Shown here piece after piece: positions 1 to 64,000 of a stretch of DNA of 64,000 nucleotides. Position 1 is the stretch's first letter. Every line of letters starts with the position of its first letter. Position numbers and translations under genes: made by a program. This stretch comes from Terrabacter sp. Ter38 (GTDB taxonomy: Bacteria > Actinomycetota > Actinomycetes > Actinomycetales > Dermatophilaceae), in the NCBI RefSeq assembly GCF_024519435.1, contig NZ_JALJRZ010000001.1:248001-312000 (forward strand), in the 5' to 3' direction. Below the pieces are notes generated by a model. That model saw nothing but the letters and a program-made list of their open reading frames with translations. It made no database searches and was not told the origin of the DNA.

Positions 1-5
1 CCGCT

Positions 6-749
6 TCACGGCTCCACCCCGGTCCGGGTGGCGAGCGTCGCAGGGCTCTCGGTCGGCGCCGCGCGCGCCGCCGCGGCAGCACCGGGCGGCGACGGCTCCG
101 TTGCACCGATCGGAGGGGCGACACCGCGTCGACGCACGAGGACGATGTGCACGACGACGATCGCGCCGACGACGAGCGGGAGCAGCGAGACGTGCCACAG
201 CATCATCTGGCCGAGGTCCATGACGTTGAACCAGGCCCCGATGCCCGCGGCGTTGAGCCCGTCCTTGGCCTGCGTCGAGATCCACTGTGCGTCGAAGTTC
301 GTCTGGATGAGGTAGCCGGTGAAGGCCGTCCCCAGGGACCCGAAGAAGGCGAGCGCCCCTGTCGCCCAGGTGAGTCCGCGGTCGCCGCGCCACGACGCCA
401 TGAAGAACTTGCCCCACAGGTGGATGACCATGGTGGCGAAGAAGAGCTCGACGCTCCAGAGGTGCACGGAGTTGACGAAGTGGCCGAGCGTGCTCACGTG
501 CCACCAGGCCACCCCACCGAGGGACAGGACCAGGCCCGACACGATGATGACGACGAGGCTGGCGAGGCAGGCGACGCCGAAGACGTAGATCCACGAGGCC
601 ACGTAGACGGGCTGCCGTTCGGGCAGCCACTGCCCGCGGGGCACGAGGCCCTCGACCCAACGGGTGAGGGCGGCCGTCCACGTGTCGTGGGCGGGGCGCC
701 TCCGCGGCTCGGTCGGTTCCGGACGCAATGACGTCGGGGCCCGGCTCAT
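6..749 (-). CDS. Cytochrome b6-type N-terminal-half cytochrome b (diheme membrane subunit)
   Basis: This is a 247-residue membrane cytochrome b of the N-terminal (four-helix) type, expected to carry two b hemes and pass electrons between quinol and a partner subunit. The heme ligands are visible as His96/His110 in helix B (14 apart) and His186/His201 in helix D (15 apart). The 15-residue gap is the spacing of cytochrome b6 rather than mitochondrial cytochrome b. The C-terminal half of a full cytochrome b is absent, so this is a split form. I chose the ATG at 749 because it overlaps the stop of the small upstream membrane gene as ATGA; the open frame extends further upstream but lies inside that gene. 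The stop is six bases from the window edge, so its other partners are out of view. Confidence 0.85.
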   Translation of the reverse strand: MSRAPTSLRPEPTEPRRRPAHDTWTAALTRWVEGLVPRGQWLPERQPVYVASWIYVFGVACLASLVVIIVSGLVLSLGGVAWWHVSTLGHFVNSVHLWSVELFFATMVIHLWGKFFMASWRGDRGLTWATGALAFFGSLGTAFTGYLIQTNFDAQWISTQAKDGLNAAGIGAWFNVMDLGQMMLWHVSLLPLVVGAIVVVHIVLVRRRGVAPPIGATEPSPPGAAAAARAAPTESPATLATRTGVEP

Positions 750-919
750 CGGTCCTCGTCCTCTCGGGGAGCAGGGAAGGGCAGCAGGAGCGCGAGCACG
801 AAGACGACGACCATGAGCAGGATGACCAGGAGGTTGGCGACCGTGATCGTCAGCCATCCCCACTGGACGACAGGACCTGCAGGAACCGGCTGTGACGCGG
901 CAAGGAGCTGGGTGATCAT
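746..919 (-). CDS. 57-residue single-pass membrane protein, cytochrome b partner
   Basis: A short gene encoding one transmembrane helix (about residues 22-48, rich in Val/Leu) with an acidic C-terminal tail ending in EDEDR. It has a clear ribosome site (GGAGG, about 7 bases before the ATG at 919), and its TGA overlaps the ATG of the cytochrome b gene by 4 bp, so the two are translationally coupled. Small one-helix subunits are common in cytochrome b complexes. I infer that this is such a subunit, but I do not recognise a named family. Confidence 0.7.
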   Translation of the reverse strand: MITQLLAASQPVPAGPVVQWGWLTITVANLLVILLMVVVFVLALLLPFPAPREDEDR

Positions 920-962
920 CTCTGGCCTCCGGGGAGTGCGAAGCTGTGAGTCCTCCTGCCCG

Positions 963-1000
963 GCGCAGATCTACTACACAACGTAAGAGTAGATCTGCGC
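963..1000. promoter_or_regulatory. Perfect 13-bp inverted repeat upstream of the cytochrome operon
   Basis: GCGCAGATCTACT (963-975) and its exact complement (988-1000) flank a 12-base spacer, acacaacgtaag. It sits 44 bp past the end of the ABC permease gene and 44 bp before the small cytochrome partner gene. No T-run follows on either strand. The inner part (CTAC..GTAAGAGTAG) looks like a dimeric repressor site, so an operator is as likely as a terminator. Confidence 0.5.
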
Positions 1001-1043
1001 GCCCTGCAGCGACGCCCGAATGTGATCTTCGGCGCCCCGGGGC

Positions 1044-2615
1044 CTACGACCGTCGCAGTGCCGAGAGCAGCTCGGGCGCCCGCTGCTCGTAGAGCCGGGC
1101 GCCGACGCCGACCCCGACGATCCCGACGACGATGCCGAGCAGCACCCCGACGATGCCCGCCCCCCAGCCGGCGCCGACGGAACCCTGCCAGGCCCACCAA
1201 GCGAGCAGGATCGTCGGCGAGGCGAGCAGCAGCGTGCCGAGACTCGCCATCGACTGCGCGGCGATGGTGATCCCGGCAGCCCCCGGCGGCGCGTTGAAGG
1301 GGCTCTCGCCCGACTCCGCCACGGGGTAGGGCAGCACGACACTCATGACGCTCGACACGGCATACCCCGCTCCGAGCAGGGACACGGAGAGTCCGAGTGC
1401 AGGCGGAAGCAGGTCCCAGCGGTCGGGCACCGCGACCCCGACGACGACGTAGAGCGGGACGAGGACGGTGGCGAGGAGGAGAGCGGGCAGGAGGCGCCCG
1501 CGACGGTCGTCCCGGCCGGACGTCCCGGACACCACGTGCAGCCACAGGGCGTCGGACTCGTAGGCGACGGCGTTGTGCTCGCTCCAGCCGAGGAGGAAGG
1601 CGACGAGCGGGCCCATGAGCAGCGGAGTCCACGCCACGTCGCCCGTGACGAACGGGATGAGGAGCGCGAGCGGGACGACCGGGGTCATGACCATGCTGAT
1701 CTGGTAGCGGGGGTCACGACGCCAGTAGGTCAGCACGCGCGCCGCGATGGCGCCCAGCGGCGTACCGGGCAGCCGGGCCAGCAGGCCGAGGTCGTCCCCG
1801 GACGAGGTGCCCGAGTCGGAGCGCGAGACCGCGCGCGGGTTGTCGACCTCGTCACGCAGCACCCGGGACCACAGCAGGAAGACGACGACGAGCAGTCCCG
1901 CGGCCAGTGCCAGACGCACCAGCCCGGTGCCGAGGTCGCCCGCCGCCACGTCACCCGGAGCAGCCCAGGCCCAGCCGAGAGGCGACCATCCGACGACGGC
2001 GGCGGCTTCCGTGGCAACGTCGCGCAGGCTCGCTCCGAGGTTGGCCACGACGGAGATCGCCGGACCGATGATGACGAGCAGGAGCAGGCCCAGGACCGCG
2101 ATGACGTCTCGACCGCGACGGCTGGAGATCGCCTGGGTCATCACCGCGGACACCCACCGGCTCGTCGTGATGGCCGTCAGCAGACCGATCGCCGTCGCGA
2201 CGACGGCCACGACGGTCGAGCCGAACGTGTGGGACCAGGCGACGACCACCCCGGCCGACAGCACCATGGACGCGATCGCCGGCAGGCCGACGAGGGCGGC
2301 GGCCACGAGGCCGATCGTCAGGTCGCGGTGCGGGACGGCGAAGGTCGCGAAGCGACCCGGATCGAGGGTCGGGTCGGAGCCGAAGGAGAAGAGCGGCACG
2401 ACGGTCCAGAGCACGATGCCGGCGGCGCCTGCGAGCGGGATGACGACGCGCGCCGCGTCGAGCGACTGGCGGAACGAGGCGAGGATGACGGCCAGCCCGG
2501 CCACGAGGACGGCGAAGTAGACGATGCCGACGACGGCGCCGATCGCCTGGGCCCGGCTGCGCCGGAAGATGTTGCGCAGCAGGGTGAGCTTCAGCCGGAC
2601 GAGGTGCGCAACCAC
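1044..2615 (-). CDS. ABC transporter permease, large exporter type
   Basis: A 523-residue polytopic membrane protein with roughly a dozen hydrophobic segments, paired with the ATP-binding protein directly upstream. The first residues (start GTG at 2615) are basic and followed by an amphipathic stretch and a membrane helix near residues 25-50. The GTG start lies 25 bp inside the end of the ATPase gene, so the two are probably translated together. A DNA-encoded cytoplasmic loop near residues 265-290 is rich in Ser/Asp/Gly. The family is that of large actinobacterial ABC-2-like exporter permeases. The substrate is unknown. Confidence 0.8.
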   Translation of the reverse strand: MVAHLVRLKLTLLRNIFRRSRAQAIGAVVGIVYFAVLVAGLAVILASFRQSLDAARVVIPLAGAAGIVLWTVVPLFSFGSDPTLDPGRFATFAVPHRDLTIGLVAAALVGLPAIASMVLSAGVVVAWSHTFGSTVVAVVATAIGLLTAITTSRWVSAVMTQAISSRRGRDVIAVLGLLLLVIIGPAISVVANLGASLRDVATEAAAVVGWSPLGWAWAAPGDVAAGDLGTGLVRLALAAGLLVVVFLLWSRVLRDEVDNPRAVSRSDSGTSSGDDLGLLARLPGTPLGAIAARVLTYWRRDPRYQISMVMTPVVPLALLIPFVTGDVAWTPLLMGPLVAFLLGWSEHNAVAYESDALWLHVVSGTSGRDDRRGRLLPALLLATVLVPLYVVVGVAVPDRWDLLPPALGLSVSLLGAGYAVSSVMSVVLPYPVAESGESPFNAPPGAAGITIAAQSMASLGTLLLASPTILLAWWAWQGSVGAGWGAGIVGVLLGIVVGIVGVGVGARLYEQRAPELLSALRRS

Positions 2616-3397
2616 GAGAGCCCCACCACCTCGGTGGACCCGCCGACGAGGTCGACGAACCGCTCCTCCAGCGACCGGTCGCCCCGGACGTCCTCGAGAC
2701 GGCCGGCGGCGAGGACGAGCCCGTCCGAGATGACGGCGACGTGCGTGCAGATGCGCTCGACGAGGTCCATGACGTGGCTCGAGAGGACGACCGTGCCTCC
2801 CGACTCGACGAAGCCGGAGAGGATCCGACGGATCGTCGCGGCCGAGATCGGGTCCACCGCCTCGAACGGCTCGTCGAGCACGAGGACGCGGGGACCGTGG
2901 ACGAGCGCCGAGGCGAGCGTGACCTTCTTCGTCATGCCCGCCGAGTAGTCGACGACGAGCTTGCCCTGCGCCTCGGTGAGGCCGAGAGCGGCGACCAGCT
3001 CGGCAGCCCGCTCCGTCGCGAGCTCGCGGGACATCCCACGGAGCAGGCCGGCATACGTGATCAGCTGGAGCCCGGTCAGCCGGTCGAAGACCTTGAGACC
3101 GTCGGGGAGCACGCCGAGGAGCCGCTTGGTGGCGACGGGGTCGGCCCAGACGTCGCGACCCAGGACGAACGCCTGGCCGGCGTCGGGCCGCAGCAGTCCT
3201 GTCACCATCGACAGCGTCGTCGTCTTGCCGGCACCGTTGGGCCCGACGAGCCCGAAGAACGAGCCCCGCGGCACGTCCAGGTCGATCCCCTTGACCGCGA
3301 TGAGGTCGCCGAAGCGCTTGCCCAGACCCCGCACCGCGATCGCCGGACCCTCTGTCGGATCGCCTTGTGGTGCAGGCAGATCGGTCACGTCGCTCAT
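2591..3397 (-). CDS. ABC transporter ATP-binding protein
   Basis: The 268-residue ATPase has Walker A GPNGAGKTT, a variant signature (YSAGMTKK in place of LSGGQ), Walker B VLVLDEPFEAVDP and the switch His in SSHVMD. It should energise the permease encoded just downstream, and the single nucleotide-binding domain implies a homodimer. I placed the start at ATG 3397 (MSDVTDLPAP), because the longer open frame runs over the beta-lactamase-fold gene and has no domain match. It follows that gene by 22 bp, which suggests a three-gene operon. Confidence 0.88.
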   Translation of the reverse strand: MSDVTDLPAPQGDPTEGPAIAVRGLGKRFGDLIAVKGIDLDVPRGSFFGLVGPNGAGKTTTLSMVTGLLRPDAGQAFVLGRDVWADPVATKRLLGVLPDGLKVFDRLTGLQLITYAGLLRGMSRELATERAAELVAALGLTEAQGKLVVDYSAGMTKKVTLASALVHGPRVLVLDEPFEAVDPISAATIRRILSGFVESGGTVVLSSHVMDLVERICTHVAVISDGLVLAAGRLEDVRGDRSLEERFVDLVGGSTEVVGLSWLRTSSG

Positions 3398-3419
3398 GTC
3401 CCTCGCCCGAGATCGAGCG

Positions 3420-4073
3420 TCAGAACGTCGCGGACTCGGCGTCGCGCAGCGGAGTGTACGTGAGGCCGTCGACACCGGAGAACTGCTCGATGTGGCCGGA
3501 GTACATCCGGTGCCCGACGTCGCTGAGCAGCGCGTCGTGGATGGGGATGAAGACCTTCGGGGCGATGCGCCCGACGAAGGCGATGGAGTCCCGGCTCGCG
3601 GCCCACGGGGCGCTGAGCGGGTGGGCGAGGACGTCGACCGGGCCGGGCTCGCCGTCGTAGGCGTCGCCCGGGTGGAAGAGGGAGGGCTCGCCGACGGCCC
3701 GAAGGACGACACCCACGTTGGGGATGCGCGGCATCGCCTCGTGGTTGAAGGCGTGCAGCTCGCCGACCGGGGTGACCGTGACGTCACCGACGCTGAAGTC
3801 CTCGCCCTGCTGGGACGGCACCGCTGCCAGGCCCTCGTCGCGCAGCTTCCCGGCCGTCAGGGGGTCGGTGTGCACCGTGGCCCCTGGGTTGGCGCGGATC
3901 AGGGCGCCGACCCGCGCCGGGTCGAAGTGGTCGGCGTGGTTGTGGGTCACGAGGACCGCGTCGAGGCCGGTCAGGTCCTCGAAGCCCGTCGAGAAGCTGC
4001 CCGGGTCGATGAGGATGCGGCGGTCAGCGGCCTCGACGAGGAGGCAGGCATGTCCGAGGTGAGTGACGCGCAT
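3420..4073 (-). CDS. MBL-fold metal-dependent hydrolase (UlaG-like)
   Basis: A 217-residue protein with the metallo-beta-lactamase motif THNHADH (His44, His46, Asp48, His49), giving a two-metal hydrolase. Its short N-terminus (MRVTHLGHACLLVE) and the motif VFIPIHD near the end are like the UlaG/YtnP-type L-ascorbate-lactonase-like group, whose members act on varied phosphodiester or lactone substrates. The true substrate cannot be read from sequence. It is the first gene of a probable operon with the ABC transporter. Confidence 0.8.
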   Translation of the reverse strand: MRVTHLGHACLLVEAADRRILIDPGSFSTGFEDLTGLDAVLVTHNHADHFDPARVGALIRANPGATVHTDPLTAGKLRDEGLAAVPSQQGEDFSVGDVTVTPVGELHAFNHEAMPRIPNVGVVLRAVGEPSLFHPGDAYDGEPGPVDVLAHPLSAPWAASRDSIAFVGRIAPKVFIPIHDALLSDVGHRMYSGHIEQFSGVDGLTYTPLRDAESATF

Positions 4074-4186
4074 GCCACCACCTAATCACGGTCCTGCTCG
4101 ACCCCACCGCCGCCGCGCCCCGCCCGCCCCGGAACGCTGCTCCGACCAGGCGCACGTCTGCGCGGGAACGGCCGCCACGCAAGGAC

Positions 4187-5224
4187 TCAGGAGTCGATGC
4201 TCGACATGTCGCCGTAGCGGGCACCCTGAACCGCTGCCCTCGGCACGGCCTCCTCGATCGCGGCCAGGTCCTCGTCGGTGAGCCGCACGGATGCCGCCCC
4301 GACGTTCTCCTCGAGGTAGCGGACCCGCTTCGTGCCGGGGATCGGCACGACGTCGTCGCCCTGGGAGAGGACCCAGGCGAGGGCGAGCTGTCCGGCGGTC
4401 GCCCCCTTCGAAGCGGCGATCTCGCGCACCCGCGCCACGAGGGCCAGGTTCGACTCGAGGGCCTGCCCCTGGAAGCGTGGGAAGTAGGCGGTCCGGCGTG
4501 AGTCGCCGTCCTCGAGGTCGTCGGGCGAGGTGATGGCTCCGGTGAGGATGCCGCGTCCGAGGGGCGAGTAGGGCACCAGCCCGATGCCGAGTCCGCGCAA
4601 CGTCGGGAGGATCTCGTCCTCGACATCGCGGGTGAAGAGGGAGTACTCGGTCTGGAGCGCGGTGATCGGGTGCACGGCGTGGGCCCGTCGGATGGTCGAG
4701 GGCGACGCCTCCGAGAGACCGAGGTGGCCGACCTTGCCCGCCTCGACGAGCTGGGCCATCGCACCGACGGTCTCCTCGATCGGGACGGTCGGGTCCACGC
4801 GGTGCTGGTAGTAGAGGTCGAGGTGGTCGACTCCGAGCCGCTGGAGGGAGGCGTCCGCCGCGCGGCGGACGTAGTCAGGTCGGCCGTTGATGCCGAGCCG
4901 CGTGCCGTCCTGGGCCCGTTCGTTGCCGAACTTCGTGGCGAGGACGACGCCCTCACGGCGACCCTCGAGGGCCCGACCGACGAGCTTCTCGTTGGTGAAC
5001 GGCCCATACATGTCGGCCGTGTCGAGGAAGGTGACGCCGACGTCGAGGGCGCGGCGGATCGTCGCGACGGCGGCGGCCTCGTCACCCGTGCCGTAGAACT
5101 CGGACATCCCCATGCAGCCGAGTCCGATGGTCGAGACGGTCAAGGGCGACGCCGTGCCGAGGGTGCGCGTGCCGAGCGGTGCCGGCGTGCCGGCGGGGGC
5201 GGTGGTCGCGGAGTTCTGGGTCAT
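4187..5224 (-). CDS. Aldo/keto reductase
   Basis: A 345-residue NADPH-dependent aldo/keto reductase of the YajO/PcbC group. The catalytic tetrad is complete: Asp68 and Tyr73 in [11 protein letters not shown], Lys98 in LATKFG and His141 in YYQHRVD. Members reduce aldehydes and ketones. A MerR-type promoter (5232-5262) lies directly upstream, and the predicted transcription start falls on the ATG at 5224, so the mRNA is probably leaderless. The divergent merR gene has the same operator. Together they look like a self-contained response to an electrophile or small toxic carbonyl; the inducer is inferred, not shown. Confidence 0.88.
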
Positions 5225-5231
5225 GCGATCG

Positions 5232-5262
5232 AGTCAAACCCTTCGAGCGTGCTCGAAGTCAA
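5232..5262 (-). promoter_or_regulatory. MerR-type promoter/operator of the aldo/keto reductase
   Basis: On the minus strand TTGACT (-35, 5257-5262) is followed by a 19-bp spacer that contains the inverted repeat CTTCGAGC-gt-GCTCGAAG (5241-5258), then TTGACT as a poor -10 (5232-5237). A 19-bp spacer with the dyad inside it is the hallmark of promoters activated by MerR-family proteins through DNA untwisting. Confidence 0.7.
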
Positions 5263-5297
5263 GCGGATCGCACACGAACGGCGCTGCCGCAGGAGCC

Positions 5298-5693
5298 TCA
5301 GGCGTCGGCGCGCTCGAGCGCGGACTGGTAGATCCCGATCTTGTTGTCGATGGCGCCGAGGTGCTCGGTGACCTCGGCGAGCTGCGCCAGCACCCGTGCC
5401 CGGTGGTTCTGGAGCAGCGCGAGCCGCTCGGTCTCGTTCCCGTCTCCCGAACGGCACAGGGCGGCATACGCCTTGACCTCGCGGATCGGCATCCCGGTGG
5501 CGCGCAGGCGCGTCAGCATCCGGACCCACGTGAGGTCGCGCTCGGTGTAGACGCGATGGCCCGAGCTCGTGCGGCCGACGCCGCGCAGCATCAGCCCGTC
5601 GCGCTCGTAGTAACGCAGCGTGTGCGTGGTCAGGCCGGTGCGCTCGGAGGCTTCGGCGATGGTCAGGCCCTGGGGCGGTGCGATGACGGTCAC
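5298..5693 (-). CDS. MerR-family transcriptional regulator
   Basis: The N-terminal MerR helix-turn-helix is clear (LTIAEASERTGLTTHTLRYYERDGL), followed by the dimerisation coiled coil with alternating Leu and charged residues. No Cys-rich metal site is present at the C-terminus, so an organic or redox inducer is more likely than a metal. A longer frame starts at 5720, but that codon lies inside the gene's own operator. I therefore chose the GTG at 5693, which coincides with the predicted transcription start and gives a leaderless 131-residue product. Confidence 0.85.
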   Translation of the reverse strand: MTVIAPPQGLTIAEASERTGLTTHTLRYYERDGLMLRGVGRTSSGHRVYTERDLTWVRMLTRLRATGMPIREVKAYAALCRSGDGNETERLALLQNHRARVLAQLAEVTEHLGAIDNKIGIYQSALERADA

Positions 5694-5699
5694 CGGACC

Positions 5700-5730
5700 A
5701 TGCTGGCGCTTCGAGCGCACTCGAAGTCAA
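5700..5730 (-). promoter_or_regulatory. Autoregulatory MerR-type promoter/operator
   Basis: Minus strand: -35 TTGACT (5725-5730), a 19-bp spacer holding CTTCGAG-cgca-CTCGAAG (5709-5726), and -10 CAGCAT (5700-5705). It matches the aldo/keto reductase promoter in spacing and dyad, so one regulator probably controls both. Confidence 0.7.
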
Positions 5731-6192
5731 GCAGGCGGACGACTGTCGTGCTCGCGTCCACCCGACACGGGCCGGCACACGGCGACGCGGAGCAGACGTT
5801 GGCGACGACGGCCGACGCCGCGCGTCGGAGCGAGGCGTCGCTCCTGGGCTGCGGGCCACGTCCAGCACTCCCAGCCGGGGGCGCGGTGCGCGGCGCACCC
5901 CTCGTGGCTCACGTGGAACCCCTCGCGGTGCGGTGCGCGGCTGAGGGACGTGGCGGTATGCGTGGAGCATCCGCCCGGGTCACGGCGCGGTCGGGCGGGA
6001 CGACGGTCTCGGATGCGACGGGTGCCGGCACGGGTCGCTCCTCTCTTCCTCGGCAGGCGACCGAACGGGGCGGGCCCGCCGGCCCCCTCACCGGCCCCCG
6101 CGGAACGACCGCGCTGGACGCGCACCTCGTGGCCGCGTGCTGTGGGAACGACGTGACACGCCCGAGGGTTACGCGTCGGTAGCCGGACGACG
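5731..6192. other. Non-coding interval
   Basis: About 460 bp between the merR promoter and the FUSC gene. Open frames exist on both strands but have the Arg/Pro/Ala-rich composition of GC-rich shadow frames and no recognisable domain. I see no gene, terminator or repeat here. Confidence 0.5.
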
Positions 6193-7407
6193 TCAGCGAT
6201 GGGGCTGCCCGTGACGTCGGAGTCGGGACCACAGCCCTGCTGCGGGTGGCGGCGGCCGCAGCGATCCGGTGTCCCCCGGGACGACCGCCGCCTCGCGGGC
6301 GGACTCGAGCTCGGCGACGGCCCGCTGCGAGTCGCTGATGAGCGAGCCGTAGACGGGCCACTGCTCGGGGTCCTCGAGGGGCGTCGTGCGCACCTGCTCG
6401 CTCAGCGAGGCGAGGACCTCGCGAGCCCGGGCCGTGCCCTCGTCGAACCGCCGGGTCGCGTCGTGGTCGTGTCGGCCCAGCTGTGACACGGCCTGTGCCA
6501 TCCCGTCGAGTGCGTCGGCGTACTCCGCGAGGAACGTGGCCGAGGGCGCGGGCCGTCGACGCCGCTCGTCAGCAGCATCGACGAGGGTGCGGCCGATGCC
6601 CGTGACCTCCCAGACGGTCCGTCGGAGCGTCGTGACGGTGCGCTCGTAGCCGTCCCAGTCGACGTCTGCGGGACGGATGTTGTCACGCAGGTTGAAGCGC
6701 ATGCTCTCGCGACCGGTGCGGATGTCGTCGACGATGTACGGCGCCTTGTCGCCGATCTCGCCCCCACGGCGGTACCACCGACGCGCCGACTGGACGTCCC
6801 AGTCACCGCGGAGCCCGGAGGCCATCTCCTCGAGGAGCTCACGCACCTGTCGCGCGAGCGCCGACACCCGCTGACGCGGCTTGGTCAGGTGCAGCGGTGC
6901 CAGCACGATGGCGTTGGTCGCCACCCCGATGATGCCGCCGACCACCGTCTCGACGATCGTCAGGTAGGTGAAGTGCTCGTCGGTGCCACCGGCGGTGATG
7001 AGCGACAGGAGCACCATGGCCGGCACCTGGATGCCGTGCTCCCCCAGACGCGACCACCGTCCGATGACGAGCGCGACGAGGATGACCCCGAACATCGTCC
7101 ACCACGTGACCCCGAAGACCGTGGCGACGACCCACGCGACGCTGAGCCCGAGCACGACGGCGGCGATGCGCTGGGCGCTGGCCGCCAGGGAACGCACCAT
7201 CGTGCGGTCGACGACGAGGAGGGCGGCCATCGGCGCGTAGAACGGGACCGGGCTGTCGAGCACCCGCACCGCGAACTGCCACGCGAGGACGGTCGCGATC
7301 GCCGCCTTGACGAGGAGCAGCAGGGCGTCGCGCTCCGGCCCGGGCTGGTGCAGCGCCCGACGCAGGGCCCGCAGCCGCTGGTTGGCGTCGTCCTGCCACT
7401 GGCTCAC
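6193..7407 (-). CDS. FUSC-family membrane protein (aromatic acid exporter-like)
   Basis: About 404 residues. The N-terminal third has six hydrophobic segments (from KAAIATVLAWQFAV to IIGVATNAIVLAPLHL) typical of FUSC/ArAE proteins, which export aromatic acids or form membrane scaffolds. The rest is a helical cytoplasmic domain with many Arg/Glu. I chose GTG 7407 (SQWQDDANQRL follows), because upstream residues in the open frame are low-complexity Ser/Arg/Gly; the ribosome site is weak. It may share a transcript with the BrkB gene upstream. Confidence 0.75.
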   Translation of the reverse strand: MSQWQDDANQRLRALRRALHQPGPERDALLLLVKAAIATVLAWQFAVRVLDSPVPFYAPMAALLVVDRTMVRSLAASAQRIAAVVLGLSVAWVVATVFGVTWWTMFGVILVALVIGRWSRLGEHGIQVPAMVLLSLITAGGTDEHFTYLTIVETVVGGIIGVATNAIVLAPLHLTKPRQRVSALARQVRELLEEMASGLRGDWDVQSARRWYRRGGEIGDKAPYIVDDIRTGRESMRFNLRDNIRPADVDWDGYERTVTTLRRTVWEVTGIGRTLVDAADERRRRPAPSATFLAEYADALDGMAQAVSQLGRHDHDATRRFDEGTARAREVLASLSEQVRTTPLEDPEQWPVYGSLISDSQRAVAELESAREAAVVPGDTGSLRPPPPAAGLWSRLRRHGQPHR

Positions 7408-7489
7408 GTGCGGACACCCGCCGTCGCATCCGGACGTCCGGCCACCACCGGTCCCCGTTCCCCCGCCCGCGGCATCCAGGCGGAGACGC

Positions 7490-8566
7490 TCACGAGGACC
7501 TGCGCTCCGACGCCTCTTCGACGGCACGCTTGTCGATGTCGTCCATGGCGCGGGTGTCCCGCGGTTCAGCGAACGGCTCGAGGTCCTCCGGGACACCCTC
7601 GGCGATTGCACGGCTCCGGTCGAGCTCGGCGTTGACCTCGGCGCCGAGCAGGATCGCGATGTTCGTCAGCCACAGCCAGACGAGGAAGATGACGACACCG
7701 GCCAGGGACCCGTAGGTCTTGTTGTACGACGAGAACAGTGCGACGTAGACGGCAAAGAGTCCCGAGACGACGAGCCAGATCAGCACGGCGATGACACCTC
7801 CGGGGCTGACCCACTTGACGCCTCCCTGCTTCGCGTTGGGACTGGCCCAGAAGAGCACGGCGAAGAGCACCGACACGAGGACCAGCAGCACGGGCCACTT
7901 GAGCACCCCCCACACGAGAAGGGCCGTGTCACCTGCCCCGATGAGGTTGCCGACCTGCTCGGCCACCGGCCCGCTGACGACGACGATCACCGCGCTGGCG
8001 ACCATGACGACGACGGCGAACAAGGTCACCCCGACGCGGATGGGCACCGTCTTCCAGATCGGGCGACCCTCTGGGATGTCGTAGATGACGTTGGACGCCC
8101 GCATGAACGCCGAGACGTAGCCCGAGGCCGACCAGAGCGCCACGAGCAGTCCGAGGACCGCCCCGAAGCCGGCGCTCGTCCGGTTCGCCTGTGCCTGGAC
8201 GATGAGCGTGCGCACGAAGTCCGCGCTCGACCCGGGCGCGATCGCCTGGACCTGGAGGACGACCTGCGCGGTGGCGTCGCGGCCGAGCAGTCCGAGCGCC
8301 GCGACGAGCACGGCGAGAGCCGGGGCGATCGAGAGCAGGCCGTAGTAGGTCAACGAGGCGGCGAGGTCGGTGAGGTTGTCCCGCTTGAACTCGACCCGGG
8401 CCCTCTTGAGGGCCGCGACGAGCGAGGACCGTGGCAGGTCGGACGGACTCTCGGGATTGTCGGGGGTGTCAGGCGTGTCGGGGGTGTCGGGGGTGTCGGG
8501 AGTGTCGGGAGTGTCGGACCGTGCGTGGCCACGGCTGCTGCGTGAGGGGTCGCTTGCTGGTGCCAT
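7490..8566 (-). CDS. YihY/BrkB-family membrane protein
   Basis: A 358-residue member of the YihY/BrkB family, with the conserved start of the domain (LTDLAASLTYYGLLSIAPALAVLVAALGL) and the family motifs SAFMRASNVIYD and YNKTYGSLAG. There are six hydrophobic segments. Despite the old name ribonuclease BN it is an integral membrane protein of uncertain role. An N-terminal cytoplasmic tail contains about six tandem Thr-Pro-Asp repeats encoded by a 9-base DNA repeat. Start ATG 8566. Confidence 0.82.
   Translation of the reverse strand: MAPASDPSRSSRGHARSDTPDTPDTPDTPDTPDTPDNPESPSDLPRSSLVAALKRARVEFKRDNLTDLAASLTYYGLLSIAPALAVLVAALGLLGRDATAQVVLQVQAIAPGSSADFVRTLIVQAQANRTSAGFGAVLGLLVALWSASGYVSAFMRASNVIYDIPEGRPIWKTVPIRVGVTLFAVVVMVASAVIVVVSGPVAEQVGNLIGAGDTALLVWGVLKWPVLLVLVSVLFAVLFWASPNAKQGGVKWVSPGGVIAVLIWLVVSGLFAVYVALFSSYNKTYGSLAGVVIFLVWLWLTNIAILLGAEVNAELDRSRAIAEGVPEDLEPFAEPRDTRAMDDIDKRAVEEASERRSS
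8453..8517. repeat. 9-base tandem repeat coding (TPD)n
   Basis: About seven copies of GACACNCCC (minus strand) within the 5' end of the BrkB-family gene. They encode Thr-Pro-Asp repeats in the disordered N-terminal tail. Copy number should vary by slippage without breaking the frame. Confidence 0.75.
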
Positions 8567-8769
8567 TCCCTGCCCGTACCCAGTGGGTGCGACGGCCGCA
8601 CGGGACGGGCCCGGTCTCGGCTCGTCGTCGGGCAATGGCAGCATGGGGCGCTGCTGTGGGTACGAAGCCCTACGCGTCGCCCGAGAGGGCAGGTGGTCGC
8701 CTTCGCACGGCGGGCACGACCGACCGCACGTCGGCACGAGCCGACACGAACCGGAGGGAGAGGCCGCGC

Positions 8770-10545
8770 ATGGTGGACGTATCGCCTGACCTCATCGCCG
8801 GACGCTACCGGCTCATGAACCGGATCGGCTCCGGCGGCATGGGCCACGTGTGGCTGGCCTGGGACGAGCGACTGAGCCGCGCCGTGGCCCTCAAGCAGCT
8901 GCACTCGCCCGTCGGCCTCGACGAGGCCGATGCCCGCGTCGCCCACGCACGCGCGATGCGGGAGGCCCGCAACACGGCCCGCCTGCACCACCCCAACGCG
9001 GTGCCCGTCTTCGACGTCGTCGACCACGACGGCCAGCCGTGCCTCGTCATGCAGTATCTCCCGTCGCGCAGCCTGCACGCGGTGCTGGCCGAGCGCGGCC
9101 CCCTGCCGGTGCGTGACGTCGCCAAGCTCGGCGCAGAGCTCGCATCGGCCCTTGCGGCCGCGCACCGCGCCGACATCGTGCACCGCGACGTCAAGCCGGG
9201 CAACGTGCTCGTCGCCGAGGACGGCACGGCCCGCATCACCGACTTCGGGATCTCGCACGCCGTCGGCGACGTGTCCCTCACCTCGACCGGCATGGTGACC
9301 GGCACCCCGGCCTACCTTGCCCCGGAGGTCGCGCGCGGGGCACCGTCGAGCCCGGCCTCGGACGTCTTCTCCCTCGGCGCGACCCTCTATGCCGCCGTCG
9401 AGGGCTCGCCGCCGTTCGGCACCGGAAACAACCCGATGGCCCTGCTGCACCGGGTGGCCTCCGGCTCGATCACGCCGCCCGGGGACGGTCCGCTCGCCCC
9501 TGTCCTGCTCGCGATGCTCGCCGCGTCACCCGACGACCGTCCCTCGATGCAGGACGTCTCGGCCGACCTCGCCGAGGTCGCTGCCGGAGGTCCGCCTCGC
9601 AGCGGGTCGACGACCCCGTCAGGCGAGGGACCTGCCGACCGACCTGACCGGACCCGTGTCCTCCCCACGGGTGGGGCCATCGGGGCCGAACCCGGCGCGG
9701 CCGGAGCTGTGGCCGCGGACGCGAGCGACGACCTCGGCGGCCCCACCCCGGGCACGACCCGCTTGCCGTCGCCCGTTGCACCCGCCGCCGTCCGCTCGCC
9801 GGACCCGGCCCTCCCGGCTCCACCGTCCGCGGCGCCGCGGCCCGACGACCACGGTCGCGACAGCGGCGACCGTGGGGAGGCCGGCGATGACGTGGACCAG
9901 GACGGACGCGGCCCCGACCGCCGCCGGGTCGCCGTGCTCCTCCTCGTCGTCCTCGTCGTGCTCGGCGGGGCCGGTCTCGCCGTCTGGGGCCTGCAGCGCG
10001 ACACGACAGACGCCGGCGGGCAGGCGGCGCCGCCCGTCGCGTCGAGCAGCCCGAGGACCACGACCGCCACGCGACCGACGACGCCTCCCACCACGTCCCG
10101 CGCCGAGACGCCCTCACCCACGACGACGACACCGCAGAGCCCCCGCCCCTCGACGCCGTCGACCCCGTCGAACCCGCCGGCCACGACCTCGACGGCCCCG
10201 TCGACACGCACAGGCGCCACGACGGACGGCGAGCTCGCCCGTGCCGTTCGCGACTACTACGCACTGCTCCCCGGGGACACGGACGCGGGGTGGGCACGCC
10301 TGACCGACCGCTACCGGTCCACGACTGCCGGCAGCCGTGCGACCTACGAGCGCTTCTGGGGCTCCGTCGCCTCGGTCGACGTCCGCCAGGCGACCGGGTC
10401 GGCACCGGGGTCGGTCGTCGCGACCTTGCGCTACGCCTTCGACGACGGGCGTCGCTTCGAGGAGCGGACGGCATACTCCCTCGTCGACGACGGCGGGATC
10501 CTCAAGATCGACCGCTCGTCGGTGCTCAGCAGCCGCCAGCTCTGA
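8770..10545 (+). CDS. Membrane-anchored serine/threonine protein kinase
   Basis: A 591-residue Hanks-type kinase. Residues 13-270 hold the kinase domain with glycine loop IGSGGMGHVW, Lys42, Glu65, HRD with Asp140, DFG with Asp158 and APE at 184-186. A Pro/Ser/Thr-rich linker follows, then one membrane helix at about 387-406, a second Thr/Pro-rich stalk and an extracytoplasmic domain of about 110 residues that resembles NTF2-like fold domains (LARAVRDYYALLPGDTDAGW). There are no PASTA repeats, so it is not a typical PknB. The ATG at 8770 is preceded by GGAGGGAG; the open frame is longer but is low-complexity before this point. Confidence 0.9.
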   Translation: MVDVSPDLIAGRYRLMNRIGSGGMGHVWLAWDERLSRAVALKQLHSPVGLDEADARVAHARAMREARNTARLHHPNAVPVFDVVDHDGQPCLVMQYLPSRSLHAVLAERGPLPVRDVAKLGAELASALAAAHRADIVHRDVKPGNVLVAEDGTARITDFGISHAVGDVSLTSTGMVTGTPAYLAPEVARGAPSSPASDVFSLGATLYAAVEGSPPFGTGNNPMALLHRVASGSITPPGDGPLAPVLLAMLAASPDDRPSMQDVSADLAEVAAGGPPRSGSTTPSGEGPADRPDRTRVLPTGGAIGAEPGAAGAVAADASDDLGGPTPGTTRLPSPVAPAAVRSPDPALPAPPSAAPRPDDHGRDSGDRGEAGDDVDQDGRGPDRRRVAVLLLVVLVVLGGAGLAVWGLQRDTTDAGGQAAPPVASSSPRTTTATRPTTPPTTSRAETPSPTTTTPQSPRPSTPSTPSNPPATTSTAPSTRTGATTDGELARAVRDYYALLPGDTDAGWARLTDRYRSTTAGSRATYERFWGSVASVDVRQATGSAPGSVVATLRYAFDDGRRFEERTAYSLVDDGGILKIDRSSVLSSRQL

Positions 10546-10687
10546 CGGCAACGGTTCGGCGACGCGTGCGCCGAGGTGTGTCGAGCCCCCGCCGACCGCG
10601 TTCGGGTGGCCGTGCCTCAGTTCCGGGGCGGGGCGCCGCGGACGGCGGGGTGCTCGGGGTGTGGCCCGACGATGACGGGCGATCCCG

Positions 10688-10870
10688 TCAGGGGCAACGC
10701 CACATGACCAGTGAACGAGCGGAGTGCCCTGCTCGGTTCCGCGCCGCGCCGACCGGTGCGACCACGCTCGTCGTGCACACCTGCGCGAGACGCTCGAGCA
10801 TCGCTGCCCGCTCGCTGCCGGTCATCACGGTCACGAACGTCTCGTCGTCGGCCGCCGTCACTGCGCTCAT
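10688..10870 (-). CDS. Small hypothetical protein (60 residues), uncertain
   Basis: An ATG with a reasonable ribosome site (GGGAG, 8 bases upstream) begins a frame reading MSAVTAADDETFVTVMTGSE, with alternating charged and hydrophobic residues and GC-ending codons for about 45 codons. The last 15 codons lose this bias. A neighbouring frame continues with proline-rich sequence to 10617, so a frameshift near the 3' end is possible. No family recognised. Confidence 0.3.
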   Translation of the reverse strand: MSAVTAADDETFVTVMTGSERAAMLERLAQVCTTSVVAPVGAARNRAGHSARSLVMWRCP

Positions 10871-11088
10871 CGTGGTTCTCCCGGGTTCGCGGCACCCGGC
10901 TCTACCCTGTGGCCGGTGTCCAGGAGTAGGTGTACCAGCCGCAAAGGGCGGATACGTCCCTATTGCCCGATTTTCTGCAAGAAAGTCTCAAGGAACGTGC
11001 AAGGGATGGTGTGCCGACGGCCGCTGTCAGTGGCGCGCGGCCCTCGTGGGCCGTCGACCGACCGCTAGGCGACCTCCAGGCGGCGGCG

Positions 11089-11187
11089 CTACCTGCGCTC
11101 CGCCCGGTCCCGGATCGCCTTGCGGATGCGGGTGGAGGTGCCGCACCGACAGATGGTCGTCTCGGTGAAAAAGTGGGCGCTGCTCAT
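11089..11187 (-). CDS. 32-residue Cys-containing basic micropeptide
   Basis: A short frame with a CRCG motif in its middle and a basic C-terminal half (RIRKAIRDRAERR), preceded by GGAGCGCGAGG just before its ATG. The codons end in G/C. The two close cysteines and basic helix could bind metal or nucleic acid, but this is speculation. It is too short for automatic callers and needs conservation to be believed. Confidence 0.35.
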   Translation of the reverse strand: MSSAHFFTETTICRCGTSTRIRKAIRDRAERR

Positions 11188-11306
11188 CCTCGCGCTCCTG
11201 CTGAGCCGGCTCGTCGTGCGGCGGCTGCTCGAGCCTGTGCCTCGAATTCCTCGGCCGGCAGGCTGAGGCCCTCGACGTACCTCGGCGAGGCTGGGACAGT
11301 GGGCTC

Positions 11307-11543
11307 ATGTCACTCGAGACGTGGTGGTCGGCGGTGCGACCCGAGACCCGGGACTGGATCGTCGCCCACAACGGCGAACCCCTCCCGCTCGACGTCGTCG
11401 CGGACATCACACGAGTCAGCGGTCCCGTCGACCCCGACGCCTGGTGGGTCGCCGACCGAGGGCCTGACGGACTGGAACTCTCGGACGCGGCCGTCGACTG
11501 GGTCGAGACCGTGGCCAACGGCGAGACTCCCCCGGAGCCCTAG
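11307..11543 (+). CDS. 78-residue conserved-looking hypothetical protein
   Basis: A compact acidic protein starting MSLETWWSAVRPETRDWIVAHNG and ending with a Trp-containing acidic helix and PPEP. The composition (Trp, Asp, Val, GC-ending codons) is that of a real gene, unlike frames on the other strand here. No signal or membrane segment; no function assigned. Confidence 0.6.
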   Translation: MSLETWWSAVRPETRDWIVAHNGEPLPLDVVADITRVSGPVDPDAWWVADRGPDGLELSDAAVDWVETVANGETPPEP

Positions 11544-11594
11544 CCGACATCGGCCGGCCACTCGCGGACGAGGGCGCGAGATCCGCGGTCGTCG

Positions 11595-11879
11595 TCAGCG
11601 CGGCAGGCGCGAGGTCCCGAGGTCGATGACGTCGCTCGCCACGGCCTCGAGGTCACGGCCGGTCGCCTCGGCGAGACCGCGCAGCAGCTCATGGGCCTCG
11701 TCGGCGGTCAGGCCGCGCTGCAGCATGACGAGGTCGACGGCCACGGCGAGGTCGAGGCCGTCGGCCGGTCCTGAGCGACTCGAGGATGCTGTGCTCAGGC
11801 CGATGCTGCCCTCCGACCGACCGTGACGGGATCCGGGTGCTGACGACGTGATCACGTCGATGTGCATACCCGACACCAT
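11595..11879 (-). CDS. Stand-alone ANTAR-domain protein
   Basis: The last half (residues 44-88, AVAVDLVMLQRGLTADEAHELLRGLA and following) matches the ANTAR fold, a three-helix RNA-binding domain that acts in transcription antitermination. Usually it follows a GAF or response-regulator receiver domain. Here the preceding 40 residues are Ser/Gly-rich and no sensor is present, so it is a truncated or minimal form. Start could be ATG 11879 or ATG 11867. Confidence 0.65.
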   Translation of the reverse strand: MVSGMHIDVITSSAPGSRHGRSEGSIGLSTASSSRSGPADGLDLAVAVDLVMLQRGLTADEAHELLRGLAEATGRDLEAVASDVIDLGTSRLPR

Positions 11880-12039
11880 CCGGTTCTCACCTCGGCGGCG
11901 ACCCTGCAGGCCCTGACCCGCTCGGGTGACGTCGGGCCGGAAGCGCCCGGCCCCGACCGAACGTGGTCACGCGATCTCGGGTCCGCCAGTGGTGTCACCG
12001 GGCACGCGGGCCCAGGCCTGGCGCCGACTGCCAGGAGCT

Positions 12040-12747
12040 TCAGCCCTGCTTCACCGCGGCCACGTCGACGCAGAGGACTCCCCTGTTGCCGTCCTGGTCG
12101 GCGATCACGGTGAGCGCGGGCGCGTCGCTGTCGTCGACGACGGTCCCGCCCGCGGCCAGCACGGCGGCGATCCGTTGCTCGGCCGCCTCGGGCGCCACGT
12201 AGACCTCGACGTGGAACCGCTGACCCGTGGTCTGCTGCTCGTCAGCATCCCCGAACCACAGGTTGGGCACGCGCCCGGTGGCGTCCCGGATCTCGTCGCT
12301 GGGCGTCCCGCGTCCTTGGGACTCGGCGCTTCCTGTGAGGAGGGCGGCCCAGACCGGGGCGATCGTCGACGAGCGCGCGGTGTCGAGGCCGAGCTCGATG
12401 TCGCTGACCGACGCCGGGTCGGCCCGGAGCCCGTGGTCGGCGGCGATCTCGGTGATCCGTCGCGCGAGGTCGACGTCCTGCTGGGTCACCCATTCGACGA
12501 CGTGCTCGGTGCCTTCGTCGTCGCGGTAGATGGCGTCGTCGCTGACGAGCTTGAGGTCGACACACTCCGTGCCGATCGACACGTGCGGGTGGTGCTCGAG
12601 CGCGTCACCCGCGTCGCCCACCGCGGCGACGAACCGGACGCCCGCGCCGAATCCGTCGACCAGATAGCGGGCGTGAAGGCCCTGGGCCAGCTTTCGCCAC
12701 TCGCTCAGGTTGGCCTCGGCGATCTCTGCGCTCCTCAGCATGTCCAT
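12040..12747 (-). CDS. Pterin-4a-carbinolamine dehydratase-like / VOC fusion protein
   Basis: A 235-residue protein in two parts. Residues 10-105 look like PCD (PhhB/DCoH) with the EHHP motif (His52, His53, Pro54) and a following VDLKL strand and LARRIT helix. Residues 107-235 form a glyoxalase/VOC-like domain (WAALLTG...VPNLWFGD...HVEVYV). PCD recycles pterin cofactors, but actinobacterial fusions of this type are uncharacterised. Start ATG 12747; a second ATG lies two codons in. Confidence 0.7.
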   Translation of the reverse strand: MDMLRSAEIAEANLSEWRKLAQGLHARYLVDGFGAGVRFVAAVGDAGDALEHHPHVSIGTECVDLKLVSDDAIYRDDEGTEHVVEWVTQQDVDLARRITEIAADHGLRADPASVSDIELGLDTARSSTIAPVWAALLTGSAESQGRGTPSDEIRDATGRVPNLWFGDADEQQTTGQRFHVEVYVAPEAAEQRIAAVLAAGGTVVDDSDAPALTVIADQDGNRGVLCVDVAAVKQG

Positions 12748-12898
12748 AGACGGGGACCATAGCTGCGATCACCACGGCTGACGCCTCTGAGACGTCGGTC
12801 CGTTTCCGTCGTCGTCGCCACGGTTCGCGATCGGGTCCCCTCGATGCCAGACGCCACCACCCTTGCTCTGACCGGTGGCCGACCGCGAACCGGCGGTA

Positions 12899-13471
12899 TC
12901 AGGGCACCGGGAAGTCGCTCGGGGCACCTTCTCCCGTCGCTCCGTCGACCTGCTCGCGGAGCAGGTCGGCGTGTCCGGTGTGGCGGGCGTACTCCTCGAC
13001 CATGTCAGCCAGCAAACGGCGCACGCTCATCCCCTCGTGGGTCGTCTGCTCCAGGCCGCCGCGCGACAGCGCCTCCGTCAGCGACTCCCGGGAGCGGTGC
13101 ACGGTCTCGACCCAGAGCGCACGAAGGGCGTCAGGGGTGTCGTCGGCCGCTGTGGTCCAGGCCCAGTCGTCCCAGTCCTTCTCGAGATCCAGCGCGTCGA
13201 AGGGCGACCTGAACGCACGACCGGCGAGCCGGTGCTGGAAGTAGAGCTCCTCGACCCACGCCAGGTGTTTGAGCAGGCCGCCGAGCGTGACGGAGGACGC
13301 GCCCAGCCGAAGACTCATCCCTGCGGCAGCGACGTCCGCGCACTTCCACGCGAAGGTCAGCCGGTTGCGCTCCAGGGTGATCACGGCGGTGTCGACCTCG
13401 TCGCCCCTCATGAAGCGCTCGATGTCCCACTCCGGTGGCTGGCCGGGCGTGAAGCCGAAGGTGCTCGTCAT
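12899..13471 (-). CDS. DinB/DUF664-family protein
   Basis: A 190-residue four-helix DinB-like protein of the DUF664 group. It has the family pattern LGGLLKHLAWVEELYFQHRLAG and a late His in YARHTGHADLLRE, which would complete a three-His metal site. Related actinobacterial proteins are mycothiol- or bacillithiol-dependent transferases; the substrate is not predictable. A single gene with no obvious operon partners. Confidence 0.78.
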   Translation of the reverse strand: MTSTFGFTPGQPPEWDIERFMRGDEVDTAVITLERNRLTFAWKCADVAAAGMSLRLGASSVTLGGLLKHLAWVEELYFQHRLAGRAFRSPFDALDLEKDWDDWAWTTAADDTPDALRALWVETVHRSRESLTEALSRGGLEQTTHEGMSVRRLLADMVEEYARHTGHADLLREQVDGATGEGAPSDFPVP

Positions 13472-13633
13472 GCGCTCACCCTAGAAACACATCCGGACGA
13501 GCGACGTCCGCAAACCCGATCATCCGCGAACTGGTCGACATCCCGCTGCTGCCGCGGCGGCACCGGTCGTGGCGTCACACGTCGGCATACCTCGTTGCGA
13601 GAGTTCGGCAACCACGTCCGGCGGCAGGAAGGC

Positions 13634-14167
13634 TCAACCGTCCTGGGTCAGCTCGAACAGCTCGCACGGCGTGTCCATGTAACGGGTGGTCGCGCCCACG
13701 TGGCGCATGCCGATGCGCCGGCAAACGGCTTGCGAGGCGTAGTTGCCAGGATGGGTCACGGCGATGATCCGGCGCTGACCGCGAACGAACGCGTCGATGG
13801 ACACCGCCAGCGCTGCCTCGGTCGCGTATCCCTCGCCCCACGCGTCCGGATGGAGCTGCCAGCCGATCTCCACGTCCGCCGGGTGGGCTGGAACTTCGCC
13901 TGCGGACAATGGAATGGGTTTGAGCAGAAGGTTTCCCAGCCGGGCTCCGTCGCGGTCGGTGATGATCCAGATGCCGTGGACCGGGTGCCCGCTGATGGCG
14001 CGCCGGCGTTCGATCGAGGCGAGCGCCTGACTACGGGAGGTCATCGTCCTCGGGTGGGCCCCCAGGTAGCGCACGACCTCCCATCGGCCTTCGAGGTCGA
14101 GGAGGAAGTCGGCGTCGCCGGCCTCCCATGGCCTAAGAACCAGTCGCGCCGAGGTGATGGTCCGCAT
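13634..14167 (-). CDS. GNAT acetyltransferase, RimJ/RimL type
   Basis: 177 residues, starting with TSARLVLRPWEAGDADFLLDL and carrying the acetyl-CoA loop WGEGYATEAALAV, then VTHPGNYASQAVCRRIGM. This is the RimJ/RimL subgroup of N-acetyltransferases. The acceptor is unknown. The ATG at 14167 is ten bases from the stop of the decayed TPR gene upstream on the same strand. Confidence 0.82.
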   Translation of the reverse strand: MRTITSARLVLRPWEAGDADFLLDLEGRWEVVRYLGAHPRTMTSRSQALASIERRRAISGHPVHGIWIITDRDGARLGNLLLKPIPLSAGEVPAHPADVEIGWQLHPDAWGEGYATEAALAVSIDAFVRGQRRIIAVTHPGNYASQAVCRRIGMRHVGATTRYMDTPCELFELTQDG

Positions 14168-14176
14168 GGGCGCAAC

Positions 14177-14425
14177 CTAGCGAACGACCCACTGCCTCAT
14201 CAGTTCGTGGAACACCGGTTCCTCCCGAATCGGATCGAGGTCGGAGTCCGTCCGTACCGACGTCCTGAACTCATCCGACATCTCCCTGGCCTGCCGGAGA
14301 TGGTCGAGGGCCTCGCTGGTCCGGCCGCAACTGGCTCTCGCAGCCCCGCAGCACGAGGAACAGCTCTTGGTCAGCGGTCAGCCCGCCTTCGTCGTGGTCG
14401 TCGACGAGGACGTCACCCTCCGTGC
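14177..14425 (-). pseudogene. 3' remnant of a TPR-repeat protein gene
   Basis: The minus strand reads SEALDHLRQAREMSDEF, then LDPIREEPVFHELM and a stop at 14177-14179. This is the usual C-terminal end of a tetratricopeptide-type protein. Going upstream, the coding signal switches to another frame (DDHDEGGLTADQELFLVLRG), so at least one frameshift has occurred, and no start codon or earlier repeats remain. Confidence 0.55.
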
Positions 14426-14547
14426 GGGCGGACCCGTCGGCAGTCGCGTCCGGTAGCGGCAGGACGAACTCGCGCGGCTGCCAACGTCCCTGGCGCTACC
14501 TGCTCGTCGTCGAGGTGGGCGACGGCTTCACCTCGAACGTCAGGTCG

Positions 14548-15108
14548 TCACGACCTGGGCCGGTATCGCAGGGCGACCGTCCCCGACCTGAACTCACGCC
14601 GATCCACGAGCTCGAGCCGGATGCGCTCGCGCAGACCGGCGAGCAACGTCGGCCCGTGTCCAGCCAGGACCGGCTGCACGAGGAACACGTACTCGTCGAT
14701 CAGTCCCAGATCTGCCAACGCCAGCGGAAGGGTGACGCCGCCCACGAACAGGCCCTCACCCGGCTGGTCCTTGAGCCGCTGAACCGCCTGCCCCACGTCG
14801 CCGTGGACCAGCTCGGCATTCCAGTCGGCCTCGGTCAACGTGCTCGACACGACGTACTTGTCCGCCGCGTCGATGGTCTCGGCGAACGGGAGCTCCAACT
14901 CACCCATCCAGTCGGGCCACGTTCCCGTGGCCGGCCGCCTCCACGCCGACTCCATCATCTCGTAGGTCACCCTGCCGAACAGCAGGGCATCGGCTCGTTC
15001 CAGCTCAGCGGTCCAGTAGCGCATCGACTCCTCGTCGGGGGGCAGCCCCGCCTCGTGGTGGCAGCAGCCGTCGAGTGTGACGTTGATCGAGTACCGAAGC
15101 GGTCTCAT
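14548..15108 (-). CDS. Dihydrofolate reductase-family (RibD C-terminal) protein
   Basis: A 186-residue protein of the RibD C-terminal/DHFR-like fold: the N-terminal strand PLRYSINVTLDGCCHHEAG, the helix ERADALLFGRVTYEMM, and GEGLFVGGVTLPLALADLGLIDEYVFLVQPV. Members reduce NADPH-dependent substrates, but most stand-alone copies are uncharacterised. Start ATG 15108. Confidence 0.85.
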   Translation of the reverse strand: MRPLRYSINVTLDGCCHHEAGLPPDEESMRYWTAELERADALLFGRVTYEMMESAWRRPATGTWPDWMGELELPFAETIDAADKYVVSSTLTEADWNAELVHGDVGQAVQRLKDQPGEGLFVGGVTLPLALADLGLIDEYVFLVQPVLAGHGPTLLAGLRERIRLELVDRREFRSGTVALRYRPRS

Positions 15109-15227
15109 CTCGTTGCTCTCCCTTGAAGCGCGCAGCGCGTTTCACCGGACGGTACTCGAACGACCGTCGGCGGTTGTCCCATCGGCGCCCGATTCCCTGG
15201 TCGACGCAGTGGCGGCCCGGCGACGCG

Positions 15228-15881
15228 TCACCCGGTGGCGGCTCGACGCTGCTCGTCGTCGAAAGCGAGGTGCACGGCCGCTTCCTGGGCGGAGGCGCCT
15301 GCGGCGACGGCCGAGCGGGTCAGCCCGATGTTGCGCGAGGTGGCCGCCATGGCGGCGGCGACCCGGCCGCGACCGTAGGTCATCGAGTTGGTGGCAGCGA
15401 CGCCGATGCTCGACCCGACCTCGATGGCGTCCTGGTCAGCGCCCATGTACAGGAACTGCCACGCGAACTCGGAGGTCTGCCGCTCGATGAGCGCCTTGAC
15501 CTGGGCGTGGGTGAGCTCGTGCGAGGAGTTCTCGTGGCCGTCGGTCATGATGCCGACGATGACGACGCCCGGACGCTCGTGCTCGGGCAGGGCGGCGAGG
15601 CGGCCGCCGGCCTCGCCGAGGAGGCGTCCGATGGAGTCGAGCAGGGCCGTGGAGCCCCGCGGTGACAGGGACAGCGGCGGCACGTCGGCCACGGGTACGT
15701 CCCGGTAGACCTCCTCGTACTGGTCGTCGAACTGCGCCAGGGTGACCAGGCACTCGCCGGGCTGGTTGCGCTGCTCGGCGACGAAGGCGTCGTAGCCGCC
15801 CTCGGTGTCGTCCTTGATCGACTGCATCGACCCGCTTCGGTCGAGCAGGAAGTAGAGGTGCGTGAGGTTCGGGTTCGTCAT
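15228..15881 (-). CDS. von Willebrand factor A-domain protein
   Basis: A 217-residue cytoplasmic VWA protein. The metal-ion-dependent adhesion site is complete: DRSGSM near residue 14, a conserved Thr in PRGSTALLDSIG and the Asp of MTDGHENSS. Such small VWA proteins bind protein partners through Mg2+. The next gene on the same strand, 36 bp upstream, is a small hypothetical protein that may be its partner. Confidence 0.8.
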   Translation of the reverse strand: MTNPNLTHLYFLLDRSGSMQSIKDDTEGGYDAFVAEQRNQPGECLVTLAQFDDQYEEVYRDVPVADVPPLSLSPRGSTALLDSIGRLLGEAGGRLAALPEHERPGVVIVGIMTDGHENSSHELTHAQVKALIERQTSEFAWQFLYMGADQDAIEVGSSIGVAATNSMTYGRGRVAAAMAATSRNIGLTRSAVAAGASAQEAAVHLAFDDEQRRAATG

Positions 15882-15917
15882 GGCGTCTCCTCCGTGGTCG
15901 GGCTGTGCTGGTGATCG

Positions 15918-16337
15918 TCAGGTGCTGCTGCGGCGGGCGCGGAAGCGCAGCGGACGGTGCGGCGGCTCGGGCGCAGTCCGGTGGCGTCCTTCTTCGAGGT
16001 CGTAGCGGGCACGCTCCACGCCGGCTGCCGTGACGCGTCCGGCCTCGGATCCGTAGGCGCCGAGCAGGCTGGTGCGGGCCAGGCGGGGCCCGACGGCGTT
16101 CTCCGACAGGCCGGCCAGGGCGCCGGCCGTCCGGATCGTGCCGCCCTCTGCCACGAGTACCGCCGCCATCGCCTCGTCGACAGCGGATGTCAGGTGCTCC
16201 TGAGCGGCTCGCAGGAGTGGCAACGCGTCGAGGGGGTGGGAGGCGTCGGTGCGGTCGAGCGCCTCACGCGCGGCGTCGACCGCCGTGCGCAGGGCCAGCT
16301 CCGTCTCGGCCGGGAGGGGCCGTCGTGCGTCGCTCAT
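15918..16337 (-). CDS. Small helical hypothetical protein next to the VWA gene
   Basis: 139 residues, mostly alpha-helical, with a possible helix-turn-helix segment in GGTIRTAGALAGLSENAVGPRLART and a basic C-terminus. I chose ATG 16337 (MSDARRPL); the frame extends 12 codons upstream without support. Same strand and close to the VWA gene, so probably co-transcribed. No family recognised. Confidence 0.6.
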   Translation of the reverse strand: MSDARRPLPAETELALRTAVDAAREALDRTDASHPLDALPLLRAAQEHLTSAVDEAMAAVLVAEGGTIRTAGALAGLSENAVGPRLARTSLLGAYGSEAGRVTAAGVERARYDLEEGRHRTAPEPPHRPLRFRARRSST

Positions 16338-16447
16338 CCATCCAGAGTAGGCGCAGTAACTGCGGCCCCGCAAGAGTTGAGCCGATGCGGCCGGGGGCGT
16401 CGTCTCGCCGAGAGCCCAGAGCCACCAGGGGCCGGCAACCGAGGCCG

Positions 16448-17104
16448 TCAGGGCCTAGAACGCCGTGCGGGACTCACACTGCGAGGGTCGGTGACCCGAT
16501 GGTCCCGGTAGACCTCTCCCGCGCGGGCCTGCGCTCTCCACGGTCGCTTGACGGTCAGGGCGTGGTGATTGACCGGCTCGTTCGGGTCGAGCTCTGCCAC
16601 CCGCAGCTCGTCCGTCGCCTCGACCTCAGCGAGAACCTGGCCGTCCGGACCGATGAGCCCGGAGAGCAAGAGTCCGGTGCTCTGCGCCGGGATGGACAGG
16701 GCAACCCAGACGTTGTGGATCGCCGCGTAGGCGCGGGCCTTGGTCGCGAAGATCGAGTCGACGGGGTAGGCGGGAACCAAGAGGCAGTCCACGCCCAGCT
16801 GCTCGTACTCGATGAACAGGTCTGGGAAGTTGATCTCGACGCACACCGCGAGACCGAACCGGAAGCCGTCCACCTCGAACACCCCCGGCTCGAAGCCGGG
16901 GGCGTAGAAGCGCGTGACCTCGGTGTTGGACAGCAGGCGCTTGTCGTAGCGGTCGACCACGCGACCGTCGTCGGCGATGACCTACAGGACCATCCGTGCT
17001 CCTCGCGCCGCGGCGTCCCGCATGAGTCTCCGGACCGTTGCGCCGTTCTCGCGCGGATCCACTCGAATCTCGGTCTGGGCGACGGCGAGGAGAAGGGTCG
17101 ACAT
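16448..17104 (-). pseudogene. Carbon-nitrogen hydrolase (nitrilase family), internally deleted and stopped
   Basis: From ATG 17104 the reading is MSTLLLAVAQTEIRVDPREN... to GARMVL, then TAG, then in the same frame VIADDGRVVDRYDKRLL and the rest of a nitrilase C-terminal half ending at 16448. A normal member has roughly 60-80 more residues between these parts, including the catalytic Glu strand. The catalytic Lys (YDKRL) and Cys (AVCVEINFPD) are still present. An in-frame deletion plus a stop at the junction best explains it, so the gene is dead unless the downstream part is translated alone. Confidence 0.75.
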
Positions 17105-17198
17105 GCGCACACGATGTCACCGGGGAGCGACAACGGGGCCACGAGTGCGTCGCACGCCTGCTCATGAGCGTGACAACCCCCCCAACGCAGGCGATGGG

Positions 17199-17861
17199 TT
17201 ACAGCCCGAACGCGTGCCACTCGCCCTCGGAGACCACCTCGACGGAGTCGCCGACGACCTTGATGGCGGTCTGCTCGTCGATGACATAGGCCGGGCCACC
17301 GATCTCAGCGGCCCACCGCTCCGCGTCCGCAAGGGTGTTCGTCGGGAAGGCGTTCAGGTGAGGGAAGATCGCGAACTCGACGAGCCCCAAGGTCCGATCG
17401 TCGGTGGCCGCCGGCCATGTGACGAAGTCCGAACCGATCCGGGGCGCCATGACCATGCTCCCGGCGCTCACACCGACCCAGGTCGTGTCGGTCAGCGAGG
17501 AGAGGTGGTCGACCAGGCCGGATTGCCGCAGCCAGTGACACAGGTACGTGGCATCGCCACCGTCGACGAGCAGAACGTCGGCCTCATGGATCCACTCGAC
17601 CCATCGCTCCGTGCCGATGGTGGGTAGGGCGGTCAGCTCGAGGACACCCACGGACTTCCATCCCAGCGAGGTCATGGCGTCTCCCGGGTCCCCGCCACCG
17701 ACGAAGCGGTGAACCGATCGCGGCCCGCACCTGGGATGCCCCCACTGCGCGGTCGGGATGCAGAGCGCGGCCGACTCGGAGATCGGCTTGCCCAACATGC
17801 CGACGAGCGCATCGCGGATGCTCGTGTTCCTGATGCCGCCCGAGGTGAGAAGCAGCTTCAT
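17199..17861 (-). CDS. Peptidase E-like (family S51) protein
   Basis: A 220-residue member of the class I glutamine amidotransferase-like fold. GVSAGSM provides the nucleophile elbow with its Ser, LLVDGGDATYL is the conserved strand and HLNAFPTN the later His region. S51 peptidases cleave Asp-X dipeptides or related bonds. ATG 17861 has AAGGAG nine bases upstream, which overrules the longer open frame. Confidence 0.82.
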   Translation of the reverse strand: MKLLLTSGGIRNTSIRDALVGMLGKPISESAALCIPTAQWGHPRCGPRSVHRFVGGGDPGDAMTSLGWKSVGVLELTALPTIGTERWVEWIHEADVLLVDGGDATYLCHWLRQSGLVDHLSSLTDTTWVGVSAGSMVMAPRIGSDFVTWPAATDDRTLGLVEFAIFPHLNAFPTNTLADAERWAAEIGGPAYVIDEQTAIKVVGDSVEVVSEGEWHAFGL

Positions 17862-18097
17862 GGCCGGGGCTCCTTGGAATGGCTGGGACTCCGCGGCAAC
17901 GGACGGGCCGGCGGAGGCGCCCGGGATGGGGCCGGGTGTTGACACCGTACACACAGACCATCCCGGCGACGCCGTGGGTGATCAGCCTTTCGCAGCTCCG
18001 AAGCCGGCCGCGCTCCGCCGCGGCGGTGTGATCGGCTCGGTAGCGTGGTGAAGAGGTCATCCGGTCGCACCCGGCGCGGCGTCCGGAGCCAGGCCAG

Positions 18098-18664
18098 TCA
18101 CCAGTCGACTCCCTTCTGCTGCAGGTCGACCGGTCGGAGGCTCGTGCCGGTGAGCGCGTACGTGGTCATCTCGGTGAGGCGCGGGGAGTACACGTGCAGG
18201 CTGACCGCTGGGTCCGGACCCTCGTTGCTCACGTGGTGCACGTAGCGGCGTCCGAACGTGCGCTGTTGGCCGGCCCGCAGACGGCCGACGTCCTCACCGA
18301 CCTGCGGCGTCCGGTCGGGAGCGGCCAGGTCCGCGACGCGCTCGCTCAGCTGCCCCTGCAGGACGACGAACGAGCCGGCGCTCTGCCCGTGGTCGTGCCA
18401 CTCGGTCCCCTGGCCCGGGAGCCAGGTGAGCAGCCATGCCTCATGGTCGGGCTCAGCGGCGATCCGGGCGTAGTACCGGCTGATGGGGTCGAAGTCGACG
18501 AGACCGGCCCAGAGGGAGCGGTCGCCCGCGAGGCGCCGCGCGATCTCGGCGAGGTTGACCGTGGTCCGCGCTTCGAGCGTCGGCGACGCCCCGGCGCCAG
18601 GCGCAGTGAGGGTGGTGAGGGCGGTGAGGGTGGTGGCCCGGTCGGGGCGGGTGTGCAGAGGCAT
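18098..18664 (-). CDS. Cysteine dioxygenase, type I
   Basis: A 188-residue cupin that oxidises cysteine to cysteine sulfinate with Fe(II) and O2. The iron ligands are His90 and His92 (WHDHGQSAGSF) and His143 or 144 (YVHHVSN), with Tyr159 (LHVYSP) in the active site. No cysteine is placed for a Cys-Tyr crosslink, as usual in bacterial forms. The start at ATG 18664 has AGGAG upstream. The gene lies behind a leader-peptide frame and a SAM-IV riboswitch, so its expression is tied to sulfur amino acid status. Confidence 0.9.
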   Translation of the reverse strand: MPLHTRPDRATTLTALTTLTAPGAGASPTLEARTTVNLAEIARRLAGDRSLWAGLVDFDPISRYYARIAAEPDHEAWLLTWLPGQGTEWHDHGQSAGSFVVLQGQLSERVADLAAPDRTPQVGEDVGRLRAGQQRTFGRRYVHHVSNEGPDPAVSLHVYSPRLTEMTTYALTGTSLRPVDLQQKGVDW

Positions 18665-18775
18665 GGCAAGGCTCCTGAAGGTGTGGGGGTGGGTCGAGAC
18701 GGACCATGGAGACGCCGCGCGCTCCGGCCGGACTCCATCCGTGCCGGCCACGCTGCGCGTGCTTTCGTCTGGTCG

Positions 18776-18880
18776 TCAGCCCCGACAGAGGGCGCTGCTC
18801 ACCCGGGAGAGGTCGACGTGCCGGCGGCGGTGAGCCCACAGGGTGTGACCGCGGGAAGGCTGTTCGGTGGTGTGCGTCAT
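18776..18880 (-). CDS. Putative sulfur-responsive leader peptide
   Basis: A 34-residue frame between the riboswitch and cysteine dioxygenase, ending HVDLSRVSSALCRG with Cys32 close to the stop. I recognise this ending (RRHVDL.R..SA.CR) from short leader peptides found upstream of sulfur-metabolism genes in actinobacteria. Ribosome stalling or pausing at the late Cys codon could set downstream expression. The mechanism is inference. Confidence 0.7.
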   Translation of the reverse strand: MTHTTEQPSRGHTLWAHRRRHVDLSRVSSALCRG

Positions 18881-18904
18881 GGGAACCCTTGTGTCCGTGG
18901 GGCC

Positions 18905-19026
18905 CTCGTCGAGCCCGCGCTTGCGTCGACCGAGGGGTCGACGCCTGGTCCTCACCCGGGGCACCCCACCGCGGAGGAGGGTTGCCGCCCAGCAAGCCGG
19001 GGCTTGTCGCTGGGACTCATGACCTA
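18905..19026 (-). promoter_or_regulatory. SAM-IV riboswitch
   Basis: The minus-strand RNA starts GGUCAUGAG, continues through CAGCGACAAGCCCCGGCUUG, CUGGGCGGCAACCCUCC, CGCGGUGGGGUGCCCCGGGUG and closes P1 with GACC (18947-18950 pairing with 19021-19024). The next hairpin is GCGUCGACC-ccuc-GGUCGACGC (18923-18944). This order of conserved segments is that of actinobacterial SAM-IV. It binds S-adenosylmethionine and usually lowers expression. An AT-rich stretch at 19030-19065 is the likely promoter. Confidence 0.85.
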
Positions 19027-19193
19027 CGGAGAAGTTAACATACTGATTTGGTAGGGATATTGCGGCGCCCACTTCATGAGATGCCACCCAGGCCACGGAC
19101 CGTGGGGTCCATGGCCTCGGTGCGGGCAGGGGGCCCGCTGCTCGAGCACCTGTGCACGGAAGCAAGACCGCCGCGCTCCCGCTCCGGTCCCGG

Positions 19194-20123
19194 TCAGGGG
19201 GCCATCGCGGCATACCCGGTGGCGTCGTGGATCGCCAGCCCGGCGTACGTGGCGTACGCCCTCGCCCCGGCGTTCACCTGGGCCAGCTGGCCCTCCATGG
19301 CGGTGCGGGTCCAGCCGTAGAACGTCTGCTTCGTGTCGACGGACGTCGCGCCGAGATAGTTCGTCTCCTGACCGAGGCGCACGGGCTTGCCGAGCGCGGC
19401 GCCGGCGGCGAGGGCGGGGGTCGCGACGTCGAGCGTCCCGTCCGTGCCGGACGCAGTGTTGCGGTAGGACATCACGGTGACCCCCGCCGTGCGCTTCATG
19501 ATCTCCCGGTCCAGGGTCGAGGCCGCGCCCGTGGAGGCGACGGCATGGATCGTGTTGAACCAGAAGGGGATGTCGGCCTCGATGGGGTAGGTGCCGGCGT
19601 TGGCCTTGAGCTTGTCGAGCAGCGTGAGGTACGTCCCGACGACGGCGGCCCGGTCGGCGCCCCAGGCGGGCGTCGAGTAGGGCTCGATGTCGACGTGGAT
19701 GCCCGTGAAGAGGCCCGAGCTCTTGGCCGGCTTGAGCCAGTGGGTGACGACCCAGGTCGGGTTGTCGACCCAGCCGGGGTCGCCGCCGAGCGCGTCCACC
19801 CGGATGCCGGCAGCGCGGGCCCGGTCGCTCAGCGCCTTGATGTCGGGCAGCTGGCTCGACGTCGCGAGGTTCGCCGGGACGGCGACGAAGAGCTGGTCGA
19901 TGCCGGTGCTCACGGCGAGGTCGACGGTGGCCGCGGGGGTGCTCGTGTCCCACACCCACAGGGCCCGGGTGTCCTGGGCCGAGGACGCGGCGGCGGTCAC
20001 GGCCCTGCCCGTGGTCGCTGCCGCGGCGCCGGGAGCCATGCCGACCGATGCTGCAGCGGTGCCCGCCAGCGCAAGGACCCCGGCGACGAGGCGGGTGGTG
20101 CGGGCACGAGGGGTGCTGAACAT
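19194..20123 (-). CDS. Secreted protein with a TIM-barrel-like domain
   Basis: 309 residues. The N-terminus is a signal peptide (RARTTRLVAGVLALAGTAAAS, cleavage near PGAAAA). The mature part alternates beta/alpha elements, with WVWDTS, a Gly/Asp loop and IHVDIEPYSTPAW, whose acidic pair resembles glycoside hydrolase-type catalytic sites. I do not recognise a named family. Start ATG 20123; the gene is alone, with its promoter side facing a 30-bp Arg/Lys-free spacer before the SRPBCC gene end. Confidence 0.65.
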   Translation of the reverse strand: MFSTPRARTTRLVAGVLALAGTAAASVGMAPGAAAATTGRAVTAAASSAQDTRALWVWDTSTPAATVDLAVSTGIDQLFVAVPANLATSSQLPDIKALSDRARAAGIRVDALGGDPGWVDNPTWVVTHWLKPAKSSGLFTGIHVDIEPYSTPAWGADRAAVVGTYLTLLDKLKANAGTYPIEADIPFWFNTIHAVASTGAASTLDREIMKRTAGVTVMSYRNTASGTDGTLDVATPALAAGAALGKPVRLGQETNYLGATSVDTKQTFYGWTRTAMEGQLAQVNAGARAYATYAGLAIHDATGYAAMAP

Positions 20124-20262
20124 GTGGGAGCTCCGGGACGAAGGGCGGGGACCAGCCCTCCGAATTGTCCGGATTGCCCAAGACTCGCGCAGGCGTTTCG
20201 CAAGATTGCCGCAAGGTTCGCACACCACCCGGCGGCGCTCGAGGCAGCGAGCCCTCGGACCG

Positions 20263-20709
20263 TCAGGCCGGGTCCGGCTGGGTGCGCTCGACGAGGATCG
20301 CCAGACGCCGGAGCGCCTCTCGGTTGCGGCGGTCGAGAACCACGTCGCGCAACGGCTTCGGGACGATCAGCGCGGGCCCCTTCGTCGCGTCCTCCTCCAT
20401 CGTCACCTCGGTGTCGGCCCCGCTCGCGCGGCAGGTGATCCGCACGACGCCCTCACCGGACGGCCAGGCACGCACCGTCAGCTCGAGCAGCTCTGGCCGC
20501 TCGCAGCGGCGCACCGTCGTCGTGTCGTCGATGAGGAGCGGCCAGGCGCCGACGGAGTGGTGGATGTGCGTGTCCGGTGCCGGCCAGCCGGGAGTCACGT
20601 CGCGCACGCGAGAGGCCCCGACGACCCACTGGCTGTAGCTCCACCCGTCGGCGAGAACGTCGAAGACGGCCTCCGGTGTGCCGTGGACGGTCCGTGTCGT
20701 GGTGCTCAT
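20263..20709 (-). CDS. SRPBCC-family (polyketide cyclase-like) protein
   Basis: A 148-residue START/SRPBCC fold protein: TVHGTPEAVFDVLADGWSYSQWVVG at the start and a long C-terminal helix with the basic Arg-rich PLRDVVLDRRNREALRRLA. Such proteins bind hydrophobic ligands. Its ATG overlaps the stop of the FAD oxidoreductase gene by 4 bp (ATGA), so the two are co-translated, and the pair probably handles one lipid or isoprenoid substrate. Confidence 0.82.
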   Translation of the reverse strand: MSTTTRTVHGTPEAVFDVLADGWSYSQWVVGASRVRDVTPGWPAPDTHIHHSVGAWPLLIDDTTTVRRCERPELLELTVRAWPSGEGVVRITCRASGADTEVTMEEDATKGPALIVPKPLRDVVLDRRNREALRRLAILVERTQPDPA

Positions 20710-22304
20710 GTGCGCCTCCAAGGCAGTTGGATCGTGTGGTGCCACAGGGCGGCCCGTGCGGCATTGGCGCCACAGGCACCGTGGACGCCACCGCCCGGGT
20801 GCGCCGAGGCGGACGCGAGGTAGAGGCCCTTCACCGGTGTCTCGGCACGTCCGGAGCCGGCGACGGGTCTGAACACGAGCTGCTGCTGCAGTCCCGCCGT
20901 GCCGCCGTTGATGGCTCCGCCGACGAGGTTGCGGTCGCGGGCCTCCAGCTCGCGCGGACCCAGGACGCGTCGGGCCGTGATGCGGTCCCTGAACCCGGGG
21001 GCCCGGTCCTCGATGCGCTGCTCGATGCGTTCGGCCATGGCCTCGAGATCGCCCTCGTCCCACGAGCCGCGCACCTCGCGGACCCCGGATCGACCAGCTG
21101 CCGCGTCACCGCGAACCCGTTGGGGCACATGGGTGTACGCCCAGAGCGCCTCCCTCCCGGTCGGCACTCTCGAGGCGTCGGCCACCCCCATCTGGCCGAC
21201 GAGGAGGAAGGGCTTGTCCGGGACGAGCCCGGCAGCCACCTGTCCCCCGGTCAAGGTCATCTCGTCCATCGAGTCGGCGACGTGGACCGTGCCGGGAGCC
21301 GCCGCAGGTGCGCCGTGCCACGGGACCGGCCCGTCGAGCGCCCAGTCGACCTTGACGGTGGACGGGTCCCACTCGAATCGCGCCATCCGGTGGCGCAGCC
21401 GTGACGGCAGGTCGTCCCAGGGCACGAGCCCGCCGTACAGGGCGGGCGCCGACACGTCGGCGAGGACGGCGCGGCGTACGTGGATCTCACGGGACGCGGT
21501 GCGCACGGCGACCGCGCGACCGCCCTCCACGCGTACGCCCTCGGCTCGCTCGCCGAGGCAGAGCTCGCCTCCCTGCGACTCGAGCCGACCCACCATGGCC
21601 GCCGCCAGGCGTCCGGCCCCACCGCGTGGGACGGGAAAGCCGACGGACTGGCCCAGCAGGGCGAGGAGCAGACCCATGGCCGCCGAACCCGGCGACTCCA
21701 GACCGATGTCGGCGTGTCCGGCGTTGCCGGCCACGAGCATCCGTGCCGCCTCCCCGCGGAAGAGCCGCTCGGTCAGGCTGCGGGCCGGCATCGTCATCTC
21801 CCGCAGCAGCTCCAGCCCACCCGGTCGGAGCACCTGACGGGCCAGACCGACGCCGCCGCGCACGGGTGGGAAGGGGCTGAGGAGTCCGCGCAGCACGTCG
21901 CCGCCGACGCGGTCCCACGTCTCGCAGAGGGCCAGCCACGCCTCGCCGTCGCCGGGTGCGTCCTCGTCGAGCCCGGAGGCGGTGACCGCCCGGTCCCGGT
22001 GCAGAACCCCCCACCGGCCGCCGCCGAAGGAGTGGCCGAGGACGGACGGGGCATGGGACCACTCGAGCCCGTGCTCGTCGAGACGGAGCCCACGGATCGT
22101 CGGCGACGCGGCAGCCAGGGGGTAGAAGGAGCTGAAGGTGTCGTGCACGTGCCCGGGCGCGACGGCGTCGTCGCTCGACACCGCTCCCCCCGGCTGGTCC
22201 TGCTCCTCGAGCACGAGGACCGACCACCCGGCGTCGACGAGGAGGTTGGCCGCCACGAGCCCGTTGGGTCCGCTGCCGATGACCACAGCATCCGTCGTCG
22301 TCAC
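20706..22304 (-). CDS. FAD-dependent oxidoreductase, phytoene dehydrogenase-like
   Basis: 532 residues. The N-terminal dinucleotide fold is clear (VVIGSGPNGLVAANLLVDAGWSVLVLEE) and the C-terminal end carries the family closing motif YLASASAHPGGGVHGACGANAARAAL. This is the CrtI/COG1233 group, which desaturates or isomerises polyenes and related lipids. No carotenoid genes are nearby, so the substrate is open. Downstream it is fused by a 4-bp overlap to an SRPBCC gene. Confidence 0.87.
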   Translation of the reverse strand: MTTTDAVVIGSGPNGLVAANLLVDAGWSVLVLEEQDQPGGAVSSDDAVAPGHVHDTFSSFYPLAAASPTIRGLRLDEHGLEWSHAPSVLGHSFGGGRWGVLHRDRAVTASGLDEDAPGDGEAWLALCETWDRVGGDVLRGLLSPFPPVRGGVGLARQVLRPGGLELLREMTMPARSLTERLFRGEAARMLVAGNAGHADIGLESPGSAAMGLLLALLGQSVGFPVPRGGAGRLAAAMVGRLESQGGELCLGERAEGVRVEGGRAVAVRTASREIHVRRAVLADVSAPALYGGLVPWDDLPSRLRHRMARFEWDPSTVKVDWALDGPVPWHGAPAAAPGTVHVADSMDEMTLTGGQVAAGLVPDKPFLLVGQMGVADASRVPTGREALWAYTHVPQRVRGDAAAGRSGVREVRGSWDEGDLEAMAERIEQRIEDRAPGFRDRITARRVLGPRELEARDRNLVGGAINGGTAGLQQQLVFRPVAGSGRAETPVKGLYLASASAHPGGGVHGACGANAARAALWHHTIQLPWRRT

Positions 22305-22563
22305 GATGTCCCTTCGTCCGTCTCCTGCTCGTCGTACCCCGTGCCGGGCCGGGCGAACCCGAGGGCCGTCGTCACGTCCGCACCGGCTCCGGGGCCGACG
22401 GGCGTCGGCGCTCAGGCCGCCCGACCTCGAGCACGTCGTCCTCGAGGACGTCGTCCTCCCGTCCCACGAGGAGCACCACCTGAGGCGATCTCATGCCGAC
22501 CGGGTGAGGACGGCCCACCTCAGACCGGGCGACGATGAGTCATCGCCTAGCCCGGGAGGACGC
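22305..22563. other. Divergent intergenic region
   Basis: About 260 bp between the divergent oxidoreductase and DUF7144 genes. It contains a 14-bp palindrome CGTCCTCGAGGACG near 22437-22456. GGGAGGACGC just before 22564 is the ribosome site of the downstream gene. No other signal is evident. Confidence 0.4.
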
Positions 22564-22983
22564 ATGACCAGCTCACCCATCACCGCTCCGACCCGCCCGC
22601 ACGGTTGGAGGTACGGGACCGTGCTCTTCGCGGGGACGGTGTTGCTCATCGTCGGAATCCTGGAATTCCTCCGTGGGCTGTCGGCACTCTTCGACAACAC
22701 GTTGTACGTCAACACGCCCCGGTACATCTTCGCCTTCGACGTCACGGCGTGGGGATGGATCCACCTCGTCTGGGGCATCGTCCTCGTCGTCATCGGAGGA
22801 CTCATCCTCGCCGAGCGTCCCATCGGCCGGATCCTCGGTCTGGTCCCGGTCTCGATCTCGATGGTGCTCAACTTCGCCTCGCTCCCGGTCTACCCGCTGT
22901 GGTCCATCGTGCTGCTGACGCTCGATGCCCTCGTCATCTGGGCGCTGTGCACCGCCGGGTTCGCCGACGACGTCACCTACTGA
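22564..22983 (+). CDS. DUF7144-family membrane protein
   Basis: A 139-residue protein with four membrane segments (about 22-45, 65-85, 90-110, 115-135). The pattern AWGWIHLVWGIVLVVIGGLIL followed by NFASLPVYPLWSIVLLTLDALVIWALC fits the actinobacterial DUF7144 family. Function unknown. The ATG has GGGAGG at good spacing. Confidence 0.75.
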   Translation: MTSSPITAPTRPHGWRYGTVLFAGTVLLIVGILEFLRGLSALFDNTLYVNTPRYIFAFDVTAWGWIHLVWGIVLVVIGGLILAERPIGRILGLVPVSISMVLNFASLPVYPLWSIVLLTLDALVIWALCTAGFADDVTY

Positions 22984-23160
22984 CGCCGGCGCACGTCGAG
23001 CGAGCATCCACCGGCGGTCGCCCCGGGTCGGGTCGACCGTCGGTGCGTCCGGCGCTCCCATCGAGCGAGCGACCGGTCGGATGTCGAGAAGCCGTTCCCG
23101 GCTCCGTCCCACAGGTGCAGGGCCCCCACCCGGAGGCCTACCCGATGACGGAGGACGACC

Positions 23161-23658
23161 GTGCAACCGAACGAGATCACCGAGGTCCTGAACCGGCCCG
23201 GGAGCCAGCAGATGCTCTTCCGCGACGTGGCCCGCCTGGCCTACGTCGCGATGGACGGCACACCGCGCGTCATCCCGATCGCCTTCACCTGGAACGGGAC
23301 CCAGCTGGTCATGTGCACCACGAAGAACGCCCGGAAGCTGCCTGCCCTGCGTCGCGACCCGGTGGTCGCGCTCACCATCGACACCGAGGTGCACCCGCCG
23401 ACGATGCTGCTCGTCCGCGGCACGGCCGAGCTCGAGGTCGTCGGCGGCATCCCGGAGGAGTACCTCCAGATGAGTGGGACGTACTCGATGACGCCTGAGC
23501 AGCGGGTCGTGTGGGAGGCGGAGGTCCGCTCGCTCTACGACGGGATGGTCCGGATCGTCGTGACCCCGACGTGGGCGAAGCTCATCGACTTCGAGACGAC
23601 GCTGCCGAGCGCCGTCGAGGAGCTGGTCCTGGAGCGCGACCGCCGGCAGCGCGCCTGA
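23161..23658 (+). CDS. Pyridoxamine 5'-phosphate oxidase-fold flavoprotein
   Basis: 165 residues of the split-barrel FMN/F420-binding fold. The N-terminal helix and strands LAYVAMDGTPRVIPIAFTWNGTQLVM and TTKNARKLPALRRDPVVALTID are typical. These proteins bind FMN, F420 or heme; which one is not predictable. GTG start at 23161 follows GGAGG. Confidence 0.82.
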   Translation: MQPNEITEVLNRPGSQQMLFRDVARLAYVAMDGTPRVIPIAFTWNGTQLVMCTTKNARKLPALRRDPVVALTIDTEVHPPTMLLVRGTAELEVVGGIPEEYLQMSGTYSMTPEQRVVWEAEVRSLYDGMVRIVVTPTWAKLIDFETTLPSAVEELVLERDRRQRA

Positions 23659-23710
23659 GTCCGTGCCTTCCCGGTCGGGGACCGTCCGGATCCGGTGGCA
23701 CGGTCAGGTC

Positions 23711-24325
23711 ATGACCACCGCGACGAGTCCCGGGTCCCTCACCGATCCGCGCCCGATCACCGACCTCCTCCCGTCCGTGGCGGCGGAGTGCCGCCGCGTC
23801 CTCGACGCCGCCGTCGACCGCGACTGGCGCGCACCGGCAGGCGACCTCGACTGGTCGTGCCGGCACACCGCGGCCCACGTGGCCGACGTGCTCTTCTCGT
23901 ATGCCGGCCAGGTCGTCGCGCAGCCGGACGCGGCCTACCTGCCGATGGAGCTCGTGGTCGAGGACGCCGCTGCGCCCGACCGTCTCGTCGCCTCGGTCGT
24001 CACGTGCGCAGAGCTGCTGCACCTGGCCTGCCGGGCCGCGCCGGCCGCGGTGCGGGCCTGGCACCCGGCCGGCGTCGCGGACGCGGAGGGCTTCGCGGCC
24101 ATGGGCGTCGTCGAGGTGCTCGTGCACACCCACGACGTCACCCGCGGACTGGGGCTCGGGTGGATGCCGCCGCAGGCGCTCACGGCCGCTGTGCTGCTGC
24201 GGCTCTTCCCGCAGGCACCTGACGGCGACCCGACGGAGGTCCTGCTGTGGTGCTGCGGTCGCGGTGCCCTCGCGGGCCGGCCCCGTCTCGAGACCTGGCG
24301 CTGGGACCCGACGGTCCGGGGCTGA
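23711..24325 (+). CDS. Maleylpyruvate isomerase-type (mycothiol-dependent) protein
   Basis: 204 residues. The N-terminal helical domain has the WSCRHTAAHVADVLFSYAGQ pattern, whose His residues bind the metal in mycothiol-dependent maleylpyruvate isomerase-like enzymes; a later His is in VLVHTHDVTRGLG. Mycothiol is the actinobacterial thiol, in keeping with the host. The start ATG 23711 has only a weak ribosome site. Confidence 0.78.
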   Translation: MTTATSPGSLTDPRPITDLLPSVAAECRRVLDAAVDRDWRAPAGDLDWSCRHTAAHVADVLFSYAGQVVAQPDAAYLPMELVVEDAAAPDRLVASVVTCAELLHLACRAAPAAVRAWHPAGVADAEGFAAMGVVEVLVHTHDVTRGLGLGWMPPQALTAAVLLRLFPQAPDGDPTEVLLWCCGRGALAGRPRLETWRWDPTVRG

Positions 24326-24357
24326 GCGGCGCCGCCGTGATCTGCCCGCGGGCCGCA

Positions 24358-24393
24358 CAGAGCCCCCGCTCAGGTGGGCGAGCGGGGGCTCTG
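24358..24393. terminator. Strong bidirectional hairpin terminator
   Basis: CAGAGCCCCCGCTC (24358-24371) pairs perfectly with GAGCGGGGGCTCTG (24380-24393) over an 8-base loop. It stands between convergent genes ending at 24325 and 24564. A second, shorter GC hairpin (GGACGCCC-ggg-GGCGTCC) lies near 24460-24477. Confidence 0.8.
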
Positions 24394-24563
24394 TCCGGTG
24401 CTGCCCGTCCCCGACGGGCCAGCCTGGGGTACCCCTCCACGAACACCCGAGGCTGTTGCCAGGACGCCCGGGGGCGTCCCTTCCCCCTGTAGACGATCAG
24501 CCCGCGTTTTCATGACACGGTTTTTCAGCAGATCTCCGGACCGCGCGACGTCCGGCCACGAGG

Positions 24564-25883
24564 TCATCGCATGTTGCCCGTGTGACCCAGCGAGAAGCGG
24601 CCCGGTTGCGGCCAGACGAGCAGGCCGTGCGGCCCCGGTCGCACCCGGATGCGGTGGGTGACACGGCCCGTCACGGTGTCGATGACGTAGACGCAGGAGT
24701 CGTAGCGACCGGAGAACCACAGCTCGCTCCCGTCGGCCGTCACCCCTCCCATGTCGGGGGATCCCCCGCCGGGGATCCGCCACGTCGCGAGCCGGCGCAG
24801 AGTGCCGCCGTCGAGGACGCTGACGCTCCCCTCGCCCCGGTTGCTCACGAAGACGCGTCGCGCGTCCCGGGCGGGATAGATGCCGTGCGCGCCCAGGCCC
24901 GTCCTGACGAACCGCGTCACGTGGAAGGTCGTCGCGTCGATGACCCAGATGCCGTTGCGCAGCATGTCGGCGACGAGGAAGGATCGGCCGTCCGGAGAGA
25001 GACGCACGTCCTGGGGCATCGACGTAGCGCCCGACGCGAGCATGGCCGCGGGACCGCCCATCGACCGGGCATCGGCCGCGCGGGTCGCTCCCGGGGTCCG
25101 GATGCGGTTGAGGTCGACGATCCGGACGACCCGAGTGGCGGACGCGTCGAGCTCGGCGAGGTCGCCGCTGAACTCGCAGCTGACGAGCATCCTCGTCAGG
25201 TCGGCGGTGAAGTCGGCGTGGTTCAGCCCAGCGCACGGCACCGGCAGGGAACGCCGCAGGGCCATGGTGCGAGCGTCACGGACGTCCACCCGACGGAGCC
25301 GCTCGGCCATGACGAGCGCGCTCCGTCCGTCCGGCGTGAAGTAGAGGTTGTACGGGTCGCGCACCGGCACGGGGGTGCCGACGGCACCCGTGCGCGGGTC
25401 GATGGGCGTCAGGGCGTTGCCCGCGTCGCTGTTCACCCAGAGGCGACGCAGGTCCGCGGACGGCACCACGTGCTCGGGTGAGCGCGGCACGCGTCGGGTG
25501 GCGATGACGGCATACGTCCTCGGATCGATGACCTGCACCGTCCCGGCGAGCTGCTCGGGCACGTAGACGAGCGGCCGCGCCCGACGGGCCTCCGCGGCGA
25601 GGCTCCCCGCGCCCGTGAACGCATACGGCTGCATCGTCCCGGCGTCCGGCGACGCGGGCCCGGACGGACGCGCCGAGGGTGAGCCCGAGGAGGTCGGCGC
25701 GGGGGCCGTACGGCCCGGCCCGAGGACGGCGACGCCCTGCGACGACGGACTCGGCGCACCGGCGGCGGCTGTCCGGGACGTCGAGCAGTCGGCCAGCAGG
25801 GCGCTCGTCGTGACCGTGAGGGCGAGCAGGACCACGACGCCGCGAAGCGGTCCCACGGCGGCACGAGCGCGGGAGGGTCTCAC
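24564..25883 (-). CDS. Exported YncE-like beta-propeller protein
   Basis: About 439 residues, starting at GTG 25883, which overlaps the stop of the deacetylase gene (GTGA). A hydrophobic export signal (VVVLLALTVTTSALLADC) comes first; the Cys is preceded by Asp, a poor lipobox. After a Ser/Pro/Ala-rich linker come seven or so repeats of the type YVPEQLAGTVQVIDPRTYAVIATRRV and VFVSNRGEGSVSVLDGGTL, which fold as a beta-propeller. Such proteins bind ligands at the cell surface. It is the last gene of the four-gene operon. Confidence 0.8.
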   Translation of the reverse strand: MRPSRARAAVGPLRGVVVLLALTVTTSALLADCSTSRTAAAGAPSPSSQGVAVLGPGRTAPAPTSSGSPSARPSGPASPDAGTMQPYAFTGAGSLAAEARRARPLVYVPEQLAGTVQVIDPRTYAVIATRRVPRSPEHVVPSADLRRLWVNSDAGNALTPIDPRTGAVGTPVPVRDPYNLYFTPDGRSALVMAERLRRVDVRDARTMALRRSLPVPCAGLNHADFTADLTRMLVSCEFSGDLAELDASATRVVRIVDLNRIRTPGATRAADARSMGGPAAMLASGATSMPQDVRLSPDGRSFLVADMLRNGIWVIDATTFHVTRFVRTGLGAHGIYPARDARRVFVSNRGEGSVSVLDGGTLRRLATWRIPGGGSPDMGGVTADGSELWFSGRYDSCVYVIDTVTGRVTHRIRVRPGPHGLLVWPQPGRFSLGHTGNMR

Positions 25884-26770
25884 GCCAGGAGCTCGCTGAC
25901 CGTGACCGCCCGGAGACCGCGGGCGGTCAGCCCCGCCAGGATGCCGGGTAGCGCAGCCACGGTGCCGGCGTGACCGAGGTGGAGGCTGACGATGCTCCCC
26001 GCCCGGACGTCTGCGAGCGTGCGCTCCCGCACGGCGGTCGTCCCGGGGTCGAGGTAGTCCTGGGGGTCGACGTCGTAGGAGATGCACCGGGCATAGCCGG
26101 AGGCGCGGGCGGCTGCCCGGATCACGGCGGTGCTCGTCGGAGTCCCCGACGGCCGGAAGAGCAGCCCGGCCGAGCCGCGCACGAGGGCCACCTCGGCCGC
26201 CCCTCGGCTCACCTCGGCGTCGGCCTCTGCGGCGGTGAGCCTGCGCATGGGTCGGTGGCTCCACGTGTGGTTGCCCAGGTCGTGGCCTCCCGCGAGGACG
26301 GCGCGGCCCAGGGCCGGGTTGGCGTGCAGCCACTGGCCCACGGCGAAGACGGTGACCCGGGCGCCGTGGGCGCGGGCGATGTCGAGGACGGTCGCCGTCA
26401 GGGAGGCGGGCCCGGCGCCATGGAAGGTCAGCGCCACCTCGTGCCGACCGGACGAGACCGACCGGATGTCGGGGCCGGCGGTCGCGAGGACCGTGTCGGC
26501 CTGCGTCGACGTGGTGGGAGCCGCCGATGGCCCGGTCGGAGCCGTGGGTGCCGAGGTCGGGACGCCGGAGGTCGGCGCTGCGGGTGCGCGGGTGGCCGGG
26601 AGCGTTCCCTGAGCCTTGGACGGCGGGACCTCCGGGGCTGCCGAGCACGCGGCGACACCGGCCGACCCCAGAGCGCCTGCGGCCGCGGCGAGCACAGCTC
26701 TCCGAGACGTGCCCCGTCGGACGGTGGGCACTGCGACGGGTCGCTCAGGGGCCGGCTCCCGTGGACTCAT
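25880..26770 (-). CDS. Tat-exported lipoprotein with NodB-like polysaccharide deacetylase domain
   Basis: 296 residues. TSRRAVLAAAAG is a Tat motif and VAAC at Cys42 a good lipobox, so it is likely a membrane-anchored exported protein. Residues 110-295 are NodB-like: NHTWSH (His168, His172), FRPSGT, DVDPQDYLDPG and SLHLGH. Motif 1 reads TFHGAG (115-120) instead of TFDDG, so the catalytic base and a metal-binding Asp are missing. The gene is joined to its neighbours by 4-bp overlaps on both sides. Confidence 0.82.
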   Translation of the reverse strand: MSPREPAPERPVAVPTVRRGTSRRAVLAAAAGALGSAGVAACSAAPEVPPSKAQGTLPATRAPAAPTSGVPTSAPTAPTGPSAAPTTSTQADTVLATAGPDIRSVSSGRHEVALTFHGAGPASLTATVLDIARAHGARVTVFAVGQWLHANPALGRAVLAGGHDLGNHTWSHRPMRRLTAAEADAEVSRGAAEVALVRGSAGLLFRPSGTPTSTAVIRAAARASGYARCISYDVDPQDYLDPGTTAVRERTLADVRAGSIVSLHLGHAGTVAALPGILAGLTARGLRAVTVSELLA

Positions 26771-27486
26771 GCGTCTCTCGCCTCTGGCTCGCCGGCGCGA
26801 GGACCCAGCCGTCTCCGCAGCCACGGCAGTGCGGGCGTGGCGAGGGCCGTCACCACGAGAACCGACGCCCCGGCGAAGACGACCGAGGCGGCGACATCGG
26901 CGAGGTAGTGGACCCCGAGGTACAGCCGCGAGAGGGCGACGGCGGCCACGAAGGGCAGCCCGACGGCCCAGGCGACCCGCGGGGACCGCCCGGTCAGGAC
27001 CAGTGCAGCCACGACCGCGAAGACCGTCGCCGCGGCGAACGCGGTGTGTCCGCTCGGGTAGCTGTCGGCGGCAGTCTCCGCGACGAGGGCGTGGACAGTG
27101 GTGGCCGGCGGCCGGGGGCGGTGGACAAGGACCTTGCCGACCTCGACCGAGAGCCAGCCGACCACGGTCAGGACGCCGATGGTCACGGCGGCGAACCGGT
27201 CTCTCGTCCAGACGAGTCCGCAGCCCACGAGCAACAGGACCGGGGCGACGCGCGTGCCGAGGCCGACGTCGACGAACTGGGCGGCCGCGGTCAGCAGACG
27301 GTCCCGGTGCCCGGAGATGAGCACGTCCAGCCCCAGCTCTCCGGTGCGGGATGCGCCGACAGCCGTCACGGCGAGGCCGACGGCGAGGCCGACGCCGAGG
27401 AGCGCGATCCCCCAGACCACCCAGACCCACCGACGCGCCCGCCGGCGCTTCGCCGTGTCCGGCTCGGAGGTCACGACGGTGGTCAT
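26767..27486 (-). CDS. PAP2-family membrane phosphatase
   Basis: 239 residues with about five or six membrane segments and the three phosphatase signatures: KVLVHRPRP, YPSGHTAF and SRLYLGVHYLADV. PAP2 enzymes remove phosphate from lipid phosphates such as undecaprenyl diphosphate or phosphatidic acid. In this operon recycling or trimming of a lipid carrier is plausible. ATGA overlaps tie it to the genes before and after. Confidence 0.88.
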   Translation of the reverse strand: MTTVVTSEPDTAKRRRARRWVWVVWGIALLGVGLAVGLAVTAVGASRTGELGLDVLISGHRDRLLTAAAQFVDVGLGTRVAPVLLLVGCGLVWTRDRFAAVTIGVLTVVGWLSVEVGKVLVHRPRPPATTVHALVAETAADSYPSGHTAFAAATVFAVVAALVLTGRSPRVAWAVGLPFVAAVALSRLYLGVHYLADVAASVVFAGASVLVVTALATPALPWLRRRLGPRAGEPEARDA

Positions 27487-30386
27487 GCGAACCGTCCGCT
27501 CGCCCCGGCGGGATCGGCGTATGCCGTCACGAGCGGCGTCGGGTCCGTGGCCCGGGTCGGGTGCGTGGCCCGGGTCGGGTCCGCGTCGGGGCCCGCGTCG
27601 GGGCCTGCGTCGGGGCCTGCGTCGGGGCCCGTGTCGGGAGCCCTCGCGGGCCTCGGGTCAGGGAGCCGGAGGTCGTCGAGGACCAGCGCCACCGGGGTGC
27701 GCTGCGCCCCCTGGCCCAGCGGGTTGTCGGCGAACATCTGCTCCATCCGGGCCCGGTCGCCCGCGGCGTCGGTCCCGAGGACGTTGCAGCCGAGGTCGTT
27801 CGCGTCGATGACGACGGTGCCACCGAAGGTGTCGGCAAGGCCCTGGGGCACTGCGGCGCGGATCGCCGCGGAGATCGTCGCAGACACACGGTCGGGATCC
27901 TCGGGGGCGAGCTTGGCCGACAGGTTGGCCGGGTGGACGGAGTACTCGGTCGGCCCGTCGATGGCGCGCACGTCGCCCCCGACGACGGTGTAGAAGAGGC
28001 CCCGCCGTCCGACGAGCTTGCCCGCGGCTCCCGCCGCCGCGGCAAGCAGCACCCGCGGAAGACCCGCCTCGTCGATCGCCAGCTGCATCGTGAACGGTGA
28101 CCCGAGACCGATGCCCGCGGGAGTCCGCGTCACGTGACGGCTCAGCACGCGCGCGGCTCGGCTGACGGGGATGTCCCAGATGAAGAACGAGCGGTGCTGG
28201 GTGATCGCGACGACCTTCTCCGAGACGAAGACGTACCAGCGACTGAACCCCGTTCCCGCGACGGACCGGCCGTCACCGAGCGCGTCGAGGTGTGCGCGGA
28301 CCCCGTCCACGACCATGGCCACGAGGTCGTCGGTGTCGGCCACCTGCGCGGTGCGCACCGGGAGGCGACGGACCCGGGTGCCGTCGGGCAGCTCGATGTC
28401 GAGGTCCTTCCCCTCGTTGGTGACGGGGGCCGTCGGGGAGCCTGCCCCACGGGCCGCTCCGCCCGCGGGGCCGGCCGCGCCCGACCTCGCGTCGGACGTG
28501 TCGTCGGCGGCGGGCTCGGCACGCACGTCGAAGAACTCGCGCAGCCAGAGCTCGACGTTGAGGATGCGCCAGAAGGCCATGGAGTCGAGCGAGCCCCGGC
28601 CACTCAGCCACTGCTCGAAGGCGTTGAGGACCTCGGTCCGGTCGAAGTAGGGCCGGCTCGCGAACGACTCGGAGAGGAACACCCGGTAGATGAACTCGCG
28701 CTGTTCGTGGAACCACTCGTTCTGCGGGGTCGTGAAGCCGATCTTGTTGCGCCGTCGGGTGATCGAGGCCGGAAGCACGTGCTCCTCGGCATCGCGCAGG
28801 ACATGCTTGTTCCAACCGTCCCGGATGATCGCGTCGTCGGGCATCGCGAAGACCGTGCGCACGAGGTCCGGGTCGAGGAAGGGCACCCGACCCTCGACCG
28901 AGAAGCGCATCGAGTTGCGGTCCTCGTAGCGCAGCAGAGCTGGCAGCGAGGCCACGAAGAGGTCGTGGACGAGGCGCTGTCGCAGGGTCGCCCCCTCCAC
29001 GGCGTAGGTGTCGTCCGCGTGGGCGGCCCTGAAGTCCCGTCGGAGGAGCTGGCTCACCGATCCCCCGCCCTGCAGCCGGGTCCGGAGCCGCGAGCGGACC
29101 TGACCGACGAGGATGTCGCGAGAGGCGACGATCTCCGAGAGACCGGCGCGTCGGTCCCGGGAGACCAGGCTGCGCAGGTGCGTGACGGTCTGGGGGACGT
29201 ATCCCGCCAGCATCTCGTCCGCCCCCTGTCCGTCGAGCATCACGGTGACGTGCCGGCTCGCCTCCTTCATGACGCGGTACTGCGCGTACGGTCCGGTCGA
29301 GACGACGGGCTCCTCCTGGGTGCGCACGAAGTCGGTGAGGTCGGCGAGCAGGTCGTCGGAGGTCGGCCGGATCCGGTGCGACTGCACGGGACCCGAGCAC
29401 GCGTCGACGGCGTCGTCCACCCAGCGCTCCTCATCGTTGCGGTAGCCGGGGAAGACCGCAGAGAAGGTCTGCTGCCGAGGCCCGACGGCCTCGGCCGACG
29501 TGTCGTGCGTGGTGAGCAGCCGGTCGATCCCGACGGCGATGGTCGAGCTGTCGAGCCCACCCGAGAGCGACGTGCCCACCGGCACGTCCGAGCGCAGCCG
29601 CAGCGCGATGGACTCGTTCAGCCCGTCGCGCAGGGCCGCGACCTCCTCCGCACCCGCACCGGTCGCGGCGGGACGAGCGCGCTCGAGGTCGTGCTGCAGG
29701 GTGCTGTAGCGCCGACGCTCGAACCCGTCAGCGTTGATCGTCGCCATCTCACCCGGCAGCAACCGCTCGATGCCGTCGAAGAAGGTCTCGGCACCGTCGT
29801 CGTGCACCCGATGGCGCAGATAGCGGAACAGGCTCCTCTCGTTGGGCGCCCGGTCGTGACGGCCGCTGACGAGGATCGGCCTGATCTCGCTGGAGAAGAG
29901 CCACGACCCTCCGGGGCCGCCTCGTCCTCCGTGCGCCTCAGACACCCGGCTCACGTGGAGCGGCTTGATGCCGAACTGGTCGCGGGCCAGGGTCAGTGTC
30001 TGCTCGTCGCGGTCCCAGACCGCGATCGCGAACATCCCGTTGAGGCGGTCGAACGCCTCACGTCCCCACGCGGCATACGCCTGCAGGACGACCTCGGTGT
30101 CGCTGTGCGTCACGAACGTCCGTGACGCCGAAGCGAGCTCGTCCCGGAGGGCGCGGTAGTTGTAGACCTCACCGTTGTACGCGAGGACGTACCTGCCGTC
30201 GGGCGTGGCCATCGGCTGCCCCCCGCCCTCGCGGTCGATGATCGACAGTCGCTGGTGGGCCAGCCCGACGGGGCCGTCGACGTGGGTACCCGAGTCGTCG
30301 GGCCCACGGTGACGCTGGGCCGCGCTCATCCGGGCCAGCAGCGCACGGTCCTCCTCGAGGCCGAAGTACCCAGCGATTCCACACAT
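27483..30386 (-). CDS. Asparagine synthase fused to a CofE-like gamma-glutamyl ligase domain
   Basis: A 967-residue fusion. Residues 2-200 are the glutamine amidotransferase domain with catalytic Cys2 (MCGIAGYFG). Residues 240-625 are the synthetase domain, with the ATP pyrophosphatase loop SGGLDSS at 275-281. After an Ala/Gly linker, residues 675-903 match the F420-0:gamma-glutamyl ligase fold (FVSEKVVAIT, NLSAKLAPEDPDR, GTVVIDANDLGCNVLG). A repetitive Gly-Pro-Asp-Ala tail ends the protein. AsnB-type domains amidate carboxyl groups; the CofE fold joins Glu by its amine. I infer modification of an acidic peptide or cell-envelope polymer. ATG 30386 is required to expose Cys2; GGAAGGA precedes it. 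Confidence 0.85.
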   Translation of the reverse strand: MCGIAGYFGLEEDRALLARMSAAQRHRGPDDSGTHVDGPVGLAHQRLSIIDREGGGQPMATPDGRYVLAYNGEVYNYRALRDELASASRTFVTHSDTEVVLQAYAAWGREAFDRLNGMFAIAVWDRDEQTLTLARDQFGIKPLHVSRVSEAHGGRGGPGGSWLFSSEIRPILVSGRHDRAPNERSLFRYLRHRVHDDGAETFFDGIERLLPGEMATINADGFERRRYSTLQHDLERARPAATGAGAEEVAALRDGLNESIALRLRSDVPVGTSLSGGLDSSTIAVGIDRLLTTHDTSAEAVGPRQQTFSAVFPGYRNDEERWVDDAVDACSGPVQSHRIRPTSDDLLADLTDFVRTQEEPVVSTGPYAQYRVMKEASRHVTVMLDGQGADEMLAGYVPQTVTHLRSLVSRDRRAGLSEIVASRDILVGQVRSRLRTRLQGGGSVSQLLRRDFRAAHADDTYAVEGATLRQRLVHDLFVASLPALLRYEDRNSMRFSVEGRVPFLDPDLVRTVFAMPDDAIIRDGWNKHVLRDAEEHVLPASITRRRNKIGFTTPQNEWFHEQREFIYRVFLSESFASRPYFDRTEVLNAFEQWLSGRGSLDSMAFWRILNVELWLREFFDVRAEPAADDTSDARSGAAGPAGGAARGAGSPTAPVTNEGKDLDIELPDGTRVRRLPVRTAQVADTDDLVAMVVDGVRAHLDALGDGRSVAGTGFSRWYVFVSEKVVAITQHRSFFIWDIPVSRAARVLSRHVTRTPAGIGLGSPFTMQLAIDEAGLPRVLLAAAAGAAGKLVGRRGLFYTVVGGDVRAIDGPTEYSVHPANLSAKLAPEDPDRVSATISAAIRAAVPQGLADTFGGTVVIDANDLGCNVLGTDAAGDRARMEQMFADNPLGQGAQRTPVALVLDDLRLPDPRPARAPDTGPDAGPDAGPDAGPDADPTRATHPTRATDPTPLVTAYADPAGASGRFA
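27582..27637. repeat. 12-base tandem repeat coding GPDA
   Basis: About four copies of GGGGCCYGCGTC, which encode the repeated Gly-Pro-Asp-Ala near the end of the fusion protein. Each copy keeps the frame. Two copies of an 18-base unit sit just downstream and encode the Thr-Arg-Ala-Thr segments. Confidence 0.7.
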
Positions 30387-30436
30387 GCGCTTCCTTCCGA
30401 CGACGGTCGTCTGATCCACCATCGTGCGACGACGCC

Positions 30437-30454
30437 GCTGAGAGGACCCTGAGG
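30437..30454 (-). promoter_or_regulatory. Direct-repeat box upstream of the asparagine synthase operon
   Basis: On the minus strand CCTCAGGGTCCTCTCAGC holds two CTCAG units 10 bases apart, the spacing of OmpR-family response-regulator sites. It lies 51 bases before the ATG at 30386. Confidence 0.5.
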
Positions 30455-30458
30455 CCGG

Positions 30459-30476
30459 TTCTCAGCCACCGTTCAG
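30459..30476 (+). promoter_or_regulatory. Direct-repeat box upstream of the response regulator
   Basis: TTCTCAG and CGTTCAG (starts 11 bases apart) form a tandem site like MprA/PhoP boxes. It faces the response regulator. With the minus-strand box it suggests one regulator for both divergent transcripts. Confidence 0.5.
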
Positions 30477-30487
30477 GCGCGCCGACC

Positions 30488-30554
30488 TAGGCTCGGAGCC
30501 ATGACCGACATGCGCGAACCTGCCGTCCCTGGCGTCGACGCTCGGCAGGTCTGA
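30488..30554 (+). promoter_or_regulatory. Putative -10 and leaderless 17-residue upstream frame
   Basis: TAGGCT at 30488-30493 is a likely -10; seven bases later an ATG (30501) opens a 17-codon frame that stops at 30552-30554, three bases before the response-regulator ATG. A leaderless mRNA starting with this frame could deliver ribosomes to the regulator start, which has only a weak ribosome site of its own. Confidence 0.4.
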
Positions 30555-30557
30555 TCG

Positions 30558-31292
30558 ATGCGCGTGCTCGTGGTCGAGGACGAGACGTCCCTCGCGGAGG
30601 TCGTCCGACGTGGTCTGACGCGCGAGGGGTTCGTCGTCGACGTCATGCATGACGGCCAGGACGGGCTGTGGGCGGCCACCGAGTCCGCGTACGACGTCAT
30701 CGTCCTCGACATCATGCTGCCCGGGCTCGACGGCTACCAGGTGATCGCACGACTGCGCGAGGCGGGAGTGTGGACGCCCGTGCTCATGCTGACCGCCGTC
30801 GACGGTGAGCACGACCAGGCCGAGGCGTTCAACCTCGGTGCGGACGACTACCTCACGAAGCCGTTCAGCTTCGTCGTGCTCGTCGCCCGGCTCAGGGCGC
30901 TCATCCGACGCGGCGCCCCGGAACGTCCCGTGGTCCTCACGAACGGCTCCCTGTCGCTCGACCCGGTGCGACGGCGCGTGCTGCGACACGGGTCGGAGAT
31001 CGCTCTGACCCCCAAGGAGTTCGCACTCCTGACCTTCCTCATGATGCACGCGGGCGAGGTCGTCACGAAAGCCACCATCCTCGACGCCGTCTGGGATCCG
31101 GCCTACGACGGCGACGTCAACATCGTCGAGGTCTACGTCGGCTACCTCCGCCGCAAGATCGACACGCCCTTCGCGGAGGCGAGCATCGAGACCGTGCGGG
31201 GCGTGGGCTACCGGCTGCTCGAGGCGGGCCCTGCCGGACCTGCCGGACCTGCCGGACCAGCCGAGCCGGCAGAGCCGGCCGAGCCCGCCTGA
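30558..31292 (+). CDS. OmpR/PhoB-family response regulator
   Basis: 244 residues. The receiver domain has acidic Glu7/Asp8, phospho-acceptor Asp51 (IVLDIMLPG), Thr in LMLTAVD and Lys in YLTKPF. The winged-helix output domain follows (LTPKEFALLTFLMM, VEVYVGYLRRKID, TVRGVGYRL). It ends in a Gly-Pro-Ala and Glu-Pro-Ala repeat tail, whose DNA overlaps the end of the histidine kinase gene on the other strand. It is divergent from the asparagine-synthase operon, which it probably controls. Confidence 0.88.
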   Translation: MRVLVVEDETSLAEVVRRGLTREGFVVDVMHDGQDGLWAATESAYDVIVLDIMLPGLDGYQVIARLREAGVWTPVLMLTAVDGEHDQAEAFNLGADDYLTKPFSFVVLVARLRALIRRGAPERPVVLTNGSLSLDPVRRRVLRHGSEIALTPKEFALLTFLMMHAGEVVTKATILDAVWDPAYDGDVNIVEVYVGYLRRKIDTPFAEASIETVRGVGYRLLEAGPAGPAGPAGPAEPAEPAEPA

Positions 31293-32710
31293 TCCACGGC
31301 TTCGGCTCCAAGAGCCGGCGGCTCCGGCACCGGGGGCAACGGCAGCGTCAGCTCGAAGCAGGCGCCGCCGGACGGTGACTCGCGCACCGAGAGTGTCCCA
31401 CCGTGTGCCCCGGCGAGCTCCCGGGCGATGGCGAGACCCAGGCCGGCTCCCCCGGAGTGGCGTGAGCGGCTCTCGTCGAGCCGCACGAAGCGCTCGAACA
31501 CGCGCTCTCGGTCCGCGACGGTGATGCCGGGTCCGTCGTCGTCCACCCGCACGACGGCGCGACGGCCCACCTGCTCGACGGTGACGTCTACAGCGGCCAC
31601 GGCATGCCGGGCCGCGTTGTCGAGCAGGTTGCGCAGGACCTGCTCGAGCTGGTGCTCGTCGCCGCGGACCCGCACGGCGGCGTTCGTCAGACGGACGGTC
31701 AACGGAGTCAGCGGGCGAAGTCGCCGGACCTCTCGGTCGACGAGATCGTCGAGGTCGACGTCGCGGCTGCTCACCGTGAGCGCGTGGTCATCGGCCTGCG
31801 ACAGCAGGAGCAGGTGGTCGACGAGCCGGCTCATCCGCTCGGTCTCGCCACGCAGGATCGGGTCGAGCTGCTCCCAGGAGGTCTCGGGATCGTCGGGGCT
31901 GACGACGTCGAGCGACGCCCGAATGGTTGCGAGGGGCGACCGCAGCTCGTGGCTGGCGTCGGAGACGAAGCGACGCTGGGCGCGCTGCGAGGCCTCGAGT
32001 CGGCTCAGCATCGAGTTCATCGTCACGGCCAGCTGCGCGATCTCGTCCTGGGTCGGTGGCACGGGCACGCGGTCCTGCAACCTGGAAGCGCTCGTGCGTT
32101 CGACGTGGGAGCGGATGGCCTCCACGGAGCTGAGGGCGCGCCCGACCCGCCACCAGGTGATCATCGCTGTGAGGGCCACGAGGAACGGCAGGGCGACCGC
32201 CAGGAGGATGGCCGTGGTCCGCACGGCCTGCTCGCGCGCCTCCTGGGACGCCTGGGCCGCGAGGACGTACGTGGCCCCGCCCACCTCGACCCCACGAGCG
32301 ACCACGAGCGGGTCCTGCAGGTCGAGCGGCAGCGGGAGCGAGGAGCGGCCGGTCACCACGGTCTGGCCGGCCGGCGGTCGCGCGTCGGTGACCGGCTCTG
32401 TCCGCGACGCCTTCGAGGTGTAGACCACGTGGGGTGATCCCCCTTCGTGGCTGATGACCTGGACGAGGACGTTGTCGGGACCCTCGTCGCGCTCGCTTCG
32501 CGCGAGGCCCGCGGTCCCGTCGACGGACAGCACGGCGGCGTCCTCGTCGACGACGGAGGTCACACTGGCCTGGAGCGTCTGGGTCAGTGCGCCTTGCAGC
32601 ACGAGGACGAGCACGGCGCTGCCGAGGAGCAGGGCGACGGCCACCACGGCTGCGGCGGCGACCGTCGCCTGTCCCCGGACTCCCGTGGGCAGTCGGAAGC
32701 GGGCCGTCAT
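31208..32710 (-). CDS. Sensor histidine kinase
   Basis: About 500 residues with an N-terminal membrane helix, an extracytoplasmic sensor of about 130 residues, a second helix (TAILLAVALPFLVALTAMITWW), HAMP, and the dimerisation helix with the phospho-acceptor His in SDASHELRSPLATIRASLD. The ATPase boxes are complete (NLLDNAARHA, DDDGPGI, GGAGLGLAIAREL). ATG 32710 follows GGAAGGAG. The C-terminus is a Gly-Ser/Gly-Pro-Ala repeat tail. Its partner is most likely the convergent response regulator, which is unusual, as such pairs normally lie in one operon. Confidence 0.88.
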   Translation of the reverse strand: MTARFRLPTGVRGQATVAAAAVVAVALLLGSAVLVLVLQGALTQTLQASVTSVVDEDAAVLSVDGTAGLARSERDEGPDNVLVQVISHEGGSPHVVYTSKASRTEPVTDARPPAGQTVVTGRSSLPLPLDLQDPLVVARGVEVGGATYVLAAQASQEAREQAVRTTAILLAVALPFLVALTAMITWWRVGRALSSVEAIRSHVERTSASRLQDRVPVPPTQDEIAQLAVTMNSMLSRLEASQRAQRRFVSDASHELRSPLATIRASLDVVSPDDPETSWEQLDPILRGETERMSRLVDHLLLLSQADDHALTVSSRDVDLDDLVDREVRRLRPLTPLTVRLTNAAVRVRGDEHQLEQVLRNLLDNAARHAVAAVDVTVEQVGRRAVVRVDDDGPGITVADRERVFERFVRLDESRSRHSGGAGLGLAIARELAGAHGGTLSVRESPSGGACFELTLPLPPVPEPPALGAEAVDQAGSAGSAGSAGPAGPAGPAGPASSSR

Positions 32711-32772
32711 CGGGCTCCTTCCGGTCTGGGGAGGCACGGTCGGTGCCACCACGATTCTGCCCGATCGGCCTG

Positions 32773-34074
32773 CTAGGCCTTCTTCTCCAGCGAGCCGATC
32801 GTCGACTGGAGAGCCTTGAGCGCAGCGGCGCTGTCCGCCGTGGAGGGCGGTGTCGACCGCAGCGCCGTGAGCGCACCGTCGATCGCGGCGTCCATGGTGT
32901 GCCAGTCGTCGGGCGACGCCGGCTTCATCGCGGCCTCCCCGTCGTCCCAGGCGACCTCGAGGTCCTTGATCCGCGTCGTTGCTGCGGACAGGTCGCCCGA
33001 CCGGGTCTTCGCCGCGACGTCGTCGACGATGACGGCGAACGGCCGCAGGTCCCCGATCGGCGACGTCGCGTCCGTCTCCAACGGGTTGGCCCGCGTGGCG
33101 GTGGCCCGGGTGCCGGACGATGCACCGGCGGTCGTGCCAGAGGGAGTGGCCGAGGCGGGAGCGGCAGTCGGCGCAAGAGCCGCGGCGGCGGCGATGACGG
33201 CCACCGAGCCTGCGGCCGCCCAGGCGTAGTCGCGGCGCGGGTGCACGGCCGGGGCCTCACCCTTGGCGCGGATGCCGTGGCGGTTGACGTTGACCTGCTC
33301 GCGAGTGACGAGCACGACGATGACGGCGAGGAAGACGAGGCTCGTCAGGCTGGCGCCGAGACCCAGACCTCCGAAGTCGCGGCTCTGCGTGAGCAGGTCG
33401 CCGAGCGAGGCCCCGAGCGGTCGCGTCAGGACGTAGGCGATCCAGAACGCGAGGACGGCGTTCAGTCCGGCGCGACGGGCGACCCAGACGGCGAGGATGA
33501 GCCCACCGAAGATGAGAACACCGTTCCGGAAGCCGAGCGACAGGGCCTCGGTGGCAAGGTCACCGCCGGCCGTACCGAGCGCGAAGGTCGTGAGGATCGC
33601 GCCCCAGTAGAACCGCTCGCGCCGCGGCGTGTCGATCGCGGTGATCGCCAGGGTGCGCTCCTGGCGCCACCACACCGTGAAGACCGCGGCCAGCACCAGG
33701 GCGAACACCGCGGTGCTGACGTAGAGGCTGACCCCGAGCGTGTCGGTGAAGAAGTCGGTGATCTGGGTGCCGACGATGCTGACCAGGATGACTGTCAGCC
33801 AGTAGAGCCACGGCACGAGGCGCCGCGTCCGCAGCTGGGCGACCAGGGCGATGACGAGGAGGGTCATCATGGCTGCGTCCGTGACGAGCGTCCCGAGGCC
33901 GACCTGCACGGCGAGGTAGTCGGCGAACGTCTCGCCGATCGTCGTCGACAGGATCTTGATGAGCCAGAAGGTGGCCGTGATGGCCGGCACCTTGTTGAGC
34001 AGCTGGGCAGACACGGGGCGGGGCACCTGATGAGCTGCCTTCCCTGCGACGGTCGACGTCAGGGCGTCAGACAT
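32773..34074 (-). CDS. COG4705-family membrane-anchored protein with exported C-terminal domain
   Basis: 433 residues. The N-terminal 260 residues carry the COG4705 pattern: two related halves, NKVPAITATFWLIKILSTTIGETFADYL and YWGAILTTFALGTAGGDLATEALSLGF, each with acidic residues in membrane helices. After a further helix, a Thr/Ala-rich linker leads to a roughly 100-residue soluble domain of helices (GDLRPFAVIVDDVAAKTRSGD). The gene is 62 bp before the histidine kinase on the same strand, so it may share an operon and act with the sensor. Substrate or ligand unknown. Confidence 0.75.
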   Translation of the reverse strand: MSDALTSTVAGKAAHQVPRPVSAQLLNKVPAITATFWLIKILSTTIGETFADYLAVQVGLGTLVTDAAMMTLLVIALVAQLRTRRLVPWLYWLTVILVSIVGTQITDFFTDTLGVSLYVSTAVFALVLAAVFTVWWRQERTLAITAIDTPRRERFYWGAILTTFALGTAGGDLATEALSLGFRNGVLIFGGLILAVWVARRAGLNAVLAFWIAYVLTRPLGASLGDLLTQSRDFGGLGLGASLTSLVFLAVIVVLVTREQVNVNRHGIRAKGEAPAVHPRRDYAWAAAGSVAVIAAAAALAPTAAPASATPSGTTAGASSGTRATATRANPLETDATSPIGDLRPFAVIVDDVAAKTRSGDLSAATTRIKDLEVAWDDGEAAMKPASPDDWHTMDAAIDGALTALRSTPPSTADSAAALKALQSTIGSLEKKA

Positions 34075-34167
34075 GCGAAATCCTCCACGGAGAGAGCTGA
34101 CTCGACGGTCCTGCCGGTCCGGGTGGCCACGGGGTCACGCCGTGGCCCATCCACGTGGAGCGCGTGA

Positions 34168-34187
34168 CGCGGCCACCGGTGGCCGCG
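34168..34187. promoter_or_regulatory. Perfect 20-bp palindrome
   Basis: CGCGGCCACCGGTGGCCGCG is fully self-complementary and lies 94 bp upstream of the COG4705 gene start, between it and a terminator. Candidate operator for a dimeric repressor, or part of a terminator region. Confidence 0.4.
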
Positions 34188-34197
34188 CGGGTCAGGA

Positions 34198-34236
34198 CGT
34201 CGAGACGCCGGGAGGAGGTCTCCCGGCGTCTCGACG
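34198..34236. terminator. 17-bp stem-loop terminator of the desaturase operon
   Basis: CGTCGAGACGCCGGGAG (34198-34214) and its exact complement (34220-34236) flank a 5-base loop. It stands 75 bp downstream of the desaturase stop and upstream of the COG4705 promoter region on the same strand. Confidence 0.7.
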
Positions 34237-34310
34237 ATCTCGTAGCGGCGCTGAGCGCACGCTGAGGAGGATCCACTCGTGCCAGCGCGCCGACACGCGC
34301 CGGTGGGTCC

Positions 34311-35474
34311 TCAGGCGGCCGCGTGCTCCCGCGCTGTCTCCGACGTCGGCAGGTCCGTGACGGACGCGCCCTTGTTGCGGCCCAGGAAGTCGTTCGGCAG
34401 GGACAGCCGGATGACCTTCTTCCAGGCCGAGGCGACCTGGCGCGGCAGCGACCCCGTCGTGTAGGTCAGGCCATAGCGCCGGAAGAGGTCCTGGACCTGC
34501 GGGGCGATCTCCTGGTAGCGGTTGCTCGGCAGGTCGGGAAAGAGGTGGTGCTCGATCTGGAAGCTGAGGTTGCCGGTCATGAAATGCATGGCCTTGCTGC
34601 CGCTGATGTTGGCCGAGCCGAGCATCTGGCGCAGGTACCACTCGCCGCGGGTCTCCCCCACGATCGACCGGCGCTCGAAGGTCTCGACGCCTTCGGGGAA
34701 GTGGCCGCACATGATGACCGAGTGCGTCCACAGGTTGCGGATGAGGTTGGCCGTGGCGTTCGCGGCGAGCGTGTTGAGGAACGACGGGCCCGAGAGCAGC
34801 GGGTGGATGACGTAGTCCTTCGTCATCTGGTTGCGGATCTTCTTCAGCGTCACCTTGGCACGCGCCCGGAAGTCGGGGTCCTGACGGCGCTCCTTGGTCG
34901 CGAGGTTCTTGCCGAGCTCGAGGTCGTAGGCCGCGATGCCGTACTCGAAGAAGCAGGCGTTGACGAAGTTCCACACCGGCTGCGCGGCATAGAGCGGCAC
35001 CCAGCGCTGGTCCTCGTCGACGCGCATGATGCCGTAGCCGAGGTCGTTGTCCTTGCCGATGACGTTCGTGTACGTGTGGTGCAGCTCGTTGTGCGAGTGC
35101 TTCCACTGCTCCGACGGGCTGGCGTTGTCCCACTCCCACGTCGTCGAGTGGATCTTCGGGTCACGCATCCAGTCCCACTGGCCGTGCATGACGTTGTGCC
35201 CGATCTCCATGTTCTCGATGATCTTCGCGACCGCGAGGCCGGCGGTGCCCACGACCCAGGCGGGCGGGAACATGGAGACGAGCAGGACTGCGCGAGAACC
35301 GAGCTCGAGCTTGCGCTGGGTGGCGATCACCTTGCGGATGTAGGCCGCGTCGTCGGCGCCGCGGGTGTCGATGACGGACTGGCGGATCGCGTCGAGCTCG
35401 ACGCCGATCTGCTCGACGTCCTCGGGCGTCAGGTGCCCGATCGGGTTGTGGGACTTCTTCTGCAGGACGGTCAT
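34311..35474 (-). CDS. Membrane fatty-acid desaturase (DesA3-type)
   Basis: 387 residues with the three His clusters of membrane di-iron desaturases: EIGHNVMHGQWDW, HSHNELHHTYTN and QIEHHLFPDLP. Hydrophobic hairpins lie between them. The closest well-known proteins are mycobacterial DesA3, a stearoyl-CoA delta-9 desaturase. The companion reductase upstream on the same strand supplies electrons. The start ATG 35474 is followed by a basic Lys-Lys N-terminus. Confidence 0.88.
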   Translation of the reverse strand: MTVLQKKSHNPIGHLTPEDVEQIGVELDAIRQSVIDTRGADDAAYIRKVIATQRKLELGSRAVLLVSMFPPAWVVGTAGLAVAKIIENMEIGHNVMHGQWDWMRDPKIHSTTWEWDNASPSEQWKHSHNELHHTYTNVIGKDNDLGYGIMRVDEDQRWVPLYAAQPVWNFVNACFFEYGIAAYDLELGKNLATKERRQDPDFRARAKVTLKKIRNQMTKDYVIHPLLSGPSFLNTLAANATANLIRNLWTHSVIMCGHFPEGVETFERRSIVGETRGEWYLRQMLGSANISGSKAMHFMTGNLSFQIEHHLFPDLPSNRYQEIAPQVQDLFRRYGLTYTTGSLPRQVASAWKKVIRLSLPNDFLGRNKGASVTDLPTSETAREHAAA

Positions 35475-35516
35475 GGTGACTCCTCTGGTCAGGGGGTCTG
35501 GGGTCTGTGGATCAGG

Positions 35517-36656
35517 TCAGTGGTCGATGACGCAGGCGCCGGCGGCTGCGGAGATGCAGGTCTGGATCGGGACGCCCTGGCCCTCGGTCTCGCCGGGGGT
35601 CGCGGTCGTGACGGCCCCGGTGCGCAGGTCGCGCACGGCTCCCTCGCGCAGGGGCAGGACGCAGCCGAAGCAGATGCCCATGCGGCACCCGGACGGCATG
35701 AGGACGCCGGCGGCCTCGGCGGCGTCGAGGATGGGGGTGGCACCGTCGGCGTCGACGGTCGTCCCCGAGCCGGTGAAGTCGACCGTGCCGCCCTCGCCGA
35801 CGACGAGGGTCGTGGCGCGGAACTGCTCGGTGAGCAGGTCGAGCCCGCGCTCGTCGTGGTGGCGCTGGAGCGCGTCGAGCAACCCGCCGGGTCCGCACGC
35901 GAGCGTCGCCCGGTCGTGCAGGTCCGGAACGAGGGTCTCCAGGTCGGCGACGTCGAGGACGCCGTGCTCGTCGTCGTAGCGGGCGACGAGACGGATGAGC
36001 CCCGCATCGTCGAGGGCGCGGAGGTTGTCGATGAAGATCGAGTGAGGCTCGCTCGGGGCGACGTGCACGACGACGATGTCGTATGCCGCCGAGCGGGCCA
36101 GGCGCACGACGCCGTCGTCGGCCACGGGGAAGAGGTTGCGCAGCATGCCGATGACCGGGGTGACGCCGGACCCCGCCGTGACGAAGAGGAACTTCCCCCC
36201 GTCGGTGGGGAGCACGAACTCGCCCTGGGCCTGCTCGAGGTGCACGAGCGTGCCGGGTCGCGACTCGCGCACGAGGTGGGTGCTGACGAGCCCGTCAGGC
36301 ACCGCCTTCACGGTGATGGAGATGTTGCCGTCGGCGCGCGGGCCGTGCGTCAGGGAGTAGGCCCGCCACTGGCGTATGCCGTCGACGTCGACACCGACGC
36401 GGACGTACTGTCCCGGCACGTGGCCGGCCCAGTCGGCGCCGGGGCGGATGACGATGGTGGCCGCGTCGGCCGTCTCGGGGTGGACGGCCACGATGCGCCC
36501 GCGCAGGTCGGCACCGGGGCGCAGCGGGTCGAAGAGGTCGAGGTAGTCCGCGGGCAGCAGCGGGGAGGTCGCGCGCTCGGCGAGCCGGAGGAACCGGCGT
36601 CGCAACGACGGTCGGGCGGCTCGGGTCGAGGGTTTCGAGGGCGCGGTCAGGCTCAT
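35517..36656 (-). CDS. Flavin/2Fe-2S oxidoreductase serving the desaturase
   Basis: 379 residues in ferredoxin-reductase order: an FAD-binding barrel (GQYVRVGVDVDG..RAYSLTHGPR), an NAD(P)H-binding domain (FVTAGSGVTPVIGMLRNL) and a C-terminal 2Fe-2S domain with Cys ligands in PSGCRMGICFGC and a fourth in IQTCIS. It is of the Rv3230c type that feeds DesA3. It precedes the desaturase by 42 bp. ATG 36656 is chosen after GGGGG, as the upstream part of the frame lacks support. Confidence 0.86.
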   Translation of the reverse strand: MSLTAPSKPSTRAARPSLRRRFLRLAERATSPLLPADYLDLFDPLRPGADLRGRIVAVHPETADAATIVIRPGADWAGHVPGQYVRVGVDVDGIRQWRAYSLTHGPRADGNISITVKAVPDGLVSTHLVRESRPGTLVHLEQAQGEFVLPTDGGKFLFVTAGSGVTPVIGMLRNLFPVADDGVVRLARSAAYDIVVVHVAPSEPHSIFIDNLRALDDAGLIRLVARYDDEHGVLDVADLETLVPDLHDRATLACGPGGLLDALQRHHDERGLDLLTEQFRATTLVVGEGGTVDFTGSGTTVDADGATPILDAAEAAGVLMPSGCRMGICFGCVLPLREGAVRDLRTGAVTTATPGETEGQGVPIQTCISAAAGACVIDH

Positions 36657-36742
36657 GCCCCCAGCATGACTGACATCCAAGGGTAGGATCCTGACCGCAG
36701 GGCGTGAAGTTTTCGGGAACTCTTGTGCGGAGGGAACAGTCG

Positions 36743-37978
36743 ATGGCCTCAGAAGCAAAGAGAGCCACGGTCCGTGGCGCGGCTGACCTGCAGCTGGACC
36801 ACGCGGTGCTCCGGGTGCTGCGTGAGCGGCTCCCGGCCATCGCGTCCACGACGGTCACGGCCGTCGTCGACGAGGTCCCCGACTACCGCGGTGCCCTCGG
36901 TGGGGCCGCCGGCAACACGATCGAACGCGCCGTGCAGATGGCCATCGCCGGCTTCCTCAAGCTCGCGGGTGGCGGGAGCGACGTCGACCCGAGCACGCCG
37001 CTCGGCCCGACCCGCGAGGGGGCCTACGCGCTCGGACGCGGCGAGGCACGCGGGGGACGCTCGATGGACAGCCTCCTCGCGGCATACCGGGTCGGCGCCC
37101 GTGTGGCGTGGCGCGAGCTCGCCCGGGCCGCGGGAGACGCCGGGTTGCCGGCGGCGACGATGGCGAAGTTCGCCGAGCTGCTCTTCGCCTACATCGACGA
37201 GCTGTCGGCCGCGAGCGTCGCAGGCCACACCGACGAGCTGACGACGAGCGGGCGGGTGCGGGACCGCTACCGCGAACGGCTCGGTCAGCACCTGCTGGCC
37301 CGGGCCGGCATCGACACGCTGACCGTGGCAGCCGCCCGGGCCGAGTGGGCTCCCCCGGCCACGCTGACTGCCGTCCTGCTGCCGGCGGCGGAGGGACGCC
37401 GCGCCCTGGCCTCGCTCGGGGCCGGCACCCTCCAGGTCGGCGAGGACCTGCCGGGCGTCGACGACGTCGACCCGGACCACCCGCTGACGCTGCTGCTCGT
37501 GCCGGACGCCGACGGGCCGGGCCGCGTCCACGCGCTTCGCGTGCTCGCCGGCCGCCACGCCGTCGTCGGGCCGCCGCGCCCCTGGGACGACGTGCGCGCG
37601 TCCTACGACCGCGCCGCGCGCACGGCACGACTCGTCCGCCCGTCACGCAGCGGGGCCCCCGTCGACACGGAGCGGCACCTGACCGACCTCGTCCTCACCG
37701 CTGACCCGGACGCACTCGCCGACCTGCGCGACCACGCCCTCGCGCCCCTCGCCGACCTGCCTCCCGGCACCCGCGACCGGCTCGCCGAGACGCTCCTGTC
37801 GTGGCTGCTGCACCAAGGACGGCGGGACGCGGTCGCGGCCGAGCTGCACGTGCACGCCCAGACCGTCCGCTACCGGATGGGCCAGGTGCGCGAGCTCTAC
37901 GGCGACCGGCTCCTCGACCCGTCCGCGGTGCGCGAGCTCGTCGTGGCGCTCTCGGCTCCCACTGCGGACCGGCCCTGA
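36743..37978 (+). CDS. PucR/CdaR-type transcriptional regulator
   Basis: 411 residues. The N-terminal 200 residues are helical and sensor-like, and the C-terminal end is the PucR helix-turn-helix (QGRRDAVAAELHVHAQTVRYRMGQVRELYGDRLLDP). It faces the reductase-desaturase operon across 86 bp, so it likely controls membrane-lipid desaturation. ATG 36743 has GGAGGGAAC at good spacing, better than the GTG at 36704. Confidence 0.82.
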   Translation: MASEAKRATVRGAADLQLDHAVLRVLRERLPAIASTTVTAVVDEVPDYRGALGGAAGNTIERAVQMAIAGFLKLAGGGSDVDPSTPLGPTREGAYALGRGEARGGRSMDSLLAAYRVGARVAWRELARAAGDAGLPAATMAKFAELLFAYIDELSAASVAGHTDELTTSGRVRDRYRERLGQHLLARAGIDTLTVAAARAEWAPPATLTAVLLPAAEGRRALASLGAGTLQVGEDLPGVDDVDPDHPLTLLLVPDADGPGRVHALRVLAGRHAVVGPPRPWDDVRASYDRAARTARLVRPSRSGAPVDTERHLTDLVLTADPDALADLRDHALAPLADLPPGTRDRLAETLLSWLLHQGRRDAVAAELHVHAQTVRYRMGQVRELYGDRLLDPSAVRELVVALSAPTADRP

Positions 37979-38114
37979 GCCCCGGTCAGCCCGTGCTCCC
38001 GTCGACGCGGAGGATCGGACACGTCGGCCCTGCGTCTCACGAATCCGCAGGTCAGAGTCTCAGACCGGGATGATTCGGGCAGCTCGGATGCTCGCAGGTT
38101 CCGACTCCGCGGAT

Positions 38115-38144
38115 GCCGGGGCCGCGGAGCTCCGCGGCCCCGGC
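38115..38144. terminator. 30-bp palindromic terminator after serA
   Basis: GCCGGGGCCGCGGAG (38115-38129) is followed at once by its exact complement (38130-38144). It stands 13 bp downstream of the serA stop on the minus strand and serves as a stem with almost no loop. Confidence 0.65.
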
Positions 38145-38157
38145 GCGGAGCCGTCCG

Positions 38158-39357
38158 TCAGGTCGCCCAGGTCCGGAGCCAGACGGTCTCCTCGAGCTGC
38201 CGCAGCCGCTCCAGGGTCTCGTCCGACAGGGCCACGTCGGTGTCGGTGATGACGTAGCCGAGCTCACCTCGGGTCGAGAGCGACTGCCCGGTGATGTTGG
38301 CACCGGCCTCGGAGAGCGTCTGGTTGATCGAGGCCAGCACGCCGCGTACGTTGTGGTGGAGGTACCCGGCCCGGAAGCCGCCGTCCGCCGGCGGCGCCGC
38401 GACGTCCGGCAGGTTCACCGACAGGGAGGTGACACCGGACTGCACGAAGCCGAGCAGCTTCGCCGCGACGAAGGACCCGATCTCCTCCTGCGCCTCCTGC
38501 GTCGAGCCCCCCACGTGGGGGGTGAGGATGACGTTGTCGAGGCCCCGCAACGGCGACTCGAACGGGTCGCCCTGGGCCTTGGGCTCGGACGGGAACACGT
38601 CGATGGCCGCACCGGAGAGGTGACCGGAGAGGATGTGCGCGCGCAGTGCCTGGTCGTCGACGACCATGCCGCGCGAGGCGTTGATGAACACCGAGCCGGG
38701 CTTCATGAGCGAGAACTGCTCGTCGCCGAAGAGGCCTGCATTGCCGGGTCGACCGTCGACGTGGAGGCTGACGATGTCGGACTCGGCGAGCAGCTGCTCC
38801 AGCGAGCCGAGGCGCCGGGCGTTCCCGTGCGCCAGCCGGTCCGCGGTGTCGTAGAAGACGACGTGGAGGCCGATGGCCTCGGCGACGTTGGACAGCTGGG
38901 TGCCGATGTTGCCGTAGCCGACGATCCCGAGGGTCTGGCCCCGCGTCTCGTGGCTCCCCCGCGCGGACTTGTCCCAGATCCCGTCGTGCATGCGCTGGGT
39001 CTTCTCGGGCAGACGACGGGCCAGGGCGAGCATCTCGCCGATGACCAGCTCGACCACGCTCCTCGTGTTCGAGAAGGGGGCGTTGAAGACCGGGACCCCG
39101 TGCGCGGCCGCGGCGGTGAGGTCGACCTGGTTGGTCCCGATGCAGAAGCACCCGATGGCGAGGAGGTCGCCGGCGGCTGCGAGCACACGCTGGGTGACCT
39201 TGGTGTTGGACCGGATCCCCAGCAGCGAGACTCCGGCCAGAGCGTCGATGAGCTCGCCCTCGGTCAGGGATCCGGACCGGACCTCGACGTCGTGGCCGTT
39301 GCTTCGAAAGGCTTCGACGGCAACGGGGTGCACGTTCTCCAGCAGCAGGACCTTCAC
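38158..39357 (-). CDS. serA: D-3-phosphoglycerate dehydrogenase
   Basis: 399 residues. This enzyme starts serine synthesis by oxidising 3-phosphoglycerate with NAD+. The NAD loop GIVGYGNIGTQLSN, the substrate motif INASRGMVVDDQAL and the catalytic DVFPSEP and HVGGST are visible, followed by an ACT regulatory domain (HHNVRGVLASINQTLSEAGANITGQ), so the enzyme is likely inhibited by serine. It lacks the long intervening domain of mycobacterial SerA and resembles the shorter Escherichia-type form. GTG 39357 has AAGGAGG upstream; the longer frame is not supported. Confidence 0.92.
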   Translation of the reverse strand: MKVLLLENVHPVAVEAFRSNGHDVEVRSGSLTEGELIDALAGVSLLGIRSNTKVTQRVLAAAGDLLAIGCFCIGTNQVDLTAAAAHGVPVFNAPFSNTRSVVELVIGEMLALARRLPEKTQRMHDGIWDKSARGSHETRGQTLGIVGYGNIGTQLSNVAEAIGLHVVFYDTADRLAHGNARRLGSLEQLLAESDIVSLHVDGRPGNAGLFGDEQFSLMKPGSVFINASRGMVVDDQALRAHILSGHLSGAAIDVFPSEPKAQGDPFESPLRGLDNVILTPHVGGSTQEAQEEIGSFVAAKLLGFVQSGVTSLSVNLPDVAAPPADGGFRAGYLHHNVRGVLASINQTLSEAGANITGQSLSTRGELGYVITDTDVALSDETLERLRQLEETVWLRTWAT

Positions 39358-39573
39358 GGGCGCCTCCTTGTCCGGGGCAGGACGGTTTTGTGGTGCTAGC
39401 GGGTCGGTGGGCTGCGGCTCGAGGGCGCCTGCCACACCGGGGTCGACCGACCCGATGGTGTCACGCATGCTCCGGTGGGGCTCACCTGGCCACCAGTTGG
39501 AAGGGTCACCCCTCGTGCCCCCGCCCCACGCACCGCGCCGGCCCCGCTCTCGTGCGCTAGCTAGGTTCGCCGC

Positions 39574-40041
39574 GTGGAGGTCACGCGCATCGGAGCAGAC
39601 GACTGGGAGCGGTTCCGAGCGGTTCGGCTCATGTCGTTGTCCGACTATCCGGCCGCCTTCGCCTCGCGCCACGCCGACTGGGTCGACGCCCCTGTGGAGC
39701 GCTGGCGGTCCTGACTGACCCAGGTTCCACTGGCCCTCCCGGCGCACGACGGAACGACCGACGTCGGTGTCGTGAGCACACAACCCGCGGACCCGGACTG
39801 GGTCGAGTTGATCTCGATGTGGGTCGCACCGGCAGTGAGGGGCACGGGGCCGGTGGGACGGCTCGTCGGCGCGGTGGTGGGCTGGGCTGCTGGCGAGGGT
39901 AGGTCGACCTACCTCATGGTCCGCAGCGACAACGTCGGCGCGCGGACGGCGTATGAACGAGCGGGTTTCGTCGACACCGGAGTCCCGGAGAGGTGGCCGA
40001 TCGATGAGCCGCCGGAGCGTCGGATGGAGCTGCGCAGCTGA
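39574..40041 (+). pseudogene. GNAT acetyltransferase interrupted by one stop codon
   Basis: From GTG 39574 the frame reads VEVTRIGADDWERFRAVRLMSLSDYP, ending RWRS, then TGA (39712-39714), and resumes in the same frame as LTQVPLALPAHDGTTDVGVVS through the GNAT core LISMWVAPAVRGTGPVGRLV and RTAYERAGFVDTG. The total without the stop is about 155 residues, the normal length. A CGA to TGA change would explain it. The gene is probably inactive, unless this is a sequencing error or readthrough. Confidence 0.75.
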
Positions 40042-40643
40042 CAGCGACGTCCGCGCCGCGTCGACGAGGTGGGGTCCCAGGCGCCCCTCCATGAGCAGGC
40101 CCGGGACCCCTGACGCCGGCAACTCGGGGTGAACCGTCGTCATCAGGAAGACGATCGGGGCCCCGGTTCATGACGCGCTTTTCCCATCGGCGTGGCGTGC
40201 AGGATTCGCGCAGACTCCTATGGCACTCTCGCTCTCGCGCGCCCGTCGATGCTCCCCTGTCTCGACGGGCGCGCCCACGCCCCAGCGGCAACCCCCCTGC
40301 CGCTGGCGCACCCGGCGCGGCCCGCTCACCCCACCCGAGCGGGCTGCGCCCATCTGGTCTCGCGGGAGAGCCGCGCCCGTCCGAGGACGAGGCCCAGGGC
40401 CGCATCTCACGCGGCCTGTCAGCTGTACGGTCCGGCCTGCCCGAGCCCGACGGCTGAGCGACCGGCTGACCATCGAGGCCCACCCCGCCTACGCGTTTCG
40501 CATGAACCTCGGACTGCCCGCTCACAACAGGGGAATCCACCTACGGATGTCCCCGTCCGTGTGGTTCGGGGTACGTAGGGATCGGTCTGTGCTCTCGACG
40601 GAGCGAAGCACCCCGGACCACGTCTCGATGCTAGGAGCTCGCC
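40042..40643. other. Non-coding interval
   Basis: About 600 bp without a convincing gene. On the minus strand a frame beginning at 40143 reads MTTVHPELPASGVPGLLMEG, which looks protein-like for some 35 codons but has no family and runs into the GNAT relic, so it may be a fragment. No terminator or repeat noticed. Confidence 0.4.
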
Positions 40644-40766
40644 GTGATCGCGTTGGCCCTGACGGCACCCTTGCTGGGATTCGGCCTCTTGTTGGTTCTC
40701 GAGTGGTTCGAGGAACGCGTCATGGCCTCCGAGACCGGCACGCTGCACGTCCGGACGCGTGGGTAG
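40644..40766 (+). CDS. 40-residue single-pass membrane protein
   Basis: GTG 40644 follows AGGAG. The product has one hydrophobic helix (ALALTAPLLGFGLLLVLEWFEE) then a short charged tail, with GC-ending codons. It is upstream of the stressosome operon by 300 bp on the same strand but no link is shown. Too short for family assignment. Confidence 0.5.
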   Translation: MIALALTAPLLGFGLLLVLEWFEERVMASETGTLHVRTRG

Positions 40767-41068
40767 CGCGGCGGACACGCAGCCTCTCCGTGCGGCAGCA
40801 AGGAAGAGGTACGCCGCTGGCCGCGTCGCACCCGTTCGGGCGGTCTGGCATTGACGCGGTCCGTGCGCACCGCTGCACCTGTTCGTCGAGCCACGACTCC
40901 AGCTGCCCGAGCGACAGAAGTAGAGCGAGTCCTGCGAGGGGCCACCAACATCGTGAGCAGCGTCATGTCCAGTCCTTGTGCCGGTCGACCGCCGTGTCTG
41001 GTCGGTCTCAGACTGACGACGCCCACACCCCCAGACCATGACGAGAGCCCTTTGGGTACGGTCACCCC

Positions 41069-42160
41069 ATGAGCGCGACCGAGCGCTCCGGGGACGCCCC
41101 CGGCCACACCGCGGACGACGTCGCGGACCTCATTCCGATGGTCCGCCGGATCGTCTACTCCAGGGTCGGGTCGCACCCTTCGGCCGAAGACCTCGTCCAG
41201 GAGACCTTGACCCGAGTCCTGTCCGCGGCGTCGACGGTCGAACCCGGCATGCTCGAGCCCTACGCGATCGTGACGGCCCGGAACGTCGTGTCCAGCCTGT
41301 GGCGGGACATCGATCGCAAGAACCGGAACCAGCACCGACTCGTCGACCTCAGCGCCCCGGAACCACCTGAGAAGCAGGTCGTTCTCGAGGAGGAGCAGTC
41401 GGCGATGGCCGCGGCACTCGCACGGCTCGATGAGCGGGAACGCCGGGCGCTGCTCGACCACGAGGTCGACGGGGCCGACACGCACGCCCTGGCGGCTCGC
41501 CATGGCACGACTGCAGGCGCCGTGGCCGCGCAGCTCAACCGGACGCGGGCCCGGTTGCGTGTCGAGTACCTGCTGGCGATCGAGCATGTCGATCCACCGA
41601 CCGATCGTTGTCGGCCGGTGCTCATCGCCCTGAGCAGCGGGGACCAACGGCGTCAGCGTGAGGTGCAGGCGGCTCAGCACCTCCTCGAGTGCGAGCCGTG
41701 CGCCCGGCTCAGCCAGCCGCTGCTCGAGCGGGGCCAGCAGCGCAACGACTGCCTCCGGATCCCGGTGAGCTCCGACGCCGACATCGTGTCGGCCCGCCGC
41801 GCGGCGCGCGAGCTCGCCACGCGCCTGGCCTTCGGCGCCACAGACCTGACCGTGATCGCCACGGCCGTGTCCGAGGTGTGCCGCAACATCGTCCGCTTCG
41901 CCGGCAGCGGAGAGGTCGTCGTCGAGCTGCTCGAGGCGCCGACACGCGGGATCCAGATCGTCGCCCGCGACGGTGGACCCGGCATCACGGACGTCGATCG
42001 AGCGCTCGGCGACGGCTTCAGCACCTACGGCGGGCTGGGACTCGGGCTTCCTGGAGTCAGGCGATTGATGGACGAGTTCGCGATCGCGAGCGAGCCCGGC
42101 CACGGCACCACCGTGACGATGACCAAGTGGGAAGGAACTGACCATGAACGACCGACCTGA
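41069..42160 (+). CDS. Sigma factor - zinc-finger - RsbT-like ATPase fusion
   Basis: 363 residues with three parts. Residues 16-90 are sigma region 2 (DLVQETLTRVL, YAIVTARNVVSSLWRD). Residues 113-170 are sigma region 4 with its helix-turn-helix (LAARHGTTAGAVAAQLNRTRARL). Residues 200-222 hold an anti-sigma zinc-finger pattern HX3CX2C (His204, Cys208, Cys211). Residues 232-355 are a GHKL ATPase of the RsbT/RsbW type: N-box EVCRNIVRF, DGGPGI, and GGLGLGLPGV. Because RsbR and RsbS follow directly, RsbT is the best reading of the last domain. I infer that release of this domain from the stressosome frees or activates the attached sigma factor. Confidence 0.82.
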   Translation: MSATERSGDAPGHTADDVADLIPMVRRIVYSRVGSHPSAEDLVQETLTRVLSAASTVEPGMLEPYAIVTARNVVSSLWRDIDRKNRNQHRLVDLSAPEPPEKQVVLEEEQSAMAAALARLDERERRALLDHEVDGADTHALAARHGTTAGAVAAQLNRTRARLRVEYLLAIEHVDPPTDRCRPVLIALSSGDQRRQREVQAAQHLLECEPCARLSQPLLERGQQRNDCLRIPVSSDADIVSARRAARELATRLAFGATDLTVIATAVSEVCRNIVRFAGSGEVVVELLEAPTRGIQIVARDGGPGITDVDRALGDGFSTYGGLGLGLPGVRRLMDEFAIASEPGHGTTVTMTKWEGTDHERPT

Positions 42161-43058
42161 GGAGCTCCCACAGATGGAGCAGGCACCCGAGCACGACTCC
42201 GCACAGTCCGGTCCCGGCGGGCACCTCCTGTCCCAGCTCGTGGCCCATCTTCGAGAGCACCGGACGCGGCTCCAGGAGGAGTGGTCGCAGCGCATCCAGC
42301 AGACGCACCTCTTGACGGCAATGACTCCGCAAGAGATGGCGGCCGAGACGACCTCGGTCTACGACAACTACGTCGAGGTCCTCGAGACGGGCAACGTCGA
42401 GGCGCTGCAGCACTACGCGAAGGACCTCTCCGAGAGGATCATCCCGCGGGGGGTCGAGACTCACGAGGTCGTCGGTATCGTGCTGCTGCTGCGCGACGTT
42501 CTTGCTCGGTCGCTGTTCGAGAAGTACCAACGCGACTTCTCCATGCTCAACGAGGTCCTCGACGCCTACGAGCCTGCTGCAAACCGCATCGCCAACACGG
42601 TCGCCGTCAGCTTCGTCGACGAACGTGAACGCGTCATCCGCCAGCAGCAGGATGCCATCCGCGAGCTCTCCACTCCGGTGCTCCCGGTCCGCGAGCGCCT
42701 CCTGATCCTGCCCATCATCGGCGTGCTGGACAGCGAGCGCGCCCGCCAGCTCACCGAGCAGCTCCTCTCGGGGATCCGCAAGCATCGCGCCAAGGTCGTC
42801 GTCATCGACATCACGGGTTCGCCCGACGTCGACGAGTCGGTGGCGAACCACCTCGTGCAGACCGTCGACGCGTCACGTCTCATGGGCGCGAGCGTCATCA
42901 TCACCGGGCTCTCCCCGAAGATCGCGCAGACCCTCGTGACCATCGGGGTGGATCTGAGCAAGATGAACACGATCGGGGACCTGCAAGGGGGCCTCGAGGA
43001 GGCCGAGCGACTCCTCGGCTACACCGTGACCCGGAAGGAGGTCAGCACCAGCTCGTGA
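42144..43058 (+). CDS. rsbR: RsbR-type stressosome sensor protein
   Basis: 304 residues. The N-terminal domain (about 30-155) is all helical and of the RsbRD N-terminal type. The C-terminal STAS domain (about 178-295) matches RsbR (VVVIDITGSPDVDESVANHL...KIAQTLVTIGVDLS). The site equivalent to Thr171 of Bacillus RsbRA is Glu231, while the Thr205 equivalent is kept as Thr263. Only the latter could be phosphorylated by RsbT. ATG 42144 follows GAAGGAAC and lies 17 bp inside the sigma fusion gene. Confidence 0.85.
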   Translation: MNDRPEELPQMEQAPEHDSAQSGPGGHLLSQLVAHLREHRTRLQEEWSQRIQQTHLLTAMTPQEMAAETTSVYDNYVEVLETGNVEALQHYAKDLSERIIPRGVETHEVVGIVLLLRDVLARSLFEKYQRDFSMLNEVLDAYEPAANRIANTVAVSFVDERERVIRQQQDAIRELSTPVLPVRERLLILPIIGVLDSERARQLTEQLLSGIRKHRAKVVVIDITGSPDVDESVANHLVQTVDASRLMGASVIITGLSPKIAQTLVTIGVDLSKMNTIGDLQGGLEEAERLLGYTVTRKEVSTSS

Positions 43059-43453
43059 ACGGCGGACCGGCGCTCGTCTCCATCATGCGGCAGGGATCGA
43101 CCCTGATCGCGTCGGTGCACACTGCCCTGAACGACTCCGAGCTCGTCCGGTTCGAGCACGACCTCGTCGACCAGATCGGTGAACACCGTTCCCGAGGCGT
43201 CATCATCGACGTCGCGGCACTGGACGTCATCGACTCCTTCGCCGCTCTCACCCTGCGCCGGATCGCGGACATGGCGCGCCTTCGCGGGGCACAGACGGTT
43301 CTCGTCGGCATCCAGCCCGAGGTGGCCTTCACCATGGTGCGCCTCGGCATGGGCACGGGCGCCGTCCCGACCGCCCTCGACCTCGAAGAGGGCCTCGCCC
43401 TCCTCGCCGAGCAGGGGTCGCACCATCCGCGCCCGGACGAACCCGAGGCGTGA
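43055..43453 (+). CDS. rsbS: RsbS-type stressosome scaffold (STAS domain)
   Basis: 132 residues, a single STAS domain. The RsbS serine target is present as Ser61 in DVIDSFAALTLRRI, in the position of Ser59 in Bacillus RsbS. Phosphorylation there by RsbT normally releases RsbT from the complex. GTG 43055 overlaps the RsbR stop by 4 bp. No other domain. Confidence 0.88.
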   Translation: MNGGPALVSIMRQGSTLIASVHTALNDSELVRFEHDLVDQIGEHRSRGVIIDVAALDVIDSFAALTLRRIADMARLRGAQTVLVGIQPEVAFTMVRLGMGTGAVPTALDLEEGLALLAEQGSHHPRPDEPEA

Positions 43454-43462
43454 CGAACCACA

Positions 43463-43771
43463 GTGGCCGCACACGGGAGGGACACCCTCAGTCCCGAGGA
43501 CTTCAGGCAGAACTACCGCCTGACGCTCCGCCGCTTCCTGCCCCGTCGAGACGAGGCCGCGCGGGAGGCGGCATACGACCTGGGGCGCCGTGCCTTCACC
43601 GCGGGCATCAGCCTCCTCGAGGTCTGCCGGGTACACCACGACTCGAGCCTCGAGCTCCTGAGCGAGTCCCACGCCGCCGACCACCGTGCGATCTTCGAGA
43701 CGACGGGCGAGCTGCTGCTCGAGGTACTGGCGGCATACGACATGACTCACCGGAGCGTGCTCGACCCGTGA
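43463..43771 (+). CDS. Stand-alone RsbU N-terminal domain protein
   Basis: 102 residues, all helical (FRQNYRLTLRRFLPRRDEAARE, GISLLEVCRVHHDSSLELL, LLLEVLAAYDMTHR). The pattern matches the N-terminal domain of the phosphatase RsbU, which binds RsbT. No PP2C phosphatase domain follows, and none is encoded nearby. It starts at GTG 43463, nine bases after the RsbS stop, so it is part of the operon. It may compete with sigma for the RsbT domain. Confidence 0.7.
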   Translation: MAAHGRDTLSPEDFRQNYRLTLRRFLPRRDEAAREAAYDLGRRAFTAGISLLEVCRVHHDSSLELLSESHAADHRAIFETTGELLLEVLAAYDMTHRSVLDP

Positions 43772-43965
43772 CGCGTGCCCGGACGCCTTGAGCGGGGTGG
43801 CATGACGTGCGGGTCGCGGGTTTCCGGAGCGTCACGGCGCCAGCGGCCGTGCACCAGGAGGTGTGTCCTCGAGCCGACCCCGCGTCATCCGACCACGGCC
43901 AGGGACTCTTCAGGGGTGACCGACGGCCCACGAGGCCGCCCGACACCGATCAAGGAGTCCCACCC
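43772..43965. other. Intergenic region
   Basis: About 190 bp that must hold the promoter of the secreted-protein gene at 43966. AAGGAG stands just before its ATG. I see no dyad or terminator for the stressosome operon. Confidence 0.4.
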
Positions 43966-44523
43966 ATGAAGTTCACCACCAAGCTCTGCGCCGCCGGCGC
44001 CACCCTGGCCACGACTGCCGCGCTCGGGCTCCTGCCCGCCACGGCCGCCACGGCGGCTCCCGCCGCTGCCCCTGCCGCTGCTGCCGCTGCCGCTCCGACG
44101 GGTGCGACAGCGACCGCCTCTTCGACGATCTCCCAGGTCATCGCCGGCGTCGGCACCTTCACCGGCACCTTCACGCCGACGCGCTTCGTCAGCCAGCGAG
44201 GGCAGCTCGGTGTCACGGGGGTCGTGACGGGCACGTTGACGACGCTGGCAGGTCAGGCGATCCCCGTGACGCAGACGGTGACGACGACCGTCGCCAGCGC
44301 CGCGACCGCCGGGTCCTGCGACATCCTCAACCTCGTGCTCGGGCCGCTGCACCTCAATGTCCTCGGACTGGTCGTCGACCTCAACCAGGTCGTCCTCAAC
44401 ATCACCGGCCAGACCGGTGCGGGCAACCTGCTGGGCAACCTCCTCTGCGGCATCGCCGGCCTGCTCGACGGCAACGGCATCTCGGGCTTGACGAACCTGC
44501 TCAACCGACTGCTCGGTCTCTGA
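43966..44523 (+). CDS. Secreted Ala/Gly-rich hypothetical protein
   Basis: 185 residues with a signal peptide (AAGATLATTAALGLLPATAATA) and a Pro/Ala-rich mature start. The C-terminal half has Leu/Asn-Val repeats (LNLVLGPLHLNVLGLVVDLNQVVLNITG) and two Cys residues near 127 and 162 that could form a disulfide. Similar secreted proteins are common in actinobacteria but uncharacterised. A strong terminator follows. Confidence 0.78.
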   Translation: MKFTTKLCAAGATLATTAALGLLPATAATAAPAAAPAAAAAAAPTGATATASSTISQVIAGVGTFTGTFTPTRFVSQRGQLGVTGVVTGTLTTLAGQAIPVTQTVTTTVASAATAGSCDILNLVLGPLHLNVLGLVVDLNQVVLNITGQTGAGNLLGNLLCGIAGLLDGNGISGLTNLLNRLLGL

Positions 44524-44571
44524 CCGACCTCGTCCCGCTGCGCACTCCGGGTCTGATCTCACCCGTAGTGT

Positions 44572-44603
44572 GGGGCGCCGGTCCTCAAGGGGACCGGCGC
44601 CCC
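44572..44603 (+). terminator. GC-rich stem-loop terminator
   Basis: GGGGCGCCGGTCC (44572-44584), loop TCAAGG, then the exact complement (44591-44603). It lies 48 bp after the secreted-protein stop. Confidence 0.75.
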
Positions 44604-44925
44604 AGCCGCTCGGCGCCCGCGTCACCGTTCTGTCGGCGTCGAGCAGCCCCGGCTCGGTCGCTCTCCATGAGATGAGGCGTGCCGCGCATCGTCAGTCGGC
44701 TGCGACGGAGAGCCGGCCGGCAGGGTCGAGACGACGCAGGAGCGCGGCCGCCTCTCGGGTCCTGACGTCATCCGCTCATGGCGCTCGAGGGACGGGAGGT
44801 CCGACACTGCCGCTCTCGCGATCCCTGGGGATGTGTTGTCGTCGTCGAAGCGTGAGCACCCTTCCACGTGAACTGCGAGTACCGGTGCTCATGGCCGCCG
44901 CCACCGTGCTGTGCTTTCCTGAAAC
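44604..44925. other. Non-coding interval
   Basis: About 320 bp between the terminator and the next gene. Frames on both strands have no coding character. Nothing else recognised. Confidence 0.4.
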
Positions 44926-45348
44926 ATGGCATCCGATCAGGCGGCACGGAGCGCAGCACGACGCAGTGTCAGCGTCGGTCACCTCCTGGTAGGTGTCGCT
45001 GCACTTGTCTTTGCCGGGGCCATGATCGTTGCGGGGTCAGATCCAAACGCCGAACTGGGTGGAGTGCTTCTCCCGCTCGGGCTTGTCCTGGCACTAGCCG
45101 CAGCAGGCTTTACGTACACGGCAGTCATGGTCATCCGACGTGCACGGGAGGAAAGTCACAGCCTTTCGCTCGGCCTCAGCATCGTCGAACTTCTCCTCGG
45201 CGGCGCCTTGGTCGCAGGGTTGGTCGCCGCACTGCGCAGCTATGGCGAGCCGTGGCGCTCTCCGCTCTTGCTGCCGTCCGCGCTGCTTGTTGCTCTCGGC
45301 CTCGCCGGACTCCGTCTCGAGCTGTCTCGACGCGTGCCCACGCCGTGA
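44926..45348 (+). CDS. Four-helix membrane protein, hypothetical
   Basis: 140 residues with hydrophobic segments at about 18-40, 46-68, 80-100 and 110-132, and a charged RRAREE loop in the middle. The codons have more A/T at third positions than neighbouring genes (for example GAACTTCTCCTC), so it may have been acquired. No family recognised. Confidence 0.65.
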   Translation: MASDQAARSAARRSVSVGHLLVGVAALVFAGAMIVAGSDPNAELGGVLLPLGLVLALAAAGFTYTAVMVIRRAREESHSLSLGLSIVELLLGGALVAGLVAALRSYGEPWRSPLLLPSALLVALGLAGLRLELSRRVPTP

Positions 45349-45521
45349 ACGCACCCGTTGCCGCTAGCCGCACCAGTAGCAGGTCGCGTGGCCACCTACG
45401 TCGATCGAAGGGTCGCTGCGGACTCTGGTCATGACAGCGGCGCTGGCGAGAAATCACTCGCCCGCCGTCCCCCGCTGAGGTCGGGCCTTGACGCGCCGCT
45501 TGCTTTTGCAAGTACGCCGAC

Positions 45522-45927
45522 ATGAGCCTCTTCATCACCTGCCCGGTCGAAAGCGTCGACCGCGCGACCGCCTTTTTACACCGCCCTTGGGTGGACTCTC
45601 CACGCCGAGATGTCCGATCACAACGTGTCGTGCTTCGCCATCGCGCCAGAGCAATACGTCATGCTCGGCAGCCGCGAGATGTACGCGAACGTCGGCGGCG
45701 TCGAGGACCGGGTCGGCGGACCGGACACCCCTTCGAAGGTCACGGTCTCCTTCGACCTCGGCAGCCGCGAGGCGGTCGACGAGCTCGTCGAGCGCGCCGG
45801 CGCCGCCGGCGGACGGATCGGCGACACCGACGACTACCCCTTCATGTACCAGCGCCAGTTCGATGACCCCGACGGCTACCACTACTCGCCGTTTTGGATG
45901 AAGCCGAACACCGATCCGACCGAGTGA
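45522..45927 (+). pseudogene. VOC-family protein gene with a one-base frameshift
   Basis: The start reads MSLFITCPVESVDRATAF in one frame; after GCCTTTTTACACC the rest (EMSDHNVSCFAIAPEQYVML to DDPDGYHYSPFWMKPN) is in another. Removing one T from the T5 run at about 45571-45575 restores FYTALGWTLHAEMSD, the expected VOC sequence. So this is a frameshift (mutation or sequencing error). The end overlaps the HxlR gene by 4 bp. Confidence 0.78.
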
Positions 45928-46205
45928 CCGACCTCGGCGCGGCACTCGAGGTCGTCGGCAGCCGGTGGGCCCTACTCATCGTGGAGCGCCTGCTCGAAGG
46001 GCCGCAGCGCTACGGCGACCTGCAGCGCGACCTCGGAGCGCCGACCAACATGCTCGCGACCCGTCTGCGCGAGCTCGAAGCGGCCGGCGTGCTGTCACGC
46101 CTCCCACTTCGGCACAACACACGAGCCTACGCGCTGACGGAGCGCGGGCTCGCACTGCGAGAGGCGATCGTCGCGCTCGGACGCTGGGGCGCCGACGGGG
46201 ACTAG
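45924..46205 (+). CDS. HxlR-family transcriptional regulator
   Basis: 93 residues. Core winged helix: ALEVVGSRWALLIVERLLEGPQRYGDL, MLATRLRELEAAGVLSR, YALTERG. The usual N-terminal Cys sensor region is missing or reduced to TDLGA. GTG 45924 overlaps the VOC gene stop, so translation is coupled to the frameshifted gene upstream, which should lower its expression if that frame is truly broken. Confidence 0.8.
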   Translation: MTDLGAALEVVGSRWALLIVERLLEGPQRYGDLQRDLGAPTNMLATRLRELEAAGVLSRLPLRHNTRAYALTERGLALREAIVALGRWGADGD

Positions 46206-46485
46206 GCGCGCCTCGTGGTGCGGGTTCACGCCCCGAGCTCCATCGCGTGGCGACATCAAGCCGAGGTCGACGTTCGCCGCGCCAGACCCGACCGCGCAGA
46301 ACGCCTTTCTATGCTGCGTGGAGGACCGGACGTCCGACTGTGCCGCTGTCGGCGCGGGGTGCCGTGTTTGTCGCCGTCGGGCACCTGCCACGGCAGTGCG
46401 AGCACGGTCTGGCGCCGGGCGCTTGTCTCAGACCCGTCGGGGACACTAGGGGAACACCGACCGAAACTTCGACAAGGAGTCAGCC
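46206..46485. other. Intergenic region before the cold-shock gene
   Basis: 280 bp. The end contains AAGGAG six bases before the GTG at 46486. No obvious long 5' leader structure was noted, although cold-shock mRNAs can carry one. Confidence 0.35.
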
Positions 46486-47430
46486 GTGACCGAGGGAACC
46501 GTCCGCTGGTTCGATGCCGACCGGGGGTTTGGCTTCATCGCCCTCGGGCAGGATGCAGAGGACCTGTACGTGCATGCGTCCGAGATCGTCAGCGACGACG
46601 CGATGAAGCTGCTCCGGGAGGGGCAGGTGGTTGAGTTCGATATCGGCGAGGGGGACCGCGGCCCGCAGGCACGCCGCGTCCGGGTCACCGCCGACCAGGC
46701 CGCCGATACACCGCTGGGCGTGCTCGGCACCGTCGCCTGGTACGAGCCTGCCAAGGGGTACGGCTTCGTCACGCCCGATGGCGGTGGTGTCGAGATCTTC
46801 GTGCACAGTTCGGCCATCGTGGCCGGCGGTGTGGTCTCGGAGGCACAGCGGGTGGCGTTCCTCGTGGTCGACGGGGACAAGGGACCGCAGGCTGCCCATC
46901 TGCTGCCCTTGGGTGCCCAGACCGCCCAGGAGGTCGCGGCATCCGACGGGGCGGACGGCACCGTGTCCTGGTACGACGGGGACAAAGGCTTCGGGTTCAT
47001 CTCCCCCGAGTCGGGCGGCCCCGATGTCTTCGTCCACGTCCGGGCGCTGGCCGACGGGCTCCCCGAGCTGGGCGAGGGCGACCGGGTGACATACGACGTC
47101 GTCGTGAGCGAGAGGGGCCCGCAGGCTCGCGACGTGCGCCTCGCACGCCGCTCGGCACCGCGCGGCGCACCCGTGGCGTCGACGACCCGCGCTCGGTCGG
47201 GACACCGAGAGGCGTCCGACGTCCCGGCGCGCGGCGGCGAGGGAGTGGTCACGCGCTACGACCCCGAGCGGGGGTTCGGCTTCATCGCCCCCGACGCGGG
47301 AGGCGCGGACCTGTTCGTGCACGTCTCTGTCCTCAGAGGCGCCGAGGCGCTGCACCAGGGCGATCGGGTCCGGTACCACGTGCGACAGAGCGATCGAGGA
47401 CCACAGGCCGACCGCGTCGAACGGGTGTGA
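46486..47430 (+). CDS. Protein with four tandem cold-shock domains
   Basis: 314 residues that contain four cold-shock domains, at about 2-67, 80-140, 155-218 and 248-314. Each shows the RNP1-like RGFGFI, KGYGFV, KGFGFI and RGFGFI and the RNP2-like LYVHAS, IFVHSS, VFVHVR and LFVHVS. Typical bacterial cold-shock proteins have one. Linkers are short and acidic, the last one basic and disordered. It should bind single-stranded RNA or DNA with high avidity. GTG start with AAGGAG. Confidence 0.88.
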   Translation: MTEGTVRWFDADRGFGFIALGQDAEDLYVHASEIVSDDAMKLLREGQVVEFDIGEGDRGPQARRVRVTADQAADTPLGVLGTVAWYEPAKGYGFVTPDGGGVEIFVHSSAIVAGGVVSEAQRVAFLVVDGDKGPQAAHLLPLGAQTAQEVAASDGADGTVSWYDGDKGFGFISPESGGPDVFVHVRALADGLPELGEGDRVTYDVVVSERGPQARDVRLARRSAPRGAPVASTTRARSGHREASDVPARGGEGVVTRYDPERGFGFIAPDAGGADLFVHVSVLRGAEALHQGDRVRYHVRQSDRGPQADRVERV

Positions 47431-47617
47431 GGGCGACGCCGGTCCGGGCAGGGCGCTGCCTCTCGACGTCCAGGTGCCCAACAACGCAAGCCGAACCCGG
47501 CGAGAACGGGCCCGTGATCCGTCCGGGCGTTGATGACGGACGGGGTGGTGGGTATGGCAAAGGCAGATCGTCAGTCGCCCAGCCCAGGGCGACTGACCCC
47601 ACACACGGAGGCTCCCC

Positions 47618-47965
47618 ATGAAGAGACTGCTCATCGTCACCGCCGGCGCGGTCGGATTCCTGCTCGGATCGCGGGCCGGCCGGGAGCCCTACGAGCAGTT
47701 CATGCGCGCGATCGGCCAGTTGAAGGACGACCCCCGCGTCCAGGCGAAAGCGCACCAGGGTGCCCAGCTGGTGCGCGAACAGGCGCCGGTCGTGGCGGAC
47801 AAGGTGGCCGACGCCGCTCGGACGGCGACCGACAAGGTCACCTCGGCGGTGTCGGGGTCTAGCGACGCCGACGCCGCGGACTCGCGCCAGAAGACCGCGG
47901 AGGAGCGGATCGAACAAGGCGTGCAGTTCCAGAAGGATCACGGGCCCAAGGGTCCGCTGCCCTGA
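47618..47965 (+). CDS. YtxH-like membrane-associated protein
   Basis: 115 residues. An N-terminal helix with the YtxH-type Gly pattern (TAGAVGFLLGSRAGREPYEQF) is followed by a long hydrophilic helix of Ala/Glu/Asp/Lys with heptad-like repeats (VADKVADAARTATDKVTSAV). Such proteins sit at the membrane and respond to stress. ATG 47618 follows GGAGG. Confidence 0.78.
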   Translation: MKRLLIVTAGAVGFLLGSRAGREPYEQFMRAIGQLKDDPRVQAKAHQGAQLVREQAPVVADKVADAARTATDKVTSAVSGSSDADAADSRQKTAEERIEQGVQFQKDHGPKGPLP

Positions 47966-48474
47966 GCCCCTGCTGCCTGCTCCATCCCGCGCACTCCGGG
48001 TCCGATTCATCGAGCCTCGTTGACGCCTATGACTCCGGCCGGGTTGATGGGACCTCGGCCAGACCCCGGCTTCGTGCGAACCGCGGATCCGCGCTGATAT
48101 TGCCAGGAGGCGTTCGAAGCGACCACCCCTAGGAGCCGATGAGCTTGACGTCGAGAATCGCGCCAGCCCATCCGGGATTCATCGGCCCTGGGCCGGCACG
48201 CCACACCCGGTCCAGCTGATAGCCCGGTCCGCTCCTCAAGGAAAAACGTCGGCGCCATCGCCGCGAGCAGGTCATCACGTGAGGTGAAGTACTGATACAC
48301 GCTTGAACGCGGGAGCTCGCGCCGTCGACGACCATTTCGAGACCCTGACAGCAGAGGCGCGGCGTGTCATCGACGGGCTCCTCGGGGACTGCAGCATGGC
48401 GGCCTGACCGAGACTGACGGCCGTCCGCGATCGCCGCGCCAAGCCGAGGACGCCGGACGAGCCGGCTGCTCGGA
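47966..48474. other. Intergenic stretch containing the TetR relic
   Basis: About 500 bp with only the TetR remnant recognisable. The remainder has no intact gene or terminator. Confidence 0.4.
48180..48330 (-). pseudogene. Relic of a TetR-family regulator
   Basis: The minus strand reads ELPRSSVYQYFTSRDDLLAAM and then TFFLEER, the recognition helix of a TetR helix-turn-helix and its following helix. The N-terminal half is not in frame upstream, and the C-terminal ligand domain is gone; unrelated sequence follows. A remnant without function. Confidence 0.55.
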
Positions 48475-48936
48475 TCAGAGGTCTGCCCCGAAGACGAGTG
48501 CCGGGCCGCCGTTCTTGTGGATCTCCCGCTCCAGGCGGAGTCCGATCTTGCTCGCCACGCCTTGGGAGGCCACGTTGTCCGGGCGGATGATGGCAATCAA
48601 GTGCTCAACGTTGCCCGCACGCGCGGCATCACGAACTGATCGCGCGGCCTCGGCGGCGTAACCCAGCCTTCGAAGTGGCGTACGCACGTGCCAGCCCGCC
48701 TCGACCATCCACTCGCCCTCGACCTCCTGAAGCGTCAAACCGCAGTCGCCGACGAACTCGCCAGAGTGGGTCTCGACCACCCAGAGCCCGAACCCGTGCT
48801 TCGCGTAGCTGGCCCTGGTCCACTCGATCCAACCGCGCGGACCCCGCGAGCCCCCGATCTCGAGAGTGGCGATGTCTGTGAGGTCCGACTCCTGCATCTC
48901 CCGGAATCGAAGCCTTTCGGTCGGTTGCGGAATCAC
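48475..48936 (-). CDS. GNAT acetyltransferase, possibly with a small internal deletion
   Basis: 153 residues of the RimJ/RimL type: TERLRFREMQESDLTDIATL, HGFGLWVVETHSGEFVGDCGL, RRLGYAAEAARSVRDAA and IIRPDNVASQGVASKIGL. About a dozen residues usual between the first helix and the Trp-rich strand appear to be missing (TLEIGGSRGPRGWIEWTR). The acetyl-CoA loop is intact, so it may still be active. Confidence 0.75.
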   Translation of the reverse strand: MIPQPTERLRFREMQESDLTDIATLEIGGSRGPRGWIEWTRASYAKHGFGLWVVETHSGEFVGDCGLTLQEVEGEWMVEAGWHVRTPLRRLGYAAEAARSVRDAARAGNVEHLIAIIRPDNVASQGVASKIGLRLEREIHKNGGPALVFGADL

Positions 48937-49188
48937 AGGCCCACGCTAACGCGCTGGAGCACAGCGCTGATCTGGGGCGAACGGACCGGTGCCGCGTCGA
49001 CGTCCAGTCCTTCGAGCAGGGCTGACGGGTCGGTGTCCTCCCGACCACGTCTTGCGTGACTGCCACGGCGGCGTCCTGGCGCGATCATCTGGCTCCGGGA
49101 ACTGGGAGACAAGCCAGGTTCCGCGCCTGCCTTCACGACCCTTTCATCACCCCCTCAATCCGATGAGCCCATGTCGTTGAGGAGTAGC
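48937..49188. other. Intergenic region
   Basis: About 250 bp. It leads into GAGGAG at 49180, the ribosome site of a short upstream frame. No other signal seen. Confidence 0.35.
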
Positions 49189-49257
49189 ATGTCTGCCGAA
49201 TCGTCCGTCACGTCGCGCTCAACGCCGCAAGTCCGTCGATGGGACCCGATCTGGTGA
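49189..49257 (+). CDS. 22-codon upstream frame overlapping the DUF6056 gene
   Basis: ATG 49189 has the only good ribosome site here (TTGAGGAGTAGC). Its frame ends at TGA 49255-49257, overlapping the start of the membrane protein gene at 49239 by 19 bp. Either a coupling leader, or the true N-terminus broken by a frameshift. Confidence 0.4.
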   Translation: MSAESSVTSRSTPQVRRWDPIW

Positions 49258-50870
49258 CTTCTTCAGCCTCTGTCGGGACCGAGCGAGCCGCGGAAACGTC
49301 GGTCGCCCACGACGACCGGTCAACCGGCCAAAGCCGGCGGCGGCCGTGGCTGTGGGCGCTGCTGATGCTTCCGCCCGCCATCGTCGCGGTGCACTTGCTC
49401 GCGCTGGGCGCGTTCGCCAGCCCGGCCGTTCGCCTGGCGGCGGATGACTGGTGCGCGGCGGCACGGATCCGCGCATACGGCTCACTGGGGTTCATCGACT
49501 ACTACTACTTCAAGGTGAACGGCCGGCTGGTCTACCATCTGGCCCAGGTGCTGGTCTTCGCCGACGGCCTCCGTGGCGCTCGCGTGCTGCCGTTCGTCCT
49601 GATCGTCACGTTGACGGTCGGGATCTTCATCGTGTTGTACCTGGCGCTACGCCACCTGCAGTGGCGCTGGGCCGCGGCGGCGGCTGGGTTCCTGGCGGTC
49701 GTCGTGTCGGCGCTCACGTTCTTCGCCGGCAACGTGGTTTACCAGATCCTCTTCTGGCCGGCTGCCACTGTCACGCACACGCTCCCCGCGATCCTGGCCA
49801 TCTGGAACGTCATCCTCCTCATGGTCGCGGCCCGCAGCCCGCGGCGGTGGGTGCGGGTCACGGCGGTCGTACTCGCGTTGCTCATGGGCTTCGCGATCGG
49901 GTCGCTCGGCGAGGCGTTCTTCGTGGTGAGCGGCGTCTATGCGGGGACTGCCTTGCTGTTTGCCCTGCTGGCCCGCCGCGACCGCCGGGCGCGCTTCCCG
50001 ATCACGTGGCTCGCGGTCTGGCTCGTGGGTATGCTCGCCGGATTCGCCGTCCTGTACCTCTCGCCCGGCCAGCGGTTTCGGACGGTGATCTCGTACACGC
50101 AGGAACAGTCGTCGCCCTTGTCGGTCGGCGGCCTCTCGGAGACCGTTGACGGATGGCTCAACTCCTGGGAGATGATCCTTTCCCAGCCCGCGTACTACAC
50201 AGCGGTCGTCGCGGGGCTCCTGGTCGGCCTGCTCGCCAGCGGCGCGGCTCTGCGCAGGACGTCGCTGCCGTTCGCCGGCGGCTCGTGGACCCTTCCGCGC
50301 AGGCTGCTCGTGGCGGTGCTGCCGGCTGTGCTGGTGGCGATCGCATCGTTCGGCGTCATTGCCGGGTTGCGATATGGCTACGGACCCGGCGGCTGGGGGT
50401 ACCAGCGCGCCTGGACGAGCTTCCTGATCCCCGCCATCGGGACCGCCGCCCTCTACGGTGCCGCGGCCGGATACTGGCTGGGCCGCCGCGTCAGCGGCTG
50501 GCAACGGAGCGTGGCGGTTCCGGTCACGGCGGCGCTACTCGGGGTAGCGGCCCTGTTCAGCACGGTGTTGTTGGGGTCCATCGTGCCGCGGAACACGGCG
50601 CTCGTACACGAGATGACGCTCCGCGCGGAGGCCTGGGACCAGAACACCGCAGCCGTCGAGCAACAGATCCGAGAGGGCAAGCGCATCGTGCGGTTCACGC
50701 CTACTCCGATCGCCACGTCGACCGAGCCGTTCCGCTACACCGCTACGCCCGACTGGGCCGGCAACTGCGCTGCGGTCTACTACGGCGTCGACAAACTGAT
50801 CCCTTCCGAGGAATGGCTGTCGACACCGGCCTCCGCCGACTGGCGGGCGCAGCACCCTGGGGTGAGATAG
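49239..50870 (+). CDS. DUF6056-family multi-pass membrane protein
   Basis: 543 residues with about 11-12 membrane segments. The start of the membrane region, LAADDWCAAARIRAYGSLGFIDYYYFKVNGRLVYHL, is typical of DUF6056 proteins, which resemble GT-C-type glycosyltransferases or polymer-processing enzymes. The soluble C-terminal part ends the protein. The ATG at 49239 has no ribosome site of its own and lies inside the 22-codon frame. Confidence 0.75.
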   Translation: MGPDLVTSSASVGTERAAETSVAHDDRSTGQSRRRPWLWALLMLPPAIVAVHLLALGAFASPAVRLAADDWCAAARIRAYGSLGFIDYYYFKVNGRLVYHLAQVLVFADGLRGARVLPFVLIVTLTVGIFIVLYLALRHLQWRWAAAAAGFLAVVVSALTFFAGNVVYQILFWPAATVTHTLPAILAIWNVILLMVAARSPRRWVRVTAVVLALLMGFAIGSLGEAFFVVSGVYAGTALLFALLARRDRRARFPITWLAVWLVGMLAGFAVLYLSPGQRFRTVISYTQEQSSPLSVGGLSETVDGWLNSWEMILSQPAYYTAVVAGLLVGLLASGAALRRTSLPFAGGSWTLPRRLLVAVLPAVLVAIASFGVIAGLRYGYGPGGWGYQRAWTSFLIPAIGTAALYGAAAGYWLGRRVSGWQRSVAVPVTAALLGVAALFSTVLLGSIVPRNTALVHEMTLRAEAWDQNTAAVEQQIREGKRIVRFTPTPIATSTEPFRYTATPDWAGNCAAVYYGVDKLIPSEEWLSTPASADWRAQHPGVR

Positions 50871-51063
50871 GCCCGGCTCCCCAGAGGTAGGAGCGCGGGT
50901 TTCATCCGTGCGAATCCACCGGCTCGCTGGACCGTGTCCCAGCCTGCGCGTGCACCGACGAGGGGACGTCCGACCAGGCGACTCACCCCTCGTGCCGATC
51001 TGCCTGCTGAATGCCGAGGCCGAGATCTGGCGGCCCCGCCCGCGGGCTTCATATCGTCGCTTC

Positions 51064-51474
51064 ATGAATCCCATACGAATGGTGGTCGTCTTCGACGCGG
51101 CTGACCTGCACGCTGAAAGCACCTTCTGGGCCGGATTGCTGGACGGGCACGTCTTCGTCGACGAGAGGTTCCACACCGTCATCGACGCCACTGGCCACTG
51201 GCGCATAGGGGTTCAGCTCGCGCCGCACTTCACTCCTCCTGACTGGCCCGACGGCGCGCCTCAGCAGGTGCATCTCGACCTCCACGTCAACGACCCGGTG
51301 AGGGCACACGAACAGGCGATGGGTCTCGGTGCCCGTCTGCTCCAGTCCGATGACCTGAACAGCGACGAGGGGCATCAGGTGTACGCGGATCCGGCAGGCC
51401 ATCCGTTCTGCATCGGCTGGGGTCACCCCTCCCCTGAGGCCCTGGCCGCCTTCGTCAAGGAGAGACTCGGTTAG
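51064..51474 (+). CDS. VOC (glyoxalase-like) family protein
   Basis: 136 residues: two betaalphabetabetabeta modules, IRMVVVFDAADLHAESTFWAGLLDGHV and VHLDLHVNDPVRAHEQAMGLGARLL, and a terminal strand DPAGHPFCIGW. Metal-ligand His and Glu positions are partly visible. Function of this branch is unknown. Start ATG 51064. Confidence 0.82.
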   Translation: MNPIRMVVVFDAADLHAESTFWAGLLDGHVFVDERFHTVIDATGHWRIGVQLAPHFTPPDWPDGAPQQVHLDLHVNDPVRAHEQAMGLGARLLQSDDLNSDEGHQVYADPAGHPFCIGWGHPSPEALAAFVKERLG

Positions 51475-51719
51475 GGACACGTCCCACGACACCCCTGGTT
51501 CCTCCGCCGCCTCGACTGCGTGAAGTGGAGCTGCGCCGTGGTCCGGCGCCTGCACGCCGCCCTGGCGGGCGTTCGTCCGGCCCATGTTCGCGGCTCCAGA
51601 CCCGCGCCACCAGGGGCGCAGCGAAACTCGCGACCTGCACGAGCGCTATCCGCTTGGCTCACCGGGCAGGATCGGGGGTGGGCGACCTCCGTCACCACCG
51701 CACCGAACAGGAGCCGACG

Positions 51720-52202
51720 ATGACCGACACCACCTCCGCGCAGCCCTCCGAGCCGCCTGCGGGCGCTGCGAGCGGCACACCAACCCCGCAGGCCGCACCC
51801 CAGGACGCCACCGGGTTCACCGATGCCGAGCACCACACCCTGCGCTCGGCGGCGATGCTGGCCAGCGCATGGGTCTCCCGCGCCGAGAAGGGCATGTTCG
51901 ACAGCCTCAAGGAGTCCTTCGCCGCCTCGAAGGCGATCGCGGGCTCACCCCCGGAGATCGCCGCCCTGGTCGGCAAGGGCGGGTTCCCCGAGATGCCGAA
52001 GGGCACCCCGGCGGACGTCGAGACCCGCACCCTGGCGCTGCTCGGCGAAGCGGTCGCACTGTTGCAGGCCAAGGCTCCCCAGCTCCTCGACGGCTACCGC
52101 GCGATGGTCCTCCAGAGCTGCCGGGACGCCGCAGCTGCAGCCGGCGACACCTCGGCCAACGAGACGGCTGTCATCGGCAAGGTAGAAGCCGCGCTGGCCT
52201 GA
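51720..52202 (+). CDS. Hypothetical helical protein
   Basis: 160 residues. A disordered Ser/Pro/Ala-rich start (about 1-35) is followed by a helical domain (DAEHHTLRSAAMLASAWVSRAEKGMFDSLKESFAASKAIAG). ATG 51720 follows AGGAGCCGACG. No family recognised, but codon usage and the ribosome site show it is real. Confidence 0.6.
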   Translation: MTDTTSAQPSEPPAGAASGTPTPQAAPQDATGFTDAEHHTLRSAAMLASAWVSRAEKGMFDSLKESFAASKAIAGSPPEIAALVGKGGFPEMPKGTPADVETRTLALLGEAVALLQAKAPQLLDGYRAMVLQSCRDAAAAAGDTSANETAVIGKVEAALA

Positions 52203-52281
52203 CCACAGCCGCGGTTCGCGAGCTGCACATGGTCCGCGACGCGTGGCGACGGACGCCTGAGCGCCCTACCGTGACGGCGCG

Positions 52282-53090
52282 TCACGAGCCATCGATCTGG
52301 GAGCGGGAACGCTTTCGCCAGTTACGAGCCGTCATGCCGAAGTGCTCCGTGAACCATCGGTTGAACCCGCTCGGGGTCTCGAACCCCAGCAGTTGTGAGA
52401 TCTCGGTCATCGACTGGGTCCGCTTCCAAGGTGGCGTTGTGCCAGAGCGGCCCGGGTGTCGTCCACGATGGCGCTGAGCGACGTCCCTTCCCTGGCGAGG
52501 TGTCGCCCGCAGGGTGCATGGATCGAGACGGAGAACGTTGGCGACAGCAGTCAGCGAGCACCGTCCGGCGGGCAGGATCAGCTCGATCAGCTCGATCAGC
52601 TCGGTGACGCGGACAGTGGTCCTCGGTCCCTTGCGGGTGACGGCCACCTCGAGGAACTGCTGCGCGTAGGGGCGTAGCAGCGGGTCGGGCAGCCGGTTCG
52701 GCGACGCAGGTCACGTGAGCTCAGGACCAGGCCGGTGAACGGCTGCTCGAACCGCAGGCCAGGTCCGAACGCAGCGCCGTAACGTCCGAAGTCGGCGGGC
52801 GCGGAGACGCGAAGTAGGCACCGAGAGGGCGCCACGAGTCGACGCACTCACGACTGACGCCGTTGATGGCGGCGACGCCGAGACCTGTCGTAAAGGTCTT
52901 GGTCGGTGCAGAAGAACTCGAGGACCGTTCGCTCGTGGACTCACCCTCCTGGCTCCCATAGCGGACCTCCTCGAACAACGAGCCCCGCTCGACCCGGACA
53001 CGGCGCCCGACACACCTGCCGCTGACACCCTCGAGGCGCCGGCAGACCTGGTCGACGAGGCGGACCGTCTCGAACATCAGGTGGAGGTGC
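52282..53090 (-). pseudogene. AraC-family regulator, multiply frameshifted
   Basis: Reading the minus strand across frames gives FGPGLRFEQPFTGLVLSSRDLRRR, then RLPDPLLRPYAQQFLEVAVTRKGPRTT, VTELIELIELILPAGRCSLTAVANVLRL, then REGTSLSAIVDDTRAALAQRHLG, and MTEISQLLGFETPSGFNRWFTEHFG with a stop at 52282. Together these form the sensor end and DNA-binding domain of an AraC/OruR-type regulator. At least three frameshifts separate them, and a GAGCTGATC triplication lies at about 52586-52609. The gene is not functional. Confidence 0.75.
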
Positions 53091-53930
53091 CCGCGAGGCC
53101 GAGGACGACTACCCACGCGCGTGACGGACGCTGCCGCAGATCAGCACCAGCGCTCGCCCGCCGACACGGTCAGGCCGGCAGCCCCGGTCGGCTCGAATCC
53201 CGTCGGAGATGCACCCCGCGCCCATCACAGGGAGTGCCGCAGCCGGTGCTTGGACCGTCTCCAGTGCCGGACGCACGTCATGCCCCGGGGCTTCGAGCGT
53301 CTACGAAGGTGACGACGGTGATTCCCCCCTCCCCCCGTACACCGTCGTCACGGGGCCCCGGGCTTGCCGTACCGCGCCCGGGGCCCTGCTCGCCCGGTCC
53401 CCGTCCCCGCTGGAAGCCTGATTGGGGGCTGGGCGCCGGCCACAATCCTGGGAGGGGACCGGAAGGTCCAACGCCATCCCGTCGTCCACCGCCTCTGGTC
53501 GCCGGCCCCGCGCGACGAGCCGTTCGGCGGCCAGTGGCGCCAGGCGCGCGACCCGACCGGGCACCCCCGCAGTTCCTGTCCCCGGCCGACGCGGCTACCT
53601 CTGGGTCAGGTGGGTGGTGCAGGCCTCGCACGACGACCGTTGGTGGTCGGTGCGTTCGCCGCTGCCGCTGCACGGAGCGATCGCCAGGCGGAGACCCGCC
53701 GGGCCGCTGCCGTGCAGGGAGGGCGCTCGCCGCGCTGCCGCGGGTGTGAGCCCCTACCCTGAAAGGGTAAGCACCGTTCATCTGACACATCCCCGGATGC
53801 ATCGTCTCCGGGTTTCGTCCAGCGTTCACTCGAGTCCCAGGAGCAGTTGAGGAGTTCTCTCACTTCCGGACGAGAGCCTGCGCAAAGCCGTTTCCCCGGA
53901 CACGGGCGTCCACCCTTCCCAGGAGCGCCG
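53091..53930. other. Non-coding interval with a hairpin
   Basis: Apart from a GC stem-loop (53353-53363 with 53376-53386) I see no gene. The segment at 53930 supplies the ribosome site (AGGAGCGCCG) for the next gene. Two GTTCA-like motifs near 53776 and 53823 could be part of a PHO-type box but are 47 bases apart. Confidence 0.4.
53353..53386. terminator. Stem-loop
   Basis: GGGCCCCGGGC (53353-53363) pairs with GCCCGGGGCCC (53376-53386) over a 12-base loop. It is isolated between the AraC relic and the phospholipase gene; direction unclear. Confidence 0.45.
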
Positions 53931-55565
53931 ATGATGTCCCTCCCCCCGCGCCAAGCCCGTCCGCTACTGGTGGTGACAGTCAGCACCCTCGCCCTGCTGG
54001 CAGCCTCCGTCCCTGCGATCGCAGCGCACTCCGCCGCCACGTCCACCATGTCGCCCGCCGCCGCCGCCGCGAAGTCTGTCGCCGCGAAGTCTGCCGCGGT
54101 GGAGTCGGCCTCGTCACCGTGGCGTCCTTCGGCGGCCACCGCCACCCCGATCAAGCACCTCGTCGTGATCTACCAGGAGAACGTCTCCTTCGACCACTAC
54201 TTCGCCACCTACCCGCACGCGGCGAACACCGCCGGCGAACCCGTCTTCCGGCCGCGACCGGACACTCCTGCGGTCAACGGCCTCAATGTCTCGCTGCAAG
54301 CCCCGAACAACCCCAACTCGGTGCAGCCGTTCCGGCTGGCTCGAACACAGTCGCAGACCTGCGACCAGGACCACACCTACACCAATGAGCAGAAGGCGTT
54401 CGATCACGGGCTCATGGACAAGTTCGTCGAGACCGTCGGCCGGGGCGCCGGCACCTGCGCGGACTACGGCCACGGCAAGGGCCTGGTCATGGGCTACTAC
54501 GACGGCAACACGGTCACCGGCCTCTGGAACTACGCCCAGCACTTCGCGATGAGCGACAACTCCTTCAGCAGCACCTTCGGGCCCTCGACGCCCGGCGCGA
54601 TCAACCTCGTCTCCGGCCAGACCCACGGGTTCACACCCGATGGCACGGCGGTACCCGCTAGCAGCAACACCATGATCGGGGACCCCCAGCCGGCGGGCGA
54701 CAGCTGTGACACCCGGGACACCAGCACGTCCGTGGACCCCAAGAACAAGAACGTCGGCGACCTGCTGACCGCCAAAGGTGTCAGCTGGGGCTGGTTCCAG
54801 GGCGGGTTTGCCGACTGCACCGCCAGCCACGCTGACGTCGGCGGCGTGGTGAGCAAGGACTACATCCCGCACCATGAGCCCTTCCAGTACTACGCCAGCA
54901 CCGCCAACCCCACGCACACCCGCCCGGCCTCCACGGCCGAGATCGGGCACGCGGGCCCGGCGAACCACCAGTACGACCTGACCGACTTCTGGTCAGCCGT
55001 TGACGCACGGAGTATGCCGTCGGTGAGCTTCCTCAAGGCGGCCGCCTATCAGGATGGCCACGCCGGATACTCCACGCCTCTGGACGAGCAGCGCTTCCTC
55101 GTCGAGACGATCAACCGGCTGCAGCGGACGCCACAGTGGAAGGACACCGCGGTGGTCATCGCCTACGACGACAGCGACGGCTGGTACGACCACCAGATGT
55201 CCCCGATCGTCAACCAGTCCCAGGAGGCGAACGATGCCCTGACCGGTCCCGGTACCTGCGGCAGCAACCCGGCCCGGGTGGCCGGGGGCTACCAGGACCG
55301 TTGTGGCTACGGGCCCCGACAGCCCCTGCTGGTCATCTCTGCGTATGCGAAGAAGAACTTCGTCGACCACACCATCACCGACCAGACCTCGATCCTCAAG
55401 TTCATCGAAGACAACTGGACCACCGGCCGGGTCGGGAACTTCTCCTTCGATGAGAAGGCGGGCCCCCTGACCAACCTGTTCAGCTTCTCGACCCACGGTG
55501 ACGGCGATGGCCGCGCGCCGCGCCTCTTCCTCGACCCGGCGACGGGTCAGCCTGCCAAGCGCTGA
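53931..55565 (+). CDS. Secreted phospholipase C / acid phosphatase-like enzyme
   Basis: About 544 residues. An N-terminal export signal (RPLLVVTVSTLALLAASVPAIAA) and an Ala-rich linker precede the alkaline-phosphatase superfamily domain of the phospholipase C/AcpA type. The metal and nucleophile motif QENVSFDHYF starts near residue 80, and the later motif AYDDSDGWYDHQMSP with conserved Asp/His binds metal. Such enzymes release phosphate from phospholipids or phosphomonoesters outside the cell. ATG 53931 has AGGAGCGCCG; a second ATG follows. Confidence 0.85.
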   Translation: MMSLPPRQARPLLVVTVSTLALLAASVPAIAAHSAATSTMSPAAAAAKSVAAKSAAVESASSPWRPSAATATPIKHLVVIYQENVSFDHYFATYPHAANTAGEPVFRPRPDTPAVNGLNVSLQAPNNPNSVQPFRLARTQSQTCDQDHTYTNEQKAFDHGLMDKFVETVGRGAGTCADYGHGKGLVMGYYDGNTVTGLWNYAQHFAMSDNSFSSTFGPSTPGAINLVSGQTHGFTPDGTAVPASSNTMIGDPQPAGDSCDTRDTSTSVDPKNKNVGDLLTAKGVSWGWFQGGFADCTASHADVGGVVSKDYIPHHEPFQYYASTANPTHTRPASTAEIGHAGPANHQYDLTDFWSAVDARSMPSVSFLKAAAYQDGHAGYSTPLDEQRFLVETINRLQRTPQWKDTAVVIAYDDSDGWYDHQMSPIVNQSQEANDALTGPGTCGSNPARVAGGYQDRCGYGPRQPLLVISAYAKKNFVDHTITDQTSILKFIEDNWTTGRVGNFSFDEKAGPLTNLFSFSTHGDGDGRAPRLFLDPATGQPAKR

Positions 55566-55749
55566 GCCCACCCGCAGCCGCAGACCGCCCTACCGGCACC
55601 AGAGGGACACCTGACCTACGTCGCGCGTCGGTCAGGTGCCCTCGCTCTGCCCGGGGCAGGTGATCAACCGGACCGCCCTCCGTGCGTCGTGCAAGGTGCG
55701 TGACTCGCCGCGAGTAGACCCATCACGACTGACGATTTCGATGGCCCCG

Positions 55750-56175
55750 TCAGGGCTGCGCCGAGGCGCGGGCGCCCCTCCCGATGAGCGAGCCGTCGAG
55801 CCCGGCGATCGCGACGGCAACGGCCGCATGCAGGACCCCGTACCAGGGGTTGGTGTCGGCGCCGAGGCCTGCGAGCAGCGGCTGCAGGATCCCGAGGACC
55901 ACGAGCACGACCGCGCGGACGATGGTGTCGCGTCCCTGCCGGGTGACGAGGGAGACGACGAGGACGGCGATGAGCGACAAGATCGTGAGGTAGCCGACCG
56001 CCTGGTGCGGCTCAAACCACCCGTCGTCCGCCTTGTGGAACTGCCGTTCGAAGATGCCGTAACCGGCGAGCACGAACTGCAGGGCGATCAAGGCCATCGC
56101 GACACCCGCAACGATCACGAGCGGACGGCCGGGTGCGGCTCTCGACGTGCGTATCGGACCTGCTGCCTCGGACAT
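55750..56175 (-). CDS. DUF6220-family membrane protein
   Basis: 141 residues with four membrane segments. The pattern ALQFVLAGYGIFE..WFEPHQAVGYLTILSLIAVL fits DUF6220, with one His (PHQAVG) that might bind heme. Function unknown. Start ATG 56175. Confidence 0.72.
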   Translation of the reverse strand: MSEAAGPIRTSRAAPGRPLVIVAGVAMALIALQFVLAGYGIFERQFHKADDGWFEPHQAVGYLTILSLIAVLVVSLVTRQGRDTIVRAVVLVVLGILQPLLAGLGADTNPWYGVLHAAVAVAIAGLDGSLIGRGARASAQP

Positions 56176-56477
56176 CCCACTTCCTCCTGGTCAGGGTCGG
56201 TCGCCGAACCACCCGTCCCGTGGTGGACGACATCGTGCCCCCCGAGTCACTGTCGCAGCCCGTCCTGCGCAGCCGATGGCTGCGATCCGCGGCGCAGACC
56301 GATCCTAGGCGCGTCCCGTGCGATCCCACTAGCACTGGCGCGCACGCAGACGCGCCTGGACCTGCGGCCGCGGCGAGATCTTCGACTTCACCGTCGATCG
56401 CCTCGACCTCGAGCGCCGGACCGGACAGTGCCGGGGCCTAGCGTGGAACCCAGGTTGCACATCTCCGGAGGCGAGAA

Positions 56478-57002
56478 ATGGACCAGCAACAGATCTGCGC
56501 AGAGATGGACCGCGTCCGCGACGACTACCGGGATCTTCTCGACAACGCCACGGTCGCTGAACTTCGCAAGCCATCCGACGGCACCAAGTGGAACAACGAA
56601 CAGTTGCTATTCCATATGCTCTTCGGCTATCTGCTGGTGCGGAACCTGAGGATCCTCGTCTGGGGCTTCTCCCGTCTGCCCGAGGGTACATCCAGGCGGT
56701 TCGCCGGGCTTCTCAACGCTGGCACCCGGCCGTTCCACGTTGTCAACTACGTCGGCTCCCTGTTCGGTGCTCGCACCCTGGGATTTGCCCGCATGGAGCG
56801 ACTCATGGACCGCGTGCTCAGCGACCTACAGCAGTCCGTTCGAGCGCAGTCGGAGCGCGCGCTAGACCGGGGCATGCACTTCCCGTCCGGCTGGGACCCG
56901 TACTTCAAGGACTACATGACACTGCGCGACATCTACCACTACCCGACCCAGCACTACCAGCACCACCGGCGGCAACTGACCCTTGAGCGAGCGCGGGGAT
57001 AG
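56478..57002 (+). CDS. DinB-superfamily protein
   Basis: 174 residues. WNNEQLLFHMLFGYLLVRNLRIL and HYPTQHYQHHRRQLT give the His pattern of DinB-like metal proteins. It is probably a metal-dependent transferase or hydrolase of unknown substrate. The codons contain more A/T than neighbours (TTGCTATTCCATATG), a possible sign of acquisition. Confidence 0.72.
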   Translation: MDQQQICAEMDRVRDDYRDLLDNATVAELRKPSDGTKWNNEQLLFHMLFGYLLVRNLRILVWGFSRLPEGTSRRFAGLLNAGTRPFHVVNYVGSLFGARTLGFARMERLMDRVLSDLQQSVRAQSERALDRGMHFPSGWDPYFKDYMTLRDIYHYPTQHYQHHRRQLTLERARG

Positions 57003-57842
57003 CTCACGGATGTGCCGCTCGGAGGACGTTCGTCCGGCCATGCCCCCGAGCAGCAGTGCCCCACCTCGCGGAGTGGATCAGGACCGTTCCAGATCGCGCC
57101 CGAGGTGCAAAGGCGTGCGTAACCAGCGGGCGCGCCAGCTCAATCGCTGAGGCAGCACGTGGACCAGGGCTGCGCACCACAGTTCGTGAGCCCAAAGTCA
57201 TGGGCGCCCGAGCCCCCGAGGGCGTATGCCGCCGGGCGGGTCAGCGCGGCGGCCCGTCGACCGCGCGGTGGCGGGTGAAGCCCTTGTAGCGCGTACCCTG
57301 GTGGACGCACAAGCCCAACGGGTTGCCCGGTGCGCGATAGCCATACCAACTCTTTACCGTCGCGCAGGACTTGTCCTGATTTCCCCTCCGAGACCCAGAG
57401 AGTCGTCGCCTGTCACCGCAGGAGGGCGCGCAGTGCCCGCGCTGCGCGCACGAGGCTCGGGCCGACGGAGCGCACGTCGAGGGGGCCAAGCGACACGACG
57501 CCAAGCGAGGCCTCCACCGGGGCCGTCGTCTCGGGGCGACAATGGGCTACTAGACGATTGTCGGTAGGGCCCGTGTCTGGCCAGACTCGCCAGGCGATCG
57601 GCGGGCGGCCGCCTTTGCGGCTGCCCACCAGCGTCACCGGTGTGGCTCTCTATCGGTCTGCGGCCCGCCGGTCGCCGTGAAGGGGCGTGGCTCAAGCAGG
57701 GACTGCCCCGCTCGTGGTAGCATTGTCCACCTCGGCGTCCCCGTCGGAGGCGAAGGCACGCGCCAGAGCGCGACCAAGCACTCCGGGCCCGTATGACGTC
57801 CGCCGCTCCCAGGTGGCACCGTGACCGCCCCGGCAGGTCGGC
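57003..57842. other. Long non-coding interval
   Basis: 840 bp. The minus strand contains a short protein-like stretch (GNPLGLCVHQGTRYKGFTR, near 57250-57340) that has no start and no family, probably a gene fragment. No promoter, terminator or repeat is clear. One copy of the octamer GTATGCCG lies at 57224. Confidence 0.4.
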
Positions 57843-58637
57843 TCAGCGGACGCTGGGCGACGAGAGCTGGACGAGGCAGGCGCCCTCGCGGGCGAAGGGC
57901 ACGAGGCGTACCTCCGTGTCGGCGGCGCTCGACCGCTCCAGGGTGGCGCGCAGCATCTCCTCGTGCATCGTGCACACGACACCAGGATGGGCGCGGGCCG
58001 ATGAGAGCACCGGGCACGTGCGCAGTGCGACGTCGCCGTCCGGCTCGACCTGCGGCGAAAAGCCCGCTGTTGTCAGAAGCCCGACGACGAGGTCGAGGGG
58101 TGGCGTCGCTCGTGCGCCCGGCGACGGCAGCGCGCCAAGTTGGCCGGCCCAGCGGCGTCCGATGGCGCGGGCATGGACCTCGGGGTCACGGGTACCAGCG
58201 AGGTGCTCGGCCATTGCCGTGACGAGCTCGTCGGTCGAGACGGGCCGCGACACGCGCAGCGCCTGGACGACGAGCTGTCCCCGGTCGGTCAGGTGGTGGC
58301 CGAGGGCGGGACGGCCCCGCGTGCCGGCCTCGACGGTCGTGCGCCCGACAAGACCGTCGGCGACCAGCCGGGCGAGGTGGGCGCGGGTCGTGTTGGGGTG
58401 CCCGCCGAGGGTCTCGACGAGCGCGCCGATCGTCCCCGGTCGCTCCGGCTCGTAGCCCGCCAGTGCCTCTAGCACGCGCTCGCGCGCCGCAGGGACCTCG
58501 GGCAGGGCCTCCGGGCCACGAGGGCCCGGCTCCGCCCAAGGCCGCCCGCCGGAGTCCGGACCGGATGGCCGGACCTGCTCGGAAGCCGGCCCGAGGGCCC
58601 GGGTTGGCGCGGCATCGTCAGATCGGCTACTTTTCAC
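57843..58637 (-). CDS. Winged-helix regulator of the nitrate-respiration operon (inferred)
   Basis: 264 residues. An N-terminal ArsR/MarR-like winged helix (RERVLEALAGYEPERPGTIGALVETLGGHPNTTRAHLARLVADGLV, then GRPALGHHLTDRG) and a C-terminal effector part with Cys residues (LRTCPVLSSARAHPGVVCTMHEEML) that may hold an iron-sulfur cluster. This is the layout of SufR-like regulators. GTG 58637 follows an AT-rich stretch (TATTTATTACACT), and the mRNA looks leaderless. It faces the DUF2249-hemerythrin-nar genes, so it is a candidate NO or redox regulator of them. Confidence 0.72.
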   Translation of the reverse strand: MKSSRSDDAAPTRALGPASEQVRPSGPDSGGRPWAEPGPRGPEALPEVPAARERVLEALAGYEPERPGTIGALVETLGGHPNTTRAHLARLVADGLVGRTTVEAGTRGRPALGHHLTDRGQLVVQALRVSRPVSTDELVTAMAEHLAGTRDPEVHARAIGRRWAGQLGALPSPGARATPPLDLVVGLLTTAGFSPQVEPDGDVALRTCPVLSSARAHPGVVCTMHEEMLRATLERSSAADTEVRLVPFAREGACLVQLSSPSVR

Positions 58638-58719
58638 ATGGGGAGTGTAATAAATAGTCGACCTCGGCGCATCCCGGCCGAGACGGCACCCCAACCTCGC
58701 CCCAATCCCAGGAGCCACC
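58638..58719. promoter_or_regulatory. Divergent promoter region
   Basis: 82 bp between the regulator and the DUF2249 gene. It holds the window's clearest AT-rich patch, TGTAATAAATAG (58647-58658), which can serve as a -10 on both strands. The regulator probably binds here. Confidence 0.5.
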
Positions 58720-59043
58720 GTGAGCGTCCACGAGTCCCTTCCCGTCTGCGACATCAGATCGACCGGCGGCGCCTGCGGGTGCTCCGACGACGGCGAGCCG
58801 GAGCTCGACGTCCGCGCGATCCCGCACGCGATCCGCCAAGCGACCGTCTTCAGCGCCTTGGCAGCCGTGCCGGCCGGTGGGTCGCTGCGGCTTATCGCAC
58901 CCCATGAGCAGGAGCCCCTGCTCGCCCAGATCGAGGATCGCGAAGGCGGCACCATCGGGGCCGACTACCTGGTGCGCGGCCCGCATGCCTGGACCCTGCG
59001 CCTCACCCGTCAGCCTGACCTCAGCTCCGACGCCACGTTCTGA
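58720..59043 (+). CDS. DUF2249-domain protein
   Basis: 107 residues. A DUF2249 fold (ELDVRAIPHAIRQATVFSALAAVPAGGSLRLIAPHEQEPL) is preceded by a short Cys-rich start (CDIRSTGGACGCSDD). DUF2249 proteins accompany denitrification and hemerythrin genes and are linked to metal or NO handling. It begins the nar operon. GTG 58720 or the in-frame downstream Met can start it. Confidence 0.78.
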   Translation: MSVHESLPVCDIRSTGGACGCSDDGEPELDVRAIPHAIRQATVFSALAAVPAGGSLRLIAPHEQEPLLAQIEDREGGTIGADYLVRGPHAWTLRLTRQPDLSSDATF

Positions 59044-59295
59044 CAGACGCCCCGACAGACGCCGCGATGAGCATGCGCCAGCTCGAGCGCTCCTTCGCCG
59101 CTGCCCTGCCGGAGCGAGGGGTATGGCCGCTGCGCGATCACCGCCCGACGGTGTCGTCTTCCACTCCGCCGCTCGCAGCCACGTCCGAGACCACGCCCAA
59201 GACCACGACCACGCCCCAGGGAGATCCTCGCCGTGGTCGAGGGGCTCATGAACGACCTGCGGTCGCAGCGTGAACACCACCGACGACGGGAACCG

Positions 59296-59742
59296 ATGAT
59301 GTGCAGCTACTGCGGATGTGCCGACCTGGAGGTGGTCGGCCGGTTCATGGCCGAGCACGAGCACATCATCAACCACCTCAGCGCCCTGCGGAGCTCGCTC
59401 GACGACGAGCCGCGCCGGCGAGCAGCGGCCCGCGAGCTCGAGGCCCACCTGACGCCGCACGTCGTGGCCGAGGAGGCGGGGTTGTTCACGGTCATGGCTC
59501 GTGACGAGCTCTTCACCGACCACATCGCCCGGCTATGCGGCGAGCACCACGAGCTCGACGAGCTGCTCGCGGCGGTCGCGGGCGGTGACGTGGCCCTCTT
59601 TCCCCGCTTCGAGGACGCCCTGCGCGACCACATCGACCGCGAGGACAACGGACTCTTCCCGGCCGCAGCCATCCACCTCGGCGGCCCCGAGTGGGACGAG
59701 GTCGAGCATCTCACCCCGACGGCAGAAGGAGCACACCCATGA
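59296..59742 (+). CDS. Hemerythrin HHE-domain protein
   Basis: About 148 residues. The HHE pattern of the di-iron site is HEHIINHL, HVVAEEAGLF, CGEHHELDELL, DHIDREDNGLFPAA. An N-terminal CSYCGC motif is added, which could bind a metal or thiol. It probably senses or scavenges O2 or NO for nitrate respiration. The start is uncertain: ATG 59296 has the CSYCGC close behind it, while the frame opens earlier at 59251. Its stop overlaps the next frame by 4 bp. Confidence 0.8.
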   Translation: MMCSYCGCADLEVVGRFMAEHEHIINHLSALRSSLDDEPRRRAAARELEAHLTPHVVAEEAGLFTVMARDELFTDHIARLCGEHHELDELLAAVAGGDVALFPRFEDALRDHIDREDNGLFPAAAIHLGGPEWDEVEHLTPTAEGAHP

Positions 59743-59888
59743 CAACGAGCGGGGCACAGGAGACACCAACTACAGGGGGTCGTAGGTCTGGTCACTCCGG
59801 TCTCACCCGTGACAGGGTGCTGGGCATGGCAACCCTCGAGGTGACCCGGCCGCGCAACGAGGCACGGAAGGGGGTGCGTCGTGGCTGA
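59739..59888 (+). CDS. 49-residue basic frame between hemerythrin and narG
   Basis: ATG 59739 overlaps the hemerythrin stop (ATGA) and the frame ends 8 bp into narG. The product is basic and Thr/Gly/Arg-rich with no domain. Coupling on both sides argues for translation, composition argues against a structured protein; it may just re-deliver ribosomes to narG. Confidence 0.35.
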   Translation: MTTSGAQETPTTGGRRSGHSGLTRDRVLGMATLEVTRPRNEARKGVRRG

Positions 59889-62800
59889 ACGGTCATCGAC
59901 GAAATCGGCTGGCCAAGCTCGCACGGCAGGAGCTCCTGGCCTCGACGGATCGGCGACGGCGGCGCTGCTCAAGGCCGGCCGCTTCTTCACCCGGTGGGAC
60001 GAGTCCGCTGACGGACGAGCCGTCTTCCGCGAGGGTGGGCGGGCCGGCGACGTCTTCTACCGCGACCGGTGGAGCCACGACAAGGTGGTCCGTTCGACGC
60101 ATGGCGTCAACTGCACCGGCTCCTGCTCGTGGAAGGTCTACGTCAAGGACGGGATCATCACGTGGGAGACACAGCAGACCGACTACCCGTCCGTCGGCCC
60201 CGACCGCCCGGAGTACGAGCCCCGCGGCTGCCCGCGCGGGGCCGCGTTCTCCTGGTACACCTACTCCCCCACGCGCGTGCGCTACCCCTACGTCCGCGGT
60301 GTCCTGCTCGAGATGTACCGCGAGGCCAAGGCCCGCCTCGGCGACCCCGTCGACGCCTGGCACGAGATCACGACCGATCCCGAGAAGCGCCGGCGCTACC
60401 AAAGCGCCCGCGGCAAGGGCGGCCTCCTGCGCGCGTCGTGGGGTGAGGCCGTCGAAATCGCGGCAGCGGCTCATGTCCACACGATCAAGGAGTACGGCCC
60501 CGACCGCGTCGCCGGCTTCTCGCCGATCCCCGCGATGTCGATGGTGTCGCACTGCGTCGGCACCCGCTTCATCCAGCTCATTGGCGGCGTCATGACGAGC
60601 TTCTACGACTGGTACGCCGACCTGCCCGTCGCGAGCCCTCAGGTCTTCGGCGACCAGACCGACGTGCCGGAGTCGGGCGACTGGTGGGATGCGACCTACC
60701 TCATGATGTGGGGCTCCAACGTCCCGGTCACCCGCACGCCGGACGCGCACTGGATGGCCGAGGTCCGCTACCGCGGCACGAAGGTCGTCACCATCAGCCC
60801 CGACTACGCCGACAACACGAAGTTCGCCGACGAGTGGATGCCCGCCCAGGCCGGCACCGACGCCGCGCTCGCGATGGCGATGGGCCACGTGCTCCTGAAG
60901 GAGTTCTTCATCGACCGCGAGGTCTCCTTCTTCACCGACTACGTGCGCACCTACAGCGACCTCCCCTTCCTCATCCGCCTCGACCCACCGGAGGAGGGGT
61001 ATGCCGCTCCGTCGGGTGAGGGTGCCACCGCTCCCCTCGTGCCCGGCAAGTTCCTCACCGCGGCCGACATCGCCGACGAGGGCACGACCGTGCCCGACGA
61101 GGACGCTTGGAAGACAGTGCTGCTCGATGACTCAACGGGCCAGCCCGTCGTGCCGAACGGCTCGATGGGTTTCCGCTACGCCGACTCGGGCAAGGGGCGG
61201 TGGAATCTCGACCTCGACGGTGTCAGCCCCGCGCTGACGATGGCGGGTGAGGCTGCCGAGCCGGTCGAGGTGCTGCTGCCGGCCTTCGTCGAGCCCGACG
61301 GCACTGGATCGGTGCTGCGACGCGGCGTGCCGGCCAGGCGCGTCGGCGGCCACCTCGTGACGACCGTCTACGACCTCATGCTCGCCCACTACGGGGTCGA
61401 GCGAGCGGGGCTGCCCGGCAGCTGGCCCACGGGCTACGACGACGTTACCGCGCCCTACACCCCGGCATGGCAGGCCGAGATCACCGGCGTGCCCGCAGAG
61501 CAGTGCATCCGCATCGCTCGTGAGTTTGCGACGAACTCGGAGCAGTCGCAAGGGCGCTCGATGATCATCATGGGCGCGGGCATCTGCCAGTGGTTCCACG
61601 GCGACGCGACCTACCGCGCGATCCTCTCGCTGCTCGTCCTCACCGGCTGCATGGGCCGCAACGGTGGTGGCTGGGCGCACTACGTCGGCCAGGAGAAGTG
61701 CCGACCCATCACCGGCTGGATCTCGCTCGCCAACGCCCTCGACTGGGGCCGCCCGCCGCGCACCATGACGGGCACGTCGTACTGGTACATGCACACCGAC
61801 CAGTGGCGCAACGACGGCTACTCCGCCGACTCGCTCAACTCGCCTCTCGCCAAAGGACATCTGGCCGGCAAGCACACGGCCGACACCATCGCGCAGTCCG
61901 CCCGGATGGGGTGGATGCCGTTCTACCCGCAGTTCGGCACGAACCCGCTCCAGGTGGCGGAGGACGCCCAGGCCGCCGTCGACGCGGGCACCGCCCCCAG
62001 CCCGGCGGCCTACGTCGCCGGCGCCCTGCACGACGGCACGCTGACCTCGGCGATCGAGGACGTCGACGCTCCGGAGAACTGGCCGCGCACGCTCGTGCTG
62101 TGGCGAAGCAACCTCATGGGGTCCTCGGCCAAGGGCAACGAGTACTTCCTGCGCAACCTGCTCGGCACGCACCACAACGTCCTCGGCAGCGAGAACCCTT
62201 TGGCACCAAGGCCGTCCGAAGTGAAATGGCATGAGGAGGCGCCGGAGGGCAAGCTCGACCTGCTGCTCTCGGCAGACTTCCGCATGACGTCAACGACGCT
62301 GCTCTCCGACATCGTCCTGCCCGCAGCGACGTGGTACGAGAAGCACGACCTCAGCTCGACCGACATGCACCCCTTCGTGCACGCCTTCACGCCCGCCATC
62401 GACCCGCCGTGGGAGGCCAAGAGCGACTTCGAGCTCTTCCACCTCCTCGCCGAGAAGCTCTCGGACCTCGCGCGCAACCACCTCGGAGTCCGCAAGGACC
62501 TCGTCAGCGTGCCGCTCATGCACGACACACCCGGCGAGACGGCCCAACCCGGTGGGCGCGCGGTCGACTGGCGGGCCACGGGGCACCCTGGCGTGCCGGG
62601 CAGGACGATGCCGGTCTTCCAGCTCGTCGAGCGCGACTACACCGCGATCAGCGAGAAGCTCGCCACCGTGGGCCCGCTCGCCGAGAGCCTCGGCTTCACG
62701 GTCAAGAACGTCACCTACCGGGTCGACGAGGAGGTGGCCCGGCTCGCCGCCAAGAACGGCGTCATGCTCGGGGGCGCCGGTGACGGCCGTCCCGCGATCG

Positions 62801-63666
62801 ACACTGACGCGAAGATGGCCGAGGCGATCCTCACCTTCTCCGGCACGACGAACGGCCACCTCGCCGTGCAGGGCTTCCGCACCCTCGAGGAGCGGGTCGG
62901 CAAGAAGCTCGCCGACCTCGCCGAGGGCTCCGAGGAGAAGCACGTCACCTTTGCCGACACGCAGAGCGCGCCGGTCGCCGTCATCACCTCGCCCGAGTGG
63001 TCGGGATCCGAGACCGGCGGGCGACGCTACGCGCCCTTCACCGTCAACATCGAGCGGCTCAAGCCCTTCCACACCCTCACCGGTCGCATGCACTTCTACC
63101 TCGACCACGACTGGATGCAGGACCTCGGCGAGGCCTTGCCCATCTACCGGCCACCCCTCGACATGCACCGCCTCTTCGGCGAGCCCAAGCTCGGGCCCGA
63201 CGGCTCGAAGCAGGTGACCGTCCGCTACCTGACGCCGCACTCGAAGTGGTCGATCCACTCGGAGTACCAGGACAACCTGCTCATGCTGTCGCTCTCGCGT
63301 GGCGGCCCGACGGTGTGGATGAGCCCGCAGGACGCCGCCTCGATCGAGGTCAAGGACAACGAGTGGGTGGAGTGCCTCAACACCAACGGGGTGCTCGTCG
63401 GCCGGGCGATCGTCAGCCCCCGGATGCCCGAGGGCGTCGTCTACGTCCACCACGCCCAGGAGCGCACCATCGACGTGCCGAAGTCGGAGGCTACCGGTCG
63501 CCGCGGCGGCATCCACAACTCGGTGACGCGGCTGCTCGTCAAGCCGACCCACCTCATCGGCGGCTACGCCCAGCTGTCCTACACGTTCAACTACCTCGGG
63601 CCGACGGGCAACCAACGCGACATGGTCTCGACGGTGCGCAGGCGCTCGCAGGAGGTGACGTACTGA
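59881..63666 (+). CDS. narG: Respiratory nitrate reductase alpha subunit
   Basis: 1261 residues. This is the molybdenum subunit that reduces nitrate to nitrite on the inner face of the membrane. The FS0 iron-sulfur ligands are His74, Cys78, Cys82 and Cys117, all 25 positions after those of E. coli NarG (His49, Cys53, Cys57, Cys92). The molybdenum-binding Asp lies in FYDWYADLP. Length agrees with the family. The N-terminus has no Tat double Arg, as usual for the cytoplasmic form. GTG start at 59881; its stop overlaps the narH start by one base. Confidence 0.95.
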   Translation: MAERSSTKSAGQARTAGAPGLDGSATAALLKAGRFFTRWDESADGRAVFREGGRAGDVFYRDRWSHDKVVRSTHGVNCTGSCSWKVYVKDGIITWETQQTDYPSVGPDRPEYEPRGCPRGAAFSWYTYSPTRVRYPYVRGVLLEMYREAKARLGDPVDAWHEITTDPEKRRRYQSARGKGGLLRASWGEAVEIAAAAHVHTIKEYGPDRVAGFSPIPAMSMVSHCVGTRFIQLIGGVMTSFYDWYADLPVASPQVFGDQTDVPESGDWWDATYLMMWGSNVPVTRTPDAHWMAEVRYRGTKVVTISPDYADNTKFADEWMPAQAGTDAALAMAMGHVLLKEFFIDREVSFFTDYVRTYSDLPFLIRLDPPEEGYAAPSGEGATAPLVPGKFLTAADIADEGTTVPDEDAWKTVLLDDSTGQPVVPNGSMGFRYADSGKGRWNLDLDGVSPALTMAGEAAEPVEVLLPAFVEPDGTGSVLRRGVPARRVGGHLVTTVYDLMLAHYGVERAGLPGSWPTGYDDVTAPYTPAWQAEITGVPAEQCIRIAREFATNSEQSQGRSMIIMGAGICQWFHGDATYRAILSLLVLTGCMGRNGGGWAHYVGQEKCRPITGWISLANALDWGRPPRTMTGTSYWYMHTDQWRNDGYSADSLNSPLAKGHLAGKHTADTIAQSARMGWMPFYPQFGTNPLQVAEDAQAAVDAGTAPSPAAYVAGALHDGTLTSAIEDVDAPENWPRTLVLWRSNLMGSSAKGNEYFLRNLLGTHHNVLGSENPLAPRPSEVKWHEEAPEGKLDLLLSADFRMTSTTLLSDIVLPAATWYEKHDLSSTDMHPFVHAFTPAIDPPWEAKSDFELFHLLAEKLSDLARNHLGVRKDLVSVPLMHDTPGETAQPGGRAVDWRATGHPGVPGRTMPVFQLVERDYTAISEKLATVGPLAESLGFTVKNVTYRVDEEVARLAAKNGVMLGGAGDGRPAIDTDAKMAEAILTFSGTTNGHLAVQGFRTLEERVGKKLADLAEGSEEKHVTFADTQSAPVAVITSPEWSGSETGGRRYAPFTVNIERLKPFHTLTGRMHFYLDHDWMQDLGEALPIYRPPLDMHRLFGEPKLGPDGSKQVTVRYLTPHSKWSIHSEYQDNLLMLSLSRGGPTVWMSPQDAASIEVKDNEWVECLNTNGVLVGRAIVSPRMPEGVVYVHHAQERTIDVPKSEATGRRGGIHNSVTRLLVKPTHLIGGYAQLSYTFNYLGPTGNQRDMVSTVRRRSQEVTY

Positions 63667-64000
63667 TGCGTGTCATGGCTCAGATGGGCATGGTGATGAA
63701 CCTCGACAAGTGCATCGGGTGCCACACGTGCTCGGTCACGTGCAAGCAGGCCTGGACCAACCGCGCCGGCACGGAGTACGTCTGGTTCAACAACGTGGAG
63801 ACGCGGCCGGGACAAGGGTATCCGCGCCGCTACGAGGACCAAGAGACGTGGAAGGGCGGCTGGACGCTCACCCACCGCGGCAGCCTCAAGCTCAAGGGCG
63901 GAGGTCGGGTGCAGAAGCTGCTCGGCATCTTCGCGAGCCCCGTGCAGCCCAAGCTCGCCGACTACTACGAGCCGTGGACCTACGACTACCAGACCCTCAT
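63666..64000 (+). CDS. narH: Respiratory nitrate reductase beta subunit (partial, runs off right edge)
   Basis: The first 111 residues of the iron-sulfur electron-transfer subunit. The first cluster motif is visible: Cys16, Cys19, Cys22 and Cys26 in KCIGCHTCSVTCK, followed by AWTNRAGTEYVWFNNVETRPG. It begins at ATG 63666, overlapping the narG stop by one base (TGATG), so the two are translated together. The remaining clusters and the expected narJ and narI lie outside the window. Confidence 0.93.
   Translation, partial: MRVMAQMGMVMNLDKCIGCHTCSVTCKQAWTNRAGTEYVWFNNVETRPGQGYPRRYEDQETWKGGWTLTHRGSLKLKGGGRVQKLLGIFASPVQPKLADYYEPWTYDYQTL

Follow-up and report, generated by a model that had tools for sequence, protein, structure and literature searches.

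How does a stressosome pass on its signal when its kinase and a sigma factor are parts of one protein? In Bacillus, the kinase released from the stressosome acts via a relay of further proteins, and stressosome signaling outside Bacillus is largely an open question. The problem is posed here by a four-gene operon of Terrabacter sp. Ter38, located in the window, i.e., the whole 64,000-nucleotide stretch of DNA that was analyzed. All four genes, as well as all other features given with coordinates below, lie on the + strand. The first gene (41069..42160, 363 aa; ORF list and Pfam) encodes a fusion of sigma-70 regions 2 and 4, a zinc motif, and an RsbT domain. It is followed by rsbR (42144..43058, 304 aa), which overlaps it by 17 nt and matches Listeria RsbR 9o4h at 2e-38; by rsbS (43055..43453, 132 aa; 1.7e-23 against Listeria RsbS 6qcm), with a 4-nt overlap with rsbR that also occurs in 24 of 26 further loci; and by a gene for a free RsbU N-terminal, RsbT-binding domain (RsbU_N; 43463..43771, 102 aa; Pfam RsbU_N 7e-11). 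The adjacency and domain content of these genes, named in a preliminary description, were confirmed by the open reading frames and Pfam searches.

The sigma half of the fusion has the regions 2 and 4 only, which is the ECF (group 4) layout. Region 2 (aa 20-83, 41126..41317) matches Pfam Sigma70_r2 at 2.8e-11, and the models align to ECF sigma factors. Region 4 (aa 113-163, 41405..41557) matches Sigma70_r4_2 at 1e-5, its 25.5 bits being just below the 25.7 cut-off, and TIGR02937 is matched with 64.9 bits, above the cut-off. Across 28 fusions, Sigma70_r2 and HATPase_c_2 are found in every protein and Sigma70_r4_2 in 26 (Pfam, E<=0.001); region 3 is absent from the six families matched, and the region 4 residues R158, R160, R162, and R164 are invariant. 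Because the structure models (8 sequences each) reach mean pLDDT values of only 75 and 77 and pTM values of 0.40 and 0.49, the arrangement of the domains relative to each other is left uninterpreted.

Downstream of region 4 lies a putative zinc anti-sigma motif resembling the ZAS type (aa 176-222, 41594..41734). The HX3CX2C motif noted in the preliminary description is present and is extended by Cys181, a fourth ligand, to Cx22Hx3Cx2C. The four ligands C181, H204, C208, and C211 are kept in 28/28 fusions and in two further ones (30/30), as well as in 12/12 sigma-ZAS-transmembrane (TM) relatives, a conservation consistent with zinc binding. The region is helical in the predicted models; no solved structure matches it among the matches listed, which shows little, as the other domains fill these lists. 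The nearest non-fusion relatives of the sigma part are sigma-zinc motif-TM proteins, and the closeness of the sigma and zinc half to them suggests that RsbT took the place of their regulatory half. A tree of the sigma parts puts the transmembrane forms on one side of a branch (93/75); the root is set by far outgroups with long branches, and under such a root the fusions do not form one clade.

The C-terminal ATPase/kinase domain (aa 230-357, 41756..42139) was assigned with an HMM of free RsbTs and a structure match. Residues 237-353 match HATPase_c_2 (4e-14) and adopt the GHKL fold in the model, with Z scores of 16.3 to SpoIIAB 1l0o and 14.8 to RsbW 6m37. This fold alone cannot separate RsbT from RsbW. 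On the HMM built from 10 free RsbTs, however, the 28 fusions score 148-171 bits, whereas SpoIIAB reaches 43 and three RsbW-like proteins from the same genome reach 4-27; all 28 also score higher than on an HMM of RsbX-fused GHKL domains. Clustering with RsbW or other anti-sigma kinases, which the preliminary description had named as grounds for rejecting its reading, does not occur: the domain groups with free RsbT in the tree as well. By sequence, the ATPase of the fusion is thus of the RsbT type, and an RsbW or anti-sigma reading was rejected on the HMM scores and the tree. The ATP site (E269, N273, D301, G303, G305, and GLGLGLPG) is kept in 28/28 fusions; two further fusions keep the glycines and differ in the lid by a single L-to-I or L-to-M substitution. 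A first tree of the ATPase domains requires one change for the 28 fusions (95/86). When more free RsbTs are included, the far fusions L188 and L189 fall among free RsbTs (94/92) and two changes are needed, while an AU test does not reject a single fusion clade (p 0.384). Consequently, the fusion may have arisen once or twice.

The partners of the fusion have the features of a stressosome. RsbR carries a C-terminal STAS domain (Pfam 3e-14) and an RsbRD_N match at 2e-4, below cut-off, and it is, RsbS aside, the sole RsbR-like protein among the 11 STAS matches of the genome. RsbS is a STAS protein (1e-12) whose Ser61 (43235..43237) takes the place of Listeria S56 and B. subtilis S59 in the alignment with 6qcm; this phospho-serine is kept in 27/27 and 2/2 further loci (29/29). 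In RsbR, Thr263, which the preliminary description had put forward for phosphorylation, does not correspond to any known phosphosite. In the alignment with 9o4h, the known phospho-threonines correspond instead to Ser197 (42732..42734; Listeria T175, B. subtilis T171) and Glu231 (42834..42836; Listeria T209, B. subtilis T205). An S or T occupies the first position at 23 of 29 fusion loci. At the second it occurs in none of the 29, compared with 17 of 20 RsbRs from free-RsbT loci (10/10 in the first sister loci and 7/10 RsbRs in the wider set), which indicates that the fusion loci have lost the second RsbR phosphosite. Since 19 of 27 fusion loci have an S or T at the next residue, the site may also have shifted by one residue rather than disappeared. 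The free-RsbT loci with another residue at this position are L184 (K), L195 (K), and L194 (E).

The genome was also searched for the usual downstream components. RsbU_N matches nothing in the genome besides the free 102-aa protein, so that this search found no phosphatase bearing RsbU_N; in an alignment, the protein stops close to the start of the linker in full-length RsbU. In the PDB search with RsbU_N alone, the 60 matches listed out of 157 were without exception myoglobins (E 0.003 or worse) and were taken as chance. With two RsbX queries, tblastn found no RsbX at 30 fusion loci, one of them cut after the fusion, and found RsbX at 17 of 19 free-RsbT loci, two of the 17 having supplied the queries. 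L194 is one of the two free-RsbT loci without RsbX. Apart from a GAF-type PP2C some 4 kb away in L066, the fusion loci showed no other phosphatase that could reset RsbS. The absence of PP2C, RsbV, and a separate RsbW reported in the preliminary description holds only locally; RsbW-like and RsbV-like genes adjoin a GAF-PP2C gene about 56-58 kb from the operon. A SigB/SigF/SigG-like sigma factor is also encoded elsewhere (TIGR02980, 214.6 bits, below the 234 cut-off). Of the complete classical output that was to count against the preliminary reading, the RsbU_N-bearing phosphatase is therefore missing, while SigB/SigF/SigG-like and RsbV/RsbW-like genes exist.

The fusion was found in 30 genomes: 26 of the 186 in the family, two in the class sample, and two in the phylum sample. 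The search of other genomes for the gene order, suggested in the preliminary description, returned RsbR, RsbS, and RsbU_N following the fusion in order at 29/29 loci that are not truncated by the end of a contig. The operon is thus kept in many genomes, and its assembly is not due to chance. The divergence of its parts is correlated (r 0.42-0.86 in 15 pairs, with 0/300 permutations as high in each). Against six same-genus relatives, dN/dS is at most 0.19 for the sigma part, zinc motif, RsbT, RsbR, and RsbS and 0.28-0.41 for RsbU_N, the fastest-evolving part; judged by these ratios, all parts are under purifying selection. A motif search of the upstream regions also revealed an octamer, sGTAsGGT, 14 nt before the fusion start codon (41055..41062). 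It occurs at -14/-15 in 17 of 24 upstream regions, a set without L070 (start misjudged) and the near-copies L059, L069, and L073, and its log-likelihood ratio is 63 (14 random starts), compared with 15-23 in six shuffles (8 starts each). No -35 partner was found in these regions, and the pattern GTTT-N12-17-GGGTA occurs in 0/28. The octamer is conserved and promoter-like only, and is tied to no sigma factor.

Comparison with known systems shows what is distinctive. As in the Bacillus and Listeria RsbR-RsbS-RsbT stressosome, RsbR and RsbS homologues, the RsbS phospho-serine, and an RsbT-type kinase are present. Unlike there, RsbT and a sigma factor form a single protein, the second RsbR phosphosite is replaced, and the operon contains no RsbX, RsbU phosphatase, RsbV, RsbW, or sigB; of the classical SigB-type RsbRSTUVW pathway, the module lacks the RsbU_N-bearing RsbU phosphatase and RsbX. 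An rsbR-rsbS-rsbT-rsbX-rsbUW gene set is reported for mycobacteria (PMC8115616), and loci L143-L145 are, by their gene set, probably mycobacterial. Their RsbR, RsbS, and RsbT are 75-80%, 55-58%, and 51-54% identical to those of the fusion operon, and RsbU_N occurs in both; however, RsbT is free, RsbX is present, and RsbU_N belongs to an RsbU_N-PAS-PP2C-RsbW protein. According to PMC8999054, ECF48, ECF52, and ECF53 are sigma factors with a fused zinc and transmembrane anti-sigma part. They share with the fusion, and with its nearest sigma relatives, the order of sigma regions 2 and 4 and then a zinc motif in one protein, a likeness of layout rather than of group assignment; the RsbT domain here stands in place of their transmembrane helix and outer domain. 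Outputs other than the SigB cascade are likewise described, in PMC12143880 and PMC9237108, for stressosomes of Moorella (GGDEF) and some Proteobacteria (histidine kinases). There, the effector itself bears RsbU_N for RsbT binding, whereas in this operon RsbT is part of the effector chain and RsbU_N is bare. No sigma-RsbT fusion is described in the titles and abstract openings of the papers listed by literature searches; an ECF group of the 2021 ECF reclassification may already include these proteins.

We consider it rather probable that the operon encodes a stressosome whose output, a sigma factor, is built in, and which would do without an RsbU phosphatase, RsbV, RsbW, or a separate sigma factor. 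In the unstressed state, the RsbT domain of each fusion would dock on the RsbR/RsbS cage, thereby storing the sigma factor, while the zinc motif would mask the sigma part in cis. Under stress, the RsbT domain would phosphorylate RsbS Ser61 and, where present, RsbR Ser197, and would then lose its grip, allowing the whole fusion to leave the cage. The sigma part could then bind RNA polymerase directly. The free RsbU_N may bind the released RsbT domain and either block its re-docking or help to open the zinc lock. The shortcut of the preliminary description is favored by the evidence, and its domain reading was right; release and direct sigma action are steps that we infer. Several observations stand against this explanation: the SigB/SigF/SigG-like and RsbV/RsbW-like genes, the lack of RsbX or another reset phosphatase at the fusion loci apart from the PP2C in L066, the presence of S/T at Ser197 in 23/29 loci only, the frequent S or T next to Glu231, the fast evolution of RsbU_N, and orphan ATPases.

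Several other readings have to be weighed. The ATPase could be a cis-acting anti-sigma factor like RsbW or SpoIIAB, with unphosphorylated RsbS and RsbR binding it in an RsbV-like manner and freeing sigma, which would reverse the sign of the signal. The shared GHKL fold (Z about 15-16) and the fusion to a sigma factor itself are suggestive, but the RsbT-type scores given above and a separate, invariant zinc anti-sigma motif already in place speak against it. Moreover, no RsbT is known to bind a sigma factor, and this reading is considered unlikely. A little less likely is that the actual sensing falls to the zinc motif and that the RsbT domain merely places the protein on the cage. RsrA-type anti-sigma domains sense thiol/zinc redox changes, and the constancy of the C-H-C-C ligands in fusions and TM relatives agrees with such a role, but this reading leaves unexplained why the kinase site and the RsbS serine are invariant and why the linkage to RsbR, RsbS, and RsbU_N is constant.

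The remaining two readings concern the output and are both quite improbable. The sigma part might be a PhyR-like mimic that titrates an anti-sigma factor instead of a working sigma factor: PhyR_sigma2 matches 12/28 fusions (E<=0.001). However, its score in the window protein is below its cut-off (18.2 bits, compared with 43.5 for Sigma70_r2), and neither the presence of Sigma70_r2 in every fusion nor the invariant region 4 arginines is in line with this. Least probable of all is that the stressosome still feeds a SigB/SigF-type factor via RsbV/RsbW, with the fusion as a side branch. The genes for it exist in the TIGR02980 protein and the RsbW-/RsbV-like pair by the GAF-PP2C, but none of them is in the operon and the genome has no RsbU_N-bearing phosphatase.

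With regard to the built-in output, kinase and sigma factor form one chain, and release from the cage could therefore lead straight to transcription. It appears that some actinobacteria have shortened a known stress pathway by joining the stressosome kinase to a transcription factor; if so, a giant sensor could hold a gene switch in reserve and set it free with no relay in between. A fuller version, which we hold to be about as likely true as false, is that a megadalton cage stores a sigma-zinc lock-RsbT protein in many copies, freed by phosphorylation, that this arrangement replaces the RsbU-RsbV-RsbW-sigma relay and has shed RsbX and the RsbR limiter site along with it, and that the protein arose when a one-protein sigma system exchanged its membrane sensor half for the stressosome kinase. 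The evolutionary trade is suggestive: the loss of the relay goes together with that of RsbX and of the second RsbR phosphosite, a hint at the purpose of these two parts. Two orphan ATPase genes, kin of the fusions and nested within them in the first ATPase tree, occur without a sigma part and without partner genes, and a plasmid search returned three records, which match the ATPase part only.

Comparison of genomes, at the level of sequence, shows how the fusion operon is built, how it is conserved and what it has lost. In the window (genome of 4.83 Mb), four open reading frames, all on the + strand and with overlap or near-overlap between neighbours, encode the sigma-zinc-RsbT fusion (41069-42160), RsbR (42144-43058), RsbS (43055-43453) and a free RsbU_N domain (43463-43771). 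Pfam recognizes Sigma70_r2, HATPase_c_2 and, slightly below the cut-off, Sigma70_r4_2 in the fusion, STAS and a weak RsbRD_N in RsbR, STAS in RsbS, and RsbU_N in the last protein.

The fusion is also found in Terracoccus sp. 273MFTsu3.1 (96%), Intrasporangiaceae bacterium URHB0013 (80%), Phycicoccus sp. CSK15P-2 (62%) and four Terrabacter records (76-84%). In the family sample, 27/186 genomes gave matches (E<=1e-20); 26 of them, across 9/53 genera, carry the full-length fusion, and one carries the ATPase part alone. The order sample (15/396 matches at 1e-15) contained 10 full fusions, all from the same family, and added none. Two fusion genomes each were gained from the class sample (394 genomes; G554, G742) and the phylum sample (396 genomes; G1089, G1147), giving 30 genomes over the family, class and phylum samples. 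In all 29 uncut loci the fusion is followed by RsbR, RsbS and free RsbU_N, always in this order and on its own strand; the remaining locus, L141, stands outside this count, its contig terminating within RsbR.

The main rival explanation holds that the fused ATPase is an anti-sigma factor acting in cis, which would reverse the sign of the signal. A structural model of the fusion does resemble SpoIIAB (1l0o; Z 16.3, rmsd 2.7, 127 aligned) and RsbW (6m37; Z 14.8, rmsd 1.9, 108 aligned), a likeness of modelled fold that is expected of the whole GHKL group. An HMM built on 10 free RsbTs, chosen as adjoining RsbR/RsbS, scores 28 fusions at 148-171 bits; SpoIIAB reaches 43 bits, and three RsbW-like proteins from this genome reach 4-27. 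The N-box, DxGxG and lid residues are kept in 28/28 fusions; two further fusions show one conservative lid change each.

The preferred reading, which we consider somewhat more probable than not, builds on this RsbT-type sequence. The RsbR/RsbS cage would hold the fusion, and hence the sigma factor, in storage, and phosphorylation would drive its release. The zinc motif would be a second lock on the sigma factor, and RsbU_N would bind the RsbT domain once the fusion is freed. Cage binding, release and transcription by the fusion are what we infer. In some known alternative stressosome outputs, the effector is reported to sit on RsbU_N (PMC12143880, PMC9237108). Among the literature matches listed, a scope outside which the main ECF reclassification lies, no paper on a sigma-RsbT fusion appears.

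The surroundings of fused and free RsbT differ. RsbX occurs in 17/19 free-RsbT loci (10/10 in a first set including two query sources, 7/9 in a second) and at 0/30 fusion loci within the stretches examined, namely the 64 kb window, 9-14 kb for most loci, 5.6-6.9 kb for the two far loci L188 and L189, and the cut L141. One fusion locus (L066) has a partial GAF-type PP2C ~4 kb off. Three free-RsbT loci (L143-L145), whose RsbR is 75-80% identical to that of the window, read RsbR-RsbS-RsbT-RsbX-(RsbU_N-PAS-PP2C-RsbW), the last protein's domains coming from Pfam on L144; they are taken for mycobacterial because the same rsbR-rsbS-rsbT-rsbX-rsbUW set is reported for mycobacteria (PMC8115616). RsbU at fusion loci is the RsbT-binding domain alone, ending at or soon after the linker start of full RsbU; in L188 and L189 it extends 24-35 residues further. 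In B. subtilis, stiffening of this linker by RsbT is reported to activate the phosphatase (PMC12143880).

The two free-RsbT loci without RsbX have RsbU_N followed by just ~160-190 residues without a phosphatase match (L181 834-1103; L194 5951-6211). A second, RsbT-like GHKL domain lies N-terminal to an RsbX-like phosphatase in one reading frame in L106 (5204-6235, -) and L148 (3773-4969, +), and positions suggest the same arrangement in L107, L108, L109, L146 and L147. In L191 (1302-6705), one RsbS-RsbT-RsbX set is flanked by three RsbR-like and two RsbU_N matches.

The phosphosites were placed by alignment. RsbS Ser61, at the position of Listeria S56, is kept in 29/29 fusion loci. RsbR Ser197 corresponds to Listeria T175 (B. 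subtilis T171), and this position is S/T in 23/29 fusion loci versus 17/20 RsbRs of free-RsbT loci. RsbR Glu231 corresponds to Listeria T209 (B. subtilis T205); here S/T falls to 0/29 (E 17, Q 6, V 3, A 2, H 1) versus 17/20. Listeria T209 is reported to tune the response, in work that included a T209E cage (PMC12154155, preprint). Residue 232 is S/T in 19/27 fusion loci, and a shifted second phosphosite is therefore possible. S/T at position 231 occurs in 17/19 RsbRs of RsbX-bearing loci versus 0/30 of RsbX-less ones (including the free-RsbT locus L194), counts that reflect common ancestry rather than independent events. We infer that the limiter arm, the second RsbR site plus RsbX, was dismantled at fusion loci.

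In the sigma and zinc half, Pfam finds region 2 in 28/28 and region 4 in 26/28 members, and Cys181, His204, Cys208 and Cys211 are present in 28/28 and both further fusions. The closest non-fusion relatives, at 36-55% identity, are 12 proteins belonging to six family codes. They share the sigma part and the four zinc ligands, followed, by eye, by a membrane-helix-like hydrophobic stretch and a common outer part. Their layout is the sigma-zinc-transmembrane one described for ECF48, ECF52 and ECF53 (PMC8999054). Three genomes (G1055, G1085, G1104) encode a protein of this kind alongside a free RsbT from its own gene. The fusion is best read as an exchange of the regulatory half of a sigma-zinc protein. 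The trees show clustering of the fusions, of the free RsbTs and of the transmembrane sigma forms, and on these sequences the fusion may have arisen once or twice. Pairwise distances of six operon parts correlate: r is 0.42-0.86, and for none of the 15 pairs did any of 300 permutations reach the observed value. Compared with six relatives from its genus, the window has a dN/dS of <=0.19 in the sigma, zinc-motif, RsbT, RsbR and RsbS parts and of 0.28-0.41 in RsbU_N.

Elsewhere in the genome, two SpoIIE-type phosphatases lie outside the operon: a GAF-PP2C that, 56-58 kb away, adjoins RsbW-like and RsbV-like genes, and a second one, on a different contig, that shows hydrophobic segments by eye. 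The operon's free domain is the genome's one RsbU_N match. A SigB/SigF/SigG-like factor, also on a different contig, could in principle be linked to the stressosome operon, but no candidate connector was found in the genome.

The outer part of the transmembrane relatives (L104, L105, L138-L140, L178-L180, L182, L183, L185, L186) centres on 'EGFWV...WVQL' and gave no Pfam domain above cut-off in three proteins scanned. Orphan RsbT-domain genes in L065 (6455-6835, -) and L078 (6390-6758, +) nest among fusions in the tree and, in the 13 kb covered, lack both a sigma part and RsbR/RsbS/RsbU_N; a transposase-like ORF lies close to the former (by eye). An octamer, sGTAsGGT (41055-41062), stands 14-15 nt upstream of the start in 17/24 fusions, the stretch in Terrabacter being GGGTAC or GGGTAG; it could be a leaderless -10 element. 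Downstream, 46486-47430 (+) encodes a 314-aa protein with four tandem cold-shock domains (Pfam CSD 1.8e-78, 4 stretches).
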